From: a virus
Direction: 5' to 3' (one strand)
DNA: 64,000 bases
IMG/VR virus record: IMGVR_UViG_3300031857_013798
Span: 62,001-126,000 of that record
Part shown: positions 1-64,000 of the stretch, piece after piece
How positions within the stretch are numbered: position 1 is the first letter of the stretch
Layout: each line of letters opens with the position of its first letter
Notes under the pieces: generated by a model
Database searches by the model: none
What the model was told of the DNA's origin: nothing
The model's input: only the letters and a program-made list of their open reading frames with translations
Program-made: the position numbers and the translations under genes

Positions 1-503
1 TTTTACAGCCAATCAATGAAGAATATGGCACAGCAATTGATGTGGTTGACAAATACAACTCAGACAATCATGCTTTCTATTCAGCACGAGATGTGAACAA
101 TGTGCTGGTCAGAATGCATTTGGCCAACAGTTTTCACGATGCAGCAGTGTACAGAAACAATCAAGGACAATTTGCACTGCATGATTCAGACCCTTTTTTT
201 GCACATCAAGCCTGCGGGTTTGCTCAGTACAAATGCTATCATTTCATTCGTGGCCAACTGTACAAATGCGGGCCAGTGGCCCTGATGCCTGAATTTGACC
301 AACAGCACAATCTAGCAATCAGCGACCAAGATCGACTGTTATTAAACAGCTATCAACCGCTGACAGTGAATGACTGGCCAGGTCCTGCTGTGGACTGGCT
401 GGCACGATTAGATGACCCTATTGCACAGTGCAAATTTTGCCCTACTATTACCAAACAAAACATCACAATTTACCCCACGGTCAAAGGCCGCAATGCATCA
501 TAA
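1..503 (+). CDS. Radical SAM protein, SPASM-like C-terminal part (5' truncated)
   Basis: The reading frame is open from base 3 of the window, so the true start lies upstream; a GTG at 42 is internal. The visible 167 residues look like the C-terminal Fe-S (SPASM/twitch) part of a radical SAM enzyme, with cysteines in CGFAQYKC, LYKCGP and a final CKFCPT pair, in the arrangement used to bind auxiliary [4Fe-4S] clusters. The CX3CX2C radical SAM motif would be in the missing part. A second radical SAM gene of similar style lies on the minus strand near 28.2-29.3 kb. The substrate is unknown; peptide or glycan modification is possible. Confidence 0.55.
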   Translation, partial: LQPINEEYGTAIDVVDKYNSDNHAFYSARDVNNVLVRMHLANSFHDAAVYRNNQGQFALHDSDPFFAHQACGFAQYKCYHFIRGQLYKCGPVALMPEFDQQHNLAISDQDRLLLNSYQPLTVNDWPGPAVDWLARLDDPIAQCKFCPTITKQNITIYPTVKGRNAS

Positions 504-532
504 AACCAAAAACCACAACACAGTGTTTTTGC

Positions 533-540
533 CATAAATA
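533..540 (+). promoter_or_regulatory. T4-type late promoter CATAAATA
   Basis: CATAAATA lies in the 42-bp gap after the stop at 503. Its last A is 6 nt before the ATG at 546. T4 late promoters (TATAAATA, -13 to -6) start transcription about 6 nt downstream of the last A, so the transcript would begin at the start codon itself. No Shine-Dalgarno sequence is visible. Confidence 0.55.
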
Positions 541-545
541 ATCAC

Positions 546-1142
546 ATGCAAACCAAGAACGCACACGGCATCAACGACAAAGAACTGTTCAAAAATCACG
601 AAGATTATTGGCAGGTAGCCGACAATATTCGCAACATCTACATGAGCGACGGCAGTCTTACCACGCTGTTGGACTTTGAGCGTGTGCTGGACGAATTAGA
701 TATCTATGCATTTCGCAACTGGGCCATTGGCGAACTGGTACAAGGCCCGGATATTGGCAAGTACACAGTGGGCTGTATTTTCATGTGGCCTGAAAAGCTC
801 ATGCCCGACCCACGTGGTGGTCGACGCTTGTTGCCATTTGACTGCGAAATAAAGTACAAAAAGCAAAAGATCAAGATTCCCATCAAAATTACAGACCCAT
901 CAGACTACCGCCCGGGTACCAAAAAAGCCAAGATCATGGAACGTGATGTATGGCTGGTAGAAATAGTCATGCCCAAGGCCTTAATGAGTGAAATACGTAC
1001 AGGTTCCATTGAAATGGAAGACGAGGACATTGACCTCGGAGATTTAGATGATGCCTACGAGCAGGATCTAGATCAAGAAGCCAATCAAAGTGATTCACAA
1101 GCAAATGATGCACAACAACAACTCTCACAACCCTCTGCTTGA
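546..1142 (+). CDS. Conserved T4-like phage protein, function unknown
   Basis: This 198-residue protein has a globular N-terminal part (residues 1-150, with EDYWQVADNIRNIYMSDGS and MPDPRGGRRLL) followed by a strongly acidic, Gln/Asn-rich tail. From memory, similar proteins occur in cyanophages and related T4-like marine phages, always paired with the next gene. The last 38 bases overlap the next gene in another frame. The acidic tail suggests a binding or assembly role, but no catalytic motif is visible. Confidence 0.7.
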   Translation: MQTKNAHGINDKELFKNHEDYWQVADNIRNIYMSDGSLTTLLDFERVLDELDIYAFRNWAIGELVQGPDIGKYTVGCIFMWPEKLMPDPRGGRRLLPFDCEIKYKKQKIKIPIKITDPSDYRPGTKKAKIMERDVWLVEIVMPKALMSEIRTGSIEMEDEDIDLGDLDDAYEQDLDQEANQSDSQANDAQQQLSQPSA

Positions 1143-1662
1143 AGGTCTACAGTATCGTGACCTCGACGGCATAATGAAGCCCACTATTCACGTGGATGAA
1201 TTCAGCTCAAAAATGGGCGACGACGAAGACATCATTGTGCTGAGCTTTTTTGTGCGTGACAAAGCCGCTGCCAAGGATCTTGTGGCGTGGTTTGAAAAAG
1301 GCTATGATTTTGTGCTGGACGCTGACCGTTCACCCGGCGAAATCAAACCCAACAGATACTTGGTTTATCTGGAAATACGCAGACGCAGTTCAGCCCCACA
1401 GCATGTGCAAACACTGCTGGATGATCTTTCCACGCTCACAGAGTATGAACCCGACGACTGGATGGTACACTACAACAATGGCAAATTTTCCTGGGACGAA
1501 CAGGTGTTTGCTGACACTGTGCCACTCACGCCAGACGCTTATAGAAAAAGCACAGATCAGGATCTAAATGAATGGCGAGCAGCCGCTGGCCTGCCTGAAA
1601 AACAAATTCACGCAGTCAAGCGTGATCTGCGCGAACTTCAAGCCGCTGCTGGTTTGCTGTAA
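1105..1662 (+). CDS. Conserved T4-like phage protein, partner of the preceding gene
   Basis: About 185 residues, soluble, with the segment IHVDEFSSKMGDDEDIIVLSF followed by a region rich in aromatic and charged residues. The start is uncertain: GTG 1090, ATG 1105, ATG 1108 and ATG 1174 are all in frame and no clear ribosome site decides between them; 1105 gives a 38-nt overlap with the gene before, consistent with translational coupling. I recall homologues in T4-like cyanophages next to the same neighbour. No enzyme motif is recognised. Confidence 0.65.
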   Translation: MMHNNNSHNPLLEGLQYRDLDGIMKPTIHVDEFSSKMGDDEDIIVLSFFVRDKAAAKDLVAWFEKGYDFVLDADRSPGEIKPNRYLVYLEIRRRSSAPQHVQTLLDDLSTLTEYEPDDWMVHYNNGKFSWDEQVFADTVPLTPDAYRKSTDQDLNEWRAAAGLPEKQIHAVKRDLRELQAAAGLL

Positions 1663-1675
1663 ACAAAATAAAGAC

Positions 1676-1700
1676 GCCCCAATTCAGCGGGCTCTTTTTT
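1676..1700 (+). terminator. Possible weak intrinsic terminator
   Basis: A short GCCC/GGGC stem with a 9-nt loop is followed by TCTTTTTT, directly after the stop at 1662. The stem is only 4 bp, so this is tentative. Confidence 0.35.
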
Positions 1701-1753
1701 GAACGTTTCCAATCGCAAATTGTAGCGTTCAGCAAATGCATTTACTATTTCAA

Positions 1754-2668
1754 ATGTCCACAAAAAAGATTGTGATTCGTACAGCTGATGTGCCGCCTTT
1801 TCTGTCAGTGTTTTCATACATAAAATTACGCACCAACATTGAACGACTGTTTCGACGCCTGCCCCAACCAGCAAATCAAGTGCATGAGTGTGAGTTGAAT
1901 TATCCTGTTGGCGCACTGCAACAGGCAGCTGAACAGGCTCTTGCACTGTATGGCAGCTACGGCTGGTTGAGCAGGCAAGGACGATCACGCAGTTCATATC
2001 AGTCACTGAGTTTGACACACAATCCCCACATACGTGATCCTGCTGTGACAGAATTCAATTCCACCCTGGGTTCAAGTTTTATTAACAATCAATCATTTTT
2101 TTATGGCAACGTGCGCACTTGGTTGGCCTTGCGTGGTCGTTTAAAAAATTCATACTATGACAGCTATGCATTCAATCAGCCCAACACAGTGGCACGTGAA
2201 CAATTTGGTGATTTGTTGAGTCATTTTCCAAGAACTCTAATAAGATCGCGACTGAGTGTGATTCGTGCTCATGCACAAGACAGTACAAATCCTGAATATC
2301 TACTGCACAAAGACGAGCCTGTGTATGAAAATGTCAGAATAAACATACCTTTAACTCAATCGCCTGATCATTATTTGCAGTACCGCGGTGAGGATATCAA
2401 TTTACAATTGGGCCGGGCCTACACCTGGGACACCAATCAGTCCCATCGAGTGCATGGTGTGGATAGCGCAGACAGAACCAATCTAGTGCTGGGATTTAGC
2501 CCTTGGTTTGATTATGACGCAGAACACGAGGCCTGGGTCAGCAATGAATACTACGGTGAATGCCACCCCATTGAAATGGTGCAAAATGGTTGGGTTGCAG
2601 ATATTTTAAAGGTCAAAGTTTCATCATTAAATAATTCAAAGGACACACTATGCCACAACGTATCTTAA
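1754..2668 (+). CDS. Aspartyl/asparaginyl hydroxylase-like 2OG-Fe(II) oxygenase
   Basis: About 304 residues. The C-terminal half carries the pattern of a 2-oxoglutarate/Fe(II) dioxygenase: an HKDEP segment (H-x-D metal ligands), RINIPLTQ, then WDTNQSHRVHG with the distal histidine, and RTNLVLGFSPW. This order is typical of aspartyl/asparaginyl beta-hydroxylase-like proteins, which hydroxylate peptide side chains or small molecules. The in-frame ATG at 1736 is an alternative start. The 3' end overlaps the next gene by 19 bases. The substrate is unknown. Confidence 0.6.
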   Translation: MSTKKIVIRTADVPPFLSVFSYIKLRTNIERLFRRLPQPANQVHECELNYPVGALQQAAEQALALYGSYGWLSRQGRSRSSYQSLSLTHNPHIRDPAVTEFNSTLGSSFINNQSFFYGNVRTWLALRGRLKNSYYDSYAFNQPNTVAREQFGDLLSHFPRTLIRSRLSVIRAHAQDSTNPEYLLHKDEPVYENVRINIPLTQSPDHYLQYRGEDINLQLGRAYTWDTNQSHRVHGVDSADRTNLVLGFSPWFDYDAEHEAWVSNEYYGECHPIEMVQNGWVADILKVKVSSLNNSKDTLCHNVS

Positions 2669-3444
2669 TCATGGGCCTGCCAGGCTCGGGTAAAACCACA
2701 CTGGCACGGGAATTGCAAGCACAGCTAGAAGCAGCTGGCAAGCAAGTGGGTTGGCTGAACGCAGACGAAATCCGCGAACAGTACAATGACTGGGACTTTT
2801 CAGAAGCCGGGCGTATTCGTCAAGCACGAAGAATGCGTGAACTAGCAGACAAGCTCACAGCATATGACTACATGATAGCAGACTTTGTGGCACCCTTGGT
2901 GGAAATGCGCAATGTGTTCAAAGCAGATTGGACTGTATGGGTAGACACCATCCGTGAAGGTCGATATGCTGATACCAATGCCATGTTTGTGGAACCCGAA
3001 GTGTACGACTTTCGCATAAATGAACAGAACTGTGAGAAATGGGCGGACTTCATTAAAGAGCACATTATCGACAATCGTCGACGTCCTGTGTTTGATTTCA
3101 AACGAGAAACTGTGCAAATGCTGGGTCGCTGGCAGCCCTGGCATGACGGCCATCGTGCGTTATTTGAACGCCTGCTAGAACGCACAGGGCAGGTTGTTAT
3201 TCAAGTGCGTGATGTACAGGGCTGGCAGGGTTCTAATCCGTTTGAAGTGGAACGAGTGAAATCATTTATTCGACGTGACTTAGATCCTCTGTATCAAGGC
3301 CAGTATGAAATACAAGTTGTGCCCAACATTGTGCATATTGGCTGGGGTCGCGGCGTGGGCTATTCAGCCGGCGAAGAGTCATTTGACGAAGCAATCACAG
3401 ATATTTCAGCCACAAAAATTCGCAAAGAATTAGGATTAAAGTGA
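2650..3444 (+). CDS. APS kinase-like / HIGH-type nucleotidyltransferase fusion
   Basis: Residues 1-150 are a P-loop kinase of the adenylylsulfate kinase (CysC) type: GLPGSGKTT at 9-17, LNADEIRE, and a DFVAP segment. Residues about 155-264 form a second domain of the HxGH nucleotidyltransferase superfamily: GRWQPWHDGH and a C-terminal ISATKIR signature, closest by eye to NMN adenylyltransferase-like proteins. ATP sulfurylase is in the same superfamily, so the fusion might make PAPS from ATP and sulfate, but this is inference. It is followed by a DUF2061 gene, and a sulfotransferase-like gene lies near 38.4 kb. Confidence 0.7.
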   Translation: MPQRILIMGLPGSGKTTLARELQAQLEAAGKQVGWLNADEIREQYNDWDFSEAGRIRQARRMRELADKLTAYDYMIADFVAPLVEMRNVFKADWTVWVDTIREGRYADTNAMFVEPEVYDFRINEQNCEKWADFIKEHIIDNRRRPVFDFKRETVQMLGRWQPWHDGHRALFERLLERTGQVVIQVRDVQGWQGSNPFEVERVKSFIRRDLDPLYQGQYEIQVVPNIVHIGWGRGVGYSAGEESFDEAITDISATKIRKELGLK

Positions 3445-3644
3445 CCGACAGCAATGGTCGTAGTCTAGTAAAAACTCTGACCTGGCGCATTACTGGCAGC
3501 GCCAGCACATTTACCATTGCGTATTTAATTACTGGTAGTTTTGGAATTAGCTCGGTCATTGCATTTGTGCAAATGGGTGTGAATACTGTGCTGTATTGGT
3601 TGCATGAACGGGCCTGGGCTCGGGTATCCTGGGGGCGCAACTAA
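3441..3644 (+). CDS. DUF2061 small membrane protein
   Basis: 67 residues starting at GTG 3441, overlapping the previous stop by 4 bases (GTGA). It has the DUF2061 layout: a basic R/K-TLTWR start, two hydrophobic helices (about 18-34 and 38-54) and a C-terminal HERAW...WGR motif. Its function is unknown; I recall DUF2061 proteins near or fused to APS kinases. A second copy is at 58015-58197. Confidence 0.75.
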   Translation: MTDSNGRSLVKTLTWRITGSASTFTIAYLITGSFGISSVIAFVQMGVNTVLYWLHERAWARVSWGRN

Positions 3645-3647
3645 ATA
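3641..3647 (+). promoter_or_regulatory. Late-promoter-like CTAAATA
   Basis: CTAAATA overlaps the stop of the DUF2061 gene; its last A is exactly 6 nt before the ATG at 3653. Because the TAA is also a stop codon, chance is possible here. Confidence 0.4.
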
Positions 3648-3652
3648 ATGGC

Positions 3653-4123
3653 ATGTGGATTTTACATTTTCTTCCTGATGCCTTGATCTTATGGTTTTGT
3701 AACATCCTGTTATTAGCGGGCCTTGTGCTTACTGTAGCAGGATTTTTTGCGCATCGTATTCCTCTAGTGTGGCAATATCAGTTGCCCTTTAAAGTCCTGG
3801 GCATTGCACTTTTGGTGCTAGGAGTTTACTTTCGCGGCGGATACGCAGTGGAAGCAGAATGGCGCGAGCGTGTGGCTGAAGTGGAACAAAAACTAAAGAT
3901 TGCTGAAGCTGAAAGCGCACGGGAAAATGTAAAGATTGTGGAACGAGTTGTGAAGAAAACTGAATACATCACTCGTAGAGGTCAAGACATCATACAGTAT
4001 ATTGACAGAGAAATAGTCAAGTACGATGTAAAATTTGCACCTGGTGGACAGTGTGAAATTCCTCGAGAATTCATTACCACTATAAATCGTGCAGCGGAGG
4101 CACCAAAAAATGAAACTAAATGA
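3653..4123 (+). CDS. Putative i-spanin (Rz-like) inner-membrane lysis protein
   Basis: 156 residues with two hydrophobic segments (about 9-30 and 46-60) followed by a long charged, coiled-coil-prone region and a C-terminal part with a single Cys. This resembles the inner-membrane subunit of a two-component spanin that links to an outer-membrane lipoprotein to fuse the membranes during lysis. A lipoprotein of Rz1 type and a GH19 endolysin follow at 5503-6422, supporting this. Two N-terminal helices instead of one is atypical, so the assignment is moderate. Confidence 0.5.
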   Translation: MWILHFLPDALILWFCNILLLAGLVLTVAGFFAHRIPLVWQYQLPFKVLGIALLVLGVYFRGGYAVEAEWRERVAEVEQKLKIAEAESARENVKIVERVVKKTEYITRRGQDIIQYIDREIVKYDVKFAPGGQCEIPREFITTINRAAEAPKNETK

Positions 4124-5501
4124 CGTAATACTAGAAGCAGCGTCGCCTGCTCAACAGGCAGCCATTGCTATTGCTAAAAAGAAAAAGGCCGGCATGGTCA
4201 AAGAACAACAGCTTGATGAATTTGCGCCGTTGTTGGCAGCAGGTGCAAGACTGTTCATGGCTGCTGCCCCAAAAATAGCACAGGTTCTTGGCCAAGCAGG
4301 ACAAGCAGGAGCTCGCGGTGCAGGTCAGGCTGCTCGAGCTGGCACAGAAATTGCAGCCAAGAATGCTGGAAAAATTGGCATGGGTGCTGGTGCTTACGAA
4401 ATTGGATCTTCTGTGGCAGACATTGCCAAAGATATTGCTGCCAAGGTGGGCACGGCCATTGACGAGAAAACATTGCTTGACCTGTCTGCTTTGGCTTTTA
4501 AATATGCCATCCCTGCTGGCATTGTGTTGGCTGTGTTGTATGGCGGCAAAAAAGCCATAGACTCCTTGTTTGACGAGCCCAAAGATCAGCAAGGTGTGGC
4601 GGAAGGCAAAGCTGATTACAACTTTGATATTGAGGATCTAAAACGTCTTGAACAAATCAGAGACTTGTCCACGTTGAAAGCACAGGCACTGGCATTGATC
4701 AGCAAGCCCAGTGCCAAGCCAATGAAACCAGAAAAAGTTGAATGGTTTAAAAATGCCCTGGAAAGAATGAACAGCCCTTTAAAAGTAATCAAACTCATGT
4801 ATGATTTGTTGCTGAGTGGCGAAGGTAATGCTGTAGTTGGTTCTAGATCGTCAATGAATCCCAACAGTTATCGTCAGCGATTTAGTGAGCAAGGTGTAGC
4901 GGAAGACTACAATGGCGAGTATGACGACGAAGCAGGCATGGCCGACAACAACTTAGAAACGCTACAACGTGCTGTAGAAGGTATTGACGATCTAATTCAA
5001 TCAGGTGATAACTTGCCTGAATGGTGTCAAGAAAAGATTGCTGTGGCCAAGTCAATGCTGGTTGCTGTGTGGGACTATATGTATTCAGAGGAAGCGTCAG
5101 ACGAAGTGGATCCCGAAGTGGATGAAATGTTTGAAGCCATGCAAGAGTTGGTAGCAGAAATGGCTGTGAAAAATCGTGTGAGCGAAGATCTAGTGTGGGA
5201 ACAGTTTGAAGCCATGCCGGACAATGTGCTGTATGAAACAGCCGCCTGGCGACGTAAAGAAGGCAAGAGCAAAAAAGGCGGATTAAACGCCAAAGGTGTG
5301 GCATCATATCGTAGAGAAAATCCTGGATCAAAATTGCAAATGGCCGTGACCACCAAGCCTTCAAAACTAAAGAAAGGCTCTAAGGCAGCAAAAAGACGCA
5401 AATCATTCTGCGCCAGAATGTCAGGCGTTAAAGGCCCAATGAAAAAACCCAACGGCAAACCCACACGCAAGGCTCTAGCATTGAGAAAATGGAACTGCTG
5501 A
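4110..5501 (+). CDS. Putative packaged virion protein with capsid-targeting-like N-terminus and DUF6321-like C-terminus
   Basis: 463 residues from ATG 4110, chosen because GGAGG lies at 4095-4099. The N-terminus MKLNDVILEA matches the style of T4 capsid-targeting peptides, cleaved after L-x-E. An EQQLDEF motif follows, then an Ala/Gly-rich amphipathic stretch and a hydrophobic helix (about 130-150). Two GVAEG/GVAED motifs (about residues 161 and 261) separate segments. The C-terminal 80 residues are basic and Cys-containing (AWRRKEGK, KSFCARMSG, KALALRKWNC), as in DUF6321. It sits inside the lysis cassette. Function unknown; a DNA-binding internal head protein is a reasonable guess. Confidence 0.6.
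   Translation: MKLNDVILEAASPAQQAAIAIAKKKKAGMVKEQQLDEFAPLLAAGARLFMAAAPKIAQVLGQAGQAGARGAGQAARAGTEIAAKNAGKIGMGAGAYEIGSSVADIAKDIAAKVGTAIDEKTLLDLSALAFKYAIPAGIVLAVLYGGKKAIDSLFDEPKDQQGVAEGKADYNFDIEDLKRLEQIRDLSTLKAQALALISKPSAKPMKPEKVEWFKNALERMNSPLKVIKLMYDLLLSGEGNAVVGSRSSMNPNSYRQRFSEQGVAEDYNGEYDDEAGMADNNLETLQRAVEGIDDLIQSGDNLPEWCQEKIAVAKSMLVAVWDYMYSEEASDEVDPEVDEMFEAMQELVAEMAVKNRVSEDLVWEQFEAMPDNVLYETAAWRRKEGKSKKGGLNAKGVASYRRENPGSKLQMAVTTKPSKLKKGSKAAKRRKSFCARMSGVKGPMKKPNGKPTRKALALRKWNC
4587..4907 (+). repeat. Two copies of the QGVAEG-coding motif
   Basis: The nucleotide core CAAGGTGTRGCGGAAG occurs at 4590-4605 and 4890-4905, both in frame as QGVAE, within the 4110-5501 gene. The spacer codes for about 95 unrelated residues. 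The same core recurs near 22-23 kb. Confidence 0.75.
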
Positions 5502-5502
5502 C

Positions 5503-5811
5503 ATGAAAAATCAACAGGATCAACAACTTGTTTCCAGTTTGATTATATTTGCAATTGTTGTGATGCTGATGTTGGCCATCACTGGGTGCAGCACTGTGGT
5601 GCCTGTTGTGGCCAAGTTTCCAGATGCACCCGGACGATCAGCCATGGTGCCGTGCCCACAACTGGAACAGATTCCAGGTGAAGCTCGACTCAGTGACGTT
5701 GGTCGAACTGTGGTACAAAACTACACCACTTACTATGCTTGTGCTGTGAAAGCAGATGCTTGGATTGAGTGGTACTCAGTACAGAAAAAAATATTTGAAG
5801 GTGCAAAATGA
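5503..5811 (+). CDS. Putative o-spanin (Rz1-like) lipoprotein
   Basis: 102 residues with a basic N-terminus, a hydrophobic signal helix (about 10-27) and a lipobox LAITGC, so the mature protein should be lipidated at Cys28. The mature part has two further Cys and the pattern LSDVGRTVVQNY...WIEWYSVQKK, which I associate with phage Rz1-like lysis proteins next to endolysins. It starts 1 nt after the previous stop and overlaps the endolysin start by 4 nt (ATGA), so it is translated with it. With 3653-4123 it would form the spanin complex. Confidence 0.65.
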   Translation: MKNQQDQQLVSSLIIFAIVVMLMLAITGCSTVVPVVAKFPDAPGRSAMVPCPQLEQIPGEARLSDVGRTVVQNYTTYYACAVKADAWIEWYSVQKKIFEGAK

Positions 5812-6422
5812 GCATACTATCCGTACAACAACTAAAACAAATGGTAAAGAATCCCCACATTGATCACTGGCACGAAGCCCTAGATCAACTGTTAGATGAC
5901 TACGGCATTGACACACCCCTACGTGTGGCACATTTTGTTGCACAATGCGCTCATGAGTCAGGAAATTTTATTTTCATCAAAGAAAATCTCAACTACAAAG
6001 CCGCAAGCCTACAAAAAGTTTTCCCCAAGTATTTCCCCACAGCTGAATTGGCTGCACAGTATGCCAACCGGCCTGAACGTATTGCCAACAGAGTCTATGC
6101 CAATAGAATGGGCAACGGCGACGAAGCATCAGGCGATGGCTGGCGCTATTGTGGTCGTGGGCTAATACAGTTGACAGGCAAGGACAACTACACATTCTTT
6201 GCAGGCAGCCTGAGTATTTCTGAAGCCGAAGCCGCAGAATATCTAGCCACTTTTGAAGGTGCCGCACAGTCAGCTTGTTGGTACTGGGAACAGAACAATC
6301 TAAATAGATTTGCAGATGCCAATGACGCAAAAGGTCTAACACGGGCCATCAACGGTGGCTACATTGGTCTTGAGGATCGCATCAAACACACTGAACATGC
6401 ACTGCATGTGTTGGGAGCCTAA
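5808..6422 (+). CDS. Endolysin, glycoside hydrolase family 19 (chitinase-like)
   Basis: 204 residues. Seen: CAHESGNF with the likely catalytic Glu, a RVYANRMGNGDEASGDGWRY segment, GRGLIQLTGKDNY, and TRAINGG near the C-terminus, all standard GH19 phage lysozyme-type features. It hydrolyses peptidoglycan glycan strands. No signal peptide or transmembrane helix is visible, so release should depend on the holin at 9950-10486. It directly follows the o-spanin gene. Confidence 0.9.
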   Translation: MSILSVQQLKQMVKNPHIDHWHEALDQLLDDYGIDTPLRVAHFVAQCAHESGNFIFIKENLNYKAASLQKVFPKYFPTAELAAQYANRPERIANRVYANRMGNGDEASGDGWRYCGRGLIQLTGKDNYTFFAGSLSISEAEAAEYLATFEGAAQSACWYWEQNNLNRFADANDAKGLTRAINGGYIGLEDRIKHTEHALHVLGA

Positions 6423-6584
6423 ATGCCATTAGCAATTGGTGGGGGCATATCCATTGGTGGGGGCATAAGTGTTGCAGTTGCACCGCCCACACCTTCGGCC
6501 ACATCCATTACCACAGAGTCGGATGATCCCATCACAACAGAATTGGCAAACTCGCCGCCCAGCGACGAGATTATTACAGAATAA
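6423..6584 (+). CDS. Small glycine-rich protein with the GGGISIGGGI motif
   Basis: 53 residues starting immediately after the endolysin stop. The N-terminus MPLAIGGGISIGGGIS is a doubled G-x-G-I pattern shared with proteins at 8891 and 9623; the rest is Ser/Thr/Pro-rich and acidic. It is probably a small virion protein. No other similarity is recognised. Confidence 0.55.
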   Translation: MPLAIGGGISIGGGISVAVAPPTPSATSITTESDDPITTELANSPPSDEIITE

Positions 6585-6593
6585 GGAAAGCAC

Positions 6594-7340
6594 ATGCCCA
6601 TTAAAATATCACAACTAACTTCACTAGCCGCAATGACTGATGCAGCCATTGTGCCAGTGGTCAGCAGTGGAGTTACCTATCAAATTTCAGGCAGCAACTT
6701 GAAAACATATTTTTCTTCTGTGACCGGCAACATCACAGGCGGCAACTTGAACACAGGCGGCTTGGTTACAGCCACAGGCAACGTGAACACAGCATCAGGC
6801 GTGTTGGCCACTGGCAATGTGCGTGGTGGCAACGTAACGTCTGTGGCCCTGGTACAAGGCGCCACAGTGAGTGCCACAGGTAATGTACAAGCTGGCAACC
6901 TCAACACCACAGGATTGATTTCTGCTACAGGAACCATCACATCTGGCGCTAATATCATTGGTAGTTTCTTTGTGGGCAATGGATCACAGTTGACTGGAAT
7001 TTCAGGTGGAGTGGCATCACTCAGCGGCAACTTGTCCGGCAACCTAGTAGGTAATGGATTTGGAGCAGATGCATTTAGTTTTGTCAGCGTTACTGGCAAC
7101 GTAACAGCCGCAAACTTTATAGGTGGCGGCGCAGGCACACCCACACTGAGTTCAGCCACAAACTTGGATCTGTCAGCTGTGTCAGCAGTTAGAGTAGTTG
7201 GCGGTGGCACGTTCCGACTGCCTAGTTTAACCACAGCACAAATTGCCAACACAATTGCAGCCAATGGTGACATGATTTACAACTCATCTACTAACAAGTT
7301 TCAGGGTTACGAAAATGGTGCCTGGGCCAATTTAATTTAA
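6594..7340 (+). CDS. Repetitive tail-fibre/structural protein
   Basis: 248 residues, SD AAGGAAA at 6584-6590. The centre is made of short beta-rich repeats of the form ATGNVxxGNLNTxGL, giving a low-complexity Gly/Asn/Thr sequence typical of beta-helical tail fibres in T4-like marine phages. The C-terminus (GDMIYNSSTNKFQGYENGAWANL) is a motif common at the tips of phage fibres. It is likely a trimeric fibre or decoration protein, in a run of virion genes. Confidence 0.75.
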   Translation: MPIKISQLTSLAAMTDAAIVPVVSSGVTYQISGSNLKTYFSSVTGNITGGNLNTGGLVTATGNVNTASGVLATGNVRGGNVTSVALVQGATVSATGNVQAGNLNTTGLISATGTITSGANIIGSFFVGNGSQLTGISGGVASLSGNLSGNLVGNGFGADAFSFVSVTGNVTAANFIGGGAGTPTLSSATNLDLSAVSAVRVVGGGTFRLPSLTTAQIANTIAANGDMIYNSSTNKFQGYENGAWANLI

Positions 7341-7341
7341 T

Positions 7342-8889
7342 ATGACCACATATAACGTAGCATTAAATGAAGGTGTTGATTATGATGCTTTCTGGCAGGA
7401 AATAGAAACTGACGGATCAGGCAGCGTCTACGTGCCCCAACGCGGGGTGGCAATTGTGAATGAACGTCCCACCAGTCTACGCCAGTGTTGGTATGAGTTA
7501 ACTGATGACGAAGCAGACAAACTGCGTCAAGACCCCAGAGTGTATTGTGTGGAGATACCGCCTGAGCAACGAACAGATATTGAAATCCACAACAATGCCT
7601 CACAAACTGGCTTGTATTACAAAAGTCCCGGCACCAATCCTGCCAACAATCTTGGAATCAATTGGGGGTTGTTTAGACTGAATTCAACCACAATGAACAC
7701 TCCTGGTTCATCAGGTACATTGACCTACAACTATCCCTTGGACGGCACTGGAGTAGACTTTGTGGTACAAGACTCAGGACTGCAAGTTGACCATCCTGAG
7801 TTTACGGATGCAGCTGGCGTGACTAGAGTACAACAAATTGACTGGTACACAGCGTCAGGTATTGCAGGTACCATGCCTGCTAATTTCTACACCGACTATG
7901 ACGGACATGGCACACACTGTTGTGGCATTGCCGCGGGCAAAACATACGGTCGTGCTAAAAATGCTAGAATTTACTGTATGACTGTGAGTGGACTCAACGT
8001 GGCACCCACCAATGGTATATCAACCACAGATGTGTTTGACTGCATCAAAGGGTGGCACAACAACAAAACTGTGGACCCCGCCACAGGATACAAACGACCC
8101 ACAGTTGTAAACATGAGCTGGAGTTACATCAACACGTTCACCAGTATCAATGGTGGCATTTATCGTGGAACGCCCTGGAGTGGGTCTGCCAAACAAGCTA
8201 CATTTGGTATGATTGGCAGTGCATCCAATCGCTTTGGTGTAAGAGTAGACAGTGTGGATGTGGATGTGGCCGAATTGCTGGCAGCAGGTGTGGTGTTAGT
8301 GGGCGCAGCCGGCAATTACTATCAAACTTTAGATGTGCCAGGCGGCCCTGATTACGATAACTTTTTTTATCAAACAAGCACTCCTAGGTATTACATGCGC
8401 GGCGGATCACCGGCCAGTGCTGATGGAGTGATCTGTGTGGGCAACGTCAGCACTGGATATGACAATCCTGAACACAAAAGTGGCTCTAGTGAATCTGGGC
8501 CCAGGGTGGATATTTATGCACCTGGCACAAACATTGTGAGTACCACCAGTACCAGCAATGCATTTGGTGCTACCACACCATATCCATTCAATGCCAGCTA
8601 CTTGATAATGAGTATTTCAGGCACGTCAATGGCCAGTCCCAATGTCGCTGGCCTGGCTGCTCAACTGCTACAAGTTTACCCCACAGCTACCCCAGCACAG
8701 ATACGAGCCAAGGTCATTGCTATGAGCACTCCCAACATGCTGTATGACACAGGATCGCAAACTGACTACAGCAATGAAGAAATTCTGCACGGTGGACCCA
8801 ATAGATTTGCCTATCAGGCATTTAACACAACCAGCGGCGGCAACATAAGCGGCCCAGTGTCAGTAAGTAACACAAGCATGAGGACATGA
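7342..8889 (+). CDS. Subtilisin-like serine protease (S8) in the tail-gene cluster
   Basis: 515 residues. The catalytic triad is visible: Asp144 in VVQDSG, His189 in DGHGTHCCG, Ser429 in SGTSMASPNVAG; the oxyanion Asn is in GAAGNYY. Residues 1-95 look like an inhibitor-I9-type propeptide. No signal peptide is present, so it is probably virion-associated or acts in the host cytoplasm. Neighbours on both sides are tail-surface-like, suggesting a role in degrading host surface protein or processing fibres. Confidence 0.85.
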   Translation: MTTYNVALNEGVDYDAFWQEIETDGSGSVYVPQRGVAIVNERPTSLRQCWYELTDDEADKLRQDPRVYCVEIPPEQRTDIEIHNNASQTGLYYKSPGTNPANNLGINWGLFRLNSTTMNTPGSSGTLTYNYPLDGTGVDFVVQDSGLQVDHPEFTDAAGVTRVQQIDWYTASGIAGTMPANFYTDYDGHGTHCCGIAAGKTYGRAKNARIYCMTVSGLNVAPTNGISTTDVFDCIKGWHNNKTVDPATGYKRPTVVNMSWSYINTFTSINGGIYRGTPWSGSAKQATFGMIGSASNRFGVRVDSVDVDVAELLAAGVVLVGAAGNYYQTLDVPGGPDYDNFFYQTSTPRYYMRGGSPASADGVICVGNVSTGYDNPEHKSGSSESGPRVDIYAPGTNIVSTTSTSNAFGATTPYPFNASYLIMSISGTSMASPNVAGLAAQLLQVYPTATPAQIRAKVIAMSTPNMLYDTGSQTDYSNEEILHGGPNRFAYQAFNTTSGGNISGPVSVSNTSMRT

Positions 8890-8890
8890 T

Positions 8891-9619
8891 ATGCCAATAG
8901 TAATAGGACCCGGAATTGAAATAGGACCAGGAGTCACTGCTGGTGGTGGGTTTGCGCCAACAGTGAGTTTGATTTATGATTTAGATGCAGCCAATTACTC
9001 AGCTGTGCCCACCAACGGATCAGTCACAGAAGGAACAGGTACCACAGGAGAACGCACACTAACAGTGGCCAATGCAGGCGGCAGTATTAGCTGGCAAGCT
9101 GACAATGGTGGGTTGTTCAGAAAATCTAACGCCACTGGAACTGACAGTATCCGCGGCGGTCCCAACTGGAGTACTGGTCAGAGTTATTCAGTGTTTGCAA
9201 CCTACAAGTTGTCGGTCACAAGTTCTGGTAGATTGTTAAACACACAAAGTGAAGCCACTAGAGACTGGATGATGGGTGCCTACAATGGTTTTGTAAATGC
9301 ATTCTATCCCAACTATGCAGTTAACTTGCCCAGCTCAGGAACAAATGCTGTGTGGAACTTTATATGGGGTACTTGGAACGCCAGCACCGGCCTAGGCCAA
9401 GTGTACACAGCAACAAGTGCTCAACCAACTACCACTTCTTTTACAGCCACTAATCTAGGCAGCGGCGGCGGCCCCAATCAAATAAGATTATTCAGTCGTT
9501 CAGCAGGCACCGAAGTGCAAACTGGCGACATAGGATTTGTCAAGGCCTACAACGGAATATTAACGCTGGGAGACGTACAAGGTTTGTACGCTCAATACAA
9601 AACAAGATTTGGATATTAA
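8891..9619 (+). CDS. LamG/concanavalin-like virion protein with GxGIxIGxG tag
   Basis: 242 residues. The N-terminal tag is MPIVIGPGIEIGPGV. It is followed by a jelly-roll-like domain: LIYDLDAANYSAVP at the start and GFVKAYNGILTLGDVQGLYAQYK at the end, as in laminin-G/lectin-like domains of phage tail proteins. It probably binds carbohydrate on the host surface. It lies 1 nt downstream of the subtilase gene. Confidence 0.65.
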   Translation: MPIVIGPGIEIGPGVTAGGGFAPTVSLIYDLDAANYSAVPTNGSVTEGTGTTGERTLTVANAGGSISWQADNGGLFRKSNATGTDSIRGGPNWSTGQSYSVFATYKLSVTSSGRLLNTQSEATRDWMMGAYNGFVNAFYPNYAVNLPSSGTNAVWNFIWGTWNASTGLGQVYTATSAQPTTTSFTATNLGSGGGPNQIRLFSRSAGTEVQTGDIGFVKAYNGILTLGDVQGLYAQYKTRFGY

Positions 9620-9622
9620 TAT

Positions 9623-9937
9623 ATGGCAATGATAATAGGTTCAGGTATTACTTTAGGCACAGGTCTTCAACTAACCAGCGGAGCCGCACCACCTCCGCCT
9701 CCATTGGTCATTCCCACCAGCGATACAGGTGGGGTAACAGGGTGGAATCCTCAAGCCGCAGGAATACCATACAGTGCCACAGTGATTGCCACATATCCAG
9801 TGGGTAGTACAATCACTTTTCAGGACAGCACCACAGCAACTATTACGCAGTGGGATGACTATGGTCCTACTTACATTGACATTTTTTGGGATACGCCTAA
9901 GGTTGGCACAATATTCCCAATCACACTATCAACTTAA
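9623..9937 (+). CDS. Small virion-like protein with GxGIxxGxG tag
   Basis: 104 residues. The N-terminus MAMIIGSGITLGTGLQL shows the same glycine tag as its two neighbours, then a Pro-rich linker and an 80-residue beta-rich domain with no known motif. It lies between the LamG-like gene and the holin gene. Likely a tail-surface protein; no specific function can be given. Confidence 0.55.
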   Translation: MAMIIGSGITLGTGLQLTSGAAPPPPPLVIPTSDTGGVTGWNPQAAGIPYSATVIATYPVGSTITFQDSTTATITQWDDYGPTYIDIFWDTPKVGTIFPITLST

Positions 9938-9949
9938 TAAGGAAACAAC

Positions 9950-10486
9950 ATGACAACAAAAATGTCAGAATCAGAAAAGAAAAAAGAAGACTGGATGAAC
10001 TCAAAATGGCGGCCCATGATGGGTTGGTCATACATGCTGACCTGCATTGCAGATTTTGTGATATTTCCAGTGTTGTGGTCTATACTACAAAGCCTTTCAA
10101 AAGGTCAAGTCAACGTGCAGTGGCAACCTATCACCTTGCAAGGTGCAGGCCTGTATCACATTGCCATGGGTGCTGTGCTGGGTATTGCGGCTTATGGTCG
10201 CACACAAGAAAAACTAGGAGGAGCCAACAATGGCGGAATCAACTTACCATCAAATGTCGGTACAACATATACGCCTCCGGGATCAGTACAACAGCCAGCC
10301 GCACCCGGTGGTTTTGGTGCACCAACCACAAACACCTGGGGCTCACAACCCCTGGGAGGCGGAAGCGCATTTGGAGGCGCACCTGCAACAGGCTTTGGAG
10401 CACCAGCGGCTGGATTTACTGAAGTAACCATTGGGTTTGGTGGTAAAAAAGCTCCGCCAGCCATAACTGACTATCCAGAACGATAA
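9950..10486 (+). CDS. Holin (GTA_holin_3TM-like)
   Basis: 178 residues, SD AAGGAAA. The segment SKWRPMMGWSYMLTCIADFVIFP starts the first hydrophobic region, followed by YHIAMGAVLGIAAYGRTQEK. This matches phage holins of the 3TM/GTA type that oligomerise in the inner membrane to release the endolysin. The C-terminal 85 residues form an unusual Gly/Ala/Pro-rich tail (FGAP, FGG repeats) not needed in the family. It completes the lysis set at 3.6-6.4 kb. Confidence 0.75.
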   Translation: MTTKMSESEKKKEDWMNSKWRPMMGWSYMLTCIADFVIFPVLWSILQSLSKGQVNVQWQPITLQGAGLYHIAMGAVLGIAAYGRTQEKLGGANNGGINLPSNVGTTYTPPGSVQQPAAPGGFGAPTTNTWGSQPLGGGSAFGGAPATGFGAPAAGFTEVTIGFGGKKAPPAITDYPER

Positions 10487-10507
10487 TAACTAAAAAGGAA
10501 AATCAAA

Positions 10508-10714
10508 ATGAAAAATATTATATTTGTAGCAGGATTAATTCTTAGTTTGCCAGCAATTGCTGACGAAGCCAAAGAAACCAAACGAGTCTGCGTTGACGTA
10601 AAGAAAGACGGCAAGGAAGTAAAAGATCCCAAAACAGGCAAGACCAAGCAAAGCTGTAAAGAAGTCAAACAGCACAAAAAACTAGATGGCACCAAAGTGC
10701 CGGAGAAAAAGTAA
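10508..10714 (+). CDS. Small secreted protein with two cysteines
   Basis: 68 residues with SD AAAAGGAAA. A signal peptide is evident (basic start, hydrophobic core, cleavage near AIADEA). The mature part is very rich in Lys (about a quarter) with two Cys about 22 residues apart (RVCVDV, QSCKEV) that could form one disulfide. It may be periplasmic and related to lysis or exclusion; not recognised. It overlaps the next small ORF by one base. Confidence 0.6.
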   Translation: MKNIIFVAGLILSLPAIADEAKETKRVCVDVKKDGKEVKDPKTGKTKQSCKEVKQHKKLDGTKVPEKK

Positions 10715-10791
10715 TGGAATGGTTATTGTTTGTTGTGGTGGCTGCTGGCATTGGCTGGTGGTGCTGGGACTACTACAATAAGTTTCGTTAA
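10714..10791 (+). CDS. 25-residue membrane micropeptide
   Basis: ATG at 10714 shares one base with the previous stop (TAATG). The peptide MEWLLFVVVAAGIGWWCWDYYNKFR is a single transmembrane helix with aromatic belt and a basic end. It ends directly before the promoter at 10793. Tiny, so only coupling and composition support it. Confidence 0.4.
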   Translation: MEWLLFVVVAAGIGWWCWDYYNKFR

Positions 10792-10792
10792 T

Positions 10793-10821
10793 TTGACAAC
10801 CAGTACCGGGCCCTGTATAAT
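10793..10821 (+). promoter_or_regulatory. Consensus sigma70 promoter for dnaJ-like gene
   Basis: TTGACA (10793-10798), 17-bp spacer, TATAAT (10816-10821): a perfect match to the host vegetative promoter consensus. The predicted start near 10828 leaves about 15 nt of leader before the ATG at 10843. Its -10 sits in the left arm of a terminator hairpin. Confidence 0.85.
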
Positions 10822-10841
10822 TAAACATACAGGGCCTTTTT
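10808..10841 (+). terminator. Intrinsic terminator overlapping the promoter
   Basis: GGCCCTGTA (10809-10817) pairs with TACAGGGCC (10828-10836), loop 10 nt, followed by TTTTT. It should end transcription from the holin side, while transcripts starting at about 10828 lack the left arm and escape it. Confidence 0.8.
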
Positions 10842-10842
10842 C

Positions 10843-11619
10843 ATGACCGATCACTATGCAACACTAGGTGTTGCTCGAACTGCCACACAAGACGAAATCA
10901 AACGAGCTTTCCGTCGGCTGGCCAGCCAGCATCATCCGGACAAGGGCGGCGATACAGCCAAGTTCCAAGAGATACAAGCAGCCTACGACACTCTAGGCGA
11001 CGAAGCCAAACGAGCTGAGTACAACAATCCACGCCCACAGTTTGGGGGATTCCCCAACGGCACACACTTCAACATGAATGATATTTTTTCAAGCATGTTT
11101 GGACAGAACTTTGCGCAACAGCAAGCTCGTAGAGGTCATGTGAGAATGAGTCTCTGGATCAGTCTTGCTGACGTTGCAACTGGTGGACAGCGCACAGTGA
11201 CCATTGGTACACAGCAAGGTGCCCAAGCAGTTGAAATTGAAGTACCGCGTGGCATTGACGACGGAGACAATGTGCAATACCAAGGCCTGGGCCCAGGTGG
11301 CGCAGATCTAGTGGTGCAGTATCGAGTGCAACCAGATCCAAACTGGGAACGGCAAGGACTAAACTTGATTACCAATCGCAAAATCAATGTGTTTGATTTG
11401 ATATTGGGTGCGGACATTCGAGTTAGAGATTTGCTAGGCAATGAATTGTCTATGACTGTGCCGTCGGGCACTCAACCGGGCACACTGCTAAGACTCAAAG
11501 GTCGTGGTCTGCCCAATCGTCAAGGTCAGCAGGGCGATGCGTTTGTTCGCATATCAACCGAATTGCCCATACACATTGCCCCAGAAATTCGTGAAGCTAT
11601 CCAAAAGCATCACAAATAA
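10843..11619 (+). CDS. DnaJ/CbpA-type co-chaperone
   Basis: 258 residues. N-terminal J domain (1-65) with HHPDKGGD, i.e. the HPD motif needed to stimulate Hsp70. A Gly/Phe linker (about 65-90) leads into a C-terminal substrate-binding domain (PRGIDDGDNVQYQGLG, PSGTQPGTLLRLKGRGLP). There is no central zinc-finger, so it is of the CbpA/type II form. Presumably it recruits host DnaK for phage assembly or stress. No Shine-Dalgarno is seen before ATG 10843. Followed by a ClpA homologue. Confidence 0.9.
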   Translation: MTDHYATLGVARTATQDEIKRAFRRLASQHHPDKGGDTAKFQEIQAAYDTLGDEAKRAEYNNPRPQFGGFPNGTHFNMNDIFSSMFGQNFAQQQARRGHVRMSLWISLADVATGGQRTVTIGTQQGAQAVEIEVPRGIDDGDNVQYQGLGPGGADLVVQYRVQPDPNWERQGLNLITNRKINVFDLILGADIRVRDLLGNELSMTVPSGTQPGTLLRLKGRGLPNRQGQQGDAFVRISTELPIHIAPEIREAIQKHHK

Positions 11620-11625
11620 ATATTT

Positions 11626-11660
11626 TGAGTATTGCATTACTCACAACAATGTGCTACAAT
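11626..11660 (+). promoter_or_regulatory. Sigma70 promoter with dyad at -35, upstream of clpA-like gene
   Basis: TTGCAT (11632-11637), 17-bp spacer, TACAAT (11655-11660). The -35 is flanked by perfect arms TGAGTA (11626-11631) and TACTCA (11638-11643), which could be an operator. Confidence 0.7.
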
Positions 11661-11682
11661 ACACAAGGTAACAACTTAACTC

Positions 11683-13965
11683 ATGCCCATGTCACAACAT
11701 TCTGAACTCGAAAGTATCGTAGAAGACGCCATTGAATTGGCTCGTTCCAAAAGTCACGAATACGTGACCACAGAACATTTGCTGTTGGCCCTGATACGGC
11801 ACCAGCCATTTAGAAAAACTCTGGACAAATTTGGCACCGACTCTGGCATGCTGGATCAAGAAGTAGACAGCTACCTCAACAGCTTGATTTCTATTGTGAG
11901 TAAAAGCGCAGATATACAACCTCGAAAGACCACTGCACTGGAACGCATTTTCAATCGTGCCAATGTACAGGTCATGTTTACTGGACGCAGAACACTCACT
12001 GTGATTGATGTGTATCTTTCAATCATGGCAGAAACCAACAGTCATGCACACTACTTCTTGTTGAAGTATGGTGTGAAGAAACAGGAGTTTGTGGATCATT
12101 GGCAAAAGACCTACACTCACTCAGACGCCAAGCTGAGTCAAGCACAGGCCACAGAAATACTCACTGAGTACTGTACAGATCTCACAGGTGCGGCTCGCGG
12201 CAATCGTCTGGAGCCCATGATTGGGCGAGCCACAGAAGTTCAAGAAATGGTCACCACACTGGCACGCCGTTTCAAAGCCAACGTGCTGATGGTAGGTGAT
12301 CCTGGTGTGGGCAAAACACACATTGTGGAAGGACTAGCACAGGAAATTGTGGCTGGTCGTGTGCCAGAGTTTCTTAAGGATCACGAAGTGTGGAGCCTGG
12401 AAATTGGGTCATTGTTGGCAGGATCAAAGTATCGCGGTGAGTTTGAAGAAAAATTCAAAGCAGTAATAGCTGCTCTTGAAACCAAGAAGAAATGTATCTT
12501 GTTCATTGACGAAGCACACACCATGCGTGGCGCAGGTTCAGGCTCTAACAGTTCACTTGACTTTGCTAACATGCTGAAACCTGCTATTACCAAAGGCAAC
12601 TTGAAAGTTGTGGCGTCGACCACCTGGGAAGAATACTATGAATCATTTGAGAAAGATCGCGCACTCATGCGCAGATTCTACCGCTTGTCAATTGATGAAC
12701 CAGATACTGCAACCACGGAGCAGATTCTTATTGGTCTATCTCCCCGGCTCGAAACGTTTCATAATGTGCTGATTGAAACTGAAGCAATGACTGCGGCTGT
12801 GGAACTGGCCAATCGTTACATACACGATCGTAAGAATCCTGACAAATCAATTGACTTGATTGATGCAGCCTGTGCTAGAGAGCGTGTGAAAGATCTGGGC
12901 ACAGTAGTAGTTACCAAGGCCATGATTGAAGAACAGTTGACTCGTGTGACTGGTGTGCCCACAGACAAACTGCAAAACGAACGTTCAGCTAAGATTGTGG
13001 ATCTTGAAGGCAACATCAAGCAGAAATTGTACGGACAAGATTCAGCAGTTGATTCAGTGCTGGAACGTGTGTACATCAACTTTGCTGGCATTGCCAATGA
13101 CAAAAAGCCCATGGCGAGTTTCTTGTTCTTGGGCCCAACAGGCACAGGTAAAACAGAACTAGCACGACTGTTGAGTGACAATTTGGATATGAAACTGCTG
13201 AAATATGACATGAGTGAATTCCAAGAGCGTCATTCAGTCAGCAGCCTTATTGGTGCGCCTCCGGGTTATGTGGGATTTGAAGATGGCAATGTAGGTGGCG
13301 GCAAACTGATCTCTGACATCAGCAAGAATCCCTTCGCAGTAATATTGTTTGATGAGATTGAAAAGGCGCACCCTGATGTTACCAACATCTTGTTGCAGAT
13401 GCTGGATGAAGGTGTTATTACCAGTTCGAACGGCAAGAAAGCCAACTGCAAGAATACCATCATTATCATGACTTCAAACTTAGGAGCACGGGACAGTGAA
13501 GCAAACAACATTGGCTTTGGCAGCTTTGAAAAGACTGGTGAGGACGACCGAGCTCTCAAAGAGTTTTTCAAGCCTGAACTACGCAACAGAATCGACCAAA
13601 TTGTTAAATTCTCCAAGCTGGATACTTTGGCAATCAAGAAAGTTGTGGTCAAGTTTGTGGATGAACTCAAAACGAGTTTGCTTGCAAAAGGTATACGTCT
13701 CAACTTATCCGAAGGCGCAGTTGACCTGCTTGCTGACAAGGGCTATGATTCGAAGCTGGGTGCGCGACCACTCTCGAGGAAGATTGATGAACTGATTCGT
13801 GTGCCGTTGAGCAAGAAGATCCTGTTTGATCGCTTGCGTGATTGTACTATCACTGCGGATGTTGTGGCGGACAAAATTGTGTTTGATGTTCAAGCGGACG
13901 CACCTGTGGAAGTGATTGCAAGTGTAAATGTTGATGGAATTATAGTGGTGGACAATGAGAAGTGA
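11683..13965 (+). CDS. clpA: ClpA-like AAA+ unfoldase
   Basis: 760 residues, close to E. coli ClpA (758). An N-domain with HEYVTTEHLLLAL (residues 20-40) is followed by two AAA+ modules: GDPGVGKT near 205, LFIDEAH near 275; GPTGTGKT at 484-491 and VILFDEIEKAH near 553. An IGF tripeptide near 610 occupies the position of the ClpP-binding IGL/IGF loop, so it may dock on host ClpP; no clpP is in the window. ClpB's long middle coiled coil is absent. ATG 11689 is an alternative start. It may be an acquired host gene. Confidence 0.9.
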   Translation: MPMSQHSELESIVEDAIELARSKSHEYVTTEHLLLALIRHQPFRKTLDKFGTDSGMLDQEVDSYLNSLISIVSKSADIQPRKTTALERIFNRANVQVMFTGRRTLTVIDVYLSIMAETNSHAHYFLLKYGVKKQEFVDHWQKTYTHSDAKLSQAQATEILTEYCTDLTGAARGNRLEPMIGRATEVQEMVTTLARRFKANVLMVGDPGVGKTHIVEGLAQEIVAGRVPEFLKDHEVWSLEIGSLLAGSKYRGEFEEKFKAVIAALETKKKCILFIDEAHTMRGAGSGSNSSLDFANMLKPAITKGNLKVVASTTWEEYYESFEKDRALMRRFYRLSIDEPDTATTEQILIGLSPRLETFHNVLIETEAMTAAVELANRYIHDRKNPDKSIDLIDAACARERVKDLGTVVVTKAMIEEQLTRVTGVPTDKLQNERSAKIVDLEGNIKQKLYGQDSAVDSVLERVYINFAGIANDKKPMASFLFLGPTGTGKTELARLLSDNLDMKLLKYDMSEFQERHSVSSLIGAPPGYVGFEDGNVGGGKLISDISKNPFAVILFDEIEKAHPDVTNILLQMLDEGVITSSNGKKANCKNTIIIMTSNLGARDSEANNIGFGSFEKTGEDDRALKEFFKPELRNRIDQIVKFSKLDTLAIKKVVVKFVDELKTSLLAKGIRLNLSEGAVDLLADKGYDSKLGARPLSRKIDELIRVPLSKKILFDRLRDCTITADVVADKIVFDVQADAPVEVIASVNVDGIIVVDNEK

Positions 13966-14650
13966 ATCGCGTAGTTCGTTGTACTACAACGCATATGAAT
14001 ATGCCATGACCTGGCAGCAGGACGAAATTGGGTGTATTCGCAGTCTTGATCAAAAGAAAATGCAGTCACACATTCGCGTGAGAATGGAGTACGAAGCTAG
14101 TAGAAATTCTCATTACCAACGCTATGGCGAAAAATTTATAAGCAAATTTACCACACGCTGTTGTGACAATTTAGAAGGCATGCGAGCACTGTTGGCAGCA
14201 GAAACTCCCCCAAAGAAAATGGTGTTTTTCAACAATTATCTCACAGTGTACACAAACAATCTTGGCTTGCATGGTCGATTGATGGCATGCGATTGGATTG
14301 AGTCTGTAGATCTCAAACGAGCAGAACTCAATTTGCCACCTGATACAATTTTATTAAAAAATCCACAGTATCAATACCGCACTTATTTCCGTGGGCGATC
14401 ACTTGGCAAAACACAAAAGTCTCGACTGGCTGCATGGATAACCACCCAGGGCAATGACGTTGCAGCCAGCAAGAGTTTGCGAGAATTTTTAGATATTGAA
14501 ATTAGGCCAACACGGGTGTATTGGTGGCGCAATGATGTTACTGAAAGCTATTACTACATCGAGCACAATAGCCTACAATATGAAACCATGCTGAGTATGG
14601 TATGCCCGGGCATGGTTAGGAAAACTCTGCCCATAGTGAAAAAACAATAA
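13955..14650 (+). CDS. Hypothetical protein, overlaps clpA-like gene
   Basis: 231 residues, aromatic and basic (many Tyr, Arg), no membrane segment. The start overlaps the clpA-like stop by 11 nt, suggesting coupled translation. Segments such as LYYNAYEYAMTWQQDE and FFNNYLTVYTNN resemble no family I can name. The uniform codon use and tight spacing support it as a real gene. Confidence 0.6.
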   Translation: MRSESRSSLYYNAYEYAMTWQQDEIGCIRSLDQKKMQSHIRVRMEYEASRNSHYQRYGEKFISKFTTRCCDNLEGMRALLAAETPPKKMVFFNNYLTVYTNNLGLHGRLMACDWIESVDLKRAELNLPPDTILLKNPQYQYRTYFRGRSLGKTQKSRLAAWITTQGNDVAASKSLREFLDIEIRPTRVYWWRNDVTESYYYIEHNSLQYETMLSMVCPGMVRKTLPIVKKQ

Positions 14651-14653
14651 ATA
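14647..14653 (+). promoter_or_regulatory. Late-promoter-like ATAAATA
   Basis: ATAAATA overlaps the stop at 14648-14650; its last A is 8 nt before ATG 14661. No ribosome site intervenes. Confidence 0.4.
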
Positions 14654-14660
14654 ACACACT

Positions 14661-14825
14661 ATGGCAAAAATACATGAAGAAATAGTTGTGATCAAACTAT
14701 CAAAATTGGTCAAAGACGATGCAACAGCAGAAGCAATTGCCACTGATGACATTGTGGCAGCCCTGCAATCAGTTGCAGAAGAACTAGCCGGCAGCGGTGT
14801 TGTTGTGGAAGCTGATCGCGCATAA
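14661..14825 (+). CDS. Small acidic protein, 54 residues
   Basis: M-A-K-I-H-E-E start, then a predicted alternation of strand and helix with an Ala-rich, acidic centre (DIVAALQSVAEELAG). The stop shares a base with the next ATG (TAATG). I recall similar short proteins in T4-like marine phages beside virion genes; function unknown. Confidence 0.55.
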   Translation: MAKIHEEIVVIKLSKLVKDDATAEAIATDDIVAALQSVAEELAGSGVVVEADRA

Positions 14826-15187
14826 TGACCACTGAAATCATTCTTGGCACCACAGTTTACGGAGAACCTTCGGGCAACTACGACGGGTCAAGTCAAGACT
14901 GGGCATCAGACGCTGTGCCAGCAGCCAGTTATTATCGCGGCCGTGGCGGCTTGCAAACTGTGACTTTTAGTGTTGAAAATTTTGAAGGTACCATTTATCT
15001 TGACGCCACGCTGGATACACTACCAGAATCAGCCACTTGGTTTAACACATTTATTTTTGATGATGGGTCTACTATACCAATAACTGATTACCATCCTGCA
15101 ACAATAACTGGTAATTTTGTGTGGCTGCGTTGCAGAATTGAAAACTTTTCTGGTGGCACTATAAATTCTGTCACCGCCACTTACTAA
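14825..15187 (+). CDS. Virion-like beta-rich protein
   Basis: 120 residues, Thr/Tyr/Gly-rich and free of Cys apart from one, with beta-strand-like alternation (TVTFSVENFEGTIYLDATLD, FVWLRCRIENFSGG). This is the style of small tail-fibre or decoration proteins in marine myoviruses. It is coupled to both neighbours. No specific function. Confidence 0.5.
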   Translation: MTTEIILGTTVYGEPSGNYDGSSQDWASDAVPAASYYRGRGGLQTVTFSVENFEGTIYLDATLDTLPESATWFNTFIFDDGSTIPITDYHPATITGNFVWLRCRIENFSGGTINSVTATY

Positions 15188-15195
15188 GGAAATCC

Positions 15196-15636
15196 ATGTC
15201 AGAAGTTGTTAAATTTCAGTGTACGTTAGGCACCACCTCGTCCGCTGCACCACTGAGTTTTGAAGCTTTACTAAATGGCCAAAGTGTTTTTAAGTTAGAT
15301 CATGTGACTGATAACTGTCAGGTAACATTTGACATTCCAGATACAGATGACACTGAACAAAAACTACAACTGGTGATGTCAGGCAAAACTACAGAACACA
15401 CACAAGTTGATGATCAGGGCAATATCACTGCTGATGCCATGTTGACCATTGATACTGTGTCAATTGACGGAGTTGATATCACTCAGTTGTTGAATGAAAC
15501 AGCAGATTATGCACACGATTTCAATGGCACACAAGATCCCATAAAAGACAAGTTCTATGGAGCCATGGGCTGTAACGGCTCAATAACACTTGAATTTACC
15601 ACACCATTTTATCTGTGGTTGCTGGAACACATGTAA
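15196..15636 (+). CDS. Virion-like beta-rich protein
   Basis: 146 residues with SD AAGGAAA. Acidic, with regular beta patterns (QVTFDIPDTDDTEQKLQLVMSG; DTVSIDGVDITQLL) and a C-terminus ending in an aromatic run (FYLWLLEHM). It could be a jelly-roll or carbohydrate-binding-like fold, but no defining motif is visible. Placed between another virion-like gene and a nucleotidyltransferase gene. Confidence 0.5.
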   Translation: MSEVVKFQCTLGTTSSAAPLSFEALLNGQSVFKLDHVTDNCQVTFDIPDTDDTEQKLQLVMSGKTTEHTQVDDQGNITADAMLTIDTVSIDGVDITQLLNETADYAHDFNGTQDPIKDKFYGAMGCNGSITLEFTTPFYLWLLEHM

Positions 15637-15639
15637 GCA

Positions 15640-15646
15640 CTAAATA
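15640..15646 (+). promoter_or_regulatory. Late-promoter CTAAATA
   Basis: CTAAATA lies in the 16-bp gap, separate from the stop codon at 15634-15636. Its last A is 7 nt before ATG 15653, so the mRNA would have one base or none ahead of the start codon. Confidence 0.5.
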
Positions 15647-15652
15647 CAGTGT

Positions 15653-16369
15653 ATGAGCACTGTAGTAATCATGCCCGGGGGATTTCATCCTTTCCATGCA
15701 GGGCACCTAGCACTTTATCAATCCGCACAACGGGCATTCCCTGATGCTGAAGTTTTTGTTGCGGCCACAAACGATACCTCAGCTAGACCATTTCCATTTG
15801 CAGTAAAAGAAAAGTTGGCCAAGCTGGCTGGAGTAGATGCTGGACATTTTGTGCAGGTCAAATCACCGTTTCGTGCTGAAGAAATTACTGCGCAATTTAA
15901 CCCTGCTACAGACACATTAATTTTTGTGCGTTCTGATAAAGACGCCAACAAACCTCCACAAGCAGGCGGCATAAAGAAAGATGGCAATCCTGCATACTTG
16001 CAACCACTGATAGGTGCAAAGCGATTAGAGCCATTTGCAAAACATGCCTACATGGCCTACCTACCCACAGTGGAGTTTGGTCCAGGCATGACGTCGGCCA
16101 CAGAGATTCGTGGCGCATGGCCCACACTAAACGAAAAACGCAAAACAGCTCTTGTGATGAGCTTGTATCCAGCAACACAAAAGAATCCCAAATTGGCTGC
16201 TAATGTTGTCAAACTGTTGGACACTGCCATTGGTACTGTGGCTGAGAATCAAGGCTGGGCCGCGACATTTACCAGCGAGAATCAACTGAGTGTGGGTGGC
16301 ATGAAGGCAGGCTATCAAGCTAGAGAAAATCAGCCCGTTATTGACTACATGGAAGAGTCTAGGTCGTAA
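15653..16369 (+). CDS. HxGH nucleotidyltransferase (cytidylyltransferase/NMNAT-like)
   Basis: 238 residues. The N-terminus has MPGGFHPFHAGH, the ATP/CTP-binding HIGH-superfamily signature, and a late S-A-T-E-I-R motif near residue 147, as in NMN adenylyltransferases and glycerol-3-phosphate cytidylyltransferases. The C-terminal 70 residues (GTVAENQGWAATFTSENQLSVGG) are extra and end with ENQPVIDYMEES. Its substrate is unknown. It is one of three HIGH-type transferases in the window. Confidence 0.7.
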   Translation: MSTVVIMPGGFHPFHAGHLALYQSAQRAFPDAEVFVAATNDTSARPFPFAVKEKLAKLAGVDAGHFVQVKSPFRAEEITAQFNPATDTLIFVRSDKDANKPPQAGGIKKDGNPAYLQPLIGAKRLEPFAKHAYMAYLPTVEFGPGMTSATEIRGAWPTLNEKRKTALVMSLYPATQKNPKLAANVVKLLDTAIGTVAENQGWAATFTSENQLSVGGMKAGYQARENQPVIDYMEESRS

Positions 16370-16386
16370 AAATTTTGCCTTGGCTG

Positions 16387-16424
16387 TATAATCCGTAAAT
16401 ACTACACTTTTTTACGGAGATCTA
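16387..16424 (+). promoter_or_regulatory. Promoter-like elements and leader hairpin before a glycosyltransferase gene
   Basis: TATAAT at 16387-16392 (no good -35) and GTAAATA at 16395-16401 are followed by a stem-loop with arms CCGTAAA (16393-16399) and TTTACGG (16411-16417); the right arm runs into the SD GGAGAT. Pairing could partly hide the ribosome site. Confidence 0.45.
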
Positions 16425-16425
16425 A

Positions 16426-17286
16426 ATGGCAGAGCCACAACAAGTTCAAATTCAAGTCGACCTTGAATATCTAAAAACCACTCGTGTTCACATCTGTATG
16501 CCCTGTTATGGGGGCCAGCTGACAGAAGCAACATTCATGAGTTTTATCAAATGGGGCAATACCTGCCGACAACTAGGCATTGATTGGACTGTAGAAACCA
16601 TGACTAATGAAAGTTTGATTAGTCGTGCTAGAAACACTCTGACTGCAAAGTTTTTGAATACAGAAGGTTCAACACACTTGATGTTTATTGACGCGGACAT
16701 TGGCTGGGAACCCTGGCATTTGTTGGTGTTGCTAAATCGCCAAGTGGATGTGATTGGTGGATTGTATCCCATGAAATCACTGCCAGTTAAATGGTGTGTG
16801 AATGGCATTCCAGGTCAAGAAGAAGGCGTGGACAACTTGGTAGAAGTTACCAAGACTGGCACAGGATTCTTGTTGATCAAGAAAGATGTGTTTGACAAAC
16901 TGAATGCACACCCTGCTGTGCGTCATTTCAACAATGACATTGGTCTAGATCCTGCGCTGGACAAGTACATGAAAACCTACTTTGACACTGCTGTGCGTGA
17001 AAACCGCTACTATTCAGAAGACTGGACATTCTGCGAAAACTGGCGTGATCTAGGCGGCAAAGTGTATATCGACAAACGTGTGTTGTTGAAACACGTGGGC
17101 ACCTATGTGTTTGATGCGCAAACACAGGACAAGTTGTACCAAGACTTGCATGCTATTGCTGCTCCTAAGATTGCCAATGCACATGATGCAGCCAAGCAAC
17201 CAGTTGATATAACTGAGCCTGAAATCATGGCATCCAGCACCCCTGTGGATGTTGTGCCCGTGGAAGAACCAGCTACAGCCAAGTAA
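16426..17286 (+). CDS. Glycosyltransferase, GT-A fold
   Basis: 286 residues with SD GGAGAT. HICMPCYGG begins a nucleotide-sugar-binding domain; MFIDADIGWEPW has the DxD-type metal motif (near 88-91); GTGFLLIKKDVF and YYSEDWTFCENWRDLGGKVYID follow, as in GT2-like/Anp1-type enzymes found in T4-like phages. The last 45 residues are a Pro/Glu-rich tail. It probably glycosylates a virion or host glycan. Confidence 0.75.
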   Translation: MAEPQQVQIQVDLEYLKTTRVHICMPCYGGQLTEATFMSFIKWGNTCRQLGIDWTVETMTNESLISRARNTLTAKFLNTEGSTHLMFIDADIGWEPWHLLVLLNRQVDVIGGLYPMKSLPVKWCVNGIPGQEEGVDNLVEVTKTGTGFLLIKKDVFDKLNAHPAVRHFNNDIGLDPALDKYMKTYFDTAVRENRYYSEDWTFCENWRDLGGKVYIDKRVLLKHVGTYVFDAQTQDKLYQDLHAIAAPKIANAHDAAKQPVDITEPEIMASSTPVDVVPVEEPATAK

Positions 17287-17288
17287 CG

Positions 17289-17295
17289 GTAAATA
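17289..17295 (+). promoter_or_regulatory. Late-promoter GTAAATA
   Basis: GTAAATA lies between the two genes, 3 nt after the stop at 17284-17286; its last A is 9 nt before ATG 17304. No SD is present. Confidence 0.5.
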
Positions 17296-17303
17296 CAGTT
17301 CGT

Positions 17304-20300
17304 ATGAACATCAACGAACTGGATTCCTTCAAGCTGAGTGATGCTGTAAAGTTTCACAATCGTCTCAACCCTAAAATCTGGGGCAGGGACGAGCAATTGT
17401 TACCCGAAGTACGCGAAAAGCTGTTGGCCATTGCTGACAATTTTCGCGAATTTCTTGGCGTAGGTGACCTTGACGTCCGTGACATAACCATCTCAGGCAG
17501 TAATGCTGCCTACAGCTATACCCCATATTCCGACATTGATCTACACCTTGTGGTGGAGTTTCCTGCTGACGACGAAGTTTATCAGGAACTGTTCAATGCC
17601 AAAAAATACCAATATAACGATGAACACAAGTTGAGCATCGGCGGCGTGCCTGTGGAACTGTATGTGCAAAATGCAGCCGAGTCTCCTGTGAGTCAAGGTG
17701 AGTATTCTATCCCACGTGACGAATGGATTCAAGTGCCACGCAGAAAACGTGCCAGAATTGACGACACCTGTGTGCGAGCCAAGGTCGAAGATTTGGATGC
17801 TAGAATACATTCAGCAATTGAATCTGGCAACGCTGAATCCATGAGCAGACTGTGGGACAAGATCAAGGCCATGCGCCAAAGTGGCTTGGATGCTCACGGC
17901 GAGTTTGGGTGTGAAAACATTGTGTTCAAAATCCTGCGTAACAAAGGTTGCATCAAGGATTTGCGCACAGCTAGAACAGCCGCACAAGATCACGAGCTGA
18001 GTCTACAAGAACGCCGAAAAAAGAAATCCCGAGTGCGTTATGGATTTGGCAGCTATTGGTCTCCTGGATTTGGCTACGGAGGAGAATCAGGCGAAGGTGG
18101 TGACGGTGGTGGTGGCGAAAGCATGCGCGAAGGCCATCAAGGACAACCCTACAGTTCAGAAGATGGTGTTGCTGCCAGCACACAAATGTTCTTGAATGAA
18201 GATGACACTGAGAGCATGGTGCAACAGTTTATTCAAGACACTGCTGAACGCTTGGGCATTGAACGCATGCCTGAAATTGTACTACATGACAATGACGGAT
18301 GGAGTGAACAAAATCGTTCATTTGGCATGTACCAACCAGAGCTGCATGTTTTGCATGTGAATCTGCGCGATCGACATGTGATGGATATTCTTCGCACTGT
18401 GGCACACGAACTGGCACACTGCCGCCAACAGGAATTAGAACAATTGGATCACACATCTGGCAACACAGGCTCTCCTGTGGAGAACGAAGCAAACGCTGTG
18501 GCTGGCATTATCATGCGAGACTTTGCTGATGCACACCCAGAACTGTTTGACCATGAAGACATTCGTGAGTCATCTGGATACATTCCCACCTGGGCCGAAC
18601 GCAACGATCCTCGATTTGAAATGGCACTGAGTGTGGATGTGCATCCAGGACAAACTGGCACAGAAGCCAACAAGATGCGACTGGCCACTGATTCGCAAGG
18701 CCATCCACAACTGTTGCGAGCAGATGGCAAGGTAAAGTTAGCAGAAAGTCTAGCACAAGAATTTGAACTGTTTGAAGAACAAGACCTGTTTGAAATAAAC
18801 ATGGGCAGCAAAAATTTGCGCAGGGAAGCTGCCAAAACAGGTGCCATTGCTGGCATGGAATTTGAAATGATTGTGCCTGGTATGGAATCCGAAGATCCTG
18901 AAATGGAACCAGACTATGATCAGGATGAACGCTGTGTTAGCATTGATGATGCTGTGCGATTCTTTCATGATGGCGACTACAACGGCCGTAGAGATGTTGA
19001 ACGCCTGCGTGAAAGAATGCAGGACGATTTCCAGGAATGGCTGGATGAAAAACTTCGCGATGACTGGGGCGGTGAAAGCCAAGATTACATTCGTGACTGG
19101 CTTCGGAATAATGTAAATGAAGATGAATGGAATCCTAACGAGTTAACTGGTGATGAACGAAACGAAGCATTTGATGAATTTGCAGCCAATGTAGACGCTG
19201 ATCCTTCGAGTACTTACTACAATGAAGCCTTTGATGAATGGCGGGAAGAATTCCAAGAAAATTATGACGAAAGCGACTGGTTAGACGCCACAGACCTTGA
19301 CAGAATGAGTGAGGTTGAGCAAATGTATGGAATGAATTGGCCCTACTGGACTAGCATGAACAGCGGCGAGATTGACGCAGATCAAGTGGCTGACGAATTC
19401 AGTCAGGCTGTGGGTCGTGAAGTGCGAGTGAACACAAGATATCATCAGTCCGGCGACAGACCTGGACCCAACAATCAATTCTATGTAGTAGAACCAGACG
19501 CCAGTTTGGAAGGCGACAATGACGGCGACGAAGGCTTGGAGTTTGTGAGCCCGCCCATGCCCATAGATGAACTGCTGAAAGATTTAAATGCCGTGAAGGC
19601 CTGGGCTGGACGCATGGGCGTTTATACCAACAGTTCGACTGGCCTGCACATCAACATATCAGTGCCTGACTACAGTTTAGATCGTTTGGACTATGTAAAA
19701 CTGGCCTTGCTGTTGGGCGACGAGTATGTGCTCAAACAATTTGGTCGCAGTTCCAATACCTACACCAAATCAGCACTAGGCAAGGTGCGTGATCGTGTGC
19801 GGTCCAACCCCGAAGACGCACAGCGTTTGCTGGACAAGATGAAAGGTCAAATGGGTGAACTGGCTTCCAAGGCCATCCATTCAGGCAGCACAGACAAGTA
19901 CACATCAATCAACACCAAGAGCGGACACATTGAATTCCGTTCGCCGGGTGGTGACTGGCTGGATGACAACTTTGACAAGATTGAAAACACTCTGTTGCGT
20001 TTCACAGTGGCCATGAGTGCAGCACTTAACCCTGAAGCCTATCGAGAAGAGTATCAAAAGAAACTATACAAACTGTTGACTCAGGATCAAAAAGGGTCAG
20101 ACACAATCCGATACTTTGCTGACTATGTGGCTGGCAAGATTCCCAAGGCTGCCTTGCGTAGTTTTGTCAAGCAAGCACAACTACAACGCAAGACGGAGCG
20201 TAATAAAACAAGCGGTGAAAAGATGTGGTGGAACGTTTCCAATCCTGGCAATAGTTATGCCAGTGTAGAAGTTGTTGCCACCTCTCGAGAAGAAGCCATT

Positions 20301-21473
20301 GAAAAAGCCTTGGGGGATGATGGCTATCCGTCTTGGGCCAACACACGACAATCTATTGTGGCTGAACCTGTGCGTCCGTATAATTTGGATGCACAATCTA
20401 CACAAGACGACGACACAGCTAGTGCCTTTACTGCACCGCCAGGTTCTCAAGGTGGTGGCCGCCCCAATGACCCCAACGGTCGCTATGCCATTGTGCTACG
20501 CTCGGATCCAGGCCTGTATGGCAGTTTTACTGGCCCAGCACCTGACTATCAGTTTAGATTTAACATGGGCAATCCAGCGGAACAGGCACAAGGCAGATAT
20601 GTTCTCCAAGCCTGGGCTGCTAGAAACAATGTGGTTGCTGCTGACTACATGGTGGTGGATACTGAACAATGGGATCGGCCTGCAGATGCAGCATCGGGTG
20701 GTATCATTGACATTGAACCAGATATAGAGGTGGTCTACCCTGGAAGCACAGCAGCCTTGGCACAACAGCGAGCCACGCCAGGCACATTCTCTGGTGCATG
20801 GAAGGTGTTGGTCAATGGTGAAGAAGTTCATAGATTTTCAGGCGTGGGCAACAATCAAGGCGATGCTAACCGTGTAGCGGCTCAATGGTTGCGAAACAAT
20901 GGTCGGGGAGTGTCAGGCGAAGGCTTTGAAGTTGTGCCAATCATGACAGAAGGTGTAGCCGAAGGCAAGGATCGCTACGGAAACTTTGATCCTCCTGGTC
21001 CTGAAAGCCGACCCACAATGCCAGCGGGCACTGTGCGAGTGGATGTGTCAGACATGTATGACTGGTACAAGTTGGGCAAGAACATTGCTAACTTAGACAG
21101 AGATAACACTGACGATTTTGGCAAAGGACCACCCAGTACTATTGTGAGTTTTGGCGACGAAGATCTTGAACATGAATACATCAAGCAGTTGGAAAAACTA
21201 GGGTTAACCACCACTGACATTGATCCTGTAGATCCCAATCAACCTGCTGGCATCAAGCGTCAAAAAACTGATCCCACATACAACGTAGGTGAAAACTTTG
21301 CTGACGGTCGGAATCCCCAAGACAAAGGCGATTCAAAGCGACACGGCGTGCCCACCAAAGCATCAGTAAGCACCCTGCGTAAAGTGGCCAAACAAGGCGG
21401 TCGCAAAGGACAATTGGCACACTGGATGGCCAACATGAAGGCTGGACGGGCTCGAGCCAAACGCAATAAATAA
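17304..21473 (+). CDS. 1389-residue multidomain protein: nucleotidyltransferase, HExxH peptidase-like, amidoligase
   Basis: Domains in order: residues about 1-240 a Pol-beta-type nucleotidyltransferase (GSNAAYSYTPYSDIDLH near 64-80, metal-binding SDxD); 295-420 a zinc-peptidase-like segment with HELAH at 368-372 and ENEANAVAG after it; 515-900 an amidoligase-like domain (GMEFEMIV, EGLEFVSPPM near 743, TGLHINISV near 780, HIEFRSPGGDW near 876); 900-1210 a linker-rich region with two weak repeats; EGVAEG near 1215; then a small domain and a very basic C-terminus (GQLAHWMANMKAGRARAKRNK). It may be a packaged multi-enzyme precursor. The roles are inferred from motifs only. Confidence 0.7.
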   Translation: MNINELDSFKLSDAVKFHNRLNPKIWGRDEQLLPEVREKLLAIADNFREFLGVGDLDVRDITISGSNAAYSYTPYSDIDLHLVVEFPADDEVYQELFNAKKYQYNDEHKLSIGGVPVELYVQNAAESPVSQGEYSIPRDEWIQVPRRKRARIDDTCVRAKVEDLDARIHSAIESGNAESMSRLWDKIKAMRQSGLDAHGEFGCENIVFKILRNKGCIKDLRTARTAAQDHELSLQERRKKKSRVRYGFGSYWSPGFGYGGESGEGGDGGGGESMREGHQGQPYSSEDGVAASTQMFLNEDDTESMVQQFIQDTAERLGIERMPEIVLHDNDGWSEQNRSFGMYQPELHVLHVNLRDRHVMDILRTVAHELAHCRQQELEQLDHTSGNTGSPVENEANAVAGIIMRDFADAHPELFDHEDIRESSGYIPTWAERNDPRFEMALSVDVHPGQTGTEANKMRLATDSQGHPQLLRADGKVKLAESLAQEFELFEEQDLFEINMGSKNLRREAAKTGAIAGMEFEMIVPGMESEDPEMEPDYDQDERCVSIDDAVRFFHDGDYNGRRDVERLRERMQDDFQEWLDEKLRDDWGGESQDYIRDWLRNNVNEDEWNPNELTGDERNEAFDEFAANVDADPSSTYYNEAFDEWREEFQENYDESDWLDATDLDRMSEVEQMYGMNWPYWTSMNSGEIDADQVADEFSQAVGREVRVNTRYHQSGDRPGPNNQFYVVEPDASLEGDNDGDEGLEFVSPPMPIDELLKDLNAVKAWAGRMGVYTNSSTGLHINISVPDYSLDRLDYVKLALLLGDEYVLKQFGRSSNTYTKSALGKVRDRVRSNPEDAQRLLDKMKGQMGELASKAIHSGSTDKYTSINTKSGHIEFRSPGGDWLDDNFDKIENTLLRFTVAMSAALNPEAYREEYQKKLYKLLTQDQKGSDTIRYFADYVAGKIPKAALRSFVKQAQLQRKTERNKTSGEKMWWNVSNPGNSYASVEVVATSREEAIEKALGDDGYPSWANTRQSIVAEPVRPYNLDAQSTQDDDTASAFTAPPGSQGGGRPNDPNGRYAIVLRSDPGLYGSFTGPAPDYQFRFNMGNPAEQAQGRYVLQAWAARNNVVAADYMVVDTEQWDRPADAASGGIIDIEPDIEVVYPGSTAALAQQRATPGTFSGAWKVLVNGEEVHRFSGVGNNQGDANRVAAQWLRNNGRGVSGEGFEVVPIMTEGVAEGKDRYGNFDPPGPESRPTMPAGTVRVDVSDMYDWYKLGKNIANLDRDNTDDFGKGPPSTIVSFGDEDLEHEYIKQLEKLGLTTTDIDPVDPNQPAGIKRQKTDPTYNVGENFADGRNPQDKGDSKRHGVPTKASVSTLRKVAKQGGRKGQLAHWMANMKAGRARAKRNK
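20946..20969 (+). repeat. One GVAEG-coding motif near the C-terminus of the 1389-residue protein
   Basis: It reads EGVAEGK in frame. The DNA core differs from the other copies (GTAGCCGAAGG), so the protein motif is kept while codons vary. Confidence 0.7.
21466..21472 (+). promoter_or_regulatory. Late-promoter-like ATAAATA
   Basis: ATAAATA overlaps the stop of the large gene; its last A is 8 nt before ATG 21480. Confidence 0.4.
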
Positions 21474-21479
21474 CCCATC

Positions 21480-21833
21480 ATGAGATATAAAGAAATTCTT
21501 GAAGCCTGCTGGACTGGTTATCGCCAAGCAGGCATGAAAAACAAAGGTGGTCGTCAGGTGCCCAATTGTGTGCCTGTGAGCGAAACCGAGTTGGAAGAAA
21601 ATCTCCGTGATTGGTTCAAAGACAAGTGGGTACGCTTTGGGCCCGACGGCAAGATCCGTGGTGATTGTGCTAGAGGCAGTTCAAAAGAAGGCAAGCCCAA
21701 GTGTTTGCCGCAAGCCAAAGCACATGCCCTGGGCAAAAAAGGTCGTGCGTCAGCAGCCGCAAGAAAACGCAGACAAGATCCCAACCCCAACCGCACAGGA
21801 AAGGCCATCAACGTGGCCACTAAAAAGAAATGA
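21480..21833 (+). CDS. Capsid-targeting-like N-terminus plus DUF5872-like basic protein
   Basis: 117 residues. The N-terminus MRYKEILEA matches the T4 internal-protein targeting pattern (cleavage after I-L-E). The body combines a short Cys segment (ACWTGYRQAGMKNKG, PNCVPV) with a DUF5872-like domain: KWVRFGPDGKIRGDCARG, GKPKCLPQAKAHALGKKGR. It is very basic (Lys/Arg about 25%), suggesting DNA binding inside the head. The stop overlaps the next ATG by 4 nt. Confidence 0.65.
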   Translation: MRYKEILEACWTGYRQAGMKNKGGRQVPNCVPVSETELEENLRDWFKDKWVRFGPDGKIRGDCARGSSKEGKPKCLPQAKAHALGKKGRASAAARKRRQDPNPNRTGKAINVATKKK

Positions 21834-23665
21834 TTATAGACGACTTATTTGAAGCCTCACAGTCATGCCCACACTGTGGTGGTCCCATGTTCAGTGAAAT
21901 GCTGATGATGGAAAAGAAAGACGCCTGCTACTACAAAGTAAAAGCGTCAGCAAAAGTATGGCCATCAGCCTATGCATCTGGACGCTTGGTTCAGTGTCGC
22001 AAAAAAGGCGCTGGCAATTATGGCAACAAGTCTGAAGGTGTGATGGAAATGGACAAATCACAAACACCTCCAGGGCGTGATGGTAGTAACGATGAAGGCG
22101 GCAAAAAAGAATACACTGCTAAAGCAACCACTGCTAAAAAAGTAGCCAAGGATGCTGAAAAGATTCTAAACAAAGAGTTAAACAAGAAGCAAGGTGTGGC
22201 GGAAGCAACTGGCGATCAAAAGTTTGACTCAATGATGGGTCAGATCACAGGTGGTGCTACTGCTAGGCAAAGTGTAGATAGTTTGAATAAGTCTCTCACT
22301 GCAAGAACAGGCAGCGACCCAGAAACAGCATTGGCCAAATGGGGCCAGGAATTTATAAATTGGCTTGAAAAAATTTGCCGCAACTTTGAAAGGCAAGGTG
22401 TAGATAGGTTTAATAAATTAGAAAAAGTAGGTAATCTTGACGACGGTGGCGAAACTATGGCGCACTGGTTGATTGAGGTCGCCAAACAATCCAATACCTC
22501 AGGCATTACACAGGCTGACATACAGGAATTTTCTAGCGAGTTTAATACCCACGGAATGTGGGCTTGGCATCAGTTTCCTATAGCTTGGGGTCTAAAAGAA
22601 TGGCAAGACTATAAAGATCAATGGACTGGCCCTGATGGTTACATAGCCAATCTAGGACAAGGCATGGCGGAAGGCTCGGAGTCAGATGCTTACGGTAACA
22701 CTGGTGAAAAGCATGAATGTGGTTCTTGCGATGGCACTGGAATAGATACACACGATGATGAGTGCCCAGAATGCGGTGGCAAAGGCTGGGTGAGAAATAA
22801 GGAAGCATTGAAGAAGAAAGGCATGGCGGAAGAGTATGAACTAGCAGGTGTTGGCGTAGCATACGAACTGGGTCGTCGAGCATACAAACAAGGTATGACC
22901 ATCAGAGACAATCCATATAGTGCCACAAGAGAAGCCCGTAAAAATGACGAATGGGCCAAAGGATTAGAACGCGGCAAACACGATGCAAATGATGCCAGAC
23001 ATTTCCGCAGTAGTGTAAGAGAACAAGGTGTAGCGGAAGGTGATCTTGACGAAGGCTGGAAAGAAAAATTAGGTGGCGCGGCATTGGCAGGTGCAATGGC
23101 ACTGGGCGCAGGTGGTGCCAATGCTAGAGTTACTCCTGATGGCCAAGGCGGTTTCACTGGCGGATTCAAGCCAAGTGCAACAATGACATCACCTGCTGAT
23201 AATAAACCGGCTGCAGAAGCACCAAAAGGCTTTAGCAAAGAATATTTACAAAGTGTAATAGACGGCAAGCACCCAAGACCAATGGTTAGTGTTGAAAAAG
23301 CAAAAGAACTATTAAAGAACATGCAAGAAGGTGACTTGAATGAAAAGTCAACCAGCCAAGCACAATTCCGCACCATGGCAGCAGCCGCACACAATCCTGA
23401 ATTTGCAAAAAAAGTTGGCATCAGCCAAGACGTTGCTCAAGAGTTCCACGGTGCTGATCGCAAGCAGGACTATGCAGACTTGCCTAAAAAGGCTGACGAA
23501 AGCAAATCAACTCCCAAAGAAAAAGAAGCCGACTACGGTGATGATTATCAAGACATGATTGCTAGAGTAAAGAAACTGGCTGGCTTGGGCCCACTTAAAA
23601 CTGTGTATGATCCCCAAAAGCGTGTGTATCGCAACATGCCCACAGCGGTGCAACCTAAAAAATGA
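21830..23665 (+). CDS. Multi-segment virion-cargo-like protein with DnaJ-type zinc finger
   Basis: 611 residues. N-terminus MIIDDLFEA (targeting-like), then a Cys/aromatic domain (CPHCGG, KKDACYYKVKASAKVWPSAYASG) in residues 12-68, Lys-rich linkers, a helical domain (about 130-270), a double CxxCxGxG zinc finger (CGSCDGTG, CPECGGKG, about 297-322), a short domain (345-395), an Ala/Gly-rich hydrophobic stretch (about 410-430) and a final Lys-rich part. Segments are divided by GVAE/GMAE motifs near 121, 278, 331 and 401. It looks like a chain of small modules. Function unknown. Confidence 0.6.
   Translation: MIIDDLFEASQSCPHCGGPMFSEMLMMEKKDACYYKVKASAKVWPSAYASGRLVQCRKKGAGNYGNKSEGVMEMDKSQTPPGRDGSNDEGGKKEYTAKATTAKKVAKDAEKILNKELNKKQGVAEATGDQKFDSMMGQITGGATARQSVDSLNKSLTARTGSDPETALAKWGQEFINWLEKICRNFERQGVDRFNKLEKVGNLDDGGETMAHWLIEVAKQSNTSGITQADIQEFSSEFNTHGMWAWHQFPIAWGLKEWQDYKDQWTGPDGYIANLGQGMAEGSESDAYGNTGEKHECGSCDGTGIDTHDDECPECGGKGWVRNKEALKKKGMAEEYELAGVGVAYELGRRAYKQGMTIRDNPYSATREARKNDEWAKGLERGKHDANDARHFRSSVREQGVAEGDLDEGWKEKLGGAALAGAMALGAGGANARVTPDGQGGFTGGFKPSATMTSPADNKPAAEAPKGFSKEYLQSVIDGKHPRPMVSVEKAKELLKNMQEGDLNEKSTSQAQFRTMAAAAHNPEFAKKVGISQDVAQEFHGADRKQDYADLPKKADESKSTPKEKEADYGDDYQDMIARVKKLAGLGPLKTVYDPQKRVYRNMPTAVQPKK
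22187..23040 (+). repeat. Four in-frame GVAE/GMAE motifs
   Basis: Copies lie at about 22190-22205 (QGVAEA), 22658-22672 (QGMAEG), 22818-22831 (KGMAEE) and 23024-23039 (QGVAEG). The first and last share the core CAAGGTGTRGCGGAAG with the copies near 4.6 and 4.9 kb. Spacing is irregular (about 470, 160 and 205 nt). Confidence 0.75.
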
Positions 23666-24018
23666 GAGCATACGAGTTTGCACAGTTGAAAGAAGGCGCT
23701 GTAGAAGATTTGGAAAAAGATCTAGATGATCCCAAGAGCTACAGCGCAATTGATCACATGATGCAAACCATTGCTCGTGACTACGGCATTACTGGCAAAC
23801 AACTGCACGACGAGTTTGTGAAAAAACACGGCACAATTCCAGACAAGTGGACCCGCGAGCAACTGCGTGAATTAAGTTTTCTAGGTTCACAATGCACCAA
23901 AGACTGTTCTGGTCACAGAGCAGGATATGCCTGGAGTCAAAAGCGCGGTGGCCGACAACCTGCAAGTTGGAGCGACAGTTTCAATCGCGGTGCCGCACTG
24001 TTTGCAGCAGGAAAATAA
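23662..24018 (+). CDS. Small virion-cargo-like protein with targeting-like start
   Basis: 118 residues. MRAYEFAQLKEGA resembles a capsid-targeting peptide (possible cut after L-K-E). The rest is a small domain with SQCTKDCSGHRAGYAWSQKRGG, likely a Cys/His metal or DNA-binding motif, and a C-terminal SFNRGAALFAAGK. I recall this domain in large T4-like phages without assigned function. It overlaps the preceding gene by 4 nt. Confidence 0.6.
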   Translation: MRAYEFAQLKEGAVEDLEKDLDDPKSYSAIDHMMQTIARDYGITGKQLHDEFVKKHGTIPDKWTREQLRELSFLGSQCTKDCSGHRAGYAWSQKRGGRQPASWSDSFNRGAALFAAGK

Positions 24019-24051
24019 TTAGGCCACCCCAAAACCCAAATACATAACTGC

Positions 24052-24897
24052 ATGATTGATATCTGCACAGTAGTATTTGAACAGGAACTGCCGATCCTTA
24101 AAATTCAGGCACAAAGCATAAACAATTATTGTCGCAACATAGGCATAAGAAATATCTATGTGGTGCTCAATGATTACGAAACCCTAGCGGAAAAAATTGA
24201 TCCAGCATGGTGGGGTGATCTAGCAAGCTCTGTCTTGGTAGTGCCGCGCACAGCATTCAGCAGTGCTTGGATAGCAAACGGCTGGGTAAGCCAGCAGATT
24301 CTAAAACTTCTCACCGCGTCTATAAGTTACAATGTCTACACCATGGTATTAGACGCCAAGACTATATTTGTTAGACCCTTGGAAATATCCAAATTGGTTA
24401 ACGAACAAGGTCAGCTTACTGTGGGACAATTGGATATATTTGATGTTTTTAAACCCAGTAAGAACATTGTGGATCAGCTGTTTGACATCAACATGACCAA
24501 ACAAGCTGGCCCTGGCGGTGTGCCATTTTTCTTCCACAATGACACTGTACGCTTTATGATTGCTGATACCACAATCAAAACACATGAAAGTTTTCCCACA
24601 TGGTTTCAGCGCCAAGGCATGCTGACAGAATTCATGTTGTACTCAGGATTTTGTCAATACAAGTATGGACATTTGGATCATTTTTATACCAAACAAAACA
24701 CACTTGGCGGTGTGGTAAATGTTTGTCATAGCGAAGTTGACCAGTTTGATAAGAAACTTGAACTCATGCGTGATAAAAATGCTCTCACAGTGAGTATTCA
24801 TCGAAATGCTTGGTCAAAAATGTTACCAGAACAAAAAACTGCATTTAAGATGTTGTTGATTGATCGCGGCCATTTTGCTGCTTGGGAACTTGAATGA
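24052..24897 (+). CDS. DUF6492-like glycosyltransferase
   Basis: 281 residues. A GT-A-like core: ICTVVFEQELPILKIQAQSI, NIYVVLND, a GWVSQQILKLLTAS helix, then VLDAKTIFVRP with the DxK/T acidic pair typical of this family, and FFHNDTVR later. The spacing and motif order resemble DUF6492 enzymes used in surface glycan synthesis. It starts 34 nt after the previous gene, following CCAAATA, and overlaps the PIG-L gene by 4 nt. A relative is at 27310-28179. Confidence 0.6.
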   Translation: MIDICTVVFEQELPILKIQAQSINNYCRNIGIRNIYVVLNDYETLAEKIDPAWWGDLASSVLVVPRTAFSSAWIANGWVSQQILKLLTASISYNVYTMVLDAKTIFVRPLEISKLVNEQGQLTVGQLDIFDVFKPSKNIVDQLFDINMTKQAGPGGVPFFFHNDTVRFMIADTTIKTHESFPTWFQRQGMLTEFMLYSGFCQYKYGHLDHFYTKQNTLGGVVNVCHSEVDQFDKKLELMRDKNALTVSIHRNAWSKMLPEQKTAFKMLLIDRGHFAAWELE

Positions 24898-25406
24898 ACG
24901 CATTGTGTATGGTAGCGCATCCAGATGACTGTGTGATATTTGGTTACAGTTATATTCATGCGCACCCTGAGCACAAATGGACCATTGGCTATTTAACGTA
25001 CACTGAGCATGATCCCCGAGGCCAAGAACTTTTGGCGTTTTGGAAACGTCGGGGAATCGACTGTGTGTTTTTGGGCTTTGAAGACCACTGGCATGACAAC
25101 GAGCAAAAAGTATTCACACGCTGGGCTGAAGAATCTGCCGACCGTGCCTGCTGGCACCTTGCTCGTGATTATGATCTAGTGCTCACCCATGACGAACTAG
25201 GAGACTATGGACACATACATCATGTGCTGGTACATCGTGCAGTGCAGTGGCATCCTAGACTGGTAACTTTTGCACGGCCTGGTGAAGGAGTTACACATAC
25301 AATTCCACCTGGCACATACAACTTAGACGAATTGCCCATGCACAAAGAAATTATTGCTAGTTTTCACAGCGAAGAACACCGAAACAGTTACAAGGAAACA
25401 CTATGA
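24894..25406 (+). CDS. PIG-L/LmbE family deacetylase
   Basis: 170 residues, short for the family (about 220). Visible zinc-site motifs: AHPDD near the N-terminus and GHIHHVLVHRAV near residue 105. These enzymes remove acetyl groups from N-acetylglucosamine-type sugars. It overlaps both neighbours by 4 nt in a glycan-type operon (glycosyltransferase, deacetylase, SGNH hydrolase). Confidence 0.8.
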   Translation: MNALCMVAHPDDCVIFGYSYIHAHPEHKWTIGYLTYTEHDPRGQELLAFWKRRGIDCVFLGFEDHWHDNEQKVFTRWAEESADRACWHLARDYDLVLTHDELGDYGHIHHVLVHRAVQWHPRLVTFARPGEGVTHTIPPGTYNLDELPMHKEIIASFHSEEHRNSYKETL

Positions 25407-26218
25407 AATTAATGGTAGCAGGCTGCTCGTTTTCGGCAGTGAGTCAAACTTTGCCAGGCACTGCTTGGAGTGAACGCTTGGCCGAAAAACTAGGTGGCTG
25501 GGAGTTGGTTAACCTAGCACGCCAAGGTTGTTCAAACGGCGGCATCCGTATACAAATAGACGAGATACGCAGACAGCGTCCAGACTTTGCTGTGATTGGT
25601 CCTACCTTCTGGGATCGTATGGAAATACCTGCAAACTCTGTGCCATATGATTGGTCACAGGCACCCAGCGCCGGGGAAAATCCTCCACTAGAACGACACC
25701 TACAAAATAGAAAACTGGGCAATGGCTACAACAGACAAGATGGCATACGCAATGTAAATTATGGTCGGGAGCCATCAAACATGATCTGCGAAACTATTTT
25801 TACTCTTGCAGAAAACTTTGATCATCCGTACAGACAGGGCCGCATTACCAAACAAGCGCAGAACGGCATACGTCACTGGATTGATTCAATCTATGACAAT
25901 GCTTGGAAAAAGCAACAGGACGAGTGGATGATCCGAGAAGGTGTGATTACCATGTTCTTGGATGACATCAAGTTTTTAGTGCTACCCAACTTGCTGTGGC
26001 CATTCGATCCTGACAATCATACCTTATGGCGTGATGCGTTTCCTAAACTTATCCCTGATCACTACATACAATTGGACACAACTAAAAGTCCTCAAGCCAT
26101 ATGTGGCAGTTACCCATTTTCAGGAGACGACCCTGGATATCATTCTGGTCCCGAAGGACAGGAAAAAATTGCTGAAAACTTCTATCAGCACATTTCAACC
26201 CACTTCGTCATCCCATAA
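25403..26218 (+). CDS. SGNH/GDSL-like hydrolase
   Basis: 271 residues. MVAGCSFS (block I Ser near 10), LARQGCSNGGI (block II Gly), DFAVIGPTFWDR (block III-like) and a late GDDPGYHSGPEGQEKIAENF holding the Asp/His pair. SGNH enzymes act as esterases or O-acetyl transferases on glycans. Its 3' end overlaps the minus-strand gene by 24 nt tail to tail. One of five such proteins here. Confidence 0.65.
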   Translation: MKLMVAGCSFSAVSQTLPGTAWSERLAEKLGGWELVNLARQGCSNGGIRIQIDEIRRQRPDFAVIGPTFWDRMEIPANSVPYDWSQAPSAGENPPLERHLQNRKLGNGYNRQDGIRNVNYGREPSNMICETIFTLAENFDHPYRQGRITKQAQNGIRHWIDSIYDNAWKKQQDEWMIREGVITMFLDDIKFLVLPNLLWPFDPDNHTLWRDAFPKLIPDHYIQLDTTKSPQAICGSYPFSGDDPGYHSGPEGQEKIAENFYQHISTHFVIP

Positions 26219-27322
26219 CCAATGGCCACCTTCAATGTGTTGATGCAGTAGATCAGACATTGTGGCTTGAAACTGAATCTGGTAACTGCGCAATCTAGCT
26301 TGGTTGTGATCCAGTATGGCTTGTATGCGTTCATACAACACTTTGGGATTTTCAAAATATGCCAACTGCAATACCTGATGCATGGCCCGTTCAAATCGTA
26401 TGCTGTCCACAGGATGTTCATCGTAGCTTTCGTCAAGGATACTGCTAAATGTTTCAAACCCTAGTTCGCGCATGCGAGCAAGAAATCCTTGTGCGCCAAA
26501 AAACACAAAAATTCTTCTGGCTAACAAACACTTGGTAACTTTTTCACTCCAGAAAAATGTTGTGCCAGTGCCCAGTGTTTCACACACAATGCTGTAATGA
26601 CTGCGTTGATAGATGTTCCAGGGCACATATGGACTGATACTGCGAGTGATGTTGTCCGTGACTTCCCATGCAGGATTTAAGTTTGCACTCACGTAAGGCC
26701 ACTTTAGCGGAGTGTCATAAAAAGTCTGCTGAAATTGATCACAGTTTCTGTCAATCAATTTGCCTTCAAAGCAATCTCTGTAGGTCACAATGCTACGATC
26801 CAACAGCCCAGTTTTGTCCATGGCCATCATCACATAGTCACGGTGCGGTCTACGTGCTCCTAACAGTGCTTCAAACATGTAGGGTTTTTGATCTTGGTAG
26901 GTGTCTTGGTATTCGTTGTGTCGCAAGAGATTGTAAGCCCACCAAGGGCGATACACCATGCAGGATTGATCCAATTCTTCTCCTTGCACAAGACCGCCTA
27001 CTGCCAACACATAACGTTGAATTTTGTTTTTTTCAATCCAGGCACGTATTTCTTTAACACTGTAGTATTCAATGTCACTCAGCAGTACCAAATCAAACTG
27101 ACTGAGATCCATGTCAGCCAGTGCTGGATCATAATCAAACACGCCGGGCTCGTTGCACAGCACACGAAATGCTGCTACAGACCACGGTTGACTCAGCGCC
27201 AGTGCAGGATCGTTGGTAGTTTCAAATCTGCCCAGACCCCAATCAGCTGTGACATCAATACTTTGTGATGCAGGTTGATACACAGGATATCGGAACTTTG
27301 CTGGGTATGTTATTGTGTACAT
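26195..27322 (-). CDS. Glycosyltransferase-like protein, SEK(V/T) family, copy 1
   Basis: 375 residues. The C-terminal part has FFWSEKVTKCLLARRIFVFFGAQGF...LGFETF, a pattern of GT10-like/GT-B enzymes (SEK-x-x...PI) that bind GDP- or UDP-sugars. Residues 1-190 are a separate region with DLSQFDLVLLSDIE and PYMFEALLGARRPHRDYV. It shares the C-terminal signature with proteins at 47375-48376 and 63099-64000. It overlaps the upstream minus gene by 13 nt. Confidence 0.6.
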   Translation of the reverse strand: MYTITYPAKFRYPVYQPASQSIDVTADWGLGRFETTNDPALALSQPWSVAAFRVLCNEPGVFDYDPALADMDLSQFDLVLLSDIEYYSVKEIRAWIEKNKIQRYVLAVGGLVQGEELDQSCMVYRPWWAYNLLRHNEYQDTYQDQKPYMFEALLGARRPHRDYVMMAMDKTGLLDRSIVTYRDCFEGKLIDRNCDQFQQTFYDTPLKWPYVSANLNPAWEVTDNITRSISPYVPWNIYQRSHYSIVCETLGTGTTFFWSEKVTKCLLARRIFVFFGAQGFLARMRELGFETFSSILDESYDEHPVDSIRFERAMHQVLQLAYFENPKVLYERIQAILDHNQARLRSYQIQFQATMSDLLHQHIEGGHWLWDDEVG

Positions 27323-28179
27323 TGCTTCACCATGTGTTGATAATGTTCAAAATTAGGTATGTCCAATGTGTCCCAATCAAGTTGCATGCTTTGACTTAGG
27401 TCCGGCACAGCATCACATACTGCATTGAACTCTTTGGCATTCAATGTAGACAACAGCTCCAATTGATTGTATTCAAAACGTTTCTGAAAAGTGTAGTTGA
27501 TGGGATCACAACATGCTGCCCAGTTTCCTATCAATTCATATTCTGAAAACCATTTGATTATTTCGCCTGTGCCCCAGGGAGGTATTGTGGGCATGCCAGG
27601 AACAGCGTCAATAATAGCGTCCAGCCACAGTTTGTTGGGCCAACGTTGGGCCAGCAGTTTGCGCAATTCAAGCCAGTGTGTGCGCAGTACAGGCACAAGC
27701 TCTGACACAAAACAATGCGGGCTGGCCTCTGGCAATCCAGTAATGCTTTCAAATACCCCATGATAACTGCCGTGCTTGGTGTCAGGTATCACAAGATAAT
27801 TCAGTTGTTCACCATCCCAGCATCTATAAGGTTCAATCATAAAAGTGTCACAGTCATGCATGAGTATGACATCTTCTTCCAACAGGTCTCGGTAGGCCAG
27901 TTTGATTGCTTGTTGTCGCAACCACCAGCCCCGATAGTCATGGTCAAACACCCAGTTGTTGACTTCAGGATAGCGTTGGTATATCACACTGTCATTCATG
28001 TACTTTAGCTGTGAAGTATCAATACCATAGCGTTCAAACACTGGCCATAGTTCATGCTGTGGCACTGGCGAAGCTATTATGGTGTAATCTATGCCCAGTA
28101 AATTATGGTCCCACTGCATGGCAAAACATGCATGTGGCACACGATATCTTGCTAGGAACAATACTCTTGCTACAGTCAT
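27310..28179 (-). CDS. DUF6492-like glycosyltransferase
   Basis: 289 residues on the minus strand. RGWWLRQQAIKLAY followed by EEDVILMHDCDTFMIEPY is the conserved helix and DxD motif of the DUF6492 type; a CWDGEQLNYLVIPD segment follows. Together with the gene after it, it forms a two-gene glycosyl unit. The ATG is about 43 nt after the radical SAM gene's stop (on the minus strand). Confidence 0.65.
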   Translation of the reverse strand: MTVARVLFLARYRVPHACFAMQWDHNLLGIDYTIIASPVPQHELWPVFERYGIDTSQLKYMNDSVIYQRYPEVNNWVFDHDYRGWWLRQQAIKLAYRDLLEEDVILMHDCDTFMIEPYRCWDGEQLNYLVIPDTKHGSYHGVFESITGLPEASPHCFVSELVPVLRTHWLELRKLLAQRWPNKLWLDAIIDAVPGMPTIPPWGTGEIIKWFSEYELIGNWAACCDPINYTFQKRFEYNQLELLSTLNAKEFNAVCDAVPDLSQSMQLDWDTLDIPNFEHYQHMVKQCTQ

Positions 28180-28222
28180 AACAAGTTGACAATTTGATTC
28201 ATGAATTGTTGTAGATCTTTAT

Positions 28223-29269
28223 TCATGTTCGATTACAAGTTACTACACATTGATAAGTTCTGCCAGCCGCAATGCTAGACTCATTCCAGGTTTGTTCCAC
28301 ACGTTCAAACCATTCAAGACAGTGTTCAAGAGGATATTCCAATGCATTGTTTTCTGTTACTAATGGAGCCAGTTCTTGATTGCCGGGATGATTCATGGTA
28401 TGCGGATAAAACCCCAAAAAGCAGCAGGGATAAACAGAGCCGTCGGCAGCTATGTATATTTCTCGATTGCGTTTGTGATGACACTGCATGTCTAGCACAG
28501 GAGTATCTTTGTGATGTGTGATTGTTTTGGCATCGTACCAAGTGATATGACTTTCCAAAAAAGGATGCACTGTTTGATTGGTAAGACCGCCAGGGTCTGG
28601 ACCAATCTTGTGACTGAATGTGCCGTCTCGATTGTATACCGACGTGCGATCTCTTCCATCATAGATATTTTCAAACTTTGCAAAGCCCATTTGGGCAGCC
28701 ATATCTCTGCAGGCCTGTTCCTGATGACGGTTATGATCAAACGGCACAAACCTCCATACAGCTTGTCCACCAGCGTTGATCAGTGCTTGAGCATGTGAAA
28801 TTATTCTATGCCAGTCTGTGTCTTGGCGATACAAATGATGCGTGTCTGCTAGGCCATCAATGGCAAAACCCACTGTAACTTTGGGTAGAGCCAGTCTTGC
28901 CCACCATTCTGGACTGCGCACAGAACCATTGGTATTGATAATAACAGGTACCTGATGCTCTACCAGGTATTCTACTATTTCAACAGCATCACGTGCAGAA
29001 GCAAAATCACCCAGATTTCCATTGAATGCCACACCTCTAAATTCATATATGATTGGCACACGATCTCCAATGGGCGGATCGGGCTGAATTAGTTGTGCTA
29101 AAACGTTAGGAGTTAGAATTTTCTTGAAATCTCCAACACTGAGTTCACACAGCGGATATCCACTATTGTAATCATACCCTCGATAGTTTCTCATGCACAT
29201 GGGGCATCTGGCATTGCATCTAGTGGTCAATTCCACATGCACTTTGCGTATATCATTCAATTTTAGCAT
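28223..29269 (-). CDS. Radical SAM/SPASM protein
   Basis: About 348 residues from ATG at 29269. LTTRCNARCPMCMRN holds the CX3CX2C cluster-binding motif at residues about 15-22; FEFRGVAFNGNLGD and VGFAIDGL follow; C-terminal Cys (MQCHHKRN, GSVYPCCFLGF, HCLEW, YQCVVTC) suggest auxiliary clusters. The start is supported by a TATAAATA element immediately upstream; a longer frame begins at 29326 but would run through that element. The function could be peptide or sugar modification. Confidence 0.75.
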   Translation of the reverse strand: MLKLNDIRKVHVELTTRCNARCPMCMRNYRGYDYNSGYPLCELSVGDFKKILTPNVLAQLIQPDPPIGDRVPIIYEFRGVAFNGNLGDFASARDAVEIVEYLVEHQVPVIINTNGSVRSPEWWARLALPKVTVGFAIDGLADTHHLYRQDTDWHRIISHAQALINAGGQAVWRFVPFDHNRHQEQACRDMAAQMGFAKFENIYDGRDRTSVYNRDGTFSHKIGPDPGGLTNQTVHPFLESHITWYDAKTITHHKDTPVLDMQCHHKRNREIYIAADGSVYPCCFLGFYPHTMNHPGNQELAPLVTENNALEYPLEHCLEWFERVEQTWNESSIAAGRTYQCVVTCNRT

Positions 29270-29273
29270 GCAA

Positions 29274-29301
29274 TATTTATAGACCCACTTAATGATAAAT
29301 A
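29274..29301. promoter_or_regulatory. Back-to-back late promoters between divergent genes
   Basis: On the minus strand TATAAATA runs 29281 to 29274, with the last A 5 nt before the ATG at 29269. On the plus strand ATAAATA is at 29295-29301, with the last A 6 nt before ATG 29307. Only 37 bp separate the two start codons, so both transcripts should begin at or within 1-2 nt of their start codon. Confidence 0.65.
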
Positions 29302-29306
29302 TCTTT

Positions 29307-29591
29307 ATGAACAAAAAGTTTGTCAAGGTAATTTGCGAAGTTTATTGCCAAGGTTGGACTGACCCTCCAACCTACCGAGCTTATGTCAATAATGAATTGT
29401 TTACCGAACGCACCTGGGTTTGGCGTGATCAGCATTTGGAAGAGTCTTTTCAAATTGCCGCAGAACCAGGTAAGTACAAGTTGCGCTATGAATTATTGCC
29501 TGGAACATTAGCGTCAATACAGCAGCTGAATTGGCGTGTGGTTGATGGCCCGGGCATGATAGACAGCGGCGGCGAGTTGGAAATACTATAA
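29307..29591 (+). CDS. Small conserved phage protein
   Basis: 94 residues; ATG 29307 is preferred over 29292 because a late promoter lies between them. Aromatic-rich, beta-like: CEVYCQGWTDPPTYRAYVNN, RYELLPG, WRVVDGPGMIDSGGEL. I recall it as a conserved unknown in cyanophages. Its stop overlaps the next ATG (TAATG). Confidence 0.6.
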   Translation: MNKKFVKVICEVYCQGWTDPPTYRAYVNNELFTERTWVWRDQHLEESFQIAAEPGKYKLRYELLPGTLASIQQLNWRVVDGPGMIDSGGELEIL

Positions 29592-29803
29592 TGAAAATTC
29601 AAGAAATCATGGAAAATGCGTCAGTGGGCGGCACCAGTGCTGGTAGTATAGCACCTGTGAGCCAGGCCTTAGGCATGGTGTCAAGATCAGGCGGATCCTT
29701 GTTGAGTGGTAAATATACAACTGATCCTACGCCTAACACGCCCAAGGAATACAAAAGGAATAAGAATGTTAGCGGACGCTTTAAAAACACTCCTGGCAAC
29801 TGA
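29591..29803 (+). CDS. Short protein with capsid-targeting-like N-terminus
   Basis: 70 residues: MKIQEIMENASVGG start (compare the T4 style M-K-x-x-x-E-[FI]-x-E-A), then a Gly/Ser-rich segment and a basic, disordered tail (PKEYKRNKNVSGRFKN). Probably carried in the head. Overlaps the Dps-like gene by 38 nt. Confidence 0.55.
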   Translation: MKIQEIMENASVGGTSAGSIAPVSQALGMVSRSGGSLLSGKYTTDPTPNTPKEYKRNKNVSGRFKNTPGN

Positions 29804-30206
29804 GGAGGCTTTTGCTCTCAAAGCCAAACAGTTCCACTGGAACGTTGAAGGCCCAGACTTTGGCCAGCTTCACGCTTTCTTTGACGCAATCCATGACGAT
29901 GTTTATGGTGCTACAGATCCCACAGCAGAATACATACGTGCCCTGGGCGACTATGCTCCTGGTAGTTTTGAACGATTTGTAGAATTAACAAAAATACAGG
30001 GCCAAACAAAAATTCCACGTGCCCGACTCATGCTAGAAGAACTCTTGGCCAACAACGGCCAAATGTTGGATCTTCTCAATCAAGTCTTCCAAGTAGCAAC
30101 TGAAGAAAACCAACAAGGTATTGCTAACTTCATTGCTGAACGCATCGATGCTCATCAAAAGCATGGCTGGATGCTGAGAAGTTACCTGAAAGAAGAAAGA
30201 GCATGA
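29766..30206 (+). CDS. Dps-like ferritin
   Basis: 146 residues from ATG 29766, SD AAAGGA. The Dps signature is visible: KAKQFHWNVEGPDFGQLHAFFDAIHDDVY, with His and Asp ferroxidase ligands, and later a helical bundle ending EERIDAHQKHGWMLRSYL-like. Dps proteins bind iron and protect DNA from oxidation. The context of head-cargo-like genes suggests it might be packaged or made for progeny DNA protection. It overlaps the next gene by 4 nt. Confidence 0.85.
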   Translation: MLADALKTLLATEEAFALKAKQFHWNVEGPDFGQLHAFFDAIHDDVYGATDPTAEYIRALGDYAPGSFERFVELTKIQGQTKIPRARLMLEELLANNGQMLDLLNQVFQVATEENQQGIANFIAERIDAHQKHGWMLRSYLKEERA

Positions 30207-30928
30207 GTTCGGACATTAGATCAATACTGGAACGCCTTGCGGCGGTAGAAGGTAAACTTACGCCAGTAGGCGTCAAGCATGGGCTTAACACACAACAAAA
30301 AGGTGTGCCACAGTTGCCTGCGCTGTTCAAGCCTAAATCAGCCAGTCCTGCGTTGCGTGCCAAAAAAGATCCAGCACATCCAATGGATGGATACATGGTG
30401 GGTGATTCTGTAGAGCCCAGAAAATCCGCACTAGAAGAAGCCATGCAAGAAGTTGAAGAAGATATGTTGAGCAAGGTCAAGAAGGACCTTACACAATATC
30501 TTGATCAGTTGGAACAAAAAGTTCGAGTTGATCGTGAACTCAAAGACAAAGCAGTTGACGCTGTGGAAAAAGGTCAAGCCGAAGAAGAAATTGAAGAAGA
30601 TGACTACGAGTTGACAGATCCCAGCACAGTGCATGGCATCGAGGACAAAGTAGACACTCAGCTAGGCAACCCACAACAGCCTATCAATGACATGTCAGAA
30701 ACATCATCTGCTCCGGTAAAAAGTTACGCCATGGAATATGGTGTTACCTTTGAATGTTATGGCAACGAAAAGGATGGATTTGAACTGCGGCAAGGTAATA
30801 GATCCATGCCCAGCAAATTTAAAAACCTAGACCATGCTGACATGGCAGTAAAGTTGTTTCAAAAACGCAGAGCAATGAAACAACAGGCTCAACAAACAAG
30901 CCAACAAGATTATTTGGATGAACGCTAA
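30203..30928 (+). CDS. Conserved T4-like hypothetical protein
   Basis: 241 residues, highly charged with a coiled-coil-prone middle (residues about 75-135), Lys/Glu-rich. N-terminus MSSDIRSILERLAAVEGKLTP; a final globular segment contains GVTFECYGNEKDGFELRQGNRSMPSKFKNLDHA. A-V-E-G could be a prohead-protease-like site. I recall such proteins next to Dps-like and cargo genes in aquatic T4-like phages. Function unknown. Confidence 0.6.
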   Translation: MSSDIRSILERLAAVEGKLTPVGVKHGLNTQQKGVPQLPALFKPKSASPALRAKKDPAHPMDGYMVGDSVEPRKSALEEAMQEVEEDMLSKVKKDLTQYLDQLEQKVRVDRELKDKAVDAVEKGQAEEEIEEDDYELTDPSTVHGIEDKVDTQLGNPQQPINDMSETSSAPVKSYAMEYGVTFECYGNEKDGFELRQGNRSMPSKFKNLDHADMAVKLFQKRRAMKQQAQQTSQQDYLDER

Positions 30929-30929
30929 A

Positions 30930-32462
30930 ATGATATACACTGATCTAATCAAACCAACTACCACAATCAACGAGCAACAGCTTGACGAAATTAGCCTGGA
31001 CCAGGTTGGTCGAGGCATTGGCGGCCTTGTCGGCGGCATTGGTAAAACAGCAGGCGCTGTGGCAGGTATTCCGCAAGGCCTGGGTCGAGCAATTAAAAAA
31101 GGTTATCGTGGATCAGTAAAAGGCATTGGTGGCGAAGATGATGCTGGCAGCACAGTGCCCGGCGCAGCCTATGGTGACACATCTGGCGCCAAGGCCGGCG
31201 GTAAAGCAGAAATGCCAATTGGATCTAATACGATTAATCCTCGTACCGGCAAGCCCTATGTGCCTAGTGATTTTTCTGGGCCGTCAGGTGGTAGTGCAAC
31301 AGCAACACCTGCACCTGCTGCTTCTGGCGGTGGCGGTGGCGCAGCAGCCACACGAGATGCTGACACAGTCAAAACAGAACTGCGCAATTTAGATGCAGCC
31401 TACAAAACAAGACGCAATGCGCTAAACAAAGAACTTGAAGCACTGTCATCAACACCTGCTGGTGATGCTGGCACAGAACCTACTGCAGAACCCGCAACCG
31501 GTGCATTGGGATCAGCAATTGCAGGAACCCCAACTGGTGGCAAGCCTGAAACAGTCAGCATTGGTGGACAAAAGATTTCTCCAAGCGATCCGTTGTATGC
31601 CAAAATTGCCGCATCACAAGTGATGCAAAACAAACCTCTAGTGCAATCCATTCAAGCTCTTGACGCCAAGCAGTTGGAAATAGTCAAACAGATATTGTCT
31701 AAAAAGGCCGCTGGTGCATTGGAAGAACGTTTGCCTCCTACAGTCGCACCTGTGGTACCAAACAAAAGCAGAATGAGCCAAGCATACGACATGGGCAAAC
31801 AAGCTCTAAAAACCACAGGTTCAGCAATTGCTGCAACACCACGTGCGCTTTCAACTGCTGCTGGTGCCACAAGAGGTGCATTCACTGGAATGTCACAAGC
31901 ATACGCTAAAGGCAAACAAGCTGGTACCAAGTATGTAGGGCAAGGCGAATTGAGCTGGGACGATATACAAGTTGAATTGGCCAATCTGTCAGTAGAAGAT
32001 GCCAAAGCATTGTTGAGTTTTGTAAATCAACTGGGAGTCACAGCAGCAGAGCCTGCTCCAGCACCAGCGCCAGCACCAGGAGCGACAGCACATGAACCAA
32101 GTGATGTTCAAATAGCTAATTTAGTTAGAGATGTTCAGAAAGGACCTGATGAAGTATTATCCAGATTTGCCGCAAGAACAGATTTACATCCAAAAATGAA
32201 AGCAGTTCTTGATGCTGAGATAGCAAAAAGAGCTAGTAGACCACCCGCACCTGCTCCAGCAGACGCCTCTGGCTCAGGAGCAGCCGGCAAGGTTCCTGGA
32301 TACACAGGTCGCAAGGTCAAACTGCCTACAAAGCAAACAAAAACTCTGCCCACAAAGACTAAAAAGAAAAAACTAAGAGAGAAGATTGTTGCAGAAACTT
32401 TGACTTGGAGCAAAAACTTTGATCCAAGCCGCCACCTAATCAAACAAATCCGTCGTACATAA
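30930..32462 (+). CDS. Ala/Gly/Pro-rich virion-cargo-like protein with EQQLDE motif
   Basis: About 510 residues. N-terminal INEQQLDEISLDQVG (compare KEQQLDEFAPLLAAG in the 4110-5501 protein) is followed by a Gly-rich amphipathic region, Ala/Pro/Thr linkers including an AP-rich repeat near 380, and two related 25-residue segments (MSQAYDMGKQALKTTGSAIAA and MSQAYAKGKQAGTKY-like). The C-terminal 60 residues are very basic (KLPTKQTKTLPTKTKKKK). It may be an internal head protein. ATG 30918 is an alternative start. Confidence 0.6.
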   Translation: MIYTDLIKPTTTINEQQLDEISLDQVGRGIGGLVGGIGKTAGAVAGIPQGLGRAIKKGYRGSVKGIGGEDDAGSTVPGAAYGDTSGAKAGGKAEMPIGSNTINPRTGKPYVPSDFSGPSGGSATATPAPAASGGGGGAAATRDADTVKTELRNLDAAYKTRRNALNKELEALSSTPAGDAGTEPTAEPATGALGSAIAGTPTGGKPETVSIGGQKISPSDPLYAKIAASQVMQNKPLVQSIQALDAKQLEIVKQILSKKAAGALEERLPPTVAPVVPNKSRMSQAYDMGKQALKTTGSAIAATPRALSTAAGATRGAFTGMSQAYAKGKQAGTKYVGQGELSWDDIQVELANLSVEDAKALLSFVNQLGVTAAEPAPAPAPAPGATAHEPSDVQIANLVRDVQKGPDEVLSRFAARTDLHPKMKAVLDAEIAKRASRPPAPAPADASGSGAAGKVPGYTGRKVKLPTKQTKTLPTKTKKKKLREKIVAETLTWSKNFDPSRHLIKQIRRT

Positions 32463-32485
32463 GAACTCTGGCCTTAGGACCGAGT

Positions 32486-32529
32486 GGGCGGCTTCTGCCC
32501 GGGTCATTGGATTCGCTACCCAATGATCC
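32486..32529 (+). other. Two tandem RNA-type hairpins in the 132-bp gap
   Basis: First GGGC/GCCC (32486-32489, 32497-32500). Then a 10-bp stem of 32501-32510 with 32520-32529 (one G-U) and a 9-nt loop. No U-run follows, so this is not a classic terminator. It may be a processed RNA end or small RNA. Confidence 0.5.
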
Positions 32530-32547
32530 AAAACGAGCAACCATACA

Positions 32548-32576
32548 TTGACTTTCTTTAAATAAATCTATATACT
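32548..32576 (+). promoter_or_regulatory. Sigma70 promoter for the dsbA-like gene
   Basis: TTGACT (32548-32553), 17-bp spacer, TATACT (32571-32576), followed by a strong SD AGGAGG before ATG 32595. Confidence 0.75.
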
Positions 32577-32594
32577 ATTGTTTTAGGAGGCTCT

Positions 32595-32855
32595 ATGAGC
32601 GGCAAAACATTTAACGGCGAGCAAAAACTCAAACTCACTCAGATCATCAACGAAGGCATGCAAGTCATGCACGAAATTGAAACTCTCAACGGCGGACTTA
32701 CTGACACCATCAAGGCTGTGGCTGAAGAACTGGAAATCAAGCCTGCTGTACTTAAAAAAGCAATCAAGCTGGCACACAAAGCTGAATTTGGCAAAGCCAA
32801 ACAGGATCACGAAACCCTGGAAACTATTTTAGAAACAGTTGGTAAAACTCTTTGA
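32595..32855 (+). CDS. dsbA: DsbA-like dsDNA-binding protein
   Basis: 86 residues, helical and charged: KTFNGEQKLKLTQIINEGMQV, a helix-turn-helix-like centre (KAVAEELEIKPAVLKKAIKLAHK) and an acidic C-terminus (ETLETILETVG). The length and layout fit T4 DsbA (89 residues), which binds DNA near late promoters. It has its own strong host-type promoter and SD. It is coupled to the pentein gene through TTTGA. Confidence 0.7.
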   Translation: MSGKTFNGEQKLKLTQIINEGMQVMHEIETLNGGLTDTIKAVAEELEIKPAVLKKAIKLAHKAEFGKAKQDHETLETILETVGKTL

Positions 32856-33916
32856 GCTATCAAGTTTTTCAACACTGGGATCCATTACAGGTATGCGTGG
32901 TCGGTATGACGTACCCGCCGGATTATTACTATTGGATCCAAGATCGCAACACACGCCAACGTTTCCAAACGTTGGCAGAAGAAACTGAACAAGATTATCA
33001 AGCCCTTATTGCACTATTGCAAAGCCGGTTCGGAATCCGTGTGTTGCGGCCTCAACTGCCTGAGGATCTCAGTGCTTTGAAAATTCATGATCATTGGGTG
33101 CCACCGCCTGTAACTCCAAGAGATTATTTCATCATGATTCATGATGAACTGTGGGTTCCGCAACAGCCAAACAGCTCACATGCTCAAAGAGCATACGCCA
33201 ATCAAACTGAACTGACTTGGACAGAATTTCAACATAGAGATCTTGCACAACATCGTGCTAAATTGAGTTGTTATCAAAACGTCGTTGAGCATGTGTTGTC
33301 ACAAGGCAACACAGTACGACATACAGATCTTGATGTAGTGTCAGGATGCTTTGTGAGTCGCATTGGTCAAGACTTGTATTTTGCCACTCAAAGTTATGAT
33401 GAAGATCAAACACAACTGTTGGCCAAAGTCAATCAACTGTTCCCGCGCACACGCAATCGCATTGTGAATGCTGGCGGTCACGGAGATGCTACCTATTGCC
33501 CAGTTACTCCTGGATTGATCATTAGCCTACGAGATGTGCCAACTTACGCAGACACTTTTCCTGGATGGGAAGTGGTGTACTTGCCACCAAGTGATTATGC
33601 AGACACTGCGGAATTTCGAGCCAGCATGAAGCACAATCGAGGCCGCTGGAACATTCCGGGCTTTGAATCAGATCCTAATCTTGTACACATGGTTGAACAT
33701 TACTTTGAGTCTTGGGTAGGCAATGCTAGTGAAACTGTGTTTGATGTCAACATACTTGTGATAGATCAAAAGAACATTGTGGTATCCAGCCACAATGATC
33801 AAGTTGAAAAAGCCTGTGCTAGACACGGTATTGAAGTTCATGTGTCGCCGTTTAGGCATCGTTATTTTTGGGACGCTGGTATACACTGTATCACAAACGA
33901 CTTGAGTCGAGCATGA
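32852..33916 (+). CDS. Pentein-superfamily amidinotransferase-like protein
   Basis: 354 residues from TTG 32852, overlapping the previous stop. Motifs: GHGDATYCPVTPG (His-x-Asp in an amidinotransferase-type pattern), FDVNILVIDQKN, and WDAGIHCITND with the nucleophilic Cys near the C-terminus. These match glycine amidinotransferase/arginine deiminase-type pentein enzymes, which act on guanidino groups. The substrate is unknown; arginine or a modified base or peptide could be considered. It precedes the replication genes. Confidence 0.7.
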   Translation: MSYQVFQHWDPLQVCVVGMTYPPDYYYWIQDRNTRQRFQTLAEETEQDYQALIALLQSRFGIRVLRPQLPEDLSALKIHDHWVPPPVTPRDYFIMIHDELWVPQQPNSSHAQRAYANQTELTWTEFQHRDLAQHRAKLSCYQNVVEHVLSQGNTVRHTDLDVVSGCFVSRIGQDLYFATQSYDEDQTQLLAKVNQLFPRTRNRIVNAGGHGDATYCPVTPGLIISLRDVPTYADTFPGWEVVYLPPSDYADTAEFRASMKHNRGRWNIPGFESDPNLVHMVEHYFESWVGNASETVFDVNILVIDQKNIVVSSHNDQVEKACARHGIEVHVSPFRHRYFWDAGIHCITNDLSRA

Positions 33917-33944
33917 TAAGATTTCCTGTCAACACACTGTCTAA

Positions 33945-34012
33945 TATAAATATCTGCGAGTCGCTCTCGTTACGAGCATGAATCATGGCTTACCGGCCAC
34001 AAACGGAGAACA
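33945..34012 (+). promoter_or_regulatory. TATAAATA promoter and structured leader of the DNA polymerase gene
   Basis: A perfect TATAAATA at 33945-33952 predicts a start near 33958 and a 55-nt leader. The leader contains a small hairpin around CTCG-TTA-CGAG and the SD GGAGAA just before ATG 34013. T4 gp43 represses its own mRNA through a leader hairpin, so a similar role is possible. Confidence 0.55.
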
Positions 34013-36673
34013 ATGAGTTATATCGACGCACTTTTTGATCGTGAACACGATCGCATACATGTAGTAGAACGCCGCGATGGCGAACGAGTCTACAAGGAAT
34101 ATCCTGCCAACTACATTTTCTATTATGACGATCCTAGAGGCAAGTTTCAAAGCATCTACGGCACACCTGTAAATAGATTCTCATCGCGCAACAACAAAGA
34201 ATTTCGCAAGGAAGTTCGCAGCCAGTCGGGCAAGCAGTTGTATGAATCAGACATCAATCCTATCTTTAGATGTTTGGAAGAGAACTACAAAGACCAAGAT
34301 GCTCCAGAACTGCACACAGCATTTTTTGACATCGAAGTTGCGTTTGATGCAGAGCGTGGATTCTCGCCTGTGGCAGATCCCTTCAATCCTATCACTGCTA
34401 TATCTGTATATTTAGATTGGCTGGATCAGATGATCACACTGGCGGTGCCGCCTAAACATCTAAGCTGGGATACTGCACAAGAGCTGGTGGCCGAGTTTGA
34501 AAATACCATCTTGTTTGAGCGTGAAGAAGACATGATCAAAATGTTCTTGGATGTGATTGAAGGTGCGGATGTACTTACAGGTTGGAACTCAGAAGGTTAC
34601 GACATTCCTTACACAGTAAATCGTACCACAAGAATACTCAGCAAGGATGACACACGACGCTTTTGTTTGTGGGGACAGTTTCCCAAGCAAAGAATGTTTG
34701 AACGCTTTGGCGCAGAGAATCAAACTTACGACTTAGTCGGTCGTGTGCATATGGACTACATGCAGTTGTATCGCAAGTACACATACGAGGAACGCCACTC
34801 ATATAGTTTGGATGCTATCGGCGAGTACGAGCTGGGTGAACGCAAAACACAATTTGAAGGCACACTGGATCAGTTGTACAACCAGCACTTCAAAAAGTTT
34901 ATTGAGTACAACCGCCAAGACACCATGATCATTGCCAAGTTAGACAAGAAATTGCGTTTCTTGGACCTAGCCAATGAACTGGCACACGCCAATACTGTGT
35001 TGCTACAAACCACAATGGGTGCTGTGGCAGTGACTGAACAGGCCATTATCAATGAAGCACACGAGCGTGGAATGGTTGTGCCCAATCGTAAGCAACGCCT
35101 TACAGATGATGACACCCAGGCCGCAGGTGCTTATGTGGCATATCCTAAAAAGGGCCTGCACATGTGGATTGGGTCAGTGGACATCAACAGTCTATATCCA
35201 TCTGCAATTCGTGCCATGAACATGGGTCCAGAAACTGTGGTGGGCCAATTGCGGCAAACCATGACTGATCAGTTGATCAAATCCAACATGGCCAAGGGAC
35301 AAAGTTTTGCGGCTGCATGGGAAGGCTTGTTTGCCAGTTTAGAGTATACTGCTGTGATGGAACAGCAACGTGGTACAGAAATTACCATTGACTGGGAAGG
35401 TGGCGAAGAGTCAGTACACTCTGCTATGGAAATCTGGCACATGATCTTTGACTCAAATCAACCTTGGATCCTTACTGCCAATGGTACCATTCTCACTTAC
35501 GAGAAGAAAGGTATCATCCCTGGCCTGCTGGAACGCTGGTATCGTGAACGACAAGAACTGCAAGCCAAGAAGAAGCAGACCAAGGATCCCAAAGAGATTG
35601 CGTTCTGGGACAAACGTCAATTGGTCAAGAAGATTAACTTGAATAGCTTGTATGGTGCTATTTTGAATCCAGGCTGTAGATTCTTTGACAAGCGTATTGG
35701 GCAGTCAACCACACTGGCAGGTCGAAGTATTGCCAAGCACATGGATGCTCACATCAATGAGTGCATCACAGGCGAATATGATCACACAGGCAAGGCCATC
35801 ATCTATGGTGATACAGACTCATGCTATTTTTCTGCGTGGCCCATACTGGAAAAAGAAGTTGCAGAAGGACGGATGGAATGGTCAAAAGAAATCTGCATCC
35901 AACTGTACGACTCAATTGCTGATCAAGTGAATGAGAGCTTTCCAGCGTTTATGGAACAGGCGTTCCATTGTCCCCGAGACATGGGTGCGTTGATCAAAGC
36001 AGGTCGTGAACTGGTTGCTGACCGCAGTTTGTTCATTACCAAGAAGCGTTATGCTGTGAACATCATTGACTTGGAAGGCAAGCGACTGGATGTAGACGGC
36101 AAGATTGGCAAGACCAAGGCCATGGGCTTGGATCTCAAGCGTTCAGATACCCCCAAAGTAATTCAAGACTTCCTGTTAGAAATTCTAAATAAAGTACTGG
36201 CAGGTACACAACGAGATGAGATCATTGAACGCATTAGAGAATTCAAGTATGAGTTTAAAGAGCGTCCAGGCTGGGAAAAAGGATCGCCTAAGCGTGTGAA
36301 CAACTTGACCAAATATGCGGCAGAGGAAGCACGCCTGGGCAAAGCAAACATGCCAGGACACGTTCGTGCCGCAATGAATTGGAATCAAATGCGTAGAATG
36401 AATTCAGACAACTACTCAATGCAGGTTGTGGATGGTATGAAAACCATTGTGTGCAAACTCAAATCAAATGCACTTGGATGGACATCAATTGGCTATCCTA
36501 CAGATGAGCAAAGATTGCCTGCATGGTTTACTGAACTGCCGTTTGACGATGGGCTAATGGAAGCAACTGTTGTGGATCAAAAGGTCGACAACTTGCTGGG
36601 TGTGTTGGAATGGGACCTTGCGTCTGCTACCAACACAGAAAATACTTTTACATCACTATTTTCATTCGAATGA
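34013..36673 (+). CDS. 43: Replicative DNA polymerase, family B (gp43-like)
   Basis: 886 residues, like T4 gp43 (898). Exonuclease motif I FFDIEVAFD near 104-112; exo II GWNSEGYDIPY; exo III region EYNRQDTM. Polymerase motif A DINSLYPS at 390-397, motif B KKINLNSLYGA near 540-550, motif C YGDTDS at 598-603. It replicates the phage genome with the clamp encoded at 37648. Preceded by a late-type promoter and leader. Overlaps the next gene by 4 nt. Confidence 0.96.
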   Translation: MSYIDALFDREHDRIHVVERRDGERVYKEYPANYIFYYDDPRGKFQSIYGTPVNRFSSRNNKEFRKEVRSQSGKQLYESDINPIFRCLEENYKDQDAPELHTAFFDIEVAFDAERGFSPVADPFNPITAISVYLDWLDQMITLAVPPKHLSWDTAQELVAEFENTILFEREEDMIKMFLDVIEGADVLTGWNSEGYDIPYTVNRTTRILSKDDTRRFCLWGQFPKQRMFERFGAENQTYDLVGRVHMDYMQLYRKYTYEERHSYSLDAIGEYELGERKTQFEGTLDQLYNQHFKKFIEYNRQDTMIIAKLDKKLRFLDLANELAHANTVLLQTTMGAVAVTEQAIINEAHERGMVVPNRKQRLTDDDTQAAGAYVAYPKKGLHMWIGSVDINSLYPSAIRAMNMGPETVVGQLRQTMTDQLIKSNMAKGQSFAAAWEGLFASLEYTAVMEQQRGTEITIDWEGGEESVHSAMEIWHMIFDSNQPWILTANGTILTYEKKGIIPGLLERWYRERQELQAKKKQTKDPKEIAFWDKRQLVKKINLNSLYGAILNPGCRFFDKRIGQSTTLAGRSIAKHMDAHINECITGEYDHTGKAIIYGDTDSCYFSAWPILEKEVAEGRMEWSKEICIQLYDSIADQVNESFPAFMEQAFHCPRDMGALIKAGRELVADRSLFITKKRYAVNIIDLEGKRLDVDGKIGKTKAMGLDLKRSDTPKVIQDFLLEILNKVLAGTQRDEIIERIREFKYEFKERPGWEKGSPKRVNNLTKYAAEEARLGKANMPGHVRAAMNWNQMRRMNSDNYSMQVVDGMKTIVCKLKSNALGWTSIGYPTDEQRLPAWFTELPFDDGLMEATVVDQKVDNLLGVLEWDLASATNTENTFTSLFSFE

Positions 36674-37614
36674 AACTGAGCGAACTTGTTGATTACTTGA
36701 ACCACATTGATGAATTTGAGTTAGGTCAAATTCATCAAGAAGCCCGTCACAGACTTGATGCTGTGATACACAAAATTGCCAACCACAATGTGCAATTTAA
36801 CAAATTTACACAAGGCATCATTGCCAATGGTAACAAAATTAATGAAAGTTTCCAGCAATTCAATCATACCATTGACGCTATACGCAGTCACGTGATTGAC
36901 GCTATGACTGCACAGCATCCAGAATACTTGCGTGAAAGTTTGAGATTGTTCCAGCATGAAATGTGTTATGACACTACCGAACACATTCTTAATCGTAGGC
37001 TACGTTGCGATCCCGAAAGTGCTGAACTACTACAAGGTAGAATTTTACGCTACACAGATTGGCGTGTGCCTGGATTGATTTTCAGACCAGCACTGGAACA
37101 ACACGTGGAGCAATTGGTACCATTGGACCCGTTGTACATGATTGACAACAATCTTGAATTGCTAGAACCTGCCTGTCAAGGATTTACTGAAGAATATCGA
37201 CGTAGACTGAGATTATACACAGCTGAAGAGATTCTAGGCAAACCAATACTTGCACTGTTGCCAGATGCTCAGTTTGGATATTGCTTTGCTTACAATTACT
37301 TCAATTACAAACCATTGGAATTGATATGTCAGTACTTGGATGAGCTGTGGAAAAAACTTCGGCCTGGCGGAGTGGTGTTTTTTACCTACAACGACTGTGA
37401 TCGTGCTCACGGAGTTGCATTGGCCGAGCGCAGTTACATGTGCTACACTCCAGGATCGTTGATTCAAGAACATGCTGAAACATTGGGATTTGAGCTCATG
37501 CATCGTCACAATGGCCCTGCTGACGTTGCATGGTTTGAGTTCCAAAAACCTGGAGAAATAGATTCGCTTAGAGGCGGACAAACATTAGCCAGAATAGTTG
37601 CAAATTCTAAATAA
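36670..37614 (+). CDS. SAM-dependent methyltransferase-like protein
   Basis: 314 residues from ATG 36670 (ATGA overlap with the polymerase stop). Residues 1-120 are helical; the C-terminal half looks like a class I methyltransferase: LELICQYLDELWKKLRPGGVVFFTYND, then an AERSYMCYTPGSL stretch and HAETLGFELMHRHNG. The canonical Gly-rich motif I is not obvious, so it may be inactive or divergent. Its place between polymerase and clamp suggests a DNA-related role. Confidence 0.5.
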   Translation: MKLSELVDYLNHIDEFELGQIHQEARHRLDAVIHKIANHNVQFNKFTQGIIANGNKINESFQQFNHTIDAIRSHVIDAMTAQHPEYLRESLRLFQHEMCYDTTEHILNRRLRCDPESAELLQGRILRYTDWRVPGLIFRPALEQHVEQLVPLDPLYMIDNNLELLEPACQGFTEEYRRRLRLYTAEEILGKPILALLPDAQFGYCFAYNYFNYKPLELICQYLDELWKKLRPGGVVFFTYNDCDRAHGVALAERSYMCYTPGSLIQEHAETLGFELMHRHNGPADVAWFEFQKPGEIDSLRGGQTLARIVANSK

Positions 37615-37647
37615 ACCTGTTAAACTTAAACATTAGGAGTATACAAA

Positions 37648-38370
37648 ATGAGAGATTATCTATTAGACTTAGTACAACACACACACGATCTTGGCTGCAT
37701 TGATTTGATCAAGATTGTAGGCGATGACAAAGCCACACAAATTGTAGGCCTTGCTGAAGACATGAGCGTGGTTGTGGAAGGTGAATTCAAAAATCCACAT
37801 CCAGACTTTGTGGGCACATTTGGCATGCCAAACTTGGCCAAGATCAAAATTCTGTTGAACTTGCAGGAGTACAAAGAAAACGCCAAACTCAGCTTGAGTC
37901 GCCGAGCAGGCGGCGAGCCAGATGGCATCAAGTTTGAAAATGCCGCAGGCGATTTTCAAAACAACTATCGTTTCATGGCCGAAGCCATTGTGACTGAAAA
38001 ACTCAAGACGCCCAAGTTCAAAGGTGTAAACTGGCACATTGAATTTGAACCCACTGTGGCTGCCATCCAACGCCTGCGTATGCAAGCACAGGCCAATGCT
38101 GAAGAACCACATTTCCAGGCCAAGACTGAAAACGGAGACTTGAAGTTTTTCTTTGGTGATCATAGCACACATGCTGGTAACTTTGTGTTCCACCCAGGTG
38201 TAAATGGTCAATTGAAACGTGCTTGGTCGTGGCCTGCTCAACAAGTCATGAGTATCCTGTCATTGACTGGGGACAAGACCGTTCGTATCAGTGATGATGG
38301 TGCTGCCAAGATCACGGTGGATAGTGGCATTGCTGTTTACAATTATATCTTACCAGCACAAAGCAAGTGA
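37648..38370 (+). CDS. 45: Sliding clamp (gp45-like)
   Basis: 240 residues, SD TAGGAG. Compared with T4 gp45 (228 residues) it shows the clamp layout: an N-terminal segment with DLIKIVGDDKATQIVGLA, FVGTFGMPNLAKIKILLNL in the position of the DLNGFLGILSL loop, and a C-terminal half of repeated strands (KFFFGDHSTHAGNFVF, LSLTGDKTVRISDDGAAKI). Identity is inferred from pattern and position after the polymerase. It would tether polymerase and, in T4, activate late transcription. Confidence 0.65.
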   Translation: MRDYLLDLVQHTHDLGCIDLIKIVGDDKATQIVGLAEDMSVVVEGEFKNPHPDFVGTFGMPNLAKIKILLNLQEYKENAKLSLSRRAGGEPDGIKFENAAGDFQNNYRFMAEAIVTEKLKTPKFKGVNWHIEFEPTVAAIQRLRMQAQANAEEPHFQAKTENGDLKFFFGDHSTHAGNFVFHPGVNGQLKRAWSWPAQQVMSILSLTGDKTVRISDDGAAKITVDSGIAVYNYILPAQSK

Positions 38371-38371
38371 T

Positions 38372-39130
38372 ATGTTTAAAAAACCAACAGGACCTAAATT
38401 TGTTGATGATGGTGATCCGGCAGGACCTAACCAAGCTGGGAATGGACAAAGCTATTGCATTGTCAAAGATAATCCATCAAGATGTTTGATTTACGTTCAC
38501 ATTCCTAAAAATGCCAGCAGCTGGACCAAGCATCATACACCGGGATATTTGTTTAACTACCGTACACAAAAATTTTACGAAGATATTCCAACACAATACA
38601 ATATCAACGTTTCAACATGGTCAGAACATTTACAGAATGCCCAGTATGCTGTGATACTTAGAGATCCTATCAATCGGTGGGTGACTGGACTAGCACAGTA
38701 TCTGCAAGGATGGGATCCAGAACATCCATTGCATATAAACAATGTTGATTGGGATATGATATTCGATACTGTAATGTTCGACAGTCACACTCAACCACAA
38801 TGTGATTTTATTAAAGGTATCGATCATTCTAAGATCACTTGGTTACGGTGTGATGATGAGCTGGCCAAAAACTTTGGCAAGATGATGGAACAGTTTACTG
38901 GTACACCGTTTAATCTCACAACAGAAGATCAAGATCCTACCAATGTGTTTAATATTACTAAAAAGATCAACCCCACAGTGACAGAATTGTTCACTACAGA
39001 GTTACAACAAAATATAGTAGATCGTATCAATGAAAAACTTTCAAGCAATCCAGACTATCTAAATAGACTTCGCAGTTTCTATAAAGAGGACTGTGAACTA
39101 TTTGAAACAGTAAACTTTTACCAAGCATGA
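38372..39130 (+). CDS. Sulfotransferase-like protein
   Basis: 252 residues from ATG 38372. YVHIPKNASSW near 40-50 fits the PAPS 5'-phosphosulfate-binding loop (PKxAS/GS), and RDPINRWVTGLAQYL near 97-111 fits the 3'-phosphate-binding region of Golgi-type sulfotransferases. The acceptor would be a sugar or peptide. The APS kinase-like gene at 2650 could supply PAPS. It overlaps the dpdA-like gene by 4 nt. Confidence 0.65.
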   Translation: MFKKPTGPKFVDDGDPAGPNQAGNGQSYCIVKDNPSRCLIYVHIPKNASSWTKHHTPGYLFNYRTQKFYEDIPTQYNINVSTWSEHLQNAQYAVILRDPINRWVTGLAQYLQGWDPEHPLHINNVDWDMIFDTVMFDSHTQPQCDFIKGIDHSKITWLRCDDELAKNFGKMMEQFTGTPFNLTTEDQDPTNVFNITKKINPTVTELFTTELQQNIVDRINEKLSSNPDYLNRLRSFYKEDCELFETVNFYQA

Positions 39131-40665
39131 CCCAAGACGACTTAACTGCCAAGCAATCGGACTACGCTGTGTTCCTTCCGGCCATCAGCGGGTTCTATGC
39201 CACGTTCATAGGCAAGCAAAGGAATGAACCATATGTGGATCCGGCGAGATTGCCTCAGGGCCTTAGTGACATGGAGCAACTTAATTGGCTTAACTCTACC
39301 AAAGCACTTTTCCCTTACCGTTGGTCCCTATACTCTGGAGGGCATGCAAATCTCGATCTTGCTAAACAAGACTGGTCAGAAGACATGGTACGGAACAGAG
39401 AGCCTGGCACAATCATGCTGGGCGACTCTGGTGGTTTCCAGATTGCTAAAGGTGTGTGGGAAGGTGATTGGCGAGCCAACTCAGGTTGTGCCAAGGCTCA
39501 GGCCAAACGAGAACAAGCACTAGCCTGGTTAGATGGTATAGCAGACTATGCTATGACACTTGATATTCCAAGTTTTGTTATCAATGAAAAGAATGGATGG
39601 AAGTCTGGCATTAGCACTTTGGATGAGGCAGTCAAGGCAACACATTACAACAACGAATACTTCATGAAACATCGCAAGGGTGTGGCAAACGGTGGTACCA
39701 AGTTCTTGAATGTGTTGCAAGGTGGTAACCATACTCATGCAGAAGAATGGTATCAGATGATGAAGGATTATTGCGATCCACAAAAATATCCAGATACGCA
39801 TTTCAATGGCTGGGCCATGGGCGGACAAAACATGTGTGATGTTCACTTGGTACTCAAACGTATTGTGGCATTGCGCTATGACAATTTACTTCAAGAAGGT
39901 GTCCATGATTGGATGCACTTCTTGGGAACCTCCAAACTGGAGTGGGCTGTTTTATTAACTGTAATCCAAAGGGCCGTGAGAAAATATGTCAATCCAAACT
40001 TCACAATCTCGTTTGACTGCGCCAGTCCGTTCCTTGCAACAGCAAACGGACAGGTCTACTTTGAAAATGTCTTTGAAAACAACTCAAAATGGTCGTATCG
40101 CATGGCTCCTACAGCCGACGACAAAAAGTACGCCACTGACACACGTGCCTGGGGTACAAGTATAGTTGCCGATGGAGTAGTACCACGTTGGGAAGATAGC
40201 CCCATAAGCAAACTTCTCAAGATGAAAGACATCTGTATCTACAAGCCAGGCGACCTAAATAAAAATGGTAAAGAAGGCAAGACATCGTGGGACAGTTTCT
40301 CATATGCTTTACTCATGGGCCATAATGTCTGGATGCACTTGACCGCAGTACAAGAAGCCAATAGACGTTTTGATGCAGGAGAACATCCTGCCATGATGCG
40401 TCGTAGCACTGGTGACTATGCTTACTTTGAAGACATTGTGGAAGATATTTTCACTGCACCCACAAGAGAACAAGCCGAATCTATTGTTGAGAAATACAGT
40501 ACATATTGGATGGAGATTGTGGGCACACGAGGCTTTAAGGGCAAGAAGACTGTGAATGCTACTACTCAATTCAATGCATTGTTTGAATATGAGGACAGTG
40601 AGTCGGAGCCCGACGAAGTAGATTTGGACAGTGACAAATTGGACAACCTGAGCACAGAAATATAA
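39127..40665 (+). CDS. dpdA: DpdA-like tRNA-guanine transglycosylase family protein (DNA 7-deazaguanine insertion)
   Basis: 512 residues. TGT family motifs: LGDSGGFQ with Asp near 100 (the general acid position), NVLQGG, GWAMGGQ, and SFDCASPFLATANGQ with Asp near 297 in the place of the TGT nucleophile (DCVxPT). The length and lack of the Cys-rich tRNA-TGT zinc site suggest DpdA, which exchanges guanine for a 7-deazaguanine base in phage DNA. An acidic tail ends the protein. FolE, QueD and QueE lie downstream. Confidence 0.8.
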   Translation: MTQDDLTAKQSDYAVFLPAISGFYATFIGKQRNEPYVDPARLPQGLSDMEQLNWLNSTKALFPYRWSLYSGGHANLDLAKQDWSEDMVRNREPGTIMLGDSGGFQIAKGVWEGDWRANSGCAKAQAKREQALAWLDGIADYAMTLDIPSFVINEKNGWKSGISTLDEAVKATHYNNEYFMKHRKGVANGGTKFLNVLQGGNHTHAEEWYQMMKDYCDPQKYPDTHFNGWAMGGQNMCDVHLVLKRIVALRYDNLLQEGVHDWMHFLGTSKLEWAVLLTVIQRAVRKYVNPNFTISFDCASPFLATANGQVYFENVFENNSKWSYRMAPTADDKKYATDTRAWGTSIVADGVVPRWEDSPISKLLKMKDICIYKPGDLNKNGKEGKTSWDSFSYALLMGHNVWMHLTAVQEANRRFDAGEHPAMMRRSTGDYAYFEDIVEDIFTAPTREQAESIVEKYSTYWMEIVGTRGFKGKKTVNATTQFNALFEYEDSESEPDEVDLDSDKLDNLSTEI

Positions 40666-40682
40666 TACTTTTATTTTAACAA

Positions 40683-40716
40683 TTTGATTGACTCAAAATT
40701 GTTCTTGTGTTATAGT
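40683..40716 (+). promoter_or_regulatory. Sigma70 promoter with dyad at -35
   Basis: TTGACT (40688-40693), 17-bp spacer, TATAGT (40711-40716). TTTGA and TCAAA arms flank TTGAC (40683-40697). Confidence 0.7.
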
Positions 40717-40746
40717 GTGTGCATTGTAACAACTTAGGAGTTGGTT

Positions 40747-41664
40747 TTGAATATTCAGAAACTACTTGCACAAGATCCCAACAAAGCCGTTCTAAAGGCT
40801 ATAACGGCCGGTGTAAGATTAGCATTTATGGCCGGCGACTTGCGAAAATTTGCTAATCATGTTAAAGCCCGCACAATCGAAGAACTCAAAGAATATTGCT
40901 ATTACAAAAGATTTTTCAATGGTGGTTTTGCCGCAGGACCTGAATATAACCAGGCGAGCATTTCTGGTGACACTGTGCATTGGAGTAATGGCGGTATCAG
41001 AAAATTTCATTCAGATGTTATGGGATTACAACATGCTACCGGCAATAGCGGTACAGATCTAATCACTGGCAAGGCCATTGGAAGAATGCATGAGCTAGGG
41101 TTGGCCGGTTTATCAGGTGATAACTTTGCCAATGAATGGCATTGCGAGCACACATATCCTATTAAACAAATTGAAAAAGATTTAATTCGAGAAGTGATCG
41201 AAAACAGCAGGAGAGTCAGCCCTAAAGACATGGCTAGATATGCAATGAATCATGCTTTAGCAACGACCGTTCATACGTCAGAAAGAACACACGGTGGTCC
41301 CACTACTAACGAAAATTTACGTCCGTTTGAAAAATATAACGACGGAGTGTTACAGTATGTTGACGGAAGATTCATTGACGTAACCAATGCAACAATACAA
41401 GAAGTAACCTATAATAGATGGAATCGTAATTCTTACTACAAGGAATTTATTTGCTTGTTTGAAGATCTTCCTGATTCAAATTTTGAAGATGTTAGGGAAG
41501 AAACAAAGCAGAGTCTCTACAATATAACTCCTGGTTCGACAGAACGCAAGTTAATCGATTTGACTCCTGAAGCATTAGATGTATTGGCTCAAAATGATCC
41601 AATGGAAATTGCAACCAGATGGTGCCCTGATGCCTTCAAAGATCGTTGGAAAAAGAAGAAGTAA
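40747..41664 (+). CDS. Unknown protein with HNH-like motif
   Basis: 305 residues. TTG 40747 is chosen over TTG 40741 because SD AGGAG ends at 40740 and would touch the earlier start. WHCEHTYPIKQI near 130-142 and HALATTVHTSERTHGGPT resemble the H-x-H/E core of HNH/endonuclease VII-like nucleases, but the match is partial. It has its own promoter with a possible operator. It may be a nuclease or a host-takeover factor; confidence in function is low. Confidence 0.5.
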   Translation: MNIQKLLAQDPNKAVLKAITAGVRLAFMAGDLRKFANHVKARTIEELKEYCYYKRFFNGGFAAGPEYNQASISGDTVHWSNGGIRKFHSDVMGLQHATGNSGTDLITGKAIGRMHELGLAGLSGDNFANEWHCEHTYPIKQIEKDLIREVIENSRRVSPKDMARYAMNHALATTVHTSERTHGGPTTNENLRPFEKYNDGVLQYVDGRFIDVTNATIQEVTYNRWNRNSYYKEFICLFEDLPDSNFEDVREETKQSLYNITPGSTERKLIDLTPEALDVLAQNDPMEIATRWCPDAFKDRWKKKK

Positions 41665-41667
41665 CTC

Positions 41668-41722
41668 TTGCTTTCTCTCTCGTGATCCTGTATACTGTTA
41701 AATATGTATGCAGGATTTCTTT
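41668..41722 (+). promoter_or_regulatory. Sigma70 promoter inside an inverted repeat
   Basis: TTGCTT (41668-41673), 17-bp spacer, TATACT (41691-41696). The -10 overlaps the left arm of the inverted repeat ATCCTGTATAC (41685-41695) / GTATGCAGGAT (41706-41716), 10 of 11 pairs, followed by TTCTTT. The layout copies that at 10793-10841. Confidence 0.7.
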
Positions 41723-41735
41723 ATAAGGCAACAAC

Positions 41736-42713
41736 ATGGCACAACTATTTGATATCAACAACAAAAAACTAGTAACAAACCGCATAGGCAGGCAATATTG
41801 GATCTGGGACAATGACAAACTTTATGAACAGCGTATGGCAAGAGAAAACGGTCCATACCAGGCTCGCAATTTGGTAATGAATCGTCGCTTGCTACCTAAT
41901 GCAAGAACTGTAATTGACATTGGTGGCAACATTGGCATGAACGCAATTGAATATGCCACCTGGTGCCAACATGTAAAAACCTTTGAGCCCATGCAGTCTA
42001 GCATGGAACTAATGAAACTCAATGTAGACATTGCAAAAAATGCAAAACTTCAAGGTCGTTATTGGGATAGCAAACTGCAACAAGTAAGACATCAGCCGGA
42101 TCGTCCAGATGGCTGGTTCAAGTTCCCCAATGGCACATTTGCCAGTCTTGACTTGATAGGAGAGATTGAGTTTTTTGAATATGCATTAGGTAAAGTCGCT
42201 GGAATTATTACCATGGAACAAAAAACCAACGAGTGCAGTCGCGGTGATGCTGTGTTACTTGATGGCAAAACTACCAACAATCCCACACAGACTGCAGAGC
42301 AACGCACACTTGACAGTTTTGGGTTTGAAAATGTTGATCTTATTAAGATTGATATTGAAGGTTCTGAACTGTTTGCATTAGAAGGTGCAACACAAACCAT
42401 TGCTAAGTATCAACCCGTGGTTCAGGTCGAACTGCGAGATACACATTGTAAACGATTTGGGTACACTTGCAATGATATTATCAATCTTATGATGGGGTTA
42501 GGTGATTATGTGATGTGTGATTTTAACGGCAATGACCTTGGTAAAAGTTATACCAAAGTATCTGGAGTTATGGATCGTTTCTTTGTGCCAAGATCAATTT
42601 TTGATGCTACTGAATTTAAAAATAAAAAGGTACACCCTGGCATGAAAAAAACTAAGACAGACAAAAAAGCAAACAACAAACATTTATCTAACTTATTTGA
42701 GATTACATTATGA
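41736..42713 (+). CDS. FkbM-like methyltransferase
   Basis: 325 residues. VIDIGGNIGMNAIEYA near 60-75 is the SAM-binding motif I; LIKIDIEGSELFALEGA near 205-221 is the FkbM motif; NVDLIKID marks the usual acidic end. FkbM enzymes O-methylate sugars or small molecules, which fits the glycan genes downstream. SD AAGG at 41725. It overlaps the next gene by 4 nt; a Lys-rich C-terminal extension is present. Confidence 0.75.
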   Translation: MAQLFDINNKKLVTNRIGRQYWIWDNDKLYEQRMARENGPYQARNLVMNRRLLPNARTVIDIGGNIGMNAIEYATWCQHVKTFEPMQSSMELMKLNVDIAKNAKLQGRYWDSKLQQVRHQPDRPDGWFKFPNGTFASLDLIGEIEFFEYALGKVAGIITMEQKTNECSRGDAVLLDGKTTNNPTQTAEQRTLDSFGFENVDLIKIDIEGSELFALEGATQTIAKYQPVVQVELRDTHCKRFGYTCNDIINLMMGLGDYVMCDFNGNDLGKSYTKVSGVMDRFFVPRSIFDATEFKNKKVHPGMKKTKTDKKANNKHLSNLFEITL

Positions 42714-43243
42714 ATAGACCCGGACACGAAGATACCAATTTCTTTGTAGGTACAGAAGTTGAGGCCAGTCCTGTAGCCGGTCACCGTACATTGTTTGTGG
42801 TCGGACTGCAAGATGCAGATCAAATCATGTGGCAACTGGGTGAGTCAGACCACAAGAGTAAAAATCCAATCACACACATCTACTTTGGCGCCAATCAAAG
42901 TTTTCCAAACCCCACTATGAACGATGCTGGAGTCTGGACTGCCTGGGAACAGATGATTCAACCGTGGCTGGATCGAGGATACTGGTGTACCTTGGATCTT
43001 GATTCAAGTGCTGTGGAAGGATTGTGCGAAGGTAGCTTGTGCGAACAAGCACAATTTGTTCCTATGATTTCAGTGAAACTGCCTTATATTAAACTGCTAG
43101 GCTACAATGCCACTATCAAGCTAGACGACAAAGATTTCAAAGCAACCAACCCAGGAGTATGGTGTCACAGCCTGCATGACTTGCTGGATAGAAAAACATT
43201 TACCTCTTGGGACCAATACACAAAGGATGAAGTAATCAAATGA
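42710..43243 (+). CDS. Conserved T4-like phage protein
   Basis: 177 residues: FFVGTEVEASPVAGHRTLFVVGL, then THIYFGANQSFPNP and QMIQPWLDRGYWCTLDLDSSAVEGL. From memory, this is a conserved unknown in cyanophages, always followed by the next gene. Soluble, with four Cys. Part of a run of ATGA-coupled genes (41736-43683). Confidence 0.65.
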   Translation: MNRPGHEDTNFFVGTEVEASPVAGHRTLFVVGLQDADQIMWQLGESDHKSKNPITHIYFGANQSFPNPTMNDAGVWTAWEQMIQPWLDRGYWCTLDLDSSAVEGLCEGSLCEQAQFVPMISVKLPYIKLLGYNATIKLDDKDFKATNPGVWCHSLHDLLDRKTFTSWDQYTKDEVIK

Positions 43244-43683
43244 TACAAGATGAACGTGAACAAATTGAAAGAATCAAATATGCCGCACAAAGAAGAATCT
43301 GGGTTACCTTCCAAAAAGAAGGCATCCACTTCTACCCCGCAGCCGCAACAGATCCAGCCCTTAAGACGGGCGATGAGTATGATGTTAGTTTCCTTGGTAC
43401 TCCTCACCGTCATATCTTCCACTTCCGGGTGTGGATTGATGTTGTACACAATGATCGAGACATTGAATTCATCCAGTTCAAACGATGGCTACAAAAACTC
43501 TACGAGTCAGGAACCGTCCAACTCGACTACAAGTCATGTGAAATGATGTCAGACGATTTGTATTTGCAAATTGCCGCACGGTATCCAGAACGCTCAGTCT
43601 GGATTGAGGTCTCCGAAGATGGTGAAAACGGAGCTCTTATTAAGTATGAAACTCACCGCCCTAGTATTAACATTGCTATCTAA
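43240..43683 (+). CDS. Conserved T4-like phage protein
   Basis: 147 residues. Features: RIWVTFQKEGIHFYPAA, FLGTPHRHIFHFRVWIDVVHNDRDIEFIQFKRWL and a final WIEVSEDGENGALIKYE. It is a conserved companion of the previous protein in marine T4-like phages. No enzyme motif. Overlaps by 4 nt with the gene before; 11 nt to the next. Confidence 0.65.
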   Translation: MIQDEREQIERIKYAAQRRIWVTFQKEGIHFYPAAATDPALKTGDEYDVSFLGTPHRHIFHFRVWIDVVHNDRDIEFIQFKRWLQKLYESGTVQLDYKSCEMMSDDLYLQIAARYPERSVWIEVSEDGENGALIKYETHRPSINIAI

Positions 43684-43694
43684 TAGGAAACAAA

Positions 43695-43922
43695 ATGGCA
43701 AAAATCGCTATTAAATCTAACCCACGTGTGGCCGAGCTCTTTGAGCATCTTGAGCACTTCCAGGAGTTCTGCCAAGACTACGGTTATCGTTACAACGAAG
43801 CCGATTTGTATAACTTTAAGAGTTATGCCTGGCAGCAGTTCAACAAGTTTTCACAAGGCAAGAATGCCAAGAACATGTGGGACGAAGACACTCGTCGCTT
43901 TGCCGGAGCATTTCGTAACTAA
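43695..43922 (+). CDS. Conserved small T4-like protein
   Basis: 75 residues, SD TAGGAAA. Helical and basic/aromatic: VAELFEHLEHFQEFCQDYGYRYNEADLYNFKSYAW and MWDEDTRRFAGAF. Known only as a conserved small phage protein as far as I recall. Its role is unknown. Confidence 0.6.
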   Translation: MAKIAIKSNPRVAELFEHLEHFQEFCQDYGYRYNEADLYNFKSYAWQQFNKFSQGKNAKNMWDEDTRRFAGAFRN

Positions 43923-43929
43923 GTGGCTG

Positions 43930-44637
43930 ATGAAAAAATTTACATACACTGGACCAAGTTGGGCGGCATCTAGTTGGCCGCTGGATGTACCAACAACTAA
44001 TCTTGCCAAGGAATGGGGGTTTGAGTTCTATGACCATGCTCAATCTGGAACTAGTGTGTTGGGAAGTTATATTAGATTGGTACGATCGCCTAATGTACCT
44101 GTAATTTGGATCTATAATGAACCTATTTTGTGTTTACAAGATGCAACTAAGTTAACTTTCAAAGAATTTATTCAGCGTTCAGACTGGAAAGATATTTGGG
44201 AAGAATGCAATCAATTTTGTCTGAACAAAATCAACAGTTTAAATAAACCTGTGTTGTTAATTGGAGCACACAGTGACATTGTTAATTGCAATTATCCAAA
44301 CATTACTATAGGACATCTTTCCTGGCAAAAATTTCTAGCAGACAAAGCCGGAATGACTATTAATAATGGGTCGGTTTGTGTTATACTAAACGATGGCACA
44401 GAATTTGATATGCATCATTGTTGGGGTGCTGAAGTTATACACAGGTTCATGCACGAAACCCCTAACATCGATCCAGAACCAAGTTTGGTAGACAGTGTGT
44501 GGGACACATTCTTTTTTTGGAAACAACTTGAAACACAAGATTTGTTCAACAATGTTCATCCAAACTTCAAAGGCAATGTACTGTTTGCAGAACATTTAAA
44601 ACCCACAGTGATAAAATTTTTACAGGAACATCAATGA
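43930..44637 (+). CDS. SGNH-like hydrolase
   Basis: 235 residues from ATG 43930. YTGPSWAAS (block I Ser), HAQSGTSVLG (block II), VLLIGAHSDI (block III-like) and NNVHPNFKGNVLFAEHL (the Asp/His block). Coding is somewhat AT-rich compared with the T4-like genes upstream. It begins the glycan operon 43930-49037 and overlaps the glycosyltransferase by 4 nt. Confidence 0.6.
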   Translation: MKKFTYTGPSWAASSWPLDVPTTNLAKEWGFEFYDHAQSGTSVLGSYIRLVRSPNVPVIWIYNEPILCLQDATKLTFKEFIQRSDWKDIWEECNQFCLNKINSLNKPVLLIGAHSDIVNCNYPNITIGHLSWQKFLADKAGMTINNGSVCVILNDGTEFDMHHCWGAEVIHRFMHETPNIDPEPSLVDSVWDTFFFWKQLETQDLFNNVHPNFKGNVLFAEHLKPTVIKFLQEHQ

Positions 44638-45848
44638 GAAAACTATTTTACATGGGCTTGGAAAGTTATGAAGCCCGCTACACACTACAACTCACAGAGT
44701 GGAATCGACGTGTGTTTGACCGCAGAGGTCTTGATGTTGTGTATGTGCCTGGCACTACAATTGACAACACACAAGCTATCTCAGTAGGTCAAGTGTTAGA
44801 CGCACACGGACGCAGTTTCTTTGCCATGAGCCAAATGATGAACTTGGTTCAGCTCATGAAGAACGGCGATGTTACCGGTGACGATGTGATCTACTTTGAA
44901 GACATGTTCCAGCCGGGCTTTGAAAGCCTTGGTTACATCATGAATCAGATTCCACAAGAACAATGTCCAAAGATTTATGTTCGTTGTTTGGCACAGGCCA
45001 TTGATCCTGATGACTTTGTGCATGTGTGGGGTATGGCAAAGTGGATGAACTTGTATGAACAAATGGTCAATGAGATGGTGGCTTTCTCGGGGGGTGCAGT
45101 ATTGGCTACCAATGAAGAAATGGTCGCGCACATGCGCATCGCTGGATGGACTGCTCCAATCTACAACATTTCCGGTCTGGCATTTGGAAAATCAGAGGTT
45201 CTGGAAAGAATTGGCGGTACAGAGAATATCACGCCGTTTGCTGAAAGACCGAGACGAGTGGGTTTTGCAGCCCGTTTCGATCAGGAAAAACAACCTGGAT
45301 TCTTCATGGACCTTATTGAGATGTATGGTGAGCTTACCTCCGAACCGTGTGAGTTTGCAATATACAGTGGCGGACCTCTCCGATCCAACAATCCAGACTA
45401 TATTGAACGTGCCCTCCGTATGGAGGCAGAAGGCAAGCTCAAGATCTACGACAATATAAGCAAGAATGAATACTATAGTCATCTCAACAATACTCGTGTG
45501 TTGTTTAATTGTGCTTTACAAGATTGGGTTTCAAACACCGTATCAGAGGCCGATACTGTTGGATGCAATGTGCTATATCCAGCGTATCGCAGTTTTCCTG
45601 AAACCTTCGCGAACGATCCCAATAGACTGTATATTCCCTGGAGCATAGATGATGCTTATCACAAAATGCAAAACCTACTTCGCGAGCCGCACCACAACAT
45701 GGGACTTATTTCAGATTGGAACAATGCCACTGTGGATCGCGTTATTGATATTATTAGTGGTAGCGGTGAGCAATGGAATAGAGCGGGCAACCGCTATCGT
45801 GACCACGCTTCTCACGAAAAATATCAAGTTGTAAAGATTGAAAAATGA
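44634..45848 (+). CDS. Glycosyltransferase, GT-B (GT4-like)
   Basis: 404 residues. N-terminal region: YMGLESYEARYTLQLTEW and VYVPGTTIDNTQAISVGQVLDA; C-terminal domain: RRVGFAARFDQEKQPGFFMDL, FAIYSGGPLRS, KIYDNISKNEYYSHLNNTRVLFNCALQDWVSNTVSEAD, which is the GT4-type donor-binding pattern with a Glu near residue 320. It should transfer a sugar in the phage or host surface glycan pathway. Overlaps both neighbours by 4 nt. Confidence 0.75.
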   Translation: MRKLFYMGLESYEARYTLQLTEWNRRVFDRRGLDVVYVPGTTIDNTQAISVGQVLDAHGRSFFAMSQMMNLVQLMKNGDVTGDDVIYFEDMFQPGFESLGYIMNQIPQEQCPKIYVRCLAQAIDPDDFVHVWGMAKWMNLYEQMVNEMVAFSGGAVLATNEEMVAHMRIAGWTAPIYNISGLAFGKSEVLERIGGTENITPFAERPRRVGFAARFDQEKQPGFFMDLIEMYGELTSEPCEFAIYSGGPLRSNNPDYIERALRMEAEGKLKIYDNISKNEYYSHLNNTRVLFNCALQDWVSNTVSEADTVGCNVLYPAYRSFPETFANDPNRLYIPWSIDDAYHKMQNLLREPHHNMGLISDWNNATVDRVIDIISGSGEQWNRAGNRYRDHASHEKYQVVKIEK

Positions 45849-46807
45849 TTGTAATTGTAACTGGATCAGCCGGGTACATTGGTGGTCAGACCATGCTGGC
45901 ATTGAAAGATGCCGGGCATGAAGTATACGGCATTGATCGCAGACAGCCTCCTGAACATCTTAGAGGTGTGCCCGATGGATTCTTGTATCAGGACTTTGCA
46001 AGTGATGTAGCACTGAGTTGGATCATACAAAAGCAACCCAATGCTATCATTCATTGTGCTGGCACCAGCCTTGTGGGGCCTTCAGTACAGAACCCTTCAG
46101 AATACTACAACAACAATGTGGCCAAAACATTGAAGTTGTTGGATATTGTTAAACAAAGCATGCCTCGTTGTAGATTGGTGTTTTCAAGTTCAGCAGCCAC
46201 ATACGGTGAGCCCGTCATGAATCCCATACATGAAGTGGATCCCAACGAACCTGTTAGTCCTTATGGCGAATCTAAACTGATGATTGACATGATGCTGGAA
46301 AGCTATCACCGGGCATACGGTCTTGACTATGTTAGTTTTCGCTATTTCAATGCATGTGGTGCAGACCCCAAAGGCAGGCATGGTCAAGAGCCTGGTGCCA
46401 CACATATTATTGCTAGAGTGCTTGAAAGCATAAGGGATCAAAAAGATTTTGTGTTAAACGGAAACGATTTCCCCACTGAGGATGGTACATGTGTGCGTGA
46501 TTACGTGCATGTGGATGATATTGCCCGGGCCCACGTTCTGGCGTTATATCACAAAATCCCTGCGGGCGTTTACAATCTTGGCTCCAGCATGGGCACAAGC
46601 AATCACGGCATTATTGAAGCCGCACTTGATGAAACACAACAACCATTGAATGTTGTTGTTGGCAAGCGTAGAGCCGGTGACCCTCCTGTACTTACTGCCA
46701 GTTCAGAAAAGTTTAATTTGATAGCAGGAGCATGGCGTCATTATGAGCTAGATGACATGATTCAACACGCATGGAACTGGTATGTTCGACAAGATAAAAA
46801 AGTTTGA
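45845..46807 (+). CDS. galE: UDP-glucose 4-epimerase (GalE)-like
   Basis: 320 residues. N-terminal NAD-binding GSAGYIGGQ (residues 7-15), SSSAATYGEP with the catalytic Ser region, and SPYGESKLM with the YxxxK pair near 140-144; RYFNACGADPKGRHG and EDGTCVRDYVHVDDIARAH are GalE signatures. It interconverts UDP-glucose and UDP-galactose or the N-acetyl forms. The 3' end overlaps the aminotransferase gene by 26 nt. Confidence 0.9.
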   Translation: MIVIVTGSAGYIGGQTMLALKDAGHEVYGIDRRQPPEHLRGVPDGFLYQDFASDVALSWIIQKQPNAIIHCAGTSLVGPSVQNPSEYYNNNVAKTLKLLDIVKQSMPRCRLVFSSSAATYGEPVMNPIHEVDPNEPVSPYGESKLMIDMMLESYHRAYGLDYVSFRYFNACGADPKGRHGQEPGATHIIARVLESIRDQKDFVLNGNDFPTEDGTCVRDYVHVDDIARAHVLALYHKIPAGVYNLGSSMGTSNHGIIEAALDETQQPLNVVVGKRRAGDPPVLTASSEKFNLIAGAWRHYELDDMIQHAWNWYVRQDKKV

Positions 46808-47378
46808 AGAAGAACTAGCAGAGTTCACAGGAGCACCGTATGCAATCATGACTGATTGCTGTACACATGCCATTGAACTTTGCTTGCGATATGATCGAGT
46901 ACGAGCTTGTAAGTTTACACCTTACACTTATTTGAGCATTCCTATGACCATGCACAAGTTAGGCATTCACTATGTCTATCACGATATTGACTGGCAGCAT
47001 TGGGAAGGCGAGTATGAATTCACTTACACTAGAATTTGGGACTCAGCTCGCAGATTGGAACAGGATATGTATCGGCCAGGCACCATGCAGTGTTTGAGTT
47101 TTGGACATACAAAGCCATTGGCTATTGGGCATGGTGGTGCTATATTGTTGGATGATAAAAAAGCATATGAAACCATATTGCGCCAACGCTATGATGGCAG
47201 AGACTTGACTGTGGCACCTTGGCAGGACCAAAAGACATTTCATGTGGGCTATCACTACAAGCCCAGTATTGAAGATGCCATTCAAGGTGTGGCATTGCTA
47301 CAAGGTGTCAAGGAACACAATCCTAAACCTGTGTATGTGCCATATCCTGATCTAAGAAATATCAAGATTGTTGAATGA
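46782..47378 (+). CDS. Short DegT/DnrJ-type PLP aminotransferase
   Basis: 198 residues against about 370 for the family. The N-terminal half is typical (EFTGAPYAIMTDCCTHAIELCL), the PLP-lysine segment is SFGHTKPLAIGHGGAI near 110-126, and FHVGYHYKPSIEDAIQG follows. It seems to keep the PLP-binding part and lose most of the C-terminal domain. It could form a sugar aminotransferase with reduced structure, or act on a nucleotide-sugar made with the epimerase. Confidence 0.7.
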   Translation: MFDKIKKFEEELAEFTGAPYAIMTDCCTHAIELCLRYDRVRACKFTPYTYLSIPMTMHKLGIHYVYHDIDWQHWEGEYEFTYTRIWDSARRLEQDMYRPGTMQCLSFGHTKPLAIGHGGAILLDDKKAYETILRQRYDGRDLTVAPWQDQKTFHVGYHYKPSIEDAIQGVALLQGVKEHNPKPVYVPYPDLRNIKIVE

Positions 47379-48376
47379 AGTGGTTTAGTTTTTCAAGACG
47401 CAATCTTGTGCATTATGGTGCATTGCACATGGCACAATGGTATCTTGATAACCCTGGTCCTAGAGTAGAACAAGATTTAGCAACCAGCGGAATGTCACGA
47501 GCCGACTTGCACGGCAAAAAACTCATAGTAGATTTTAGAGCCGAAGGCCAGTGTGACAAAGTGATCGGCAATCTAATTACGTATTTGCAAACACTACCAG
47601 TTGAAGATATCCTGGTGGTATTCAACGCTGTGGTTGACGTTGATGGCCTTTCGTACAAAGCACTGTCGCAACCTACTTTTCTAACAAATTTTGCCGGTTG
47701 GTTTGATCGTCTTGATGCGTCTGGTGCCGCTACTGGCATTGACACAAAGTTTTTGTGTTTGATTCGTAGGCCCAGTATAAGTCGTGCTAGACTTGCTGCT
47801 GGGTTGACGGACATCTCTAGTGTCAGACTCAGCTTTGGTAGCATGGGTGCCAATAACATTACCAACGAATACCGAGAAATTATACCAAGAGAATTGCCGC
47901 TGTTGTTGGATGGGATTGTGGAACGATCAACTGGGCTAGAACATGACCAAACCAACAGCATGTTCAAAACCTGCATGTTCAATATTGTTGCAGAGTCTGG
48001 CAGTCAGTCTGATGTTGGCGTGTGGCGCAGTCATTTTATCAGTGAAAAAACATTCAAGGCATTTGGCTTGAGACAAATTCCAATTTGGTTTGCAGTTCCT
48101 GGTCTGGTTGCTGAAGTGCGTAAACTGGGGTTTGATGTGTTTGATGACATTGTCACACACAGTTATGACAACATCACAGATGAAGATCAGAGATTACATG
48201 CTGTGCTGAAAGAAATACACAGGCTAGATCAATTGACTGTGGGACAATGTTGTGAGTTAAAACAACAGTTGTCCACACGCATTGAAAACAACTATAATCT
48301 GTTGAGAGAATATGCACGAGACGTAGATGCTTGGTACAGCCGCGTGGAAACAGAGTTTGATAAGAATGATTCATAG
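47375..48376 (+). CDS. Glycosyltransferase-like protein, SEKT family, copy 2
   Basis: 333 residues. FISEKTFKAFGLRQIPIWFAVPGL and VRKLGFDVFDDIVTHSYDN in the C-terminal third match copies at 26195 and 63099. An earlier region (residues about 120-180) has SRARLAAGLTD. Coupled by 4 nt to the aminotransferase gene and overlapping the next SGNH gene by 11 nt. It is likely a GT10/GT-B-like enzyme. Confidence 0.6.
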   Translation: MKWFSFSRRNLVHYGALHMAQWYLDNPGPRVEQDLATSGMSRADLHGKKLIVDFRAEGQCDKVIGNLITYLQTLPVEDILVVFNAVVDVDGLSYKALSQPTFLTNFAGWFDRLDASGAATGIDTKFLCLIRRPSISRARLAAGLTDISSVRLSFGSMGANNITNEYREIIPRELPLLLDGIVERSTGLEHDQTNSMFKTCMFNIVAESGSQSDVGVWRSHFISEKTFKAFGLRQIPIWFAVPGLVAEVRKLGFDVFDDIVTHSYDNITDEDQRLHAVLKEIHRLDQLTVGQCCELKQQLSTRIENNYNLLREYARDVDAWYSRVETEFDKNDS

Positions 48377-49037
48377 ACTTGCTATTTTAGGAGACAGTTG
48401 GGCATATGGTGCAGAACTTGAGCCAGGCGAAAAATCATTTGGCCAGATCATTGGTGACCGTTTGAATGTGACCAGTGTGGATAATGTTGCAGTACCTGGA
48501 TCCAGCATTCCTCACACAGTGTTGCAACTCAAAGGCTTTTTAGACAAGTACCGCACTGAAAGAGAAAATCCAGACAATAGGTACACTGTATTGGTGTTTT
48601 TGACTTCTCAACAACGTCACATGACCTGGCATGATCGGCTGGTACATTTGCAACCCAACGGAGTGGCTGTGCCCAATGCCAATCCCACAGAACACAATCT
48701 AAACGAATTGTATTACAAGTATTTTTCTAGCGATGCCGCACACGATTATGCTGTGAACACTGCTATCTTGACTGTGCAAGGAATTTGCAGAGAAGCCAGG
48801 GTAAATGCACTATTTGTTGCTGGCTGGCAAAAGATAAAATTTTGGTCTGAAGTAGACACTAGATACATGTATGAGAATGGCAAGGTAACTTGTGCTGACA
48901 TACTGGGAGTGAAATTTACCAGTATGGAACGAGGACATGAATTGTTTAGCAGTAGTGGTGGCCATCCCAATCAACTGGGCCATCAAGTTATAGCAGATAG
49001 GTTAATTAGATGGGTCACAAATCAATTAATCTATTGA
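48366..49037 (+). CDS. SGNH-like hydrolase
   Basis: 223 residues from ATG 48366. AILGDSWAYGAEL (Ser block I), DNVAVPGSSIPHTV (block II), FLTSQQRH (block III) and GHPNQLGHQVIADRLIRW (Asp/His block V). This is the clearest of the five SGNH proteins. Its last codons overlap the promoter of folE. Confidence 0.75.
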   Translation: MIHRLAILGDSWAYGAELEPGEKSFGQIIGDRLNVTSVDNVAVPGSSIPHTVLQLKGFLDKYRTERENPDNRYTVLVFLTSQQRHMTWHDRLVHLQPNGVAVPNANPTEHNLNELYYKYFSSDAAHDYAVNTAILTVQGICREARVNALFVAGWQKIKFWSEVDTRYMYENGKVTCADILGVKFTSMERGHELFSSSGGHPNQLGHQVIADRLIRWVTNQLIY

Positions 49038-49062
49038 CAAGTCAATCTAAATAGTTTACAAT
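49034..49062 (+). promoter_or_regulatory. Sigma70 promoter for folE, dyad at -35
   Basis: TTGACA (49034-49039), 17-bp spacer, TACAAT (49057-49062). ATTGAC-AA-GTCAAT forms a dyad at the -35. CTAAATA also occurs at 49047-49053. Confidence 0.8.
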
Positions 49063-49104
49063 TAACACATAGACATCCACGTCTTATAACTCGGAGAATA
49101 ACAA

Positions 49105-49797
49105 TTGGAAAAAAATCTATCACAAGTCCTTCGCGAACGCATGAAGGCAGACGGCAAGAGATTCTGGGCTGGTGACAACATCAGTGATTATGTTGCTGAG
49201 TCAGATCGTGAACATTTGATTATGGAGGCCACTCAAGCATTTGAACAAGTTCTCGATACACTACTAATTGACAGGGAAAATGATCCTAACTCACAAGGCA
49301 CGGCGCAACGCCTTGCAAAAATGTACTTCAATGAAATTATGGCTGGTCGCTATGAGACGAGCCCTAATGCTACGGCTTTCCCAAACGATACGGACGGAGC
49401 ATACGAAGGTATGCTTGTGGTGCGTTCAGAGCTTAAGAGCATGTGTTCGCATCATCACCAGCCTGTTACGGGTGTGGCTTATATTGGAATCATTGCTGGC
49501 CCCAAACTTATTGGTCTATCCAAGTATACCAGGATTGCGCAATGGTGTGCCCGTCGAGGCACTCTCCAAGAAGAGCTATGTATGGATATTGCTCGCGAAA
49601 TTGAATTCGCGACCGGGTCCAAGGATGTTGCAGTTTATATACAAGCTACCCATGGTTGTTGTGAGAATCGCGGTATCATGGCTCACTCTAGTCTCACCCA
49701 AACAACAGTTTTACACGGTGCGTTTAAATCAGACCAAAGTGTAAAAAAAGAATTCTTTGACAACATCAAACTACAACAGGACTTTGCACCACGATGA
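49105..49797 (+). CDS. folE: GTP cyclohydrolase I (FolE)
   Basis: 230 residues from TTG 49105 (SD CGGAGA). SMCSHHHQPVTG (zinc Cys and His, near 114-122), GLSKYTRI, and THGCCENRGI (second zinc Cys) define FolE, converting GTP to dihydroneopterin triphosphate, the first step toward 7-deazaguanine. An N-terminal 30-residue extension precedes the core. It is followed directly by a DNA glycosylase-like gene. Confidence 0.95.
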   Translation: MEKNLSQVLRERMKADGKRFWAGDNISDYVAESDREHLIMEATQAFEQVLDTLLIDRENDPNSQGTAQRLAKMYFNEIMAGRYETSPNATAFPNDTDGAYEGMLVVRSELKSMCSHHHQPVTGVAYIGIIAGPKLIGLSKYTRIAQWCARRGTLQEELCMDIAREIEFATGSKDVAVYIQATHGCCENRGIMAHSSLTQTTVLHGAFKSDQSVKKEFFDNIKLQQDFAPR

Positions 49798-50204
49798 TAT
49801 TTTTTCATGCATTACGAGATGATCTGATGGTTCAACAACAAATCTCTAACTCATGGGAACACATGGTTGGAGTGATCATGTTGAATCAAACAGGCCGCAA
49901 ATCTGTAAAAACAACCTTGCCAGAATTTTTATACTGGTTCCCAACGCCGGAAGCATTGATCGCAGCCGATGAAGATTTTGTAAAAAGCATTATTGCACCA
50001 TTAGGTATGGCTAATGTAAGATACACCAGATTGAAAAAAATGAGTCAAGACTACATGACTTGGAATGGTGATGATGCTACCGATTTGTACGGCATTGGCA
50101 AATACGGCAGTGATAGTTATGAAATTTTTTTCAAGAAGAACTATACTGTAGAACCCAATGACAAAGAACTCAAACGATATCTCAAAGAGGAAGTTTGCGT
50201 ATGA
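49794..50204 (+). CDS. HhH-GPD DNA glycosylase, MBD4-like
   Basis: 136 residues. The glycosylase part of MBD4 is echoed: SWEHMVGVIMLNQTGRKSV, a helix-hairpin-helix DLYGIGKYGSDSYEIF, and TVEPNDKELKRYL with the likely catalytic Asp. MBD4 and its bacterial/phage relatives remove T or U opposite G or damaged bases. It lacks the Fe-S cluster Cys. In an operon with folE, it may police modified or damaged DNA bases. Confidence 0.75.
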   Translation: MIFFHALRDDLMVQQQISNSWEHMVGVIMLNQTGRKSVKTTLPEFLYWFPTPEALIAADEDFVKSIIAPLGMANVRYTRLKKMSQDYMTWNGDDATDLYGIGKYGSDSYEIFFKKNYTVEPNDKELKRYLKEEVCV

Positions 50205-50314
50205 TAATTATTACTAATTATACTGGCAACATTCAATTTCCAGTTGAAGAAGGATTGTTGGAATGGTTGCAAGCGAACTATCCCTACTCACAATACCATT
50301 TGGAGGAGATCTAA
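50201..50314 (+). CDS. 37-residue conserved-type small protein
   Basis: ATG 50201 overlaps the glycosylase stop (ATGA). It reads MIIITNYTGNIQFPVEEG then LLEWLQANYPYSQYHLEEI, acidic, without Cys. The SD of the next gene lies in its last codons. Small but tightly coupled. Confidence 0.5.
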   Translation: MIIITNYTGNIQFPVEEGLLEWLQANYPYSQYHLEEI

Positions 50315-50653
50315 ATGGCCGGACGAAAACCAATGGTGTCCAAAGCAGAACTATTAGCTCTTGAAGAGTTAAAACTGGAATTTGAAGCACTAACTACATT
50401 TACTACAGAGGAAAATCAAATGGCAAAATCAAAAGCAAAAACAAAGACTGAAGGGTCTGTAAAAAAACTCAGCGACAAGCTGGTCAAAGTTAACGAAAAC
50501 TTTAGCATCAACATGTATGACAATGGCTACATGATTGAAGTAAGCGGTAGGGACGATGAAGACAACTGGAAAACTTCCAAGATCATCGTTGACACTGTAG
50601 ACGAACTGTTGGTGTTGGTTCGTGAAGCAACTGAAATTGAAAGGGCAGAATAA
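50315..50653 (+). CDS. Conserved T4-like protein with internal start
   Basis: 112 residues, SD GGAGGAG. Residues 36-112 (MAKSKAKTKTEG, then KLSDKLVKVNENFSINMYDNG) match the size of a conserved cyanophage protein as I recall it. An in-frame ATG at 50420, preceded by GAGGAAAA, could give a 77-residue product as well. The extra N-terminal 35 residues may be a late addition. Confidence 0.6.
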   Translation: MAGRKPMVSKAELLALEELKLEFEALTTFTTEENQMAKSKAKTKTEGSVKKLSDKLVKVNENFSINMYDNGYMIEVSGRDDEDNWKTSKIIVDTVDELLVLVREATEIERAE

Positions 50654-50826
50654 TGGCTAAGAAAATCACTCCTTATGAACAAGCGCCTTATCAACAAGGC
50701 TATGAGCAGGCCAAGGCCGGCGAAAAATGCCTCAACCCCTATTTGAAACTGGAAGATGCCGAAGCAGATGCTGACGACTTCCAACGTGGATATGACAATG
50801 CTATTGAGGCCTTGGATCAAGAGTGA
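50653..50826 (+). CDS. 57-residue small protein
   Basis: TAATG overlap with the previous gene. The sequence has two similar halves around G-Y-E/D (QQGYEQAKAGEKCLNPY and FQRGYDNAIEALDQ), giving a helical, acidic protein. It may be a degenerate duplication. The stop overlaps the next GTG start by 4 nt. Confidence 0.5.
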   Translation: MAKKITPYEQAPYQQGYEQAKAGEKCLNPYLKLEDAEADADDFQRGYDNAIEALDQE

Positions 50827-51269
50827 TTAGATATCTGAATCTGCCTAAAATTCCAGTTGAGATTTTAGACAGCCTCAATTACAATTTTGATCAATACTCG
50901 TTTAAGGCCAACTATCTTAACGGTGCTTACAAGTGGTCAGACGATTTTACCCAACAGATAGATACATGGTGCAAGCAAAATATTTGTGACACTATGCATT
51001 GGGGATTTCAGTTTATGAACAACGATATCATTGCACACAAAGATGTTGGTACTGAAGTAAAATTAACGTATTTGATTGACGCTGGTGGAAGCAATGTTAG
51101 GACCAATTTTTTTGAAGATGATAAAACTACCATAACACACAGTTTTGTTATTCCAACACATCAATGGCACATATTGCATGCCAGCAGATATCATAGTGTA
51201 GAAGGCATAGAATCTGGACATACTAGATTCAGCTTGACTGGAAGAGTTTTTCCGTTACCAATTGAATGA
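50823..51269 (+). CDS. 2OG-Fe(II) oxygenase-like small protein
   Basis: 148 residues from GTG 50823. HKDVGTEVKLTYLID has a possible H-x-D pair, HSVEGIESGHTRFSLTGRVF could hold the distal His and the 2OG-binding Arg. It is shorter than most such enzymes, so the function is tentative. It precedes a HIT-family gene in an operon of small genes. Confidence 0.5.
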   Translation: MIRYLNLPKIPVEILDSLNYNFDQYSFKANYLNGAYKWSDDFTQQIDTWCKQNICDTMHWGFQFMNNDIIAHKDVGTEVKLTYLIDAGGSNVRTNFFEDDKTTITHSFVIPTHQWHILHASRYHSVEGIESGHTRFSLTGRVFPLPIE

Positions 51270-51670
51270 AAACTATTATGACTGATTTAGAAATTGCATA
51301 TCAACAAGATATTGCACCCTGGGACGACCGTGTGACAGAACTGTCAGACTATCACGTGGCTGTGTTTCGTGATCGTTATCCTGTCACACCCGGTCATTTG
51401 TTGTTTGTGCCACAGTACAATAACGATGCGGTAATCATGGACTGTTTTGAATCAGCCATGCTGCATGGTCGCAGAATGGTTGTCAATGGCGAATGTGATG
51501 CATTTAATATCGGCATCAACATGGGTCGTGAAGCAGGTCAAACTGTGATGTATCCACATGTGCATTTGATTCCACGCCGAGCAGGTGACTGTGCTGACCC
51601 AGTGGGCGGAGTACGTGGGGTTATTATTGGACAAGCTAACTACAAAACAGGTAGTTACCAAAAACCATAA
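51266..51670 (+). CDS. HIT-family nucleotide hydrolase/transferase
   Basis: 134 residues. PVTPGHLLFVPQYNN, NIGINMGREAGQTV and HVHLIPRRAGD: the last is the histidine-triad H-x-H catalytic motif near residue 93. HIT proteins hydrolyse dinucleoside polyphosphates or aminoacyl-/lysyl-AMP. It overlaps the previous gene by 4 nt. Confidence 0.85.
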   Translation: MKTIMTDLEIAYQQDIAPWDDRVTELSDYHVAVFRDRYPVTPGHLLFVPQYNNDAVIMDCFESAMLHGRRMVVNGECDAFNIGINMGREAGQTVMYPHVHLIPRRAGDCADPVGGVRGVIIGQANYKTGSYQKP

Positions 51671-51675
51671 TTAAC

Positions 51676-52332
51676 ATGCAAAAAAAAATTATATACAAAA
51701 AAAAGTATATTTCATTGAGCGTTGTCAATGATATAAAATCATACTATGAAAAAATAAATGATTCATTGTTAGACTCAGCTGGACCTTATCCTAATCCAAA
51801 ATCTAAACTGGGATGGGCAAGTTGTTGGGATCGTCAGTTGCACTATGAACTGCCCCGAAGTCCTATTCATAAAATAGTCAACCAGTTAAAAACAGACTTT
51901 GGTGAGTTTATCATCCACGATTCCAGTATCCGATATTTGTCAGCACCAATTTTGCCACATAGCGACATTAGAGGAGTCGATTGGCTCAAAGAAAATAAAA
52001 GCAAAGGTTTCAAAGAAGGTCTTACTTTTTTAATTCCTTTGTGGTGGAAAGACGGTCATACTCCTGGTACTGCATTTTATAGTTGTCCAGCCAATTTGAA
52101 TGAACCATTATATACAGATATGCCAAACATCTTGCCAGCGTATTCTGACCAATACACTGAAGAAGCAAGAAATTTCAGTGTAAGAAAAATCATAAAATGG
52201 GAGTCACCTGGTGATCTAATTGCGTTTGAAAGTTTCCAATGGCACGGATCGTGCCAATGGGGCGATGTCACATATGATCGAGAAACTTGGTCTAAAGAGT
52301 TTCTTTCAATAGAAACCTGGCGTGAACCTTAA
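51676..52332 (+). CDS. 2OG-Fe(II) oxygenase-like protein, AT-rich
   Basis: 218 residues. ILPHSDIRGVDWL carries H-x-D (near 95-97); EGLTFLIPLWWKDG and FQWHGSCQWGDVTY hold a candidate distal His and terminal region. The 5' end is very AT-rich with runs of A (positions about 51680-51705), unlike its neighbours, suggesting a later arrival. It sits before the promoter of queD. Confidence 0.5.
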   Translation: MQKKIIYKKKYISLSVVNDIKSYYEKINDSLLDSAGPYPNPKSKLGWASCWDRQLHYELPRSPIHKIVNQLKTDFGEFIIHDSSIRYLSAPILPHSDIRGVDWLKENKSKGFKEGLTFLIPLWWKDGHTPGTAFYSCPANLNEPLYTDMPNILPAYSDQYTEEARNFSVRKIIKWESPGDLIAFESFQWHGSCQWGDVTYDRETWSKEFLSIETWREP

Positions 52333-52406
52333 CCTCTGTTGATATTTAATATAAGTATTTCTCTAAGCGGCCTGTCCGGCATCATCCCGCTATACAAACT
52401 CTGCTG

Positions 52407-52434
52407 CCTATGCTATAATACATAGGAGGACAAT
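52407..52434 (+). promoter_or_regulatory. Extended -10 promoter in a stem-loop, upstream of queD
   Basis: TGCTATAAT (52411-52419) is an extended -10; no strong -35. CCTATG (52407-52412) and CATAGG (52421-52426) form a dyad around it. The start near 52426 leaves a 9-nt leader holding GAGG of the SD AGGAGG, before ATG 52435. Confidence 0.65.
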
Positions 52435-52941
52435 ATGGCAACAAATCAACCAGTACAATACAAGTACACCAGCACCAAAGAGTATCATGATGCTTTTCCC
52501 TGCGCATACCGTCAATGGCGTGCCGACAGCCACTGCAATCTAATTCACGGTTACTCATTCTCAATGAAGTTCTACTTTGGCACAGACAACCTGGATGTGC
52601 GTAACTGGGCCGCTGACTATGGCGGTCTCAAAGAACTTAAAAAGACATTAGAAGATCAATTTGATCATACCTTGCTGGTGTCTGCAGATGATCCAGAGCT
52701 GGCGACATACAAGCTCTTGCAAGAGAAAAAAATGGCCAAACTCACAATCCTGCCACGCTTAGGGTGTGAAGGCTTGGCAGACATGCTGTACAAGTATGTG
52801 AACGGTGTTTACATTCCGGACCTGTGGGGACCGGGTGAAGCAGAGCGTCTCTGGTGCTATCGTGTGGAAGTGCGCGAAACACAGAGCAATATGGCTTTTA
52901 GAGAAGGCCATCGCGAGTGGATGGAAGATCTATTCGTTTAA
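52435..52941 (+). CDS. queD: 6-carboxytetrahydropterin synthase (QueD)-like
   Basis: 168 residues. Zinc-site motif SHCNLIHGYSFSMKF (His and Cys, near 31-45), DYGGLKELKKTLEDQFDHTLL, and a RVEVRETQSNMAF ending with the Glu typical of the family. It converts dihydroneopterin triphosphate to CPH4 in the preQ0 pathway. The product of FolE is its substrate, 3.3 kb upstream. Followed by a YhhQ-type transporter. Confidence 0.85.
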   Translation: MATNQPVQYKYTSTKEYHDAFPCAYRQWRADSHCNLIHGYSFSMKFYFGTDNLDVRNWAADYGGLKELKKTLEDQFDHTLLVSADDPELATYKLLQEKKMAKLTILPRLGCEGLADMLYKYVNGVYIPDLWGPGEAERLWCYRVEVRETQSNMAFREGHREWMEDLFV

Positions 52942-52958
52942 TATAACAAGGAAAAATC

Positions 52959-53579
52959 ATGTTAGATCGAATCTTAAGTGGCGTTGACCGTGCATTGGCC
53001 TACAAGCTCATGCTGGCACATATCATTATCATTGCTATCAGCAACTACATTGTGCAATTCAAATTCTCAGTGTTTGGTGCACCATTGGCAGCAGCCGCAT
53101 TCACATTCCCACTAGTGGTTGTGTTGACCGACTTGACTGTGCGAATGTTAGGCAAACAAACTGGTCGTGCGGTGATTGCATTGGCATTCATCCCTGCTAT
53201 CATTGTGTCAATGGCAGTGGTCAAACTGGGCGGTGCTCCTGACTCAGTTGCTTTCCGCATTGGTCTTGGCTCGGGTGTTGCATACTTTGTGAGCAACTTG
53301 CTTGATGTGTACGTGTTCCAATACATTCGTGAAAAGTACGCCACTTGGTGGATTGCTCCTGCATTGAGTTCAATTGTGAGCACATTCTTTGATACCTATG
53401 TGTTCTTCTTTACTGCCTTTGCTGGTGGCGCAAATGAGTTCATGGCTGCTAACTGGCACATTGTTGCAACCAACAATTCAATCAGTAAGATCATTGTGAG
53501 TCTGTTGGTTATTCTGCCTGCGTATGGTTTCTTGTTGAATCACTTGCAGAAAAAGCTGGCTGCAGACAATCAAGCATAA
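52959..53579 (+). CDS. yhhQ: Queuosine-precursor transporter (YhhQ/VUT family)
   Basis: 206 residues, SD AAGGAAA. About six hydrophobic helices; motifs FPLVVVLTDLTVRMLGKQTGR, GLGSGVAYFVSNLLDVYVFQYIREKY and a late SIVSTFFDTYVFFF. This is the layout of YhhQ, which takes up preQ0/preQ1 at the inner membrane. It can bypass the missing QueC by scavenging precursor. It is linked to queD by an 18-nt gap. Confidence 0.85.
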   Translation: MLDRILSGVDRALAYKLMLAHIIIIAISNYIVQFKFSVFGAPLAAAAFTFPLVVVLTDLTVRMLGKQTGRAVIALAFIPAIIVSMAVVKLGGAPDSVAFRIGLGSGVAYFVSNLLDVYVFQYIREKYATWWIAPALSSIVSTFFDTYVFFFTAFAGGANEFMAANWHIVATNNSISKIIVSLLVILPAYGFLLNHLQKKLAADNQA

Positions 53580-53602
53580 TTACATCAAATTGGTAGGAAT
53601 TT

Positions 53603-54472
53603 ATGGCACAAGAATTTGATATATCTTTACTGTTGGCCACTCGAGGTCGTACAGAAGCGTTGGGCAAAAGTGTTCGCAGTTTGTTTGAACTGGCTGACAA
53701 TCCTCATCGTTTGCAAATCATGTTTGGATTTGACAAAGACGATGACAAAGGCAAAACGTACTTCCAAACTGAATTGCAGCCTTGGTTAGACTCACACGGT
53801 TATCACTATACCGCCATGTTGTTTGACCCATTGGGATATATCAGATTGCATATCTACAACAACAAGATGGCTGAGAAAGCCCTGGCTCCTTGGTTTGTTA
53901 TTTGGAATGATGATGCCATCATGCAAACCCAGGGGTGGGACAGTGAGATTTTGAAATACAATGGCAAGTTTAGATTGCTGGCATTCCATACTCACAACGA
54001 CCACCCCTACTCAATTTTTCCAATAGTTCCACGCAAATGGTATGAACTGTTGGGATACATCAGTCCCCATCCCACACAAGATGGGTGGTTGAGTCAACAG
54101 GCATACATGCTGGACATTTGGGAAAGAATTCCAGTATGGGTAGAACATGATCGCCACGACTTGACTGGCAACAACGGCGATGAAACATTTAAAAATCGTG
54201 CCATGCTAGAAGGTCGCCCCGATGATCCGTTGGACTTTCACAGCGTTCAGCAAATGGACCTGCGACACCGAGACTGTGCAAAATTGGCCACATACATGCG
54301 CAGTGAATTAGGTATGGATCTTTCATTCTTTACCAACGTGTTCAACGGCAGTCAAGATCCCTGGGAAAAACTAGCACAGAATGATGTAAACAGTCAAATG
54401 GTTCAATTTGCCAACCCGCATACACATTTTGCAAAAAAAGATACTGATCAAAAACAAGTAAATAATGCATGA
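53603..54472 (+). CDS. GT2-like glycosyltransferase
   Basis: 289 residues. ISLLLATRGRTEALGKSVRSL is the nucleotide-binding start; IWNDDAIMQTQGWDSEI has the DxD-like acidic pair (NDDA, near 102-105); WLSQQAYMLDIWERI and VEHDRHDLTGNNGDET follow. It may add sugar to a protein or glycan. The stop overlaps the B12-binding radical SAM gene by 4 nt. Confidence 0.65.
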   Translation: MAQEFDISLLLATRGRTEALGKSVRSLFELADNPHRLQIMFGFDKDDDKGKTYFQTELQPWLDSHGYHYTAMLFDPLGYIRLHIYNNKMAEKALAPWFVIWNDDAIMQTQGWDSEILKYNGKFRLLAFHTHNDHPYSIFPIVPRKWYELLGYISPHPTQDGWLSQQAYMLDIWERIPVWVEHDRHDLTGNNGDETFKNRAMLEGRPDDPLDFHSVQQMDLRHRDCAKLATYMRSELGMDLSFFTNVFNGSQDPWEKLAQNDVNSQMVQFANPHTHFAKKDTDQKQVNNA

Positions 54473-56451
54473 AAAGAAAAATTGCCTGGGTACAACCAAA
54501 CTTCCAACAAGGTCCTAAAGAACTCAATGCCTACTACCTGCCATACTCAGCAGGTGTGATTTGGAGTTATGCAGTTGCGGAACCCAGCATACGTGATGCA
54601 TGGCAAGTGACTGAATGGGTGTGGCGCCGGGACAACATAGAGCCAATTGCACAACGACTGGCTGAAAATGATGTTGTGACTTTTAGCACTTATGTGTGGA
54701 ATCACAATTTCAACTATGCATTGGCTCGCAGGCTCAAGGAGATCAATCCTGGCGTGTTGACCATATTTGGCGGTCCCGAACCTGCAATCACAGACAAAGA
54801 TCTGTTTCGCAAAGAACCATTCATGGACATTGTGATTTGCTACGAAGGTGAAATCACATTTAGAAATCTCATGCTGGCATATGACAGCAAAGACTGGGAG
54901 TCAATACCTGGCTTGCTGATCAATCGAGACGGCGAAGCTATAAGCACAGGTGATGCCAAGCGCATTGAAACTCTTGAAGATATTCCTAGCCCGTATCTGG
55001 CAGGTGTATTTGATGACCTAATGGCTGCAAATCCTGACATCATGTGGCAAGGCACACTAGAAACTTCTCGTGGTTGCCCATTTGCTTGTACGTTTTGTGA
55101 CTGGGGTAGCTTGACATACAACAAGGTCAAGAAGTTTGGTTTAGAACGTGTGTACCATGAGTTGGAATGGATGGCTAAGCACAACTTTGATTTCATATCA
55201 ATTACTGACGCTAACTTTGGCATGTTTGCCGAACGTGACAGTTTGATTGCAGACAAGATTATTGAATGTCAAGAAAAGTATGGTTCTCCGAGAACTTTCT
55301 CTGTGGCCTGGGCCAAGAATCAAAAGAAAGAAGTTGTGGACATTGTTAAAAAATTGCTGGATGCCCGAGGCTTCAATCAAGGTCTAACGCTGAGTGTGCA
55401 AAGTCTTGACTTGGATGTATTGGAAAACATTCGTCGCAAAAACATGGAAATGAACAAGCTCAACGAAGTATTTGAGCTGTGTGAGCAACGTAACATTCCA
55501 ACCTACACTGAACTTATCTTGGGCCTACCTGGTGAAAGTCTTGAGTCTTGGAAGAAAAACTTTTGGACTTTGTTTGAAATGGGCAATCATACTGGTCTCA
55601 CGGTGTTCCAGGCTCAGTTGTTGGAAAATGCCGAAATGAACCTGTTGCAGAAGAAGTTGTTTAAGATTACCAATCAAAGTGTAACAGACTATTTTTCTGG
55701 ATCATACTCCAACGAACACATTGAAGAAGCCATTGACATTATCACTGGCACCAAAGACATGCCGTTTGATGTCATGATGGAAGCACATATTTTTTCATGG
55801 TTTATCAATACCTTCCACATCAATGGCATCAGCACACTGTTGAGTCGATTGGTGTTCAAGTATCAGGGTGTGCCCTACAGCGAGTTTTATGCAGACCTGT
55901 TTGAATACGTGCAAGGTCATGAATGGATCCACCGCGAACAAGAAGAAGTTCGCGAGTACTATCGCAGTTGGATGACCAATGGCCGAATCAATCATCCCAA
56001 GATTGGCATTGAAATTCACGGATGGAACCTCATACACAGAACTGTGTTGAACATGCATGTGGAAAAACAAAATCACAATATCTTTGACATGTTAGAAAAG
56101 TTCATGAGTCGTTATGATTTACCGCCTGTGTTGTTGGAGAACATCATGCGATTCCAACGCAGATACCATGTGGCTTACGATGCTATGAACACTTATCCTG
56201 AGGTTTTAGAATTAGACTACAACATCTGGGAATATCTCAGCTTTGATCACAAACTTGTACATGCGCCAAGAGAATATCAACTGGAGTTTCCAGAAGATAA
56301 AACTATGAGCTTTCCACGTTTCTTAGAACTATTTTATTTTGCTAGACGTAGAAATTTTGGAAAAGCCACAGTTGAATGCTTGAACGCTGACACGCAGGTA
56401 GACGTTGCCAAACGCGGAGATGCTGGCGCCAGGGCAAAACTAGCAGCCTAA
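54469..56451 (+). CDS. B12-binding-domain radical SAM protein
   Basis: 660 residues. N-terminal cobalamin-binding-like domain (about 1-180: DVVTFSTYVWNHNFNYALARRLK, IFGGPEPAI), then SRGCPFACTFCDWG with the CX3CX2C motif near 205, GLERVYHELEWMAKH and LTLSVQSLDLDVLENIRRKNM, ILGLPGES. The C-terminal 220 residues are helical with Tyr/Trp-rich stretches. Class B radical SAM methylases of this kind act on unactivated carbons; the substrate is unknown. Confidence 0.85.
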   Translation: MKRKIAWVQPNFQQGPKELNAYYLPYSAGVIWSYAVAEPSIRDAWQVTEWVWRRDNIEPIAQRLAENDVVTFSTYVWNHNFNYALARRLKEINPGVLTIFGGPEPAITDKDLFRKEPFMDIVICYEGEITFRNLMLAYDSKDWESIPGLLINRDGEAISTGDAKRIETLEDIPSPYLAGVFDDLMAANPDIMWQGTLETSRGCPFACTFCDWGSLTYNKVKKFGLERVYHELEWMAKHNFDFISITDANFGMFAERDSLIADKIIECQEKYGSPRTFSVAWAKNQKKEVVDIVKKLLDARGFNQGLTLSVQSLDLDVLENIRRKNMEMNKLNEVFELCEQRNIPTYTELILGLPGESLESWKKNFWTLFEMGNHTGLTVFQAQLLENAEMNLLQKKLFKITNQSVTDYFSGSYSNEHIEEAIDIITGTKDMPFDVMMEAHIFSWFINTFHINGISTLLSRLVFKYQGVPYSEFYADLFEYVQGHEWIHREQEEVREYYRSWMTNGRINHPKIGIEIHGWNLIHRTVLNMHVEKQNHNIFDMLEKFMSRYDLPPVLLENIMRFQRRYHVAYDAMNTYPEVLELDYNIWEYLSFDHKLVHAPREYQLEFPEDKTMSFPRFLELFYFARRRNFGKATVECLNADTQVDVAKRGDAGARAKLAA

Positions 56452-56453
56452 CA

Positions 56454-57164
56454 ATGCGCCGACTGTTTACGTTTGGTTGTAGTTTTACAAACTATCGCTG
56501 GAGCACCTGGGCAGATTGTCTTGCTCCAGAATTTGATCACTTTGAAAATTGGGGCCAGGCAGGAGGAGGAAATCAATATATTTTCAATTCAGTCATGGAG
56601 GCTGATCAAAGGCATTGTTTTGGTGACGGAGATACTGTTGTTGTATGCTGGACCAGTTTAGATCGAGAGGATCGATATGTTGACGGTCGATGGCACACAC
56701 CCGGAAATGCACACTTCGCAACCAATGTGTTTAACAAAGAATACCTTAAAACACACATGGATGAAAGAGGATTCCTAATTAGAGATCTGGCATGCATCAA
56801 AGCAGTTAAAACTCTACTGGAATCTCGACACAATCTAAAATGGGAATTTTTGAGTATGGTAGAATTAATGGCCATGCCATTTCCGTCCGACAATGTTAGC
56901 AAACACAGAGATGTCATGCGATTGTACGAAAATGTGGTTTTAAGTATCAAACCAGGGTATGACAAAACTGTATTTAAAAACACTGGATATCCTAATAGAA
57001 ACGGTGACCCACATCCCAGCCCCGAAGAACATTTGGCCTATTTAGATGCAGTATTACCGGGTTGGGTGACAAAACAATCTACTCGTGTTAAAATGCATGA
57101 TGAAAGTATCAATCTAAATAAGAATCCCCGCAAGTCGGGAATGTCAAAGGTAACAAGGTTATAA
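56454..57164 (+). CDS. SGNH-like hydrolase
   Basis: 236 residues starting 2 nt after the previous stop. FTFGCSFTNYRWSTWA (Ser block I), WGQAGGGNQYIF (block II), VVVCWTSLDRED (block III-like), GDPHPSPEEHLAYLD (Asp/His). Block III differs from typical Asn forms. The C-terminus is basic. Confidence 0.6.
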   Translation: MRRLFTFGCSFTNYRWSTWADCLAPEFDHFENWGQAGGGNQYIFNSVMEADQRHCFGDGDTVVVCWTSLDREDRYVDGRWHTPGNAHFATNVFNKEYLKTHMDERGFLIRDLACIKAVKTLLESRHNLKWEFLSMVELMAMPFPSDNVSKHRDVMRLYENVVLSIKPGYDKTVFKNTGYPNRNGDPHPSPEEHLAYLDAVLPGWVTKQSTRVKMHDESINLNKNPRKSGMSKVTRL

Positions 57165-57167
57165 ACA

Positions 57168-58013
57168 ATGAAATTAAAAGTAAGTGAACTATTTTATTCT
57201 GCTCAGGGCGAAGGACGCTATATTGGAGTTCCTTCTATCTTCTTACGAACCTTCGGTTGCAACTTTACGTGTTCGGGATTTGGATGCCAACCCGGTGATA
57301 AGAGCACTGAGGCAGATGACGTCGCAAAGAGCGTTCATCTCTACAAGACTTTTGAAGAGCTCCCGTTGGTTAATACAGGATGCGATTCGTATGCAAGTTG
57401 GCATCCTGACTTTAAACATCTAAGTCCCACATACACAGCACAAGAGTTAGTTGACAAAATGGCTGCGCTGTTGCCCAATGGCCACTGGCAACAACCAAAC
57501 GGCAATTCAGTGCATCTTGTGATCACAGGTGGCGAGCCATTGCTAGGTTGGCAACGTGCATATCCTGAACTGTTGAATCTGTTGCACGAACGTGGACTGC
57601 GACACATTACATTTGAAACCAATGGTACTCAAGAACTCACAAGAGAATTCAAACAGTATCTGTCTGAATGGTTTGGCGAGATCACATTCTCAGTAAGTCC
57701 TAAACTTAGTGTCAGTGGTGAAAAGTATGAAGATGCTATCAAACCTGACATTATTTGGGATTACGAAACTCACGGTGTTACCTATTTGAAGTTTGTTGTT
57801 GGTCACATTGATGATTTCAAAGAGCTTGATCTAGTAGTTGACGACTATCGAACCCGTGGATTTAGCGGACCAGTTTTTGTGATGCCTGTTGGCGGTGTTG
57901 TGAGTGTGTATGATGGCAATAGAATTCACGTTGCCGACGAAGCACTCAAACGAGGTTATTGGTACAGCCCACGATTGCATGTGGACCTCTGGGGTAATGG
58001 ATGGGGCAAATAA
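57168..58013 (+). CDS. queE: 7-carboxy-7-deazaguanine synthase (QueE)
   Basis: 281 residues. N-terminus SELFYSAQGEGRYIGVPSIFLRTFGCNFTC then SGFGC: the Fe-S motif is CX3CX4C instead of CX3CX2C. LVITGGEPLLGWQ, HITFETNGTQ and SVSPKLS are standard QueE. It makes CDG from CPH4, giving the third enzyme of the pathway. It is followed by a DUF2061 copy. Confidence 0.85.
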   Translation: MKLKVSELFYSAQGEGRYIGVPSIFLRTFGCNFTCSGFGCQPGDKSTEADDVAKSVHLYKTFEELPLVNTGCDSYASWHPDFKHLSPTYTAQELVDKMAALLPNGHWQQPNGNSVHLVITGGEPLLGWQRAYPELLNLLHERGLRHITFETNGTQELTREFKQYLSEWFGEITFSVSPKLSVSGEKYEDAIKPDIIWDYETHGVTYLKFVVGHIDDFKELDLVVDDYRTRGFSGPVFVMPVGGVVSVYDGNRIHVADEALKRGYWYSPRLHVDLWGNGWGK

Positions 58014-58014
58014 C

Positions 58015-58197
58015 ATGTCAGAAACTCATACAAGAACATGGATCCGAACTCTAACTTATCGAATTGCTGCATTGCTGATTACTGCATTGTGGACCGGACT
58101 GGGTGATGCAGTTGCAATCCATATTGTGTTAGCATTCTTGCAATACAGTATGGAACGTATTTGGTTAAAAATTAAATGGGGTAGGATTGATGTTTGA
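58015..58197 (+). CDS. DUF2061 small membrane protein, copy 2
   Basis: 60 residues from ATG 58015. THTRTWIRTLTYRIAALL, VAIHIVLAFLQYSMERIW and the terminal KIKWGR follow the DUF2061 pattern of the 3441-3644 protein, with two helices. Sequence identity between the two copies is low, so they probably arrived separately. It overlaps the next gene by 8 nt. Confidence 0.65.
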   Translation: MSETHTRTWIRTLTYRIAALLITALWTGLGDAVAIHIVLAFLQYSMERIWLKIKWGRIDV

Positions 58198-58588
58198 TTG
58201 GTTTAAAAAATCTCAAAAGAAACCACCACCTGTGGTAGAAAAAGTCACTAAGCCTAGAGTTGCCGAACCACCAGCTAAAACTGAAAAACAACTTGCTACT
58301 GAAAAGGGAGAACCTTACGTGGCTGTGCTCAGTATGGATGTGGATCCTGACAATCTGCATCAAGGTGCATTTGAGTTGGATTGGAATGAAATCTTTGTGG
58401 CTCGACTGGTAAAGGCTGGCTATATGATGAAACCTACAGACACTGATGGGGACATTGTTGACCGTTGGTTTCAAAATGTATGCCGCCATGTTGTGATGGA
58501 AACATGGGAACAAGAACAAGCCATCAAGAACTCCGGCATGTATGTTCAAAAGCGAGATCTTGGCGATGGCAGGAGCGAGGTATCATGA
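58190..58588 (+). CDS. Conserved T4-like protein
   Basis: 132 residues from ATG 58190. The first 45 residues are Lys/Pro-rich (KKSQKKPPPVVEK); the rest has PYVAVLSMDVDPDNLHQGAFELDWNEIFV and WFQNVCRHVVMETWEQEQ. I recall it as a conserved unknown in cyanophages. SD TAGGA. Overlaps the next gene by 4 nt. Confidence 0.6.
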   Translation: MFDWFKKSQKKPPPVVEKVTKPRVAEPPAKTEKQLATEKGEPYVAVLSMDVDPDNLHQGAFELDWNEIFVARLVKAGYMMKPTDTDGDIVDRWFQNVCRHVVMETWEQEQAIKNSGMYVQKRDLGDGRSEVS

Positions 58589-59061
58589 TATTCAATCACA
58601 TCAAACAACTCAAAGCAGAAGGCAAAAAAATTGGCATCACTTTCTCAACCTTTGACATGCTCCACGCAGGCCACATTGCCATGCTTTCTGAAGCAAAAAA
58701 TCACTGTGACTACCTCATCTGTGGGCTCCAAACGGACCCAACTATCGATAGGCCTGAGACTAAGAATCGTCCGATACAAAGTATTGTGGAGAGACAGATA
58801 CAGCTGGCTGCATGCCGTTACGTTGATGAAGTTGTTGTGTACCAAACCGAACAAGATCTACGTGACCTTCTACTAATTCTGCCATTAGATGTTCGAGTAC
58901 TGGGAGTAGAATACGAACACAAAGACTTTACCGGTCGCGACGAATGCTATGACCGCGGGATTGAACTAGTATTCAACGGCCGAGATCACTCATTCTCATC
59001 CAGTAGCCTGCGCAAGCGTGTGGTTGCCGCAGAGACCGAAAAAGTACTGCTACAAAAATGA
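58585..59061 (+). CDS. Glycerol-3-phosphate cytidylyltransferase-like (TagD)
   Basis: 158 residues from ATG 58585 (SD AGGAG). GITFSTFDMLHAGH is the HxGH nucleotide-binding motif; NRPIQSIVERQIQLAACRYVDEV and a late SFSSSSLRKRV (SSxLR) complete the family pattern. It makes a CDP-activated compound, likely a CDP-polyol or sugar, for the glycan genes. Fully coupled to its neighbours. Confidence 0.75.
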   Translation: MIFNHIKQLKAEGKKIGITFSTFDMLHAGHIAMLSEAKNHCDYLICGLQTDPTIDRPETKNRPIQSIVERQIQLAACRYVDEVVVYQTEQDLRDLLLILPLDVRVLGVEYEHKDFTGRDECYDRGIELVFNGRDHSFSSSSLRKRVVAAETEKVLLQK

Positions 59062-59786
59062 TCTTGTATGTAAATGGATGCAGCCATACAGCGGCTGCCG
59101 AAGCAGTGGTGCCTGATTGCTTTGCTGTGGATGATGGTAGATATGGCATTGACCGTAGACCTCATCCAATCAACTTGGAAGCCAGCTGGGGCAAGCAATT
59201 GAGCCGAATGCTCAACACTGAATTTTACTGTGATGCTGAGTCAGCAGCCAGCAATGACCGCATACTGCGTACCACTAACAAGTGGATTCATGAGAACTAT
59301 AGCCGTTTGTATGACACTGTGATGGTAATCCAATGGACCACTTGGGAACGAGAAGAATGGGAGTATGAAGGCCGATGCTATCAAGTAAACGCCAGTGGTG
59401 TGGACATGGTACCACCAGAGCTTGAAGATAGGTATCGTCAGTACATTTTGGATGTCAACTGGACTCAAAAAACAGATGAATGGCATAACAAAATATGGCA
59501 CCTGCATTGTCGGTTGAAAGATCTAAATGTACGACATTTATTCTACAGTGGCAACAGTACATTTAGTGATTTATTTAATCTAAGAGATTGGCAAGGGCAT
59601 TACATTGAGCCATATTCAAGAGACCACAGTTGGAATGCCATACTAAAAAACAACGGATTTGAGCATGTGAATCCCAAAAGTTATCACTTTGGAGCCGATG
59701 GTCATAGATTTTGGTCGGAATATGTGTTACAATACTTGAAGGAACACAAACTTCTGGACCGCCCTAATGAAATATCTACTGATTGA
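59058..59786 (+). CDS. SGNH-like hydrolase
   Basis: 242 residues. YVNGCSHTAAAEAV (Ser block I), SAASNDRILRT (block II-like), VMVIQWTTWERE and a C-terminal HFGADGHRFWSEYVLQYL (Asp/His). It overlaps the exonuclease gene by 20 nt. Similar to the 56454 protein in style. Confidence 0.6.
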   Translation: MILYVNGCSHTAAAEAVVPDCFAVDDGRYGIDRRPHPINLEASWGKQLSRMLNTEFYCDAESAASNDRILRTTNKWIHENYSRLYDTVMVIQWTTWEREEWEYEGRCYQVNASGVDMVPPELEDRYRQYILDVNWTQKTDEWHNKIWHLHCRLKDLNVRHLFYSGNSTFSDLFNLRDWQGHYIEPYSRDHSWNAILKNNGFEHVNPKSYHFGADGHRFWSEYVLQYLKEHKLLDRPNEISTD

Positions 59787-60801
59787 TACTGCTAACATGT
59801 TTTTCCGTGCCCGCCATTCAGCACACAGGGCCAGCGACACATGGACTAAATTAGGCTTTGCACTGCACTTGACCATGATGAGTGCAAATAAAGTAGCTAG
59901 GCGTTTTGGTGTAGACCATGTGGTTTTTGCACTAGAAGGGCGTAGCTGGCGTAAAGATCACTACAAGCCCTACAAAGCTAATCGTGCTGTGGCCCGTGGT
60001 GCCATGAGTGAAACTGAAGCAGAAGAGGACAAGTTGTTTTGGGAAACCTATGATGAGCTGACTAAATACTTGTCTGAGAAAACAAATTGTAGCGTGATTC
60101 GTTGCGCAACAGCAGAAGCGGACGATATCATAGGCCGCTGGATTGCACTACACCCCCAAGATGAACATATTATTGTCAGCAGTGATTCAGACTTCGTTCA
60201 GTTGGTTGCACCAAATGTGCAATTGTACAATGGCATAAACGACCACCTGTTCAGTATTGATGGCGTAACTGATGCCAAAGGCAACAAATTGAGTTTCACA
60301 ATCGAAAGCAATTCAAAGATCAAAGTAGGCAAAGCCGACCGGAGCTTTGTGGCCCCAACTGACTATCAGAAATGGGTGCTGTTCTTGAAATGTGTGCGCG
60401 GTGATCCCGGCGACAATGTGTTCTCAGCATACCCTGGTGCACCAGTAAAAGGCACAAAGAATCGTGTAGGCATTACAGAAGCATTTGAAGATCGCAACAA
60501 AAAAGGCTACAATTGGAACAATCTCATGTTGCAACGTTGGACCGACCACGAAGAAAAAGAACACAAGGTGCTCGAAGACTACGAACGCAATGTCACACTA
60601 ATTGACCTTACTGCACAACCACAAGAAGTAAAAGATACTGTGGATGCTGTGATTGGTGAACAAGTCAGTAACAAAGACATAGGGATGGTGGGCGCACACT
60701 TTCTCAAGTTCTGTGGCAAGTATGAGCTTACCAAGCTGAGTGACCAAGCCGAACCAATTGGTCGCTGGCTGAATCAAACATATCAAGGAGTGTTAAAATG
60801 A
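59767..60801 (+). CDS. rnh: 5'-3' exonuclease / RNase H (T4 Rnh-like)
   Basis: 344 residues. LLIDTANMFFRA is motif I of FEN-type nucleases, with acidic residues in ALEGRSWRKDHYKPYKANR, ATAEADDIIGRWIA, IVSSDSDFVQL and KCVRGDPGDN, matching the T4 Rnh metal-site set. It removes RNA primers from lagging-strand fragments. The Lys/Arg-rich middle KVGKADRSFVAPTDYQ is a typical H3TH entry. Its location far from the polymerase is normal for T4-like phages. Confidence 0.85.
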   Translation: MKYLLIDTANMFFRARHSAHRASDTWTKLGFALHLTMMSANKVARRFGVDHVVFALEGRSWRKDHYKPYKANRAVARGAMSETEAEEDKLFWETYDELTKYLSEKTNCSVIRCATAEADDIIGRWIALHPQDEHIIVSSDSDFVQLVAPNVQLYNGINDHLFSIDGVTDAKGNKLSFTIESNSKIKVGKADRSFVAPTDYQKWVLFLKCVRGDPGDNVFSAYPGAPVKGTKNRVGITEAFEDRNKKGYNWNNLMLQRWTDHEEKEHKVLEDYERNVTLIDLTAQPQEVKDTVDAVIGEQVSNKDIGMVGAHFLKFCGKYELTKLSDQAEPIGRWLNQTYQGVLK

Positions 60802-61241
60802 TAGTAGCAAAACCGGTAATTGACAATCAATACTGGATACTCAAACAAGACGATGAAAAAATTGGCAACGTTCAAGCTGTAGATGGTGGGTTTGCTCTTA
60901 CCATCCGCAACAAGGTTGCTAAATTTAAAACCATTCGAATGTTGCGCCGACAGGCCAACATTGAATTTGCTGAACCAGAACATGTCACGCCTATTCCAAA
61001 AGATTGTGTGCATGGTTATCCTACAGGTTGCCGAACACACAATGGCATGTGGAATGTGCAGTTAAAATTGCCGTTGTTTACCAAAACAACCAAAAGCAAA
61101 TCATGGTTTGCTGCCGGATGGTATTCGATCAAACAACATCGCAGTTGGAAAGTGCTACAGAATCCCAAACTAATTGTGCTAGAACGTTATACCTATCAAG
61201 GACCATTTTACACCGAGGAGCAAGCAAATGCATCCTTATGA
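60798..61241 (+). CDS. Conserved T4-like protein
   Basis: 147 residues with PKDCVHGYPTGCRTHNGMWNVQLKLPLFTKT and SWFAAGWYSIKQHRSWKVLQNPKLIVLERY. I recall this as a conserved unknown in marine T4-like phages, next to the exonuclease. Basic and aromatic, with two Cys 8 residues apart. Overlaps upstream by 4 nt. Confidence 0.65.
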   Translation: MIVAKPVIDNQYWILKQDDEKIGNVQAVDGGFALTIRNKVAKFKTIRMLRRQANIEFAEPEHVTPIPKDCVHGYPTGCRTHNGMWNVQLKLPLFTKTTKSKSWFAAGWYSIKQHRSWKVLQNPKLIVLERYTYQGPFYTEEQANASL

Positions 61242-61854
61242 CTTTAAAGAAGATGTAAAAACTGTTACTGGTAATGAGACTGAATATTATAATTTTATAG
61301 ATGAAAACTATTTGAAGGTATGTGCTAATGCTCGAGTACTTGAAGTAGGGCCGCATGTTGGAAAACACACTAAATTAATTGCAAAACATGCACCATGTTA
61401 CTTAGAATGCATTGAAGGGAATATAGTTCACCAATCTACATTAGAAGATATTCCTGGAGTAGACAAAGTTGTGGTTGATGATGTTTGGCTTATGAGAGAT
61501 GCTAAACCATTTGATGTTGTAATTTGTTTTGGTGTGTTGTATCATCATCATAGTTCATTGCATCTGTTGGAACTATTTGTAAATTATAATACACCAAAAT
61601 ACATAATGCTTGATTGTGTAACTGCCGAGCATCCGTTAGCTTATCTACCAGAAGATATTAATATCAGCGGGTCGAGACAACTTCGAAAATCTTGGAAGCA
61701 TTGTGGGGTCAATTTTAAAACTCCCTTCTTTATTATTAATCAATCACTGTCAAATATGGGATATGATTTAAAAATATCACATAAATTACAAACCAGTTAT
61801 TTTCCAAAATCTAATGGCTGGGTAGCACTTTGGGAACTTCGGGAGAACTTATGA
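61228..61854 (+). CDS. SAM-dependent methyltransferase, AT-rich
   Basis: 208 residues. ARVLEVGPHVGKHTKLIA is motif I; VVICFGVLYHHHS the post-motif; the rest includes FFIINQSLSNMGYDL. The region is clearly richer in A+T than the genes around it, which suggests recent transfer. Its substrate is unknown; sugar or lipid methylation fits the glycan genes. Confidence 0.7.
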   Translation: MHPYDFKEDVKTVTGNETEYYNFIDENYLKVCANARVLEVGPHVGKHTKLIAKHAPCYLECIEGNIVHQSTLEDIPGVDKVVVDDVWLMRDAKPFDVVICFGVLYHHHSSLHLLELFVNYNTPKYIMLDCVTAEHPLAYLPEDINISGSRQLRKSWKHCGVNFKTPFFIINQSLSNMGYDLKISHKLQTSYFPKSNGWVALWELRENL

Positions 61855-62219
61855 CCAATCCGTTTAGAGATCAAGAAAAATTTATGAAGGCTTGCGACCA
61901 AAGTGTCAACGAGTTTAACAAAGATCAATTTAACTTGTATGTTACATTGATTGAAGAAGAAGCCAACGAATTGGCTGATGCAATCACAGCACACGACCAA
62001 GTCGAAACTGTTGATGCACTTATTGACATTTTGGTTGTTACTATTGGTGCATTACACAGTATGGGCGCAGATGCCGAAGGTGCTTGGAAAGAAGTCATGA
62101 AAACTAACTTTGCCAAGATTGATCGAGACACCGGCAAGGTTCGCAAGCGCGAAGATGGTAAGGTACTCAAACCTGTAGGCTGGACGCCACCTGATCTCAA
62201 CCCATATCTTAAAAAATGA
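61851..62219 (+). CDS. MazG-like nucleotide pyrophosphohydrolase
   Basis: 122 residues from ATG 61851. EEEANELADAI (EExxE core near 32-42), VDALIDILVVTIGALHSMGADAEGAWKEVMKTNFAKI with the ExxD set, and a final WTPPDLNPYL. This is the all-alpha NTP-PPase pattern common in marine phages. It may clear noncanonical or ppGpp-type nucleotides. Overlaps both neighbours by 4 nt. Confidence 0.8.
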   Translation: MTNPFRDQEKFMKACDQSVNEFNKDQFNLYVTLIEEEANELADAITAHDQVETVDALIDILVVTIGALHSMGADAEGAWKEVMKTNFAKIDRDTGKVRKREDGKVLKPVGWTPPDLNPYLKK

Positions 62220-62431
62220 GTTTACACATACACCGATTTGTTGATTCTATCAAGGCGCATGAGTCACGCAACCAACGTGATTTTATCATGACACTTCGTG
62301 ACGCTAAGGATCTGCATGCAGACATTACCAAGCTATTGGTAACTTTGGAAGAACTACGGTCAAACACTGCTACAAATTCCAATGAAGTGATTACGGTAGA
62401 ACTCGCAGGCGGAAGCTTCAAAAACACCTAG
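62216..62431 (+). CDS. Small helical protein
   Basis: 71 residues: IHRFVDSIKAHESRNQRDFIMTLRDAKDLHADITKLLVTLEELR, a coiled-coil-like helix, then a short strand-rich end. I recall a similar small conserved protein in cyanophages. Coupled by 4 nt to the mazG-like gene. Confidence 0.55.
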   Translation: MSLHIHRFVDSIKAHESRNQRDFIMTLRDAKDLHADITKLLVTLEELRSNTATNSNEVITVELAGGSFKNT

Positions 62432-62449
62432 TTTATTAGATAAATAAAC
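62431..62449 (+). promoter_or_regulatory. Hairpin with late-type GATAAATA
   Basis: GTTTATT (62431-62437) pairs with AATAAAC (62443-62449), loop 5 nt, and overlaps GATAAATA (62439-62446). SD GGGAG lies downstream before ATG 62462. Confidence 0.4.
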
Positions 62450-62461
62450 TTGGGAGAAAAT

Positions 62462-62758
62462 ATGAGTAGACCCAAACCGCTAGTTCTAATTGAGCACACT
62501 GAGAAACAAACCTATAAGACCGAACAAGTATTGGCCTCTGAAGGTGTGTGGGCGGTCTTTTACGATCAAAAGCCAATCAATCTCAAGACTGGTAACATGC
62601 TTACGCAATACCCCGGACCCAAGTACAAAAAAGTCAGTTTCTCAAATCCAGGGCATGCTAAAAATTTGGCAAAAAAATTAAATGCACAGTTCAAGACTGA
62701 CAAATTCACAGTCATGCTGTTAACACAAGGGGAACAAGTGTACCCCAATGTTAACTAA
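62462..62758 (+). CDS. Conserved T4-like protein
   Basis: 98 residues from ATG 62462 (SD GGGAG). Features: PLVLIEHTEKQTYKTEQVLAS, VWAVFYDQKPINLKTGNMLTQYPGPKYKKVSFSNPGHAKNLAKKLN. A basic, beta-like protein I recall as conserved but unassigned. Overlaps the next gene by 11 nt. Confidence 0.6.
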   Translation: MSRPKPLVLIEHTEKQTYKTEQVLASEGVWAVFYDQKPINLKTGNMLTQYPGPKYKKVSFSNPGHAKNLAKKLNAQFKTDKFTVMLLTQGEQVYPNVN

Positions 62759-63113
62759 ACAACAGATTACCGAACGCATACTGACAGGTCTTCCGTCGGA
62801 AGACCAACTGACCTACGACGAAGCCTGCAAGTCATGGTGGATGAACTTTAGAGATGGCGGCGGATTCAGACTGACCAATGCTGGATATACAGCAATTGGT
62901 ACTTGTGACTTAGAAACATACGCATTTGATGCTCCTTCTGACTTGGTTGCTAAACCCAAACATTTACTGACCTTGGATAAAAAGTTAGATTGCCCTTACT
63001 ACATTAAAATTGGCAAGCATCCGCAAATTGTTTTGTTTGGCAGTCAGCAGGCAGTGATGTTGGCCATGTACGGCGATCTAGAAAAGTGGTTGAAGTTTTT
63101 AAATCGCACTTAG
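62748..63113 (+). CDS. Conserved T4-like protein
   Basis: 121 residues: EDQLTYDEACKSWWMNFRDGGGFRLTNAGYTAIG, CPYYIKIGKHPQIVLFGSQQAVMLAMYGDLEKWL. It seems a small winged-helix- or ParB-like fold, but I have no match. It is convergent with the minus-strand gene, overlapping by 15 nt, with no terminator between. Confidence 0.6.
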   Translation: MLTKQQITERILTGLPSEDQLTYDEACKSWWMNFRDGGGFRLTNAGYTAIGTCDLETYAFDAPSDLVAKPKHLLTLDKKLDCPYYIKIGKHPQIVLFGSQQAVMLAMYGDLEKWLKFLNRT

Positions 63114-64000
63114 TTTTTTAGCCAACTGTTCAACGTCTTGAATGTACCGTTGTTGTGTGCCAGTTATAAATTCATCAAGCAAAAAACTTCTTTGTTTTTG
63201 CAGTCGCTCTTGGTATGGCGCAAGGTTAATTTTTCCCAGTATGAGATCTTGATTTTTCATTATGGCTTGTTCGACTCGAACGTCATTGGACATGCTATCA
63301 TAGCTGGTGTCCACCAGGTCGTCAAACATGTCAAACCCAAGCTCTCTACAGTCTTGCACAATACCTTGGTGACCAATCACAATGGGTACCTGCTGTGCAA
63401 TCATCGCCATCAATGTTTTTTCGCTCACAATGCCTGGCGGCTCATCATACTGTGTTTCAGTCACAATGTTCACTTGACATTTTGCATATACCGGCAACAG
63501 TCGCATGAAGTTATCTTCGTTTTCTGTGCCGCGATAGGTGTCATAAGCCCAAGCATCAAGTGGAATGTCGTTGCCGTAACTTAACACACCATTAGGCCAA
63601 TGTTGCAAGATGTCCACAGCACGTCGACGATGCAAGCACATGCGACCATTGAGGCATTGCCATGCTGAAGTTTTTGCATTTATTGAATTGGTCCATTGTG
63701 ACTCACGAGCTTGGATAGCAGTCACAGTGGCCATGTTGTGATTGCTGAATTCGATAAGGTTCACTGGTCCTTGATAGTATTTTTGTAAATTATGACTCCA
63801 ATAAGTTACCAGCACACGATGTGCATTGGCGCCATAGTGGCGTTCTACTTGTTCCAGTTCAAGTATGCGACCCTGACATGGTGTTATGAAATCTTGAAAA
63901 TGCAACAACAGCAGTGTGTTGTGTTTGAATTCAATGTTGGGCAACTTTAACGGCCAACCAGTTTCTGGACGATATGGCGGATCAAAGCAGTTGTAAACTG
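63099..64000 (-). CDS. Glycosyltransferase-like protein, SEKT family, copy 3 (5' truncated)
   Basis: The frame stays open to the right edge, so the start is outside; about 300 residues are visible. IVSEKTLMAMIAQQVPIVIGHQGI, CRELGFDMFDDLVDTSYDS near the C-terminus match copies at 26195 and 47375. A central FMRLLPVYAKCQVNIVTETQYD segment precedes it. A GT10/GT-B-like enzyme is likely. It is the only minus-strand gene in the last third of the window. Confidence 0.6.
   Translation of the reverse strand, partial: VYNCFDPPYRPETGWPLKLPNIEFKHNTLLLLHFQDFITPCQGRILELEQVERHYGANAHRVLVTYWSHNLQKYYQGPVNLIEFSNHNMATVTAIQARESQWTNSINAKTSAWQCLNGRMCLHRRRAVDILQHWPNGVLSYGNDIPLDAWAYDTYRGTENEDNFMRLLPVYAKCQVNIVTETQYDEPPGIVSEKTLMAMIAQQVPIVIGHQGIVQDCRELGFDMFDDLVDTSYDSMSNDVRVEQAIMKNQDLILGKINLAPYQERLQKQRSFLLDEFITGTQQRYIQDVEQLAKKLSAI

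Follow-up and report, generated by a model that had tools for sequence, protein, structure and literature searches.

A probable head-cargo polyprotein with nucleotidyltransferase, metallopeptidase and amidoligase modules in a T4-like jumbo phage

The window analysed here is the 64,000-nt stretch from position 62,001 to 126,000 of IMG/VR record IMGVR_UViG_3300031857_013798 (G000), a 286-kb T4-like jumbo phage from freshwater; unless noted otherwise, coordinates refer to the window and features lie on the plus strand. Positions 17304..21473 hold one open reading frame with an ATG start, 1389 codons and no internal stop. Seven other contigs carry an identical (100%) 1389-aa protein, and diverged fusions with an intact frame occur in more than 20 non-identical contigs, which excludes an assembly artefact or a chance frame and likewise a multi-domain gene restricted to G000. 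The initial annotation had placed a nucleotidyltransferase (NTase), a HELAH peptidase and an amidoligase in this one chain, which the intact frame, Pfam and fold matches and conserved active sites bear out; the same fusion does recur in related genomes, with the order NTase-peptidase-amidoligase retained in about 20 diverged relatives. It is seen in uncultivated contigs alone, with no isolate match covering 80%. The surrounding genes serve replication and metabolism (ClpA, DnaJ, DNA polymerase B), and gp20-gp23 lie far off at 240 kb of the genome. The region around the frame shows no T4 late-promoter signal: TATAAATA has two matches in the window, a count that 45 of 100 shuffles equal, and eight genome-wide versus 19 for the reversed control, which makes it uninformative on late expression.

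The N-terminal module (aa 1-236; 17304..18011) is an NTase of the Pol-beta superfamily by residues and fold. Its motif reads G65-S66...S76-D77-I-D79 with E118 as the third acid, and G65, S66, D77, D79 and E118 are each invariant in 31/31 relatives. Pfam NTP_transf_2 matches 22 of 39 rows, the G000 member falling just under the cut-off, and structure comparison finds a resemblance to AadA/ANT, CdnE and MNT (best E 2e-3). An RlaP RNA-repair NTase was considered and rejected, as none of the 39 members has an RlaP family match at E 0.01. The second enzyme (aa 299-416; 18198..18551) is an M78/IrrE-like metallopeptidase with a zincin fold. The zinc site H368-E-L-A-H372 (18405-18419) and the third ligand, E393 (18480-18482), are kept in 32/32 relatives; the fold matches IrrE (3dti) and jannalysin (4jix) with probability 0.97, and Pfam M78 reaches E 0.07, under the cut-off. 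This peptidase is a standalone gene in S-SRM01 and in the related contigs L042, L055 and L058.

The third enzyme (aa 491-998; 18774..20297) opens with an invariant L-x-E|INM (aa 495-497; bars mark candidate cleavage points) and belongs to the Amidoligase_2 family (PF12224) by profile (E 3e-8, 34.1 bits against a cut-off of 22) and by the catalytic residues GxExE, GxHxxxS and ExR..GG, conserved across 25 relatives; an ATP-dependent ligase activity is predicted. Unlike other members of the family, it sits within a putative phage polyprotein. The module had been called "ATP-grasp/glutamine-synthetase-like", of which the second half stands and the first does not, since its closest PDB folds are glutamine synthetases (probability 0.87-0.92). 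Structure prediction of the segments recovers the expected NTase, zincin and glutamine-synthetase-like folds, and the catalytic residues are invariant across 25-32 relatives. Elsewhere, four amidoligase copies lie within one 3235-aa frame in contig L056, and the homologue AUZ94978 of phage Atu_ph07 lies near the portal gene, probably within a virion-protein cluster.

AlphaFold models show folded globular domains separated by disordered joints (pLDDT); low-complexity joints and a basic tail had been noted initially. The Gly/Ser-rich joint at aa 246-297 (18039..18194; pLDDT <50) contains SMRE|G where relative L033 has GVAE|G, and FLNE|D follows at aa 299. The three-part architecture of the initial annotation captured all three enzymes but missed several further modules. 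A small module at aa 422-476 (18567..18731; GYIPTWAERNDPRFEMALSVDV...), preceded by IRE|SSGYIP, has HMM matches in 42 ORF segments. Comparison of relatives delimits a small module R1 at aa 1035-1085 (20406..20558; EVVATSREEAIEKA...) and a mobile insert, INS, at aa 1233-1328 (21000..21287); between them lies the small repeated module R2 at aa 1103-1220 (20610..20963), which ends in the seam EGVAE|G (20949-20963). Modules are shuffled among phages: INS follows the peptidase in L020, L022, L025, L027 and L039. The chain ends in a highly conserved basic tail of 60 residues (aa 1330-1389; 21291..21470), at NVGE|NFADG. In L018 this tail is attached straight to MRANEFVTE|, and in L019 and L062 to QG(V/M)AE|. 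The tail keeps 95-96% amino-acid and ~76% nucleotide identity in phages whose NTases are just 37-51% identical. Recent DNA transfer was rejected as the source of this conservation for distant phages, where nucleotide identity is down to about 76% with amino-acid identity still at 95%. No match to the tail was found in isolated phages.

Downstream of the fusion, a 117-aa basic protein (21480..21833; MRYKEILE|ACWTGYRQAGMK...) is similar to gp160, a virion protein of cyanophage S-CREM2, and the next, a 611-aa modular protein (21830..23665; MIIDDLFE|ASQ...), has a KKDACYYKVK...GNKS module with 78% identity to gp160 over 41 aa. A 118-aa protein (23662..24018; MRAYEFAQLKE|GAV...) comes after it, with an N-terminus like the T4 capsid-targeting sequence (CTS). 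Two genes upstream of the fusion, a HIGH-family cytidylyltransferase-like protein (15653..16369) scores above the cut-off for Pfam CTP_transf_like and has no BLAST match to the S-CREM2 virion cytidylyltransferase gp154. Farther upstream lies a 463-aa modular protein (4110..5501; MKLNDVILE|AAS...) with DUF6321 at its C-terminus.

The two modular proteins are punctuated by a short nucleotide seam. The 463-aa protein gene has two, CAAGGTGTGGCGGAAG at 4590..4605 and CAAGGTGTAGCGGAAG at 4890..4905, and the 611-aa protein gene has four of the QG(V/M)AE type: CAAGGTGTGGCGGAAG at 22190..22205, CAAGGCATGGCGGAAG (QGMAE|G) at 22658..22673, AAAGGCATGGCGGAAG, with one mismatch, at 22817..22832, and CAAGGTGTAGCGGAAG at 23024..23039. 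The 16-nt CAAGGTGTRGCGGAAG, coding QGVAE|G, is repeated at module joints in many phages; among the matches listed it is in frame at 117/117 sites, with a rare Ala codon retained, and appears to be a seam that can be reused in frame.

G000 encodes a gp21 prohead protease (PF03420; genome positions 240840-241298; E 1.6e-24) and the capsid protein gp23 (E 5.6e-98). The published cleavage rule for gp21 is L/I-x-E (PMC9026906). Across 16 thinned relatives, [LI]xE is enriched in linkers (83 observed, 40 expected; z 7.7) and depleted inside modules (99 versus 122 expected), and the control [LIVM]xD gives a linker z of 0.3. The same motif is abundant in the G000 scaffold gp22 (18 versus 7) and in the gp23 leader (4 versus 1). 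The G000 scaffold shows no excess of Val at P3, the residue of the QGVAE seam (4 versus 3.7 expected).

A second signature lies at the start of the genes. In L042, L055, L058 and cyanophages each module has a gene of its own, side by side within one locus, and many of these genes begin in the manner of the T4 CTS, with MRAQEF[IVL]xE; compare MKTYQEFIAE|A of T4 IPIII, and MKITEIISE, MKVTELLME and MFIKDFTE in L042. Under the pattern M[RK]x(1,2)[EDQ][FLI]xxE, in which P3 is unconstrained, P3 is I/V/L in 71/75. A CTS-start pattern is present in 76% of the genes for modules, in 13% of the remaining locus genes and in 4% of shuffles, frequencies that are partly circular because it was drawn up from examples already seen. 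The ~10-aa CTS ending in L/I-x-E is clear on the unfused module genes and on the neighbours of the fusion, whose own putative targeting and cleavage peptide, MNINE|L (17304..17318; pLDDT low at aa 1-6), is shorter, Alt-like and less canonical than MRAQEF-type starts. Relatives have MHITE|L, MNIHE|L or MNILE|L, and Asp replaces Glu in L019, L026 and L030 (MNFHDL).

An experimental parallel is a virion proteome. Purified S-CREM2 virions contain an NTase homologue, gp156, with 6 unique peptides by mass spectrometry according to Table 3 of the report, and gp155, the cytidylyltransferase gp154 and gp160 are listed likewise, with the authors' caution that proteins of this kind might be carried along when virions are purified (PMC10665884). 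The gp156 protein is 34% identical to the NTase of the fusion and is single-domain, and gp160 shares basic motifs with the genes directly after the fusion. The [LI]xE rule, fixed a priori for this proteome and hence free of the circularity above, picks out 9/13 virion cargo proteins versus 23/166 undetected proteins (p 2.8e-5). Other virion enzymes of T4-like cyanophages are the S-CREM2 kinase gp14 and SAM hydrolase gp6 and the S-CRM01 kinase. CTS-like starts occur in this group of enzymes, for example MKNFSSFLTE|A, a link that the accessible text of the report does not draw (PMC10665884). The S-CREM2-type enzymes differ from the fusion in being separate genes, not a polyprotein, and no amidoligase or basic tail module was seen among them. 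The main-text proteomes of S-CREM1 and S-SCSM1 have no NTase entry.

We favour, at a probability of roughly 70%, a reading of the 1389-aa chain as a head-cargo polyprotein. Its packaging into the head is likely, and cutting at the joints is plausible. The N-terminal peptide, of T4 CTS or Alt type, would draw the chain into the prohead core, where the phage's own gp21-type protease would cleave after Glu at I/L/V-x-E in the disordered joints, releasing NTase, metallopeptidase, amidoligase, small modules and the basic tail. The mature enzymes would lie with the DNA, as the virion presence of the S-CREM2 homologue suggests, and reach the host ahead of phage gene expression. There they might alter host molecules or counter early defences; speculatively, the NTase could add a nucleotide to a small molecule, RNA or toxin, the amidoligase form an amide bond and the peptidase cut a host regulator. 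Packaging and injection in the manner of T4 Alt, proposed at the outset, is supported by the gp21 gene, the T4-type CTS on unfused genes, the motif-rich joints, the S-CREM2 homologue and the resemblance of MNINE|L to Alt's MELITE|L. Alt itself is an injected enzyme cleaved at both ends, at ITE-6 and LTE-619 (PMC5694885). Like Alt and IPI/IPII/IPIII, the fusion would combine a short targeting peptide ending in I/L-x-E with a gp21-type protease and variable accessory cargo; each T4 cargo protein, in contrast, forms its own chain and has a single function, where the fusion strings together three enzymes, small modules and many internal motifs, and no sequence similarity of the fusion to T4 IPs or Alt was seen. 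In phiKZ and SPN3US the prohead protease likewise cleaves many ejection proteins after Glu in head maturation, but at S/A-X-E or A-X-E, and they are single cargo with long propeptides, not enzyme chains.

The idea that the enzymes act as one fused toolkit fares less well, as the joint motifs and the unfused modules of relatives favour separation by the prohead protease. A chain packaged and injected uncut to work as a multi-step enzyme, the NTase activating, the amidoligase joining and the peptidase trimming, would fit the conserved module order and the intact active sites, yet it is improbable: the modules exist as separate genes in other phages, so fusion is not required, gp21-type motifs concentrate in the joints and avoid the modules, and several relatives have INS inserted after the peptidase, ahead of the amidoligase. 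The protein could also be a plain intracellular enzyme, early or middle and never packaged, whose start resembles a CTS because the small genes of a hypervariable region share ancestry; this would suit the neighbours ClpA, DnaJ and DNA polymerase B and the distance to gp20-gp23. In S-CREM2, however, the homologous locus has a late sigma factor gene on one side and a primase gene on the other, and its products are nonetheless reported in virions (PMC10665884); [LI]xE predicts S-CREM2 virion cargo, and its enrichment in the linkers would go unexplained, making this account unlikely. T4-phage scaffold proteins are likewise cut at many L/I-x-E sites (PMC9026906), as the motif-rich gp22 of G000 illustrates, and the fusion could be a core or scaffold component packaged chiefly for head assembly, with enzyme domains active during assembly and fragments mostly degraded; the depletion of motifs within modules and the strict conservation of catalytic residues, unlike a chain destined for degradation, leave this very improbable.

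Comparison among relatives supports evolution of the locus through gain, exchange and fusion of modules at conserved in-frame seams. More tentatively, many T4-like phages of natural waters might share a plug-in system for injected proteins in which the almost invariant CAAGGTGTRGCGGAAG serves both as an in-frame recombination seam and, as QGVAE|G, as a prohead-protease site. To our knowledge, injected proteins of T4-like phages are known for just a handful (Alt, IPI-III). The signature of start peptide and joints, a predictor checked against one published proteome, could list injected enzymes across environmental phages. If the plug-in reading is true, one gene could collect an interchangeable enzyme payload as a single targeted polyprotein, and conservation of the seam at the DNA level, rare codon included, would offer a concrete subject for studying in-frame recombination of phage modules. 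A multi-enzyme chain of this kind would show a changeable payload loaded via one targeting signal, comparable to the polyproteins of animal viruses.

An uninterrupted open frame at 17304-21473 encodes one 1389-residue chain that carries, as the initial annotation held, a nucleotidyltransferase (NTase), an HExxH peptidase and an amidoligase, with small modules (including R1, R2 and INS) and a basic tail module. The protein recurs unchanged in seven other contigs, and a search of related genomes recovered diverged fusions of the same kind in more than 20 non-identical IMG/VR contigs. None of the isolated phages searched covers 80% of the protein. The window spans positions 62001-126000 in a virus record of 286 kb (G000), which by gene content is a T4-like jumbo phage because it encodes both a prohead protease of the T4 gp21 type and the capsid protein gp23. 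The reading preferred here is a head-cargo polyprotein that would be targeted into the prohead and cut at its joints by gp21.

The three enzymes look intact in alignments and models. All 31 relatives compared keep NTase residues G65, S66, D77, D79 and E118, all 32 compared for the peptidase keep its HExxH (368-372) and E393, and 42 positions, including GxExE, the GxH histidine, ExR and GG, are invariant among 25 amidoligases. The AlphaFold model of residues 1-432 (mean pLDDT 83) has two confident domains, with disorder at 1-6, 246-297 and 417-432. PDB matches are weak in E-value but consistent in kind: the first domain resembles aminoglycoside nucleotidyltransferases, CdnE and MNT, and the second resembles IrrE and jannalysin. 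For the amidoligase, a model with pLDDT 75 has glutamine synthetases as its best matches (E 0.012).

Unfused module genes and their neighbours begin MRAQEFITE, MRANEFVTE, MKVTELLME and similar, resembling the T4 IPIII start, MKTYQEFIAEA. In T4, cleavage follows L/I-X-E, and no more than the first ten residues of IPIII are needed for packaging (PMC9026906); in Alt, the cuts fall at ITE-6 and LTE-619 (PMC5694885). With gene starts assigned by simple rules, a pattern for such capsid-targeting sequences (CTS) fits 64 of 84 module genes and 139 of the 1050 remaining genes in those loci; across G000 it fits 13/364 genes, and among shuffled starts 3/84. The contrast is descriptive because the pattern was written after examples were seen. 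With P3, the third residue before the cut, left free, it is I, V or L in 71/75. CTS-like starts in G000 include genes at 21480, 23662 and 4110 of the window and two at 285 kb (MRAQEFIAE, MRAREFITE); S-CRM01 and S-SRM01 have similar starts at corresponding loci. Near the 285-kb genes lies a basic modular 643-aa ORF (G000:C1:282716-284647) in which GRGRPAG resembles an AT-hook and D(V)DGDGDKKEP recurs. Small-gene arrays in two relatives (L026 13590-19749; L030 19081-23791), with many starts MRAREFLRE, MKSHEFITE and MRSQEFVTE, resemble a cassette of cargo genes of the T4-IP kind whose bodies differ from one another.

The tabulated virion proteome of Synechococcus phage S-CREM2 lists ORF156 (126012-126725; 6 unique peptides), ORF155, the cytidylyltransferase ORF154 and ORF160 (PMC10665884 Table 3). 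ORF156 is a related phage's homologue of the window NTase (34% identity, E 4e-43). ORF160 has a KKDACYHKVK...NWGNKS motif, which it shares with the window 21830 protein at 78% identity across 41 aa, and also matches the 21480 protein. As far as that table goes, the literature rule, [LI]xE at residues 4-21, holds for 9/13 non-structural virion proteins and 23/166 undetected proteins (Fisher p 2.8e-5), and for 5/37 structural proteins. A stricter CTS pattern, shaped on similar examples, gives 6/13 against 5/166; some tests of the cargo idea, namely the CTS-start contrasts, share data with the idea itself. The alternative that such proteins co-purify with virions is considered possible by the S-CREM2 authors (PMC10665884). 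The Cas9-like nuclease gp12 (L099:7704-10313), found in S-CREM2 virions, has FASFMAE/A near its start (slash, supposed cut after Glu), which looks like a capsid-targeting peptide preceded by a short extension.

Cutting of the polyprotein at its joints is suggested by motif counts across 16 relatives retained after thinning on NTase identity. Joints hold 83 [LI]xE where shuffles of each joint predict 40 (z 7.7), modules hold 99 where 122 are expected, and the control [LIVM]xD stands at 52 against 50 in joints; kinship inflates the z-scores despite thinning, whereas it does not inflate how far joints differ from controls. The G000 scaffold gp22 (18 against 6.8) and gp23 leader (4 against 1) are likewise rich in [LI]xE, as expected if the G000 protease retains T4 specificity. 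Candidate sites in the fusion are INE/L, MRE/G, LNE/D, IRE/S, LAE/S, LFE/I, VAE/P, VAE/G and VGE/N. Of these, GVAE is a less certain cutting site than the L/I ones, because Val at P3 showed no enrichment in G000 gp22, even though the CTS set has it as often as Ile or Leu.

Eight segments of the ORF, each made into an HMM, trace the modules among relatives. Four loci (L042, L055, L057, L058) carry the pieces as separate genes, and other relatives fuse them in assorted sizes up to 2560 aa. INS follows the peptidase in L020, L022, L025, L027 and L039 and lies near the C-terminus in the window ORF; the tail module is frequently carried by a following gene. Its 95-96% amino acid identity at ~76% nucleotide identity, between phages whose NTases are only 37-51% identical, points to strong selection on the protein. 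In L056 (9419-19126), four copies of the amidoligase and the conserved tail module share one 3235-aa ORF that opens with a HIGH-type NTase-like segment. Agrobacterium phage Atu_ph07 has a standalone amidoligase homologue near its portal gene (L072:11620-13122, AUZ94978; start MRWQDISSKKLTE). A weak RMF (ribosome modulation factor) match at window 22859-22984 (aa 344-385 of the modular protein next to the fusion, ORF 21830-23665; E 0.005, below cut-off) is possibly a packaged ribosome-binding module. A ferritin/Dps-like protein (29706-30206; PF00210, E 1e-23) lies directly upstream of more low-complexity ORFs, and a 1199-aa ORF (G000:C1:165291-168890) has many repeats of DPPYIYVFGNQW...VPGATERKYMD.

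The 16-nt CAAGGYRTRGCGGAAG, coding QGVAE/G, occurs six times forward and never in reverse in the 286 kb of G000 (at most one mismatch); its reversed control has no occurrence there. At QG[VM]AE sites in relatives' loci, Ala is GCG in 62/76, against 7% of Ala codons there, and conservation ends within a couple of bases of the seam. A relaxed pattern lies in the QGVAE frame at 75/75 sites. A DNA-only IMG/VR scan for the 16-mer matched at least 120 stretches. Inspection of 80 loci showed every exact site (117/117) to be read as QGVAE within the longest open frame, and no locus has sites on both strands. This codon bias, unconserved flanks, constant frame and single-strand use argue that it is a conserved coding seam under DNA-level constraint or copying. 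A recombination seam, a protease site and a translational pause site are each possible; the first two together are preferred, speculatively and at rather less than even odds.

Among fold neighbours of the NTase are aminoglycoside adenylyltransferases and MNT antitoxins, the latter of which AMPylate HEPN toxins; repressors are cleavage targets of IrrE-like peptidases. In T4, IPIII acts in the cytoplasm (PMC9391042). Since injected T4 internal proteins block type IV restriction enzymes (PMC12373910), early anti-defence or host takeover would be a natural guess for the role of the putative fusion cargo.
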